Shown here one piece after another: positions 1 to 20,096 of a stretch of 20,096 bases of DNA. The position numbers were made by a program, and so were the translations under genes. The stretch is from IMG/VR virus record IMGVR_UViG_3300030085_000498, positions 1 to 20,096 of that record; one strand, written 5' to 3'. Positions within the stretch are counted from its first letter, which is position 1; the number at the start of each line of letters is the position of its first letter. Under the pieces are notes generated by a model. That model saw only the letters and a list, made by a program, of their open reading frames with translations, made no database searches and was not told where the DNA came from. This DNA comes from a virus.

Positions 1-49
1 TGTCTTCACAGACTAAGGTAAGCAGAGTTTTAATCTTACTCCCATTTAT

Positions 50-78
50 ATTATAAAATATTATCTTGATACTGTCAA
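50..78 (-). promoter_or_regulatory. consensus sigma70 promoter reading off the left edge
   Basis: On the minus strand, TTGACA (78 to 73) and TATAAT (55 to 50) are separated by exactly 17 bases, a perfect match to the bacterial housekeeping consensus. Transcription would start near 43 and leave the window, so the gene served is not visible. The -10 box runs into TATAAATG, which also resembles a T4-type late box (TATAAATA) with one mismatch. No coding start with a ribosome-binding site lies in the remaining 43 bases. Confidence 0.8.
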
Positions 79-87
79 GAAAACAGG

Positions 88-128
88 GGAAGTTTTTTAT
101 ACGGAAACAACCCGAAAACCGAACTTCC
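88..128 (-). terminator. possible weak hairpin terminator after the WYL_2-like gene
   Basis: A 7-bp inverted repeat (GGAAGTT at 88-94, AACTTCC at 122-128) lies just past the stop codon of the 82-aa gene and just before the next promoter, where a terminator would be useful. The loop is long (27 bases) and only a weak T stretch (CCTGTTTTC) follows on the minus strand, so rho-independent termination is uncertain. Confidence 0.25.
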
Positions 129-135
129 AGTCGCT

Positions 136-384
136 CTAGAAGTTAAAGGTAGTATTAGTTCGTGTCACATCACCTTCAACTGTTTTCCAGTTGAATTGGC
201 GGAATGCACGAGCATCAACATCATAGACGACTTCGGAGCCAGTCTTACCTTCAAGATTTCGAATGGTTGCTTCATTAACCATTGAACTTGGTAGATCTTG
301 GCGACGAATAAATCGCATTGTACGGCGATCACCATTTTGCTTGTGGAAAGTACCGTTAAAGATTGTTACATTAGTGTTTGACAT
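136..384 (-). CDS. WYL_2/DUF2693-like small phage protein
   Basis: An 82-aa protein. I chose the ATG at 384 because AGGAGGT lies four bases upstream; the frame stays open to an ATG at 411 that lacks such a site. The pattern (a short strand with K/R-N-G-D-R-R-x-M-R-F near residues 15-25, then an LPSSM loop, then VVYDVDARAFRQFNW near residues 53-67) resembles the WYL_2 (DUF2693) family of small Sm/SH3-like barrel proteins common in T4-like phages. There it follows the scheme 'R-x-M-x-F/C-T ... V-x-D-x-E-x-x-x-W-R-x-F'. No catalytic residues are evident. The role is unknown; binding of nucleic acid or a protein partner is a family-level guess. It has its own perfect sigma70 promoter, which suggests early, strong expression. 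The family call rests on pattern memory alone. Confidence 0.7.
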   Translation of the reverse strand: MSNTNVTIFNGTFHKQNGDRRTMRFIRRQDLPSSMVNEATIRNLEGKTGSEVVYDVDARAFRQFNWKTVEGDVTRTNTTFNF

Positions 385-407
385 ATTACCTCCTATAAAT
401 TGAAATG

Positions 408-475
408 TCATAAGTTTTTATTGTGACTTTTTATCCCGGAACAAGTCATAACCTCTTTATGTTTGTTGAGTCCAT
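408..475 (-). other. chain of two leader micro-ORFs with ATGA overlaps
   Basis: In the leader between promoter and gene, an ATG at 475 opens 9 codons (MDSTNIKRL) ending in TGA at 446. This overlaps an ATG at 449 (ATGA) that opens 13 codons (MTCSGIKSHNKNL) ending in TGA at 408. That in turn overlaps the ATG at 411, which is in frame with the WYL_2-like gene. The second has GAGG only two to three bases before its ATG. This may be coincidence or translational coupling; the peptides resemble nothing I know. Confidence 0.25.
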
Positions 476-494
476 CTCTCATTGCTTATATAAT

Positions 495-523
495 ATTATA
501 ACATATTGTGTTACATTTGTCAA
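495..523 (-). promoter_or_regulatory. perfect consensus sigma70 promoter for the 82-aa gene
   Basis: On the minus strand TTGACA (523 to 518), a 17-base spacer and TATAAT (500 to 495) match the housekeeping promoter consensus in every position. An A-rich stretch of almost 20 bases lies directly upstream of the -35 box, like an UP element. The expected transcription start is about 488, giving a leader of about 100 bases before the start codon at 384. The strength predicted from sequence is very high, as in early phage promoters read by unmodified host polymerase. Confidence 0.88.
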
Positions 524-541
524 GTATTTTTTTTATTTTTT

Positions 542-658
542 TTAGACGATCTCGGTTGCAGTATCTTCTACGACTTCTTGCTGCTCTTCAACAGGTTGAG
601 CAGAATCGTCAGATTTCTCTTCACCGCAGGCAAAGAGTAAAATCATTAAAGTAATCAT
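542..658 (-). CDS. tiny lipobox peptide (38 aa), putative phage lipoprotein
   Basis: A 38-aa protein preceded by GGAG five bases before the ATG. The first eleven residues (MITLMILLFAC) are hydrophobic and end in L-F-A-C-G, a good lipobox (L-x-A/G-C). The remaining 27 residues are strongly acidic (EEKSDD, EEQQEVVEDTATE) and rich in P, Q and V, so they are probably disordered. If processed by signal peptidase II, the product would be a lipid-anchored acidic peptide of about 28 residues. The signal stretch is very short and lacks the usual positive N-terminus, so export is inferred. Small phage lipoproteins elsewhere act in superinfection exclusion (known for phages such as T5 and TP-J34); that role here is a guess. 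It lies 13 bases downstream of the 48-aa gene and probably shares its promoter. Confidence 0.7.
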   Translation of the reverse strand: MITLMILLFACGEEKSDDSAQPVEEQQEVVEDTATEIV

Positions 659-671
659 TTATTCTCCTTTG

Positions 672-818
672 TTAATTGTCTAGTTCATGATCATAGACAT
701 ACTTTTTTCTACCATTACGATCAGTAGTTTCATGATATGTATCTTCGCGACTCCAGCCATCATCTTCAGTTTGATATGACTTTTTAATAGGTCGCCCTTT
801 GTAAGTTTTTGTTGACAT
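672..818 (-). CDS. small hydrophilic protein of unknown function (48 aa)
   Basis: A 48-aa protein, Lys/Asp/Tyr-rich, with no membrane segment or cysteine. AGGAGG lies five bases before the ATG at 818. An N-terminal basic part (STKTYKGRPIKKSYQ) is followed by an acidic, aromatic middle (EDDGWSRED) and a C-terminus YVYDHELDN. No family is recognised. It is the first gene behind the promoter with the palindromic spacer at 846-873 and is followed 13 bases later by the lipobox peptide, so the pair looks like one small early operon. Codon pattern, ribosome-binding site and promoter together support a real gene despite the size. Confidence 0.65.
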   Translation of the reverse strand: MSTKTYKGRPIKKSYQTEDDGWSREDTYHETTDRNGRKKYVYDHELDN

Positions 819-845
819 TACATCCTCCTTTTTGCTTACCTTTAT

Positions 846-873
846 AATATAACATGTTCTCAGAACTTGTCAA
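846..873 (-). promoter_or_regulatory. sigma70-type promoter for the 48-aa/lipoprotein pair
   Basis: On the minus strand TTGACA (873 to 868) is followed after 16 bases by TATATT (851 to 846), or after 18 bases by the overlapping TATTAT. An A-tract precedes the -35 box. The predicted start near 839 gives a leader of about 20 bases before the ATG at 818, containing AGGAGG. The promoter lies directly after the stop codon of the lysine-rich gene, marking the border between the long structural/replication run and the small-gene region. Confidence 0.75.
852..870. promoter_or_regulatory. operator-like palindrome in the promoter spacer
   Basis: The 19-base sequence ACATGTTCTCAGAACTTGT is a near-perfect inverted repeat: eight of nine base pairs match around a central C, with core arms GTTCT and AGAAC. 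It fills the spacer and overlaps the inner half of the -35 box, the usual place for a repressor that blocks RNA polymerase. No other copy was noticed in the window and no repressor gene is visible here, so the binding protein is unknown. Confidence 0.5.
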
Positions 874-880
874 GTTTTTT

Positions 881-1765
881 TTAGAAAAATTCTTTATAAT
901 ATTTTTCAATCTTTTTAGAATTCCATTTGGTAGACTTTCTAAGTGTTCTATATTTTTTATCTCTGAAGAACTTAGCTATCTTAACATAAGGAGCATCTTG
1001 TCCAAGCTCTTGCAAAGCTATCTTGTAATTTTTCTTAAATCTAGATTTAAAGTTTTTATTTACATTTGAAGTTTTCTTTTTCTTCTTTTTCTTAGATTTA
1101 ACTTTTTTCTTTGTTTGTATTTGAAAATGTTCTCCAGTAAAATCCTCTGTATTACTGGTGTACCTAGAGATTATCTCGTTTATTGCAGAATAGTGTTTTT
1201 TAACAGAATTATAATGTCCATGAGACATAGCAGTTCTCAACAACTGATCAAAGTATTTTTCTATTTCAATATTTTGATCAATAATCATAGAGAAACCTTC
1301 TGTTACATAATCTTCCGGAATTATACTTTGAGAAATACCAGATAAATCTAAATTTTCGCTAACCCATCCATGATGAGCATGAAAATGAGGTTTTTCTAAA
1401 AGTTTACCTTTTTCAATACCAAACTCATAGCAGAATTCACTGTAATTTAGTGGTTTTTGAAAGACTTTTTTCCATTGTACAGAAAAGGTATTTTGGAAAT
1501 CTTTATCTCCAGACCAAAAGTCCTCATTATAATGAAACCAATGATCATCACCTAAAACACCCACAGCAATTATTTGGTTTGTGTTAGCTCTAAGATCAAC
1601 AGAAATTTTTTTATTAGGATACATAATTCTAAAATTTTGTATTTGTTTCTTCAAACTTCCTTGTACGGATCTACCTCTCGGTGAACACCTTCCTTCTTTA
1701 ATACTTTCTCTTAGGTGATGTATAGGTGTTCCTTCATTGTTTCCATATCTAATAGTAATGTGCAT
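881..1765 (-). CDS. lysine-rich protein of unknown function (294 aa)
   Basis: A 294-aa protein with GGAGG five bases before the ATG. I do not recognise the family. Residues 1-215 look globular, with aromatic-rich stretches (WFHYNEDFW near 76-84) and a histidine cluster (HFHAHHGW, about 127-134). Residues 219-246 are almost all lysine, asparagine and serine, including a run of seven lysines. The last 45 residues (KIAKFFRDKKYRTLRKSTKW and on) are basic and probably helical. The tail suggests binding to nucleic acid or another polyanion; that is inference from composition only. The gene follows the tubulin-like gene by 11 bases, so it probably shares the same transcript as the polymerase. The A-rich coding run for the lysines (about 1065-1115) could be prone to slippage, but the frame is intact. 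Confidence 0.7.
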   Translation of the reverse strand: MHITIRYGNNEGTPIHHLRESIKEGRCSPRGRSVQGSLKKQIQNFRIMYPNKKISVDLRANTNQIIAVGVLGDDHWFHYNEDFWSGDKDFQNTFSVQWKKVFQKPLNYSEFCYEFGIEKGKLLEKPHFHAHHGWVSENLDLSGISQSIIPEDYVTEGFSMIIDQNIEIEKYFDQLLRTAMSHGHYNSVKKHYSAINEIISRYTSNTEDFTGEHFQIQTKKKVKSKKKKKKKTSNVNKNFKSRFKKNYKIALQELGQDAPYVKIAKFFRDKKYRTLRKSTKWNSKKIEKYYKEFF

Positions 1766-1776
1766 ATATCCTCCAT

Positions 1777-2583
1777 TTAATTTTCTTGTAAAAAATGTGT
1801 AAATTTAATTGAATAATAGAAAGAGTGTTCATACTCAGATCTAAACACAACAAAAGAAGAATTAATATCTTTTTCATTATCTTCTCTTATTCTATTTTTT
1901 AGTAAATCTAACAACTCTCTGTTGTTCTTCATGTCCTCATCATTTACTATATTAATATAGCATGTCTCGGTAATGTTGTCAAGTGGAAAATACATATTTT
2001 TTTTATTATTTTTAAATTCTCCATATTCAACTGTTCTGATACGGGAAATCTCTTTAGATTCGTGATGAGATCCTAATACTGGTTTCTCACTAAGATAGTA
2101 AATCATACTTTCAAACACATTGACAATAGCGTTATTAATATGATCGTACATATCATCCAAAGAATAGTAAGGAAGAAAGGTACATATTTCTTCATTTGAT
2201 ACAATGTACATTGAATTTAGTAAACCTGATCTCGAATACTGTTGAAATACGTTGAAAGCAACACGATTTAATTTTTTCTGAGTTGGAGATAGCATTATCT
2301 CTTCTGGGTAGATATAGACTAGGTTAATTTTCTTGGATTGTATCAACTCTAAGAGTCTTAAAGATGCTGCGGATACTTTACCGGCACCACACACGAAGAA
2401 ATAGCACTCTTGCTCTTCAAAGTCCAAAAGATGCGCATAATCGGTAAGTTTTTCCTCGTAGTCTTCTGGTGAGCTGAACTCTGGGAGTTCCGAACCAGCA
2501 TCTATGGTAATTTTTTTATAATTATCTGAGAATTTATTAACAATTTCACACCCAGCTTGTCCTAGACCTATCAAAACTGTCAT
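1777..2583 (-). CDS. putative divergent tubulin/FtsZ-like GTPase
   Basis: A 268-aa protein with GGAGG before the ATG. Its features fall in the order of the tubulin/FtsZ GTPase fold. A first strand and glycine loop (IGLGQAGCEIVNKF, residues 5-18) recall GQAGxQIGN of tubulin and GVGGxGxNAV of FtsZ. A strand plus loop (YFFVCGAGKVSAASLRLLEL, 61-80) lies where the GGGTGTG signature should be. A helix (KLNRVAFNVFQQYSRSGLL) leads to YIVSNEEI, like the 'NA...L...ivI.Nd.L' of FtsZ, then a helix SLDDMYDHINNAIVNVFES like core helix H7. The T7-loop NxDxxD for catalysis is not evident and the length is below the usual 300 or more, so activity is doubtful. The start overlaps the polymerase stop (ATGA), implying coupled translation. 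A Rossmann dinucleotide-binding protein is the main alternative. The fold call is my inference from pattern. Confidence 0.5.
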   Translation of the reverse strand: MTVLIGLGQAGCEIVNKFSDNYKKITIDAGSELPEFSSPEDYEEKLTDYAHLLDFEEQECYFFVCGAGKVSAASLRLLELIQSKKINLVYIYPEEIMLSPTQKKLNRVAFNVFQQYSRSGLLNSMYIVSNEEICTFLPYYSLDDMYDHINNAIVNVFESMIYYLSEKPVLGSHHESKEISRIRTVEYGEFKNNKKNMYFPLDNITETCYINIVNDEDMKNNRELLDLLKNRIREDNEKDINSSFVVFRSEYEHSFYYSIKFTHFLQEN

Positions 2584-3755
2584 ACTTCCTCCATGTCTCT
2601 ATAATTTTTACCAATGTGCATTGAAGATTTAAACTTTCCAAGTCTTGTGTCTTCAAAAATTTGTTTTATCTGATTAATTAGATCTCTATCGTGTTTGTGT
2701 AAATCAATAGTTATTGAATCATGAACCACAGAGTGTACAAAAGATCGTCTACCATTTAAATATTTGTTTATTTTAATTGCTTGCGCCAAACAATTATCAG
2801 AAGATGTAGACTGAAGCAAATAATTAAACGAATGAAAATCATCTGCTTCAATCTTTCTTCCAAATGGAGTTTTAACAACTCCGTCAGAATAATGTCTCTC
2901 TAATACAACATCACGCTTATAGTGTTGTGATAACTCTAAGCTTTTTTTGTTGGGATTATAGAACCATGCGAAGAATTTTTTCTTAGCTTGGTCACGAGTA
3001 CATTTAAGTATTTTTGAGTTAAATTCATGTATATCTTCCTGGGGTTGGGGTTCTCCGGAGAGAGACAGAAGAGTTCTAATCTCTGCTCCGTTGAAATCAA
3101 GTTGAATGAATACATCATTCTTTGGGACAACAATATCAGCAATTTCCTTCTTAAGATTTAAGATTGGAAATGAACCAGATTTTGTCGTTAGGCGACCGGT
3201 TACAGAACCATAAATATCATAGGATATTACAGGAGTTTTTCCCCCAAAATTCTTCCAAAGAGTTTTGGCCTTATAATCGGTTGTCTGGTACTTAAATAGT
3301 TTATTTTGATTCAAAACGACAGGATTATTAGATATTTCATAAACCATTTTGCTGAGATCAATCATAAACTTATGATTTGCTGGTTTGGTGTAATTCTCAA
3401 ACACATAATCACAGATCTCATTTTTAACTTGACACCAGTGAATAAGAGCTTGTTTTGGAATAATGTCAAACAAACAAACGTCATCAAGGTTGATTTTGGC
3501 AACCGAAGCTGCCTTTACAAAATTCTTGACTCTCTTTTTGTGGATCTCCAAGCGATCTGAGAGATGTTCGGGACAAGCGTCTTCAAGTGACTTGCCTCCA
3601 CACCAAATCCTAGCATATTCATAATCATCATCTGATAAGTGAGGAGACCAATCCCATGTTTTCTCAAAAGCTCTTTTAATGTGTCCATAATAAAAATCTC
3701 CGTTAGCAAACAAACCGAGACAGTCTCGCTTGTCATCAAGTATTTGAAATATCAT
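2580..3755 (-). CDS. compact family A DNA polymerase
   Basis: A 391-aa protein; I place the start at 3755 (AGGAGG three to four bases upstream) rather than the in-frame ATG at 3788. Family A motifs are clear: TGRL (186-189); motif A LDFNGAEIR with Asp220 and the Glu of AEIR; motif B RDQAKKKFFAWFY (254-266), keeping R, K, F and Y at the exact E. coli Pol I spacing; VKTPFGRK; NYLLQST with Gln315; and motif C VVHDS (His345, Asp346). Both catalytic aspartates are present, so an active 5'-3' polymerase is likely. The residue after motif C HD is Ser instead of the usual Glu, and motif B lacks the canonical glycines. No 3'-5' or 5'-3' exonuclease domain is recognised; length equals about a bare polymerase domain, with a shortened fingers region. 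It overlaps the preceding gene by 20 bases and the next by four, and sits behind tail genes, away from any replication module seen here. Confidence 0.92.
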   Translation of the reverse strand: MIFQILDDKRDCLGLFANGDFYYGHIKRAFEKTWDWSPHLSDDDYEYARIWCGGKSLEDACPEHLSDRLEIHKKRVKNFVKAASVAKINLDDVCLFDIIPKQALIHWCQVKNEICDYVFENYTKPANHKFMIDLSKMVYEISNNPVVLNQNKLFKYQTTDYKAKTLWKNFGGKTPVISYDIYGSVTGRLTTKSGSFPILNLKKEIADIVVPKNDVFIQLDFNGAEIRTLLSLSGEPQPQEDIHEFNSKILKCTRDQAKKKFFAWFYNPNKKSLELSQHYKRDVVLERHYSDGVVKTPFGRKIEADDFHSFNYLLQSTSSDNCLAQAIKINKYLNGRRSFVHSVVHDSITIDLHKHDRDLINQIKQIFEDTRLGKFKSSMHIGKNYRDMEEV

Positions 3756-4941
3756 TAGCCCTCCTATCAATCTTTTTAATAATATCATTTAGACCACCAG
3801 GTCTTTTTTTGTATGTCTTCCGAAATGTATTATTAATATAACTGATAGCTTGAGCTTTGTCAAGTATTTTATGAAAGTTTTTTGCTTTTTTTATAATTTC
3901 TCTTAATTGAGATGGATTAAATGGAGAATATTCTTCTATATTTCTAGCTGTTATATAGAGATCGTACATATAATAATCTGTATATTTATTGTTTATATAT
4001 TCTAAAACTATAGGTTCTTTATTTGTAATGATACTTTTAGTTTTATTATTACATATATCTATATCTTTATAATATGTTTTATTATTATAGTATATATTAT
4101 AATATATTAATAGATTATTAATTAATAGTTCTAAATCTATATCTATACAATTTTCATAATTTGAAAAAAATATTTGTTTTTTTGTTGACAATTTGTATTT
4201 TTTAGTATATACTGATAATGAAGGTGACAGCAAGTTTGCTACTAAAATCCATGGACTGTTTTTTGAAACATAAAATCCATTATTTAGGCAAACTTTTTTA
4301 TAAAATTCATAACAGGAGGTATTCATGAAAAAATCTTCTTTTAGTTGATCTTCATCAATTGACAAATCAGCTATAGAAACAGCTAACCCAGTTGTAAAAA
4401 TATTTGAGTATTTGCTTCTTTGAAAAGCAGTAAAAGTCAAGGGATATTCTATTCCCATAGTTTGTAAATATTTGTAAAACATTTCATAATATTCATCAAA
4501 CGTTGTTACTCTTTCGTTTTTCAGAAAAACATTGTTAAAGTTTTCAAAATAAGTTTTAATGTAATTTGCATATAGTTTCTGTGGATCTTCATAACCCTGA
4601 TAAGGTATTGGATTGCTCAGATATTGCAAGTTAGAGGGAATATGACCAACTGCTTGTGCCATTCTAAATCTAGATTTAACATTTTCAAAAGCATCGACTA
4701 CAAAATTAATAGCAGACATGCCAGTATTATTTCTTTGCGAAGTAAAATCTTTTAAGCTAGAATCTTTCAAATAAATGACATTCATCATGTCATCTATTCT
4801 GCCGTAATGATGATTCTCATATGCCGTAAAATCTTTCATAACTTTTTCTTGTTCTGACATTCTATCGATTCTAAACTTTGATCTATCAACAGCTAACTTG
4901 ATACTGGATTTTTCTTTATTTTTACCATCATATGTAGACAT
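3736..4941 (-). CDS. probable virion structural protein (401 aa)
   Basis: A 401-aa protein starting one base after the stop region of the giant hub gene, so certainly part of the tail transcript. The middle holds a stretch (MGIEYPLTFTAFQRSKYSN, then SIADLSIDEDQLKEDFFM and NNGFYVSKNSPWILVANL at about 219-236) that I have seen in uncharacterised structural proteins of marine T4-like phages; that link is from memory and gives no function. The N-terminal 40 residues are basic and hydrophilic. The C-terminal half, from about residue 250 on, becomes very rich in Asn, Ile, Tyr and Lys (for example YYNIYYNNKTYYKDIDI), matching an extremely AT-rich DNA patch. No catalytic motif, signal or membrane segment is visible. 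Baseplate or tail-fibre attachment would fit the place after the hub, but is only contextual. Confidence 0.6.
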   Translation of the reverse strand: MSTYDGKNKEKSSIKLAVDRSKFRIDRMSEQEKVMKDFTAYENHHYGRIDDMMNVIYLKDSSLKDFTSQRNNTGMSAINFVVDAFENVKSRFRMAQAVGHIPSNLQYLSNPIPYQGYEDPQKLYANYIKTYFENFNNVFLKNERVTTFDEYYEMFYKYLQTMGIEYPLTFTAFQRSKYSNIFTTGLAVSIADLSIDEDQLKEDFFMNTSCYEFYKKVCLNNGFYVSKNSPWILVANLLSPSLSVYTKKYKLSTKKQIFFSNYENCIDIDLELLINNLLIYYNIYYNNKTYYKDIDICNNKTKSIITNKEPIVLEYINNKYTDYYMYDLYITARNIEEYSPFNPSQLREIIKKAKNFHKILDKAQAISYINNTFRKTYKKRPGGLNDIIKKIDRRANDISNT

Positions 4942-4942
4942 T

Positions 4943-7900
4943 TTAAGTTCCGTCCTCGTTTATTGGATTACCATCTTCATCGACTAAGGTTTCTTGAATT
5001 ATTAGATTACCATCTTCATCAATTAGAGTTTCTCCATTCAAAGGTTCTACTTCAACACCAGATGCATCTGACGCAGCATCAAATTGAGAAAGGTCCGGAT
5101 TGAATTCAACAGGGGTACTAGAAGACTCTGTTCTTGCCAAATAATCTTCAAAGCTACTAACAAGAGGTGTACACTTTGTTGTAACATCTAGATTTCCTGA
5201 TTCATCTGTTCTTGGTGGAGAACTCACATCTGAAATATCTGAATCGTCTTCTCCTTGGTCATTTCTATGAGAAAGATCTGGTCTATTTGAAAATCTACCA
5301 GTACCAGCACCTGAATTGTGCCACATTGCTTCAACCGTTGTTTCAAATTTCCCCGGTGATATAGTGGACTTTACTCTTGTAACAAGATGATATCCTCCTA
5401 GACCTGTTTTATATGCTATCGATTCTTTATCTCTTGGATTAAAGTCAGGCCCTCCAATACCCACAGGATCTATAAATAAATCCATACCGGGATAATATAT
5501 TGTATTACCAATCATATTTAGACTAGCTTTGTACACCGCACTAAGTTGCATTAGTCCATCAAATCCATTTCTCATGAATCTGGATTCTCTCATATATTGC
5601 ATATCTGTTTTGGAAAAATTAATTTTTTTAAGCAATCCTTTGTTCGATCCAATATGAAAATGGTATATACCCTTATTTTCATCTGTTGTTCTCAATCCTC
5701 TACCGGGATGTACAACGGTTGTAGTGATAGGATATATTGCAATATAATTATAAAAATCTTGAATGTTCTTTTCACCTTCTTTATCAGATAACAAAGGTAG
5801 ATCTCCACTATTATAATATTTAGCTAAATCAATAACAGGAAAGTTGTCCGGTATAAAATCTAAGAATGGATCTGCATTAGAGCCATCACCCTTGCCTAAT
5901 AAAACAAAATTAGAAGTATTAAATCTCATTTTAGTATCAATCGGTCTATTAGCACAAGAATCAAATAATAAATTTACAACAAGATCATTAGTTAAATCTC
6001 TTACAAAGTCCATCAAAGGATAATAAAGTTTTTTTGGCTTGACAACATTTTGAGTAAACCATTCATAAAAATATTCTACTGAAACTGGAATATCAATAAT
6101 GTTGAAACTTTTATCTTGTGTTCCACTGCCCCCACCAAACGCTCCGAAAGTACCAAAAGAACTAAGAAGTAATTTTGTTTTATTCATGTCAATATTTTGT
6201 GTACCATCTTCATTGTACATATTGTCCATAATAGTATAAATTAAGTCTCCGAGATAAAAGAAGTTAATTCGATTGTCTTCTTTCATATTTTCATCTGGGT
6301 AGTCTTTCACACCATCTTGTAGTAGCTTTAAGGTAGATTGATTAGTATCTTCTGTTTCATTGCTAGCTTTTTCCTGCATATCTTGTATTGTTGAGGTTTG
6401 ATTTGTTATATCTGCTGCTGCTGTTTCAAGTCGGGGTGCCAAGCCTCTACTGAAAAACCCATCTCTTCTAAATTGTTTTATATCGGTAACATTTGCATCA
6501 ACATAAAATATAGAGTTTGTTTGGTTCATTCTTAATAAAATGCTTCTATAAACTTTCTTGATGGTTTCTTCTTCTGCTTTTGTAAATAATTCTTTAATTG
6601 TTTTGATTTCTTCAACACTACAGTTTTCTTTTTTCAAAGCAACCAACATAGCTTCCTTAAATTTTTCTCTATTTCTTCTGAGCTGGGGACTTGATAAAGC
6701 ATCGAACTTTGTTGATTTCAAAGCAGATTCTATGTAAGCTCTGTAAGAAATACTAATATCAACAGTTCCATTGTCTTTAATTGAAAAATCATGATCAACC
6801 ATATTTAGATAAAATGATTTATTTGTTAATATAAGGCATTTCTTTAATTGTTCATAAGTAAATCCTCTTTTAACTAAAACAGCATCCAGTTCAGGATGGT
6901 TTTCGGGTACCATCCAGCCAACCTCTGCTCTAATACGATATATCGAAGGATCATACTCTTCTGCTCTCAAAGTCCCAACACCTTTCCTATTCTTTTTATT
7001 AACAGGAAAGATAATTAAGTCAACAAATCTATATTTTTCTCCACTTGGTGAAACTTTTTCTTCAATAAAATCTTGAAAACTTTGAAAATGAAGAGATAAG
7101 TTTGCAACAATGTCGTTTCTAGCTGTTGCAGGTGAAGTTCCTTCAAATGAAAAATCAAAGCTTTTAATTCCAAATGAATTACCTTTATCAAACTTAGCAT
7201 TGACTAAATTATTTATTCTCTGTTTATTTTCTTTCTTTACAAAGTCAAATTCTGTTTCTAACAGTCCATCACCTTTGACTTTGTGCACAACACGAAATAA
7301 TCTGATCTTAGGAACCAAAAAAGCATAAATATCTGGTGTAATTTCCAAAAGAGGCTTCATTTCTGTTCCTTTTGGGACAATCATCTTATTAATTGTATTA
7401 GTGTTTTCGCTTTCCGTATCTTCGATTGTATGAAATCTACCAGCAAAAGGTCTAACCCCATGAATTTTATGATTTGGGTTGGTAGTTGGTTGTTGTTTAA
7501 TATATTTTCGATACTGTGTTCTTAAAGTTTCTAAATTGTACATTAAAATGCATTGTTTTACAAATTTTTGACGATTTTTTAATTCTTCATCGGTTATTTC
7601 AAGAGAAGAATCAAGTCCACCACCTGTGGCAATATTAGCCGCTGAATTATTTGCTGCTTCTTGGGCTGTTAATTGAGCATTTTTAACAACCTCATCAGTT
7701 ATATCTTTGCCTTGTGCAAATAAAGCAGAGAATTCAGCGTACAAATAAAATTTCTGTACATTATTAATTACTGTTCCAATCAATCTAGCAATAATTTCAG
7801 AATAATAAATAACAGATTCATCATAAAGAGTTTTTTGATTAATATTAGTATTATCAAAAGCACTTTGTCCTAATTCTGCAACAAAGAAAGCATAAGCAGA

Positions 7901-9235
7901 ATCAATAAGGCTTTGTACAACTTCCCCAACATTAGCGCCTGGCTGGGGTATCTCTGTTAATCCTTCAAATGAAGTTGATGTGGAAAAAGTCACTTCTCCT
8001 TCATCATTTCTTTCTTGATATGTTGCTTCTTGGTTTAATGTTGCGGGATCAAAAGATTCTCCAAAAGACACAACACTAGTATTGTTTAGGCCACCTGGGA
8101 CTTTAATAAATCTATTCTCAATAGCTTCAACTGCTTTTCTACTTTCTTGCGCCGTAGCACCATCTTCTTCCAGCCATCCATAATAACTGGGGTGTACATC
8201 CTTACCATTATATTTAAATTTATAATCAACTCTTATATATCCGACTCTATTTTCATTTAATGCGCCTTGCGAATTTAGTCTTTGTTCTACAATATTTTGG
8301 ACAAAATCATTACCAATTAAAGAAGCATATTTTTTCATCCCTGGGCGTTGTGAGCTTCCTTGTTGTTTCTCAACCATCTCAGCAATAGTTTTTGCTGCTT
8401 CTTCCAAGTCATTAGAAGTTATTTTTGAAGTACCACGGATTTTTGGAACCGCCAAAGCTTGCCCATAGGTTCCAGCAACACCAAACCCTCTCATCGCTTT
8501 ATACGGAGTGCTTAAATTTTCAAAACCTAGTCCCTGTTTGATACCGCTAGTATCATCCAGTATAAACCCTTTCTTTAATAAAGCATCAACCCTTTGAGAT
8601 ATATCAGCGATCATATTTTCTTTGCTATATCTTTGAAGTATTGTTACATTGTTACCAGTTTGAACATTAGTTACTCCATTTAATACAAAAAGCCAATCTA
8701 TAGTTGATATCATAGTTCGCCAAGATTTAGTATATTCACCATCGATCCTTGCTTTTAAAGATGATTTTACATTTTTATAGAAATCTGTTTCATATGTCTC
8801 AAATGGTTCTTTTTCTACTAATTTTTCTTTGAACTTTAAGAATATTTGCCAAACCATGTCATAAATTTCCTCATCCGAAAATAGATTAAAGTTACTTATA
8901 ATATAGTTATAATCTTCGGCGGCAAGTGGTCTTACGCTTTGAGTATATTCTTCAAAACCATCGACAAGCGCAGTTGCTGATAATCCTGTGGCTGCTCCTA
9001 AAGAGCCACCTGCAACAACTGCTGAAAGTTGAGCAGGACCTGCTACAATAGCAGCAGCACCAACAAAAGGAGCGATCAGTACAGAAGCACCAGCCAACAA
9101 TCCTCCTGCAGCAACAGTTAACCCGATAGTTTGCCAATCAATTTCACGAAAATCATAATGAAACTCTGTTGGGGTTATCGTTGCAAAAGATGCACCTTCT
9201 CCTTTTCTATCAATAGCAGCTTGTAATGGACCCAT
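4943..9235 (-). CDS. giant baseplate hub-like structural protein (1430 aa)
   Basis: A 1430-aa protein directly after the LysM baseplate gene, with AGGTG upstream of the ATG. Residues of about 36-95 are a long Gly/Ala/Val-rich hydrophobic stretch (for example GGLLAGASVLIAPFVGAAAI). The middle (roughly 550-900) is mixed alpha/beta with segments like KSFDFSFEGTSPATARND and DHDFSIKDNGTVDISISYRA, the style of hub proteins such as T4 gp27 and P2 gpD. Near the C-terminus, GLGGYHLVTRVKSTISPGKF followed by ETTVEAMW matches the final barrel of hub proteins, where the tip binds a spike. The last 100 residues are acidic and low complexity, ending in two 13-residue repeats (TLIDEDGN and TLVDEDGN). No lysozyme motif was found. 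Hub families are usually 350-500 aa, so this looks like an expanded or fused version. Role by family and position: centre of the baseplate. Confidence 0.6.
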   Translation of the reverse strand: MGPLQAAIDRKGEGASFATITPTEFHYDFREIDWQTIGLTVAAGGLLAGASVLIAPFVGAAAIVAGPAQLSAVVAGGSLGAATGLSATALVDGFEEYTQSVRPLAAEDYNYIISNFNLFSDEEIYDMVWQIFLKFKEKLVEKEPFETYETDFYKNVKSSLKARIDGEYTKSWRTMISTIDWLFVLNGVTNVQTGNNVTILQRYSKENMIADISQRVDALLKKGFILDDTSGIKQGLGFENLSTPYKAMRGFGVAGTYGQALAVPKIRGTSKITSNDLEEAAKTIAEMVEKQQGSSQRPGMKKYASLIGNDFVQNIVEQRLNSQGALNENRVGYIRVDYKFKYNGKDVHPSYYGWLEEDGATAQESRKAVEAIENRFIKVPGGLNNTSVVSFGESFDPATLNQEATYQERNDEGEVTFSTSTSFEGLTEIPQPGANVGEVVQSLIDSAYAFFVAELGQSAFDNTNINQKTLYDESVIYYSEIIARLIGTVINNVQKFYLYAEFSALFAQGKDITDEVVKNAQLTAQEAANNSAANIATGGGLDSSLEITDEELKNRQKFVKQCILMYNLETLRTQYRKYIKQQPTTNPNHKIHGVRPFAGRFHTIEDTESENTNTINKMIVPKGTEMKPLLEITPDIYAFLVPKIRLFRVVHKVKGDGLLETEFDFVKKENKQRINNLVNAKFDKGNSFGIKSFDFSFEGTSPATARNDIVANLSLHFQSFQDFIEEKVSPSGEKYRFVDLIIFPVNKKNRKGVGTLRAEEYDPSIYRIRAEVGWMVPENHPELDAVLVKRGFTYEQLKKCLILTNKSFYLNMVDHDFSIKDNGTVDISISYRAYIESALKSTKFDALSSPQLRRNREKFKEAMLVALKKENCSVEEIKTIKELFTKAEEETIKKVYRSILLRMNQTNSIFYVDANVTDIKQFRRDGFFSRGLAPRLETAAADITNQTSTIQDMQEKASNETEDTNQSTLKLLQDGVKDYPDENMKEDNRINFFYLGDLIYTIMDNMYNEDGTQNIDMNKTKLLLSSFGTFGAFGGGSGTQDKSFNIIDIPVSVEYFYEWFTQNVVKPKKLYYPLMDFVRDLTNDLVVNLLFDSCANRPIDTKMRFNTSNFVLLGKGDGSNADPFLDFIPDNFPVIDLAKYYNSGDLPLLSDKEGEKNIQDFYNYIAIYPITTTVVHPGRGLRTTDENKGIYHFHIGSNKGLLKKINFSKTDMQYMRESRFMRNGFDGLMQLSAVYKASLNMIGNTIYYPGMDLFIDPVGIGGPDFNPRDKESIAYKTGLGGYHLVTRVKSTISPGKFETTVEAMWHNSGAGTGRFSNRPDLSHRNDQGEDDSDISDVSSPPRTDESGNLDVTTKCTPLVSSFEDYLARTESSSTPVEFNPDLSQFDAASDASGVEVEPLNGETLIDEDGNLIIQETLVDEDGNPINEDGT
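4962..5033. repeat. two 33-base direct repeats, 39-base period
   Basis: Units at 4962-4994 and 5001-5033 differ at only a few positions and encode the DEDGN repeats at the C-terminus of the hub-like protein. The period of 39 bases keeps the reading frame (13 codons). The similarity at DNA level points to recent duplication or unequal slippage rather than old divergence. Confidence 0.7.
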
Positions 9236-9236
9236 A

Positions 9237-9566
9237 TTATATCACCTGCAATACTTCAGCAACACTTGTTGGGATCTTTATGGTATCTCCAATCTCAAGA
9301 TGTGCTTCTGTTGGTATATTGTTAAAAGATGCAATAATCCACCAAAGTTTTGCATCAGAATAATACCTAGATGCTATCAACTGAAATGTATCACCATATT
9401 TCCAAACGTATTCATTGAAATTAATTCTTTGTTTTATATTTTCATCAACTTGTTTAAATTTTTTAGAACGAAATTGAGTTATAGAATGTACTCCTTTTCT
9501 ATCAAAAACTTCTTTGTACATTTCATCTCTATTTGTTGCTTTTCTACTTTGTTTATATCTAGACAT
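9237..9566 (-). CDS. LysM-like baseplate protein (gp53-like)
   Basis: A 109-aa protein. After a basic N-terminal 45 residues it has a LysM-type fold signature: YVWKYGDTFQLIASRYYSDA (about 54-73), then KLWWIIASFNNI and, near the end, LEIGDTIKIP. This is the pattern of T4 gp53 wedge protein and of P2 gpX-like tail proteins, which sit in the baseplate and contact tube or hub rather than cleave peptidoglycan. The ribosome-binding site is weak (TGGTG), and the gap to the upstream stop is only 11 bases, so reinitiation may help. Its place between the tube-junction candidate and the giant hub fits a baseplate role. LysM recognition is firm; the exact T4 counterpart is less so. Confidence 0.8.
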   Translation of the reverse strand: MSRYKQSRKATNRDEMYKEVFDRKGVHSITQFRSKKFKQVDENIKQRINFNEYVWKYGDTFQLIASRYYSDAKLWWIIASFNNIPTEAHLEIGDTIKIPTSVAEVLQVI

Positions 9567-9577
9567 TGTTTACACCA

Positions 9578-10234
9578 TTAAAAAGGAAATCTATTGTTTC
9601 CACCAAGCCATTCACCAGTTGCCGAATCAACTCCTACATCATCTTCATGAAGAACATTCAAAGTAAAAGATAATTCAAAGTTTTTGGCATAGAAATTACC
9701 GCCACCCTCTGTGAACATTCCTAAAGTCAAGGTTGGTTTGAAAGATATACCATCAATCCATCCCAATAAACCCTCAGAGCCATCTTGTGCTCTTATAAGA
9801 TTACCAAATTTTACTCTAACCAAAGGAGACTTAGCCATAGTTTTAGAACCTTCTCCTTCTTGAACTGTTACACTTTCAATGCCCTGCGCACTATCAGCGG
9901 GTATAGCAGTCATTCCTGTTGAATCAAAATAAGCAGGATAAAGCATTTGAGAAAGTGTTGAAAATTTTGCTTGGTTTTGTTTCGCCTCATTCACAGATGC
10001 TGCTGGGACATTAAATGCAACTTGTACCGTTCTTGTCGTATTTTGAAAAGAAACAAGAGGATCCATTCTACCGAATACATTTTCTGATGTCCATGTAGAT
10101 TTAAAGTCTTGTGAAATATTTGTTAAGAACGCTGGGAATTTAACTGTCTTACTTGATATCATACTTTTTATTGTGAGTTCAGCTCCTGTGGCATTTGTGA
10201 AACTCTCAACTAAATCTCTATACGTTCCTTTCAT
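9578..10234 (-). CDS. baseplate or tube-junction protein candidate (218 aa)
   Basis: A 218-aa protein whose ATG shares a base with the tape measure stop (TAATG), so translation is coupled. A typical stretch is KFPAFLTNISQDFKSTW followed by SENVFGRMDPLVSFQNTTRT (about 33-69), then a segment rich in small residues (FNVPAASVNEAKQNQAKF). I recall similar 'VFGRMDP' proteins in marine T4-like phages, where they are annotated only as structural. The beta-rich character (GNFYAKNFELSFTLNV near the end) resembles tail-tube-fold proteins that cap the baseplate end of the tube, such as T4 gp48/gp54. Position right after the tape measure and before the LysM protein agrees. No catalytic residues are seen. 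The junction role is inference. Confidence 0.6.
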   Translation of the reverse strand: MKGTYRDLVESFTNATGAELTIKSMISSKTVKFPAFLTNISQDFKSTWTSENVFGRMDPLVSFQNTTRTVQVAFNVPAASVNEAKQNQAKFSTLSQMLYPAYFDSTGMTAIPADSAQGIESVTVQEGEGSKTMAKSPLVRVKFGNLIRAQDGSEGLLGWIDGISFKPTLTLGMFTEGGGNFYAKNFELSFTLNVLHEDDVGVDSATGEWLGGNNRFPF

Positions 10235-12834
10235 TATGTGTTCCCCATAGAAGTTTTGTACACGCCATCTTCGAAGAGATCTTTAACAGCATCTCCATCA
10301 ATATTAATAACTATTTCTGCATTGAAAATATTCTTTATTTGATCTGCTAAAGAAGCAACAGTAACAAGATTAGACACAGCATTTTCTGTCATTAGATTAG
10401 CTGATGTACCTGTTGTTATAAGAGCAATGTTTTCAAGTTCATTTTTGATATCCATTGCTTTTACATCACCAAGAAATTTACTTATTGGCAGGAGCCTTGT
10501 GGCTACATTTACAGCAACATCTTTAGATCCTGTTAAAGAATCCATAGCATCAGCAGCATCATCTAGTCCAGATAATGACTCAATAAAAGCAGCCATACCA
10601 GTGGCTGCAAGGTAAATACCTCCACCAATCATTAAAGCAGCTGCTCCAACACCCAACAAGAAATACAAAGCACCAGCAGCAACAACAGCCTGGGGTCCTG
10701 TTACCATAGCAGCCAATACAGCTATTAACCCAGTAAACGCTAATGTAAACACAACAAGACCAAGAGAAGCATATTGAAGTTGTTCTCCTGTTAAAAGACT
10801 AAATGCCTTAACAAATTCTGCAAGACCTGTAGCAGCAAGATAAATACCACCGCCTATCATAAGAATCGCTGCTCCGAGAGCAAGCATAGGCTTTACACCC
10901 GCTGCTGCCGTTTGATTGGCTAAATTTTGATATATAATACCTCTTTTTTGTTGATTTTGTTTAATTTCTTCTTGAACTATCTCTGATTGTGTGACACCCA
11001 TACCTAACACCTGCGCCACTCTTTTTGCGCCACTAGCTAATAGGTCTTTTGCTTTGAGTCCAAGACTTTTAACGAATCCTAAATTTAAAATTCCAACTGC
11101 TTTTGCAAACATATAAACACCAGCAGCTACTCCCATAATTGTTGTTCCATATCCAAAACTAATTTTATCAATCGCTCTCATAACCCCTATAAGAAACTCA
11201 AGAACATATGTTACTCCTGTTAAGACTGGAAGAAATACACCGGCGAACTCATTAGATAATATTTTAAGTTTTTCTTGCAAAGGAATCGACGCTTGTATAG
11301 CCGCGTCAAATTTTTCTTGAGCTTTGCTTGATTGCTTCATTTGCATTTCATAGCTTTCAAATTCAGACATTGACATACCAAAAATTTTGTTTGCTTCTGC
11401 CATATCAGATATACCAGCAGCCTGCGCAATTGCTTTTTGAGTGAATTTATCCATTGATGCAAAGGATTGCCCTGTTGCTTGTACTGTAGATATCATTGTT
11501 TTAAGACGCTCATCTTCTGTCATCATTAACATTTCAGTGGCTGATAGTTGAGATCCAAGAATAGCATTTAGTTTACCTGCTCCTTCAGCAGCCCCAGTAA
11601 AAGTATCAAATTTTTCAACCATAGACAAAAGAGTACCAGTTTCAACACCGGCAGATTTGGCAGCTGCAGCAATCCCTGTGAACACATCAATAGATTTATC
11701 ACCGTACACTGCTAGAGTTTTGAGAGATGCTGTATAGTCTTTCAACATTTTTGATGTTGAAATACCGATTTGTGTTCCCATCATACCAATCTTTTTTGTT
11801 GTCTCAATTGCTTGTTTACCAGACATACCCATAATCTTGTTAAAATTTTGAAGTAATTTAGCTGACTCGCCTGTAGAAACACCAAGTTTATTCAATTTTC
11901 CAACATTTAATGTAAGATCTTTTTGCACCGCAGGGGAAGTTTTGTGAAATTGAGAAAATTCAGAAATTAATGATGCCATAGCATCTCCGCTTTCTTTTGC
12001 AGTCACTCCAAATTGATTGCCGACTCTTTGTGTACTATAAAGAACATCATTATATTCTCTTGCAAGTCCAGTTACTTTAGAGAAAGAAGCAGCGGCAGAA
12101 TCAAACTCCTTGGCCATTCCAATTGTTGAATTTTTAACTGTGTCAAATAACGATGCTGCAATATTCAGGGGATTGAAGACTGCACCAAAAGCCTCAGATA
12201 CAATCTGTACAGTATCCGCTGTGGGCTTTAGAGCATCAGATACAAAAAGACCAAATTTAGTAATACCGTGATCAGCAGCTCCTGTTGCAGATATTAAACC
12301 CATAGTCATACTTTCAAAGGTTTTTGTTAATTGCTCTACACCTTTTTGATCATCTGCACGTATTTCTCCAACTTCTTTTAACGTTTTTACAGCAGCCTGC
12401 TCTGCAGCTCTCATTTCATTTAACGTGTTTGCTGCCTCGGTACGTGCTTTATTTAATTTTACTACATCTTTTTCAAGCTGCTGTACTTTTTCTATTTCTT
12501 TTTCAGTAAGAGGTGTTGTTTTATTTCTAAGAGCGTCTAGTTTTTCTTCAACGTCATATAAATCACTCTCTGCCTGTGTCAGCGATCCTTTTGCATTAGT
12601 AACTTTTTCTATTAGATCTAGTGCTGCTTTTCTAGCAGCATTTGTTTGACCCACTCTAGCTAGATATTCCATATCTAAAACTTGTCGCCTAACAGCTTGG
12701 TCATTTTCTATTTTATTTTTTTCAATTAGCTCTTTAGCTAACTCTAAAGCTGTTTTCTTTGCCTCATTGACTTTTTTTTGTGATTCAGCTTGCCTATCAT
12801 TATTGGTTGTTGTTTCGTCTTTTTCATCAGCCAT
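10234..12834 (-). CDS. tail tape measure protein
   Basis: An 866-aa protein. Residues 1-165 are charged and heptad-like (predicted coiled coil, with stretches such as KKVNEAKKTALELAKEL). The centre (about 230-520) is helical, with many Gly/Ala/Ser-rich segments like FSKVTGLAREYNDVLYSTQ. From about 530 there are several hydrophobic helices, including two copies of the motif LMIGGGIYLAATG at 658-670 and 734-746. This architecture of coiled coil, long helix and membrane-active helices is that of tape measure proteins, which set tail length and pass into the host envelope at injection. The gene lies after the chaperone-like pair and before baseplate genes, the normal place. By the usual rule of about 1.5 angstrom per residue, 866 aa would fit a tail in the order of 130 nm; that is a rough inference. 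Confidence 0.88.
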   Translation of the reverse strand: MADEKDETTTNNDRQAESQKKVNEAKKTALELAKELIEKNKIENDQAVRRQVLDMEYLARVGQTNAARKAALDLIEKVTNAKGSLTQAESDLYDVEEKLDALRNKTTPLTEKEIEKVQQLEKDVVKLNKARTEAANTLNEMRAAEQAAVKTLKEVGEIRADDQKGVEQLTKTFESMTMGLISATGAADHGITKFGLFVSDALKPTADTVQIVSEAFGAVFNPLNIAASLFDTVKNSTIGMAKEFDSAAASFSKVTGLAREYNDVLYSTQRVGNQFGVTAKESGDAMASLISEFSQFHKTSPAVQKDLTLNVGKLNKLGVSTGESAKLLQNFNKIMGMSGKQAIETTKKIGMMGTQIGISTSKMLKDYTASLKTLAVYGDKSIDVFTGIAAAAKSAGVETGTLLSMVEKFDTFTGAAEGAGKLNAILGSQLSATEMLMMTEDERLKTMISTVQATGQSFASMDKFTQKAIAQAAGISDMAEANKIFGMSMSEFESYEMQMKQSSKAQEKFDAAIQASIPLQEKLKILSNEFAGVFLPVLTGVTYVLEFLIGVMRAIDKISFGYGTTIMGVAAGVYMFAKAVGILNLGFVKSLGLKAKDLLASGAKRVAQVLGMGVTQSEIVQEEIKQNQQKRGIIYQNLANQTAAAGVKPMLALGAAILMIGGGIYLAATGLAEFVKAFSLLTGEQLQYASLGLVVFTLAFTGLIAVLAAMVTGPQAVVAAGALYFLLGVGAAALMIGGGIYLAATGMAAFIESLSGLDDAADAMDSLTGSKDVAVNVATRLLPISKFLGDVKAMDIKNELENIALITTGTSANLMTENAVSNLVTVASLADQIKNIFNAEIVINIDGDAVKDLFEDGVYKTSMGNT

Positions 12835-12837
12835 TTA

Positions 12838-13194
12838 TTAGTCCTCGTGTTTAAATGGCCAAGTTATACCAGTTTCGCTTTCAAATTCTGAAACTGCTTG
12901 GTCAAGTTCTGTTTTTCTCTTCGTTGTCATTGGGTGTTCTTTACCAAGATCCATAATCGCATCAAGGTAAAATTTAGTTCTAGCTGTTGCTTTAACATAA
13001 GACCTAACTTGTTCTGGTTCTCCTTTAATGGAAAACTCGTGTGTGTTCTCTTCTTGTACAACTTGAGATAAAGTTGACAAATCAACATCGAATCTAAAAT
13101 CAACGCCGTACATTGCTTTAATTATCTCTTTAGTCATGTTACCAATCATTCTCTGTAATGATTCATTAACAAGACGGAAATCAATACTTTTCAT
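12838..13194 (-). CDS. conserved-looking tail-module protein of unknown function (118 aa)
   Basis: A 118-aa protein. I start it at the ATG at 13194 because GAGGG stands six bases upstream; the longer form from 13251 would begin inside a hairpin without a ribosome-binding site. It is hydrophilic and mainly helical, with a central acidic strand part (FRFDVDLSTLSQVVQEEN) and a C-terminal half rich in charge (KATARTKFYLDAIMDLGKEH and so on) ending in TGITWPFKHED. No known motif. Its place between the 64-aa partner and the tape measure suggests a role in tape measure or tail assembly, though a minor structural protein is equally possible. Confidence 0.6.
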   Translation of the reverse strand: MKSIDFRLVNESLQRMIGNMTKEIIKAMYGVDFRFDVDLSTLSQVVQEENTHEFSIKGEPEQVRSYVKATARTKFYLDAIMDLGKEHPMTTKRKTELDQAVSEFESETGITWPFKHED

Positions 13195-13234
13195 AGATAG
13201 CCCTCGTAATATATTAAATAGTTTTATAAACAAA

Positions 13235-13251
13235 ATGCCCTTTACGGGCAT
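13235..13251 (-). terminator. small hairpin between tail genes
   Basis: A 6-bp perfect stem (ATGCCC / GGGCAT) closes a 5-base loop (13241-13245) nine bases after the stop of the 64-aa gene. On the minus strand it is followed by TTTGTTTATA, an imperfect T stretch. It may cause partial termination or act as an RNA processing or stability element, lowering expression of genes downstream. The stem is short for a strong terminator. Confidence 0.35.
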
Positions 13252-13259
13252 AATTATCT

Positions 13260-13454
13260 TTACTTTTTCATTTTTTCATATTCTTTCTTTTCATCTTCAG
13301 CTTGCTTATTAAGTCTTTTAATCCACCACAGTCTTAAACCAACTGGTAAATTGTAAGCTTCTATAAACGACCAGCCACCAAAGTGCTTTAAAATGAAAAA
13401 TTGCTCATAGACTTGCTCCATATATTTAGGAGTCAGGCCAAAAAAAGTCCGCAT
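13260..13454 (-). CDS. small tail assembly chaperone candidate (64 aa)
   Basis: A 64-aa protein that begins inside the 3' end of the gp26-like gene in another frame (29-base overlap). GGAGGT lies eight bases before its ATG, so independent initiation is well supported. The sequence has a helix with YEQFFILKHFGGWSFIEAYN, then LPVGLRLWWIKRLNK and a basic/acidic coiled tail. The layout resembles the short proteins that follow the first tail chaperone in many tail clusters (lambda gpT-type, DUF6760-type in contractile injection systems), which have a helical 'LP...R.W.....N' core. A gp26-family gene followed by such a partner and then the tape measure is a familiar order. Function is inferred from position and this weak pattern. 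Confidence 0.55.
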   Translation of the reverse strand: MRTFFGLTPKYMEQVYEQFFILKHFGGWSFIEAYNLPVGLRLWWIKRLNKQAEDEKKEYEKMKK

Positions 13455-14265
13455 TTAGCGGAACCTCCAGTTCCTGCTGATGTCCACAAGAATCACACTC
13501 AAAGTCTCTTTTAATCTCTACATTTGGATTGGCCAATTTATAGCATTTTTTCAAATGAAATGAATCAGAAGAAAGCATTGTGTCTACGAATTGATTAATA
13601 ATAGCTTGGTCTTCATGTCCTTCTATAGAAATAATAATTCTTTTAAAGTGCGAGGTTACTGTTTTTGTAAGTCCTTTAATTTTTGTTTTCTTTTTCGACA
13701 GTCTTTCTGATACCATTTCAAGTTCGTCTTTTCCTGTCAAAAGCTTAAACTTAACAGTGTATTCAGATGCCGGCATTTTAACTTGAAAGAATCCATCATC
13801 TGTTTTGAATAGTTGATCTTCTTCACTTTCCGTAGATTCTTTAATAAAAGGCTGGTCAAGATCAAAAACCATACGAGATTTTGCACCACAACTAGGGCAT
13901 GTTACTTGAGTTTCGTACGCATTTCCATATCCAGAAGAGCGAGCAGCAATAATTAAAGCATTTCTATCTCCGGAGTACATTGTAGAAGGTTTAATTCTTT
14001 TGTCAACTACAACATTCTCCATGAATCTTTCAATAGCCAAGCCTTTCTTGAGAAGCTCTTCAGAAGAAAGAATATCTTCATCTTTAGCAGTCATATAATA
14101 AATCTCAATAGTTTCTTGACCGTGTAGTGGATGACCTTCTGGATATGCTCCTCCAGATGGGAGAGTTACAAACTCTGTGGGTCTTACAAATTTTAATCCC
14201 GGAGTCTGAGCAGGTGCTTCGGGAGCTTGTTCTTTCGCTCCGAAACGATCTTGATTGTTTCTCAT
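13426..14265 (-). CDS. T4 gp26-family baseplate/tail assembly protein with two CxxC pairs
   Basis: A 279-aa protein, longer than T4 gp26 (about 208 aa). The N-terminal 25 residues are Pro/Ala/Gln-rich. Then FVTLPSGGAYPEGHPL (32-47), IEIYYMTAKDEDILSSEELL (53-72) and DRNALIIAARSSGYG (about 100-114) follow the pattern of the T4 gp24/gp26 baseplate family (PF12322). Two CxxC pairs, Cys123/Cys126 (CPSCG) and Cys257/Cys260 (CDSCG), form a probable zinc ribbon across the protein. In contractile tail clusters this family lies between tube and tape measure genes and is thought to help assembly. Here it does the same, and its 3' end overlaps the 64-aa gene at a run of seven T. The GAGG ribosome-binding site is normal. 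Family call is fairly sure; whether it ends in the virion or only assists assembly is open. Confidence 0.78.
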   Translation of the reverse strand: MRNNQDRFGAKEQAPEAPAQTPGLKFVRPTEFVTLPSGGAYPEGHPLHGQETIEIYYMTAKDEDILSSEELLKKGLAIERFMENVVVDKRIKPSTMYSGDRNALIIAARSSGYGNAYETQVTCPSCGAKSRMVFDLDQPFIKESTESEEDQLFKTDDGFFQVKMPASEYTVKFKLLTGKDELEMVSERLSKKKTKIKGLTKTVTSHFKRIIISIEGHEDQAIINQFVDTMLSSDSFHLKKCYKLANPNVEIKRDFECDSCGHQQELEVPLNADFFWPDS

Positions 14266-14278
14266 TTTTACCTCTTTG

Positions 14279-14812
14279 TTATTGTGTTAATTCTGCTTCA
14301 TCATAAGCAACATTTATAGTTATTTCTGATAATGTTTCTGTATCATAGTTTAACTCTGTGTTGTCAATAGTTGTGATAAATGCATTTTTTAGAGTCCATT
14401 TTTCTAATACATTACCATCAGCATCTAATTGTTCTATTACGAAATCTTTAATAAGATTTACTTTTGCTATTCCATCTTCTGCTTGATCTAAAGAATATTT
14501 AGACTCTTTTATAAATTTATATAAAGTATGTAATTTGGTGGCACCATTAAGATTCTCTGTATCTTTATAGTCAATAATCTTAATTGATACATCTTTCCAA
14601 GTTAATATACCTGGATATTTTATCTTATGGTTTATTAGTTGGTACTCTTCTTTTGATATTTCAAATGATGGTTTTGACGCTGCTTTCGCCCACCACCAAT
14701 ATGAAGTATCACCAGCTCCAACTGCTGTAGGATCATATCCGGCATCTTGGATGCGAAACCGGTACGGACGCACCGGCTCAATAATATTTTGTTTTTCGCT
14801 CCAAAAAGCCAT
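14279..14812 (-). CDS. tail tube protein, second paralog (gp19-like)
   Basis: A 177-aa protein of the T4 gp19 tail-tube type. It starts with FWSEKQNIIEPVRPYRFRI and ends with a segment LDADGNVLEKWTLKNAFI then beta strands (TETLSEITINVAYDEAE). The same landmarks occur in the gene just upstream, so the two are paralogs. Shared features include the start FWSEK.NIIEP.R.YRF, a central strand H-K-x-x-x-P-G-x-x-x-W-x-x-V-S-x-K, and the ADGxVxEKWTLxNxF box. This copy lacks about 30 residues in the middle and at the end compared with the first. GAGG precedes the ATG, and only eight bases separate the genes. Which copy builds the main tube is not visible. Confidence 0.85.
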   Translation of the reverse strand: MAFWSEKQNIIEPVRPYRFRIQDAGYDPTAVGAGDTSYWWWAKAASKPSFEISKEEYQLINHKIKYPGILTWKDVSIKIIDYKDTENLNGATKLHTLYKFIKESKYSLDQAEDGIAKVNLIKDFVIEQLDADGNVLEKWTLKNAFITTIDNTELNYDTETLSEITINVAYDEAELTQ

Positions 14813-14820
14813 CTATACCT

Positions 14821-15450
14821 CTAGTAACCACCAGTAGGAGGTTTAATGATCTTCCCAGCATCTGCAACAGGATCGTATTCAGAAATAACAGAACCATCCG
14901 CTGGATCAAGTTTCTCACAAGTTGACCAGTCATACTTAAATTTCATATCTATCTCACGAATATCGTCACCTTCATAAACAAATTCGCCAAACTCCACACC
15001 TGAAAGGAAAGGATTCTGAAGAGTCCATTTCTCAATGACCTGTCCATCGGCATTTAGTTGTGAGATGATCATACCTTGAAGAGCAGCACCAAAAGCAGAT
15101 TTTTTCTTTGACATAGTAGCATAAGAGCCATCTGGAGCCGCAGGTACAAGATAACCAGAATTACCAAGAATACTATGGGTAAGGAACACAGCGTCCGGAG
15201 AAACTGGATCTACCATTTTGACAGATACTTCATTCCACTCAACGTGTCCTGGGAAATGATATTGATTATCCAAAAACTTGTGAGTTACTGATGTAACAGT
15301 ATATGATGGGATAGTTGCGGATTTAGCGAACCATACAACAGATGTTGTTACATCTGGCTTATCTATAAAAGCAAGAATTTCTACTAGAAATCTATATTTT
15401 CTTTTAGGTTCAATTATATTTGATGATTTTTCACTCCAAAAAGTTGGCAT
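14821..15450 (-). CDS. tail tube protein, first paralog (gp19-like)
   Basis: A 209-aa tail tube protein directly downstream of the sheath gene, the standard sheath-tube order of contractile tails. It begins FWSEKSSNIIEPKRKYRFLV, has a central HKFLDNQYHFPGHVEWNEVS strand region and the box QLNADGQVIEKWTLQNPFLS, then GEFVYEGDDIREIDMKFKYD. The fold should be the hexameric tube barrel inside the sheath through which DNA passes. Extra residues relative to its paralog lie around 95-115 (a Gly/Pro/Ser-rich loop) and at the C-terminus (DPVADAGKIIKPPTGGY). AGGAG precedes the ATG by about six bases. Confidence is high for tube family. Confidence 0.88.
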   Translation of the reverse strand: MPTFWSEKSSNIIEPKRKYRFLVEILAFIDKPDVTTSVVWFAKSATIPSYTVTSVTHKFLDNQYHFPGHVEWNEVSVKMVDPVSPDAVFLTHSILGNSGYLVPAAPDGSYATMSKKKSAFGAALQGMIISQLNADGQVIEKWTLQNPFLSGVEFGEFVYEGDDIREIDMKFKYDWSTCEKLDPADGSVISEYDPVADAGKIIKPPTGGY

Positions 15451-15487
15451 TATTATGTTCTCCTATTTATACATAACTAGTTTTAAA

Positions 15488-18400
15488 CTAGAATTCTACG
15501 CCTGTTCTAGTGACAATAAAGTCGATTACAATGTATTCAATTGCTTTTGCTGGTTTTACAAATACTTTTGCGTACATGATGTTTCTATCAATAAGATCAT
15601 CAGTTGTAGTTGAAGTATCTAAAACTAATTTATAATCAGTGATACCGAATCTTGCGCGAACACTTGCAAGAATTGGATCAGCTTGTGATAAGAATCTATT
15701 CCACGTTGATTGTACATTTTGATCAAACAAAATAGTATCAGCGATTGCACCAATTTTCTTTTTCAAGAAAATCATCAAACGACGAACATTTACTCTGTCC
15801 AAAGCAGAAGGGGTTTGTTGAAGTGTCTTTTGTCCAAACACTACAATCTCTCCAACAGCAGGAAATCTGGCGATTGGGTTAATATTAACTTCATATAGTT
15901 CATCACGTTGTTTCTTAGAAAGAGTCTTTAGCACTCCAACAGTACGAGGTCCGTCATTTCCACCAAGGATACTAAGACCACCACGATTAAACCCAGCAGG
16001 TGCAAACCATGGTCCAGCAGAATTAGCTTCTGAGAAGGCCATTGCTCCAATCGCACCAACAGATGGGGGAACAATTAAAATTTCTTCTTTACCAGAAAGA
16101 GTATCGCGAATCTTCAGACGAGGTGAATAGGTTGCTGCGTAGCTTGTATTCAAGTCACGAGATTTAGCAGTGTTGATAACAGTAGAAACTTCACCACCAG
16201 ATGTAACACCACTGTTTTCAAATGTATTTAGATAAGAATCGTCTAGATCAACAACAGCCAGAGCATCTCCTCTCTCTTCAACCTTACGAATAAGTTTATT
16301 TTGAAGACCAGAGTTGGTCATTCCAGGAATAGAAACAAGGTCATATTTGATTGATTCTGGGTCTGATGCAATCTCAATCGCTTTATCAATTGTATAGTGA
16401 GCATAGTGAGATTTATTGGTTTGACTAGCTAATGATACAGCACTAGAGAAAGGATCAACAACAGAAACGTCAAGTCCGTCAAACCCACCAAATAGTGGCA
16501 TGTTGAAACTTTTAACTCCTTGAGACAATAAAGCGGCACTTCCACTCTTTTTAGTATATGACTGATCTGCTTCAGCTGCTTCTGACATAGAGCCAGACTT
16601 CCAGAACCAAAGACCAGTAGTGCCCTCTAGTCTAACATCGTCTAGAGAAAATACAAAACTAGTCTCTGTGGAGTTTGCAACAGTATAAGAACTCAATCCA
16701 CCGGGCAATGCTCCAACAAGATCAGAATAATCACCGCTTTTAGCGAGAACTTTATTATTTGAAGCAAGATTACCATATACATGACGCAGACCAAATACAT
16801 CAGAATTATTATAGTTACCACCCATTTTGGAACTTTGTTCTGTTAATCTTAAACTAGGGAAGTTGAAAGAACAAGACATAAGTTGAGGCAACTTAGCAAA
16901 AACATTAACGTCCGCTGCAGATGCATAGTAATGTTCATTTCCATCGACCCATGGATGAGCGAACGCTGTATCGCCATCAACACCAGCAGTTACAGATCCA
17001 AGAGCTTGATCATTACCTTGATCAAAATCTTCTGATAGAGTCACATTCATATACGGCCCAGCAGTATCAGCAACAATTCTTACGACATTTGTTGATGGAT
17101 TTGTTACAGTGTACCCTTGAATTGTGTCTAAAAGAGCAGTAACTGCGTCTGCAGTTTTTTCTGCGTCATTAGTTGTTCCAACATAAATTTTGGCAAGTCC
17201 ATTAGTAAATGAAGTTTCCGCAGTACCAGTACTAGCAGAAAAAACAATTTGGAAAACACCAAGATCAGGATGGGTAAGTTTAAGATTATCACCAGCTGTC
17301 ATTGCGCCGCCATAGGTAATATCGGCCGTTGATCTAGTACCCAAGTCATTATGAATATCATGTAGAGCGTGAACTGCTTGAGATCCGTGAGCTAATGTAA
17401 ATGACTTTGGCTTAGTAGGCCCAAAGAATCCAAATGGCAAAGCATAACTATCTGTAAGACCTGCTTTCCAAGCATCCGACATTTCAATACGAATGTAGTT
17501 TGAGCGATTTGGATAATCACCAGTAATATTAAAAACTTTGTTAGTTTTGTCCCAAGACCGGTCTTCATCACCAATCTTTTTTAGAATAAAGTTTTCAGAA
17601 GCTTCGTTCAGGTTTAAGTTAGAAAAAGTTTCGATAGCCACGCCTGCTTTGTTAATAACAGAAAGAGAGAATGAAGAATCTGGTAATGTAGCAGTTCCAA
17701 GTTTCAAGTCACCAATTTTAATACCATAATTCTCTTGAATCCATTCTCCATCATGTAAAGAACATACACGGAATAGTTTCGTAGCATTCTCGGCTGTATA
17801 AGAAGTACCGGCATTTTTTGGATCTGAGTTTCTAGAAACAACCCATCCGGATTTAGCAGCAGTAGCTTGACGATTGTTTGAATTCCAATGTGTACTACCT
17901 GATACTAAAGGAAGAAGAATCCCGTATTGCTTTCCAGCAGCACCAGACACATCATTTACCAATTCTTTTACAGATTGTTCAAAAGATTCTCCTAGGAAAT
18001 AACTTTCTGTTGTTGCAAAGTTAGTAGAATTAATTTTTTGAGGATTTGTATTAAGAACATTACGAATATACCCTTCTTTGTTTGTAGGGTCAAAGTGGAA
18101 TGTATAAGTTTCATAGTTAGAGTTATCAGACCATATGTCTAGTTTAAATGTAGATGGCTGGCCTGTACCTTGAGATTGAATCATTTCAGCAACTGATGAA
18201 GTAGCACTGGATCCATATTCAGCAGGAACCCCTCTCAAACTAGCAGCAGAACCGGTTGTGTAAATAACAGCAGCTAAAGAACCTGTGACACCAGCATCTC
18301 CCGAAGCAGATGGCATAATGAACAATCCATAAGCCAAAGTATTCATGTCTGCTGTTCCTGCAGTAGTTTGTCCACCACCCAGATTCCACCCAGCAAGAGT

Positions 18401-18751
18401 ATCAGTTCCAGCAACAGCATTTGAATCTTGTTCGCCAAGAAGTCTAATAAATGTTACAGGAGAAGTCTGTGCTGCAAGGTGCGCTTGGGCAGCATAGGCT
18501 GCATAAGTTGGACCATATCTATTTCCATCACGCCAAACATCAACATTATTTCCTGGTTTACCTGCTTGAGGTGCTCCAAAGATTTCAATAAAGCTATCTA
18601 AGTCTTTAACTTTTACTGGCTTCATAGCTGGGCCTTTTAGGGCAGTACCAATCAGAAGAATACCATCTTCTGTGGTTTCTTGAGGAACCTGGCTTTGGTC
18701 TATCTCATTAAGTTGTACGCCTGGTGACGCAAAATCAAATTTTCTAGCCAT
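15488..18751 (-). CDS. tail sheath protein, unusually long (1087 aa)
   Basis: A 1087-aa contractile sheath protein. The N-terminus (FASPGVQLNEIDQSQVPQET, then GTALKGPAMKPVKVKDLDSF and FGAP) and the C-terminal third are typical: FNMPLFGGFDGLDV near 745-757, GPWFAPAGFNRGGLS near 906, NPIARFPAVGEIVVFGQKTL near 962, and SALDRVNVRRLMIFLKKKI. T4 gp18 has 659 aa; the excess here lies in the middle. About residues 475-590 form a separate beta-rich module (threonine and valine strands such as GYTVTNPSTNVVRIVAD) with the look of an outward-facing Ig-like or decoration domain. The sheath surrounds the tube and contracts to drive it through the envelope. AGGAG precedes the ATG. The TAG stop lies within a 15-base palindrome. 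Confidence 0.95.
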   Translation of the reverse strand: MARKFDFASPGVQLNEIDQSQVPQETTEDGILLIGTALKGPAMKPVKVKDLDSFIEIFGAPQAGKPGNNVDVWRDGNRYGPTYAAYAAQAHLAAQTSPVTFIRLLGEQDSNAVAGTDTLAGWNLGGGQTTAGTADMNTLAYGLFIMPSASGDAGVTGSLAAVIYTTGSAASLRGVPAEYGSSATSSVAEMIQSQGTGQPSTFKLDIWSDNSNYETYTFHFDPTNKEGYIRNVLNTNPQKINSTNFATTESYFLGESFEQSVKELVNDVSGAAGKQYGILLPLVSGSTHWNSNNRQATAAKSGWVVSRNSDPKNAGTSYTAENATKLFRVCSLHDGEWIQENYGIKIGDLKLGTATLPDSSFSLSVINKAGVAIETFSNLNLNEASENFILKKIGDEDRSWDKTNKVFNITGDYPNRSNYIRIEMSDAWKAGLTDSYALPFGFFGPTKPKSFTLAHGSQAVHALHDIHNDLGTRSTADITYGGAMTAGDNLKLTHPDLGVFQIVFSASTGTAETSFTNGLAKIYVGTTNDAEKTADAVTALLDTIQGYTVTNPSTNVVRIVADTAGPYMNVTLSEDFDQGNDQALGSVTAGVDGDTAFAHPWVDGNEHYYASAADVNVFAKLPQLMSCSFNFPSLRLTEQSSKMGGNYNNSDVFGLRHVYGNLASNNKVLAKSGDYSDLVGALPGGLSSYTVANSTETSFVFSLDDVRLEGTTGLWFWKSGSMSEAAEADQSYTKKSGSAALLSQGVKSFNMPLFGGFDGLDVSVVDPFSSAVSLASQTNKSHYAHYTIDKAIEIASDPESIKYDLVSIPGMTNSGLQNKLIRKVEERGDALAVVDLDDSYLNTFENSGVTSGGEVSTVINTAKSRDLNTSYAATYSPRLKIRDTLSGKEEILIVPPSVGAIGAMAFSEANSAGPWFAPAGFNRGGLSILGGNDGPRTVGVLKTLSKKQRDELYEVNINPIARFPAVGEIVVFGQKTLQQTPSALDRVNVRRLMIFLKKKIGAIADTILFDQNVQSTWNRFLSQADPILASVRARFGITDYKLVLDTSTTTDDLIDRNIMYAKVFVKPAKAIEYIVIDFIVTRTGVEF

Positions 18752-18809
18752 TTAAATTCTCCTATATAAATGTATTTCAGAGTAAATAGTACAATAAAAC
18801 CTCAAACTA

Positions 18810-19655
18810 CTACTCACGATATTTGTTATTTTTCTTTTTCCATGGAAGTTGATCATTTAACACAACCCTCTCACGAGAAATCTTGATCTCAACAACAGTT
18901 TCTCTCTTAGTAACCTTTGGTTTATCACGATTTGTACCATCTCCTGTGAGGTATGCTAGAACTTTAACAAGCACTTTTGTTTCAAACATTCTTTCTTCCT
19001 CGGCAATATTTGTAGAGTTTTGATTCTCATTAAAACTAGAGTCAATAAAAGCCTCGTATCTATGATTGTCAATTACATAGAAAAAAGAATTGCTTGGAGA
19101 ATTACCACGTAACTTAATAAATGGTGTTAGTAGATCATTCATTTGAATTTCGTATTCTGTTCTTAATGTTATTGTATAAGAGACATTAACATAAACAGGA
19201 GTTGGAACATAATATTCATCATAAACAACTTTTTTATTCTTATATTTACCAGTTTCTTGGCCATTCTTAAGCCTTTTTGCCTTGTCTTTGTTTGCAAAGT
19301 TTCTAGTTTTCTCTTGATTGATTATAGATGCAATTTTAAAAGAACCGCCTTTGTAATCTCTCTGTTCATAAAGGTTCGGTTTAATTACACCCTGAAAGCC
19401 TGTGTCCATTTCAAAAGTTTCACGATTAATAGATATCAAAGGAAGCTTAAGTTTTCCAACACTATCCCGTAACTCTTTATTGTTTTTAATTTGGTAAGAT
19501 CTTTCAGCGCCCAACCATATGACAGGTACTTTTTCAAGCCCTTTATTTGTTTTGGTGTGTAGATTCAACTCTTCATTGATAAATCTAAATAAACCTGTAT
19601 CAACTACCTCTAGAGAAGATGGTTGTAAAGCTAATTCGTTATTAATTTTCTGCAT
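18810..19655 (-). CDS. probable tail terminator/sheath completion protein
   Basis: A 281-aa protein immediately upstream of the sheath gene. Its core strand-helix stretch PVYVNVSYTITLRTEYEIQM then NDLLTPFIKLRG (about 151-184), followed by a beta hairpin with FYVIDNHRYEAFIDSS, recalls tail completion proteins of the T4 gp15 type, which cap the head-proximal end of tube and sheath. The order completion protein-sheath-tube supports that. The middle (about 90-140) is basic and loop-like (KTRNFANKDKAKRLKNGQET), and the last 40 residues are very basic. A role at the neck (T4 gp14 or gp13) cannot be excluded. GGAG lies ten bases before the ATG, overlapping the end of the upstream gene. Confidence 0.55.
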   Translation of the reverse strand: MQKINNELALQPSSLEVVDTGLFRFINEELNLHTKTNKGLEKVPVIWLGAERSYQIKNNKELRDSVGKLKLPLISINRETFEMDTGFQGVIKPNLYEQRDYKGGSFKIASIINQEKTRNFANKDKAKRLKNGQETGKYKNKKVVYDEYYVPTPVYVNVSYTITLRTEYEIQMNDLLTPFIKLRGNSPSNSFFYVIDNHRYEAFIDSSFNENQNSTNIAEEERMFETKVLVKVLAYLTGDGTNRDKPKVTKRETVVEIKISRERVVLNDQLPWKKKNNKYRE

Positions 19656-19662
19656 TTATTTA

Positions 19663-20096
19663 CTACTCCGCATTAAAAAGTCCATCTCTAGCCCTAATAC
19701 ATTCAGCATGTATTTCAAATCGATGTTCTACTTGTCCAAAAAGCAATTTTGGTTCAATTAGTTTGACAATTTCGTAAAAAACATCTCCATATTTTACAAA
19801 ATCTCCTTCTCTAACAAATAATTCTTGATCCTCTGTTATTCTACGCTTATGAAACATTACTTTTATCTTAGTCAGCTTATCTAAAGCAATGTTTTCTAAA
19901 AAAGCAGTTTCGATTCCTTGAAATTCAACCATAGCGTACACTCTAACTGGTGGATAAAAAGTTTTTTCTATTGCCTCTCCGTATAAAGGATGAAAATGAG
20001 TATTATCATAATCAATACCGAAGTATAATATTTGTTGTCCAACAACTCTTTCTGAAACTTCATCATTTACTTGTTTAACAAGATCTCGCTCTTTTT
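19663..20096 (-). CDS. head-tail connector or tail completion protein, cut by right edge
   Basis: The frame is open to the window edge, so the visible 143 codons are the C-terminal part of a longer gene; the ATG at 19932 and the GTG at 19941 lie inside the reading frame and are not needed as starts. Visible landmarks are QQILYFGIDYDNTHFHPLYG, then PPVRVYAMVEFQGIETAFLE, a helix KLTKIKVMFHKRR and LFVREGDFVKYGDVFYEIVK, a small beta-barrel-like stretch as in connector or stopper proteins. It ends FEIHAECIRARDGLFNAE. Its position just before the terminator and sheath genes fits a neck role. Similar 'FGQVEHRFEIHAECIRARD' endings occur, from memory, in marine phage structural proteins without assigned function. 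The family is not named with confidence. Confidence 0.55.
   Translation of the reverse strand, partial: KERDLVKQVNDEVSERVVGQQILYFGIDYDNTHFHPLYGEAIEKTFYPPVRVYAMVEFQGIETAFLENIALDKLTKIKVMFHKRRITEDQELFVREGDFVKYGDVFYEIVKLIEPKLLFGQVEHRFEIHAECIRARDGLFNAE

What the first reader, a model, noticed from the sequence alone, without database searches (positions are those of the whole stretch)
1777..2583. A tubulin/FtsZ-like protein coupled to a phage DNA polymerase
The 268-aa protein shows strand-loop and helix landmarks in tubulin/FtsZ order (GLGQAGCEIVN, CGAGKVSAAS, YIVSNEEI, then an H7-like helix), but the signature loop is altered to GAGK and the T7 catalytic loop is not recognisable. Known phage tubulins (PhuZ of jumbo phages, TubZ-like proteins) position DNA or the phage nucleus. 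This one is shorter, lies in a tail/replication border and overlaps the polymerase stop by ATGA. If the fold holds, it is a divergent, possibly non-catalytic tubulin-like protein made together with a polymerase.
Basis: partly seen in the sequence, partly recalled or inferred. Interest (0 to 1): 0.75.

Follow-up and report, generated by a model that had tools for sequence, protein, structure and literature searches.

The report
Reduced phage tubulin beside DNA polymerase
Hundreds of uncultivated T4-related phage sequences carry a small, stripped-down relative of tubulin and FtsZ directly behind the gene for their DNA polymerase, a pairing kept so strictly that the protein probably helps organise phage DNA replication.

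Summary
The gene at 1777-2583 lies on the minus strand, encodes 268 aa, overlaps the stop of a family-A DNA polymerase gene by ATGA and has its own strong ribosome-binding site. An AlphaFold2 model from 66 relatives (pLDDT 92, pTM 0.91) matches solved FtsZ and TubZ structures: all 50 best PDB hits, E down to 1.9e-12. Profile comparison finds weak but above-shuffle similarity to PhuZ and to a second phage FtsZ-like family. Sequence searches alone are near noise (Pfam Tubulin E=0.085). At least 585 relatives exist in IMG/VR; none turned up in GenBank phages or GTDB genomes. In 155 of 158 loci the polymerase gene lies upstream on the same strand; two exceptions are cut off by contig ends. Selection is purifying (dN/dS 0.04-0.10). 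The guanine-contact positions (N130, N150) and T1/T4 glycines are kept, but GGGTG is absent from all 142 distinct sequences, about 26 residues including loop T3 are gone, and no helix H8 is predicted. It is a new, reduced family of the tubulin/FtsZ superfamily outside the nucleus-forming jumbo phages. Function is inferred: a guanine-nucleotide-binding scaffold or accessory of the phage replisome. Filament formation and GTP hydrolysis are untested.

The parts
1777..2583 (-). Reduced tubulin/FtsZ-superfamily protein, 268 aa
   Evidence: AF2 pLDDT 92.4, Foldseek PDB hits FtsZ/TubZ E 1.9e-12
2536..2577 (-). T1 loop region, residues 3-16 (VLIGLGQAGCEIVN)
   Evidence: G6 and G8 100%, A10 91%, G11 85% of 142 relatives
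2371..2394 (-). T4 signature-loop position, residues 64-71 (VCGAGKVS); GGGTG absent
   Evidence: G66 100%; GGGTG in 0 of 142
2221..2244 (-). Family-specific motif Q[EQ]Y[AT]RSGL at the end of H5 and the H5-S6 loop, residues 114-121
   Evidence: Q114, R118, S119 100%; G120, L121 97% of 142; position from DSSP
2191..2199 (-). T6 position, residues 129-131, N130 (guanine-contact position in tubulin/FtsZ)
   Evidence: N130 99%
2092..2160 (-). Central helix H7, residues 142-164, N150 (guanine-contact position, cf. tubulin N228)
   Evidence: helix in model; N150 100%
2032..2073 (-). T7-position loop, residues 171-184 (GSHHESKEISRIRT), no H8 helix follows
   Evidence: positions 175 and 178 acidic in 49% and 72%; no helix between 164 and S7 at 182
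2588..2592 (-). Shine-Dalgarno GGAGG of the tubulin-like gene, inside the polymerase gene
   Evidence: direct reading
2580..3788 (-). Family-A DNA polymerase, polymerase domain only, 402 aa; overlaps the tubulin-like gene by ATGA
   Evidence: PF00476 E=2.3e-7; profile to Taq/Klenow E=4e-8
3736..4941 (-). 401-aa gene upstream of the polymerase, conserved order, function unknown
   Evidence: found in 64 loci; AF2 pLDDT 85.7, no significant PDB fold match

Best explanation
SHOWN (by computation): the protein has the tubulin/FtsZ fold in a reduced form, is under purifying selection in a large uncultivated clade of T4-related phages, and its gene sits behind the DNA polymerase gene, usually with overlapping or abutting ends. 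INFERRED: it binds a guanine nucleotide through T1, the T4 glycine, N130 and N150, without the gamma-phosphate loop T3, so it is at most a weak or atypical GTPase. INFERRED: the two most conserved regions are the nucleotide face and, by tubulin topology, the opposite face (H5-S6 motif QEYARSGL and the stretch SRIxT), which are the two faces that touch in a tubulin protofilament; so it probably still assembles head to tail, or docks on a partner that way. INFERRED: it is made with the polymerase, acts during DNA replication, and serves as a scaffold or accessory that holds or positions the replisome or replicating phage DNA. My probabilities: fold 0.97; guanine-nucleotide binding 0.65; role tied to replication or positioning of replicating DNA 0.55; homopolymer filaments 0.4.
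For: Fold. Profile-profile scores to PhuZ 39.2 and to the second phage FtsZ family 36, against shuffled maxima of 21 and 29 and 21.6 and 13.8 for unrelated alignments. Conserved nucleotide-face positions. Polymerase upstream in 82 of 84 and 73 of 74 loci, often overlapping by a few bases. The adjacent polymerase is the only family-A hit, and no family-B polymerase or gp45-type clamp was detected, in nine records of 141-203 kb (G001's own polymerase was found only with alignment A5). Tubulin-like and polymerase distances correlate (Spearman 0.76) more than tubulin-like and baseplate gp53 (0.27). Purifying selection.
Against: No experiment. No sequence-only search reaches a curated tubulin cut-off. 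GGGTG and T3, normally needed for GTP turnover, are missing. Gene adjacency can be inherited in a conserved block without a shared function. The gp53 comparison uses a short protein whose distances are noisy. The clamp search was a single Pfam model with weak sensitivity.
Confidence: 0.5

Rival explanations
1. A PhuZ-like cytomotive filament: GTP-driven dynamic polymers that centre phage DNA or carry capsids, with the polymerase link only reflecting shared timing of expression.
For: Best profile match is PhuZ (score 39, E=1e-4); both are phage tubulins; at least one acidic residue is present at the T7-like positions in 92% of members.
Against: T3, H8 and GGGTG are missing; PhuZ keeps a G-rich T4 loop. 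The proteins have no long C-terminal extension (they end near residue 268). No match to the phiKZ nuclear shell protein was found in nine relatives (insensitive).
Confidence: 0.25
2. A non-polymerising polymerase accessory: a tubulin-fold protein that became a processivity or loading factor of the short exonuclease-less family-A polymerase.
For: Near-invariant adjacency to the polymerase, often with overlap; no gp45-type clamp detected; no exonuclease domain recognised in the polymerase chain.
Against: No tubulin-fold polymerase accessory is known to me; clamp detection was weak; conservation on both longitudinal faces fits assembly at least as well.
Confidence: 0.25
3. A regulatory or capping partner of a second, canonical FtsZ-like protein of the same phages (the 341-371 aa family with GGGTGS and both T7 aspartates), or of host FtsZ, acting as a pseudo-tubulin.
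For: Both proteins occur in eight records; they are each other's detectable relatives.
Against: The second protein was not found in 141-186 kb records of the window's clade, and many records with it lack the small one, so the small one cannot depend on it in general.
Confidence: 0.1
4. Not a tubulin: an unrelated nucleotide-binding Rossmann-like protein.
For: Single members give weak Pfam hits to TrkA_N and dehydrogenase N-termini through the GxGxAG motif.
Against: Foldseek's 50 best PDB hits are all FtsZ/TubZ; H7 and the C-terminal domain are predicted with high confidence; profile hits to PhuZ and to the phage FtsZ family exceed shuffles.
Confidence: 0.03

Closest known systems
PhuZ (phage tubulin of phiKZ-like, nucleus-forming jumbo phages; Chimalliviridae)
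   Same: Phage-encoded tubulin-superfamily protein; best profile-profile match, through T1, S2 and the T4 region.
   Different: About 268 instead of 296-327 aa; T3 and H8 absent; T4 glycine loop reduced; found in T4-related phages; no match to the nuclear shell protein (insensitive test); gene tied to a family-A polymerase.
FtsZ (bacterial and archaeal cell division GTPase)
   Same: Best structural match (S. aureus, M. jannaschii, A. aeolicus FtsZ; TM up to 0.73 by query length); T1-to-H7 alignment in register.
   Different: 8-13% identity in the structural alignments; no GGGTG, T3 or H8; conserved Asp pair of T7 only partly mirrored; no FtsZ-type C-terminal tail.
TubZ/RepX (plasmid and phage partition tubulins)
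   Same: Structural match to Bacillus TubZ (4ei7, 4ei8).
   Different: Much shorter; linked to a polymerase gene. A partition-type neighbour or centromere was not looked for.
Second FtsZ-like family of related phages (e.g. L092:1027-2121, alignment A4)
   Same: Phage-encoded; profile match over T1-H7; present together in eight records.
   Different: Canonical: T3-like ADG-GKD stretch, GGGTGS and FDSKDL are conserved; clear profile match to FtsZ.

Membership tests
Tubulin/FtsZ superfamily | Overall fold: Rossmann-like GTPase domain, central helix H7, C-terminal activation domain | tested here: met
   AF2 pLDDT 92.4, pTM 0.91; top 50 PDB hits FtsZ/TubZ, E 1.9e-12 to 1.8e-10
Tubulin/FtsZ superfamily | Detectable sequence homology | tested here: inconclusive
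   Pfam Tubulin E=0.085, below cut-off; TIGR00065 ftsZ weak in 16 of 66 members; profile scores to PhuZ and A4 above shuffles
Tubulin/FtsZ superfamily | T4 signature GGGTG[ST]G | tested here: not met
   0 of 142 distinct sequences contain GGGTG; G66 kept in all
Tubulin/FtsZ superfamily | T3 gamma-phosphate loop | tested here: not met
   T1-to-T4 spacing median 60 against 84-88 residues in PhuZ, FtsZ and A4; no S3/H3 in the model
Tubulin/FtsZ superfamily | Guanine-contact Asn in T6 and H7 | tested here: met
   N130 99%, N150 100%
Tubulin/FtsZ superfamily | T7 catalytic acid followed by H8 | tested here: inconclusive
   Acidic at 175 in 49%, at 178 in 72%, neither in 8%; no H8 helix in the model; alignment there made by eye
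Tubulin/FtsZ superfamily | GTP binding, hydrolysis and polymerisation | not testable with these tools
   needs purified protein
PhuZ family | Orthologous sequence (detectable by tblastn) | tested here: not met
   No match of four members to 50,697 GenBank phage records, which include 179 records matched by phiKZ PhuZ
PhuZ family | Carried by nucleus-forming phages | tested here: inconclusive
   phiKZ nuclear shell protein gave no match in nine relatives, but there was no positive control; tail genes are T4-like
FtsZ (cell division) | Conserved T7 NxDxxD and canonical T4 | tested here: not met

The most novel reading that the evidence does not exclude
A tubulin-fold protein that has become part of the replication machinery: it assembles head to tail through a rebuilt interface (invariant QEYARSGL instead of T7/H8) and tethers or clamps an exonuclease-less family-A polymerase. 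This would link the tubulin fold directly to a DNA polymerase, with some phages carrying a second, canonical FtsZ-like protein as well.
Probability: 0.25. Interest if true: 0.88.

Novelty: new variant of a known kind. Interest (0 to 1): 0.66.

Why it matters
The phage tubulins named in the papers I could search are PhuZ of nucleus-forming jumbo phages and TubZ of partition systems. Here a large uncultivated group of T4-related phages keeps a reduced tubulin next to its only detectable DNA polymerase. If confirmed, it would show that organising replication with a tubulin-fold protein is far commoner among phages than thought, would give a minimal version of the fold in which T3, the signature loop and H8 are dispensable, and would make testable whether such a protein can act as a polymerase partner. 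No public family library used here describes it.

Tried and rejected
Sequence-only searches (Pfam, PHROGs, NCBIfam, PDB by phmmer and hmmsearch) gave no significant hit for the family. A direct tblastn search for GenBank phage relatives gave none. GTDB genomes gave none, so no host could be assigned. A PhuZ scan of IMG/VR with a single sequence found nothing, so PhuZ sequences were taken from GenBank phages instead. The plain-Rossmann reading was rejected on the fold search. The idea that the second FtsZ-like protein is an obligate partner was rejected because the two are not always found together. The idea that the 401-aa upstream gene is the missing exonuclease was tested by structure prediction and fold search without a significant match. 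The idea that phages with only the second FtsZ-like protein hide a diverged copy behind their polymerase was checked in six records; none was seen by eye among the genes after the polymerase. A gp55-like sigma gene next to the second FtsZ-like gene proved local, 5 of 64 loci.

Full report
WHAT IS THERE. The gene is at 1777-2583 on the minus strand: ATG start, 268 aa. The family-A DNA polymerase gene (2580-3788, minus, 402 aa) ends in the same ATGA in which the tubulin-like gene starts, and GGAGG lies four bases before the ATG. Next upstream is a 401-aa gene of unknown function, then a T4-like tail block: baseplate wedge, baseplate hub, tail tube and tail sheath. The sheath's best-ranked GenBank relatives include Microcystis phage Mel-JY01 and Flavobacterium phage immuto, both at low identity, so this is a far relative of T4. 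The record is a 20,096-base virus record, a fragment.

IS IT REAL. The 66 aligned members range from 29% to 90% identity with the window protein. Nei-Gojobori dN/dS against five relatives is 0.04-0.10, with dS above 1 for four of the five, so the ratios are approximate. No relative was found in GenBank phages with four different queries or in GTDB species genomes.

FOLD. Sequence searches are near noise: Pfam Tubulin E=0.085 over 25 residues; TIGR00065 (FtsZ) is weak in 16 of 66 members. AlphaFold2 with 66 sequences gives pLDDT 92.4 and pTM 0.91, with strands and helices in tubulin order through S6-H6-H7 and a four-stranded C-terminal domain. Foldseek against the PDB gives 380 matches at E<=0.001. 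The 50 listed are all FtsZ or TubZ, E from 1.9e-12, TM 0.65-0.73 by query length. Against predicted viral proteins the best are mostly FtsZ- or tubulin-named phage proteins, at 10-13% identity. Profile-profile scores are 39 (PhuZ), 36 (second phage FtsZ-like family) and 24 (gammaproteobacterial FtsZ). The largest scores in 60 column shuffles are 21, 29 and 21, and two unrelated alignments score 22 and 14. The PhuZ alignment covers only T1 to S5; the other two run from T1 into H7. The FtsZ score alone is barely above noise.

WHAT IS KEPT AND LOST. In 142 distinct sequences G6, G8 and G66 are invariant, N130 (T6) is 99% and N150 (H7) 100%; the last two align with the residues that contact guanine in tubulin and FtsZ (established knowledge of the family; positions by alignment). 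GGGTG occurs in none. The T1-to-T4 distance is about 60 residues instead of 84-88, which removes the stretch that carries T3, and no helix is predicted where H8 should be. The T7 region is ambiguous: acidic at position 178 in 72%, at 175 in 49%, at neither in 8%. A motif of its own, Q[EQ]Y[AT]RSGL at the end of H5, is almost invariant. By tubulin topology the H5-S6 loop lies on the face opposite the nucleotide, the same side as T7; this is inference, since I could not map it on coordinates.

LINK TO THE POLYMERASE. A polymerase homologue lies upstream on the same strand in 82 of 84 loci of the first set; one exception has 11 bases of upstream DNA, the other 606 bases while its sister locus has the polymerase 953 bases away. 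In a second, more distant set it is 73 of 74; the exception, L300, was not followed up. The sets share a few contigs. The two genes usually overlap or lie within a few bases of each other; in some loci about 200-2,000 bases intervene. The polymerase profile matches Taq and Klenow polymerase domains (E=4e-8). In nine records of 141-203 kb it is the only family-A match, and no family-B polymerase or gp45-type clamp was found. In G001 the Pfam model missed it and only the profile built here found it, so these negatives carry limited weight. These records may be incomplete.

SECOND FtsZ-LIKE PROTEIN. The relative in L079 also encodes a 364-aa protein with GGGTGS, a T3-like ADGVAKD and FDSKDL at T7. 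It has at least 107 relatives and a profile match to FtsZ at 4e-9. Eight records carry both proteins. The window's closest large relatives (141 and 186 kb) lack a detectable copy, and several larger phages have it without the small protein.

INTERPRETATION. That the protein is a reduced member of the tubulin/FtsZ superfamily is well supported, by predicted structure. That it binds guanine nucleotide is likely. That it serves replication is the simplest reading of the gene order, and whether it does so as a filament or as a polymerase accessory cannot be decided here. It should not be called PhuZ, FtsZ or TubZ: defining features of PhuZ and FtsZ were tested and not met, and TubZ membership was not tested beyond the fold.

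LITERATURE. In the held library I found no report of tubulins in T4-related marine or uncultivated phages. Reviews name PhuZ in nucleus-forming phages (PMC12908238) and two tubulin/FtsZ representatives in jumbo phages (PMC7824862). A hot-spring virome lists a tubulin/FtsZ protein cluster without detail (PMC8597652). Subscription journals and preprints are largely not in the library.

Noticed in passing
L092:1027-2121 (-), also L097-L176: A second, canonical phage FtsZ-like family (341-371 aa; GGGTGS and FDSKDL conserved), at least 107 relatives in IMG/VR records up to 281 kb, none found in GenBank phages (one query).
   Followed up: partly
window 3736-4941 (-): The 401-aa gene upstream of the polymerase is conserved in 64 loci. 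Its model's best but non-significant fold match is the VanY-type D,D-carboxypeptidase VanYB (E=0.19); the stretch SGLAIxI resembles that family.
   Followed up: partly
L206-L211: Larger phages with only the second FtsZ-like protein carry a distant roughly 400-aa family-A polymerase after their large tail gene, followed by genes that look like ssDNA-binding protein, UvsX/RecA and flap endonuclease (read by eye).
   Followed up: partly
window 881-1765 (-): 294-aa lysine-rich gene directly after the tubulin-like gene; no homologue in the other surveyed loci, so probably a local insertion.
   Followed up: partly
window 136-411 (-): 91-aa protein with a weak WYL_2 (Sm-like fold) match (E=6e-4); homologues lie downstream of the tubulin-like gene in 57 loci.
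   Followed up: partly
window 15488-18751 (-): Unusually long tail sheath protein (1087 aa); the gp18-like match lies in its second half, suggesting a large N-terminal addition or insertion.
   Followed up: no
L300: Only locus of the distant set with ample upstream DNA but no detectable polymerase before the tubulin-like gene.
   Followed up: no
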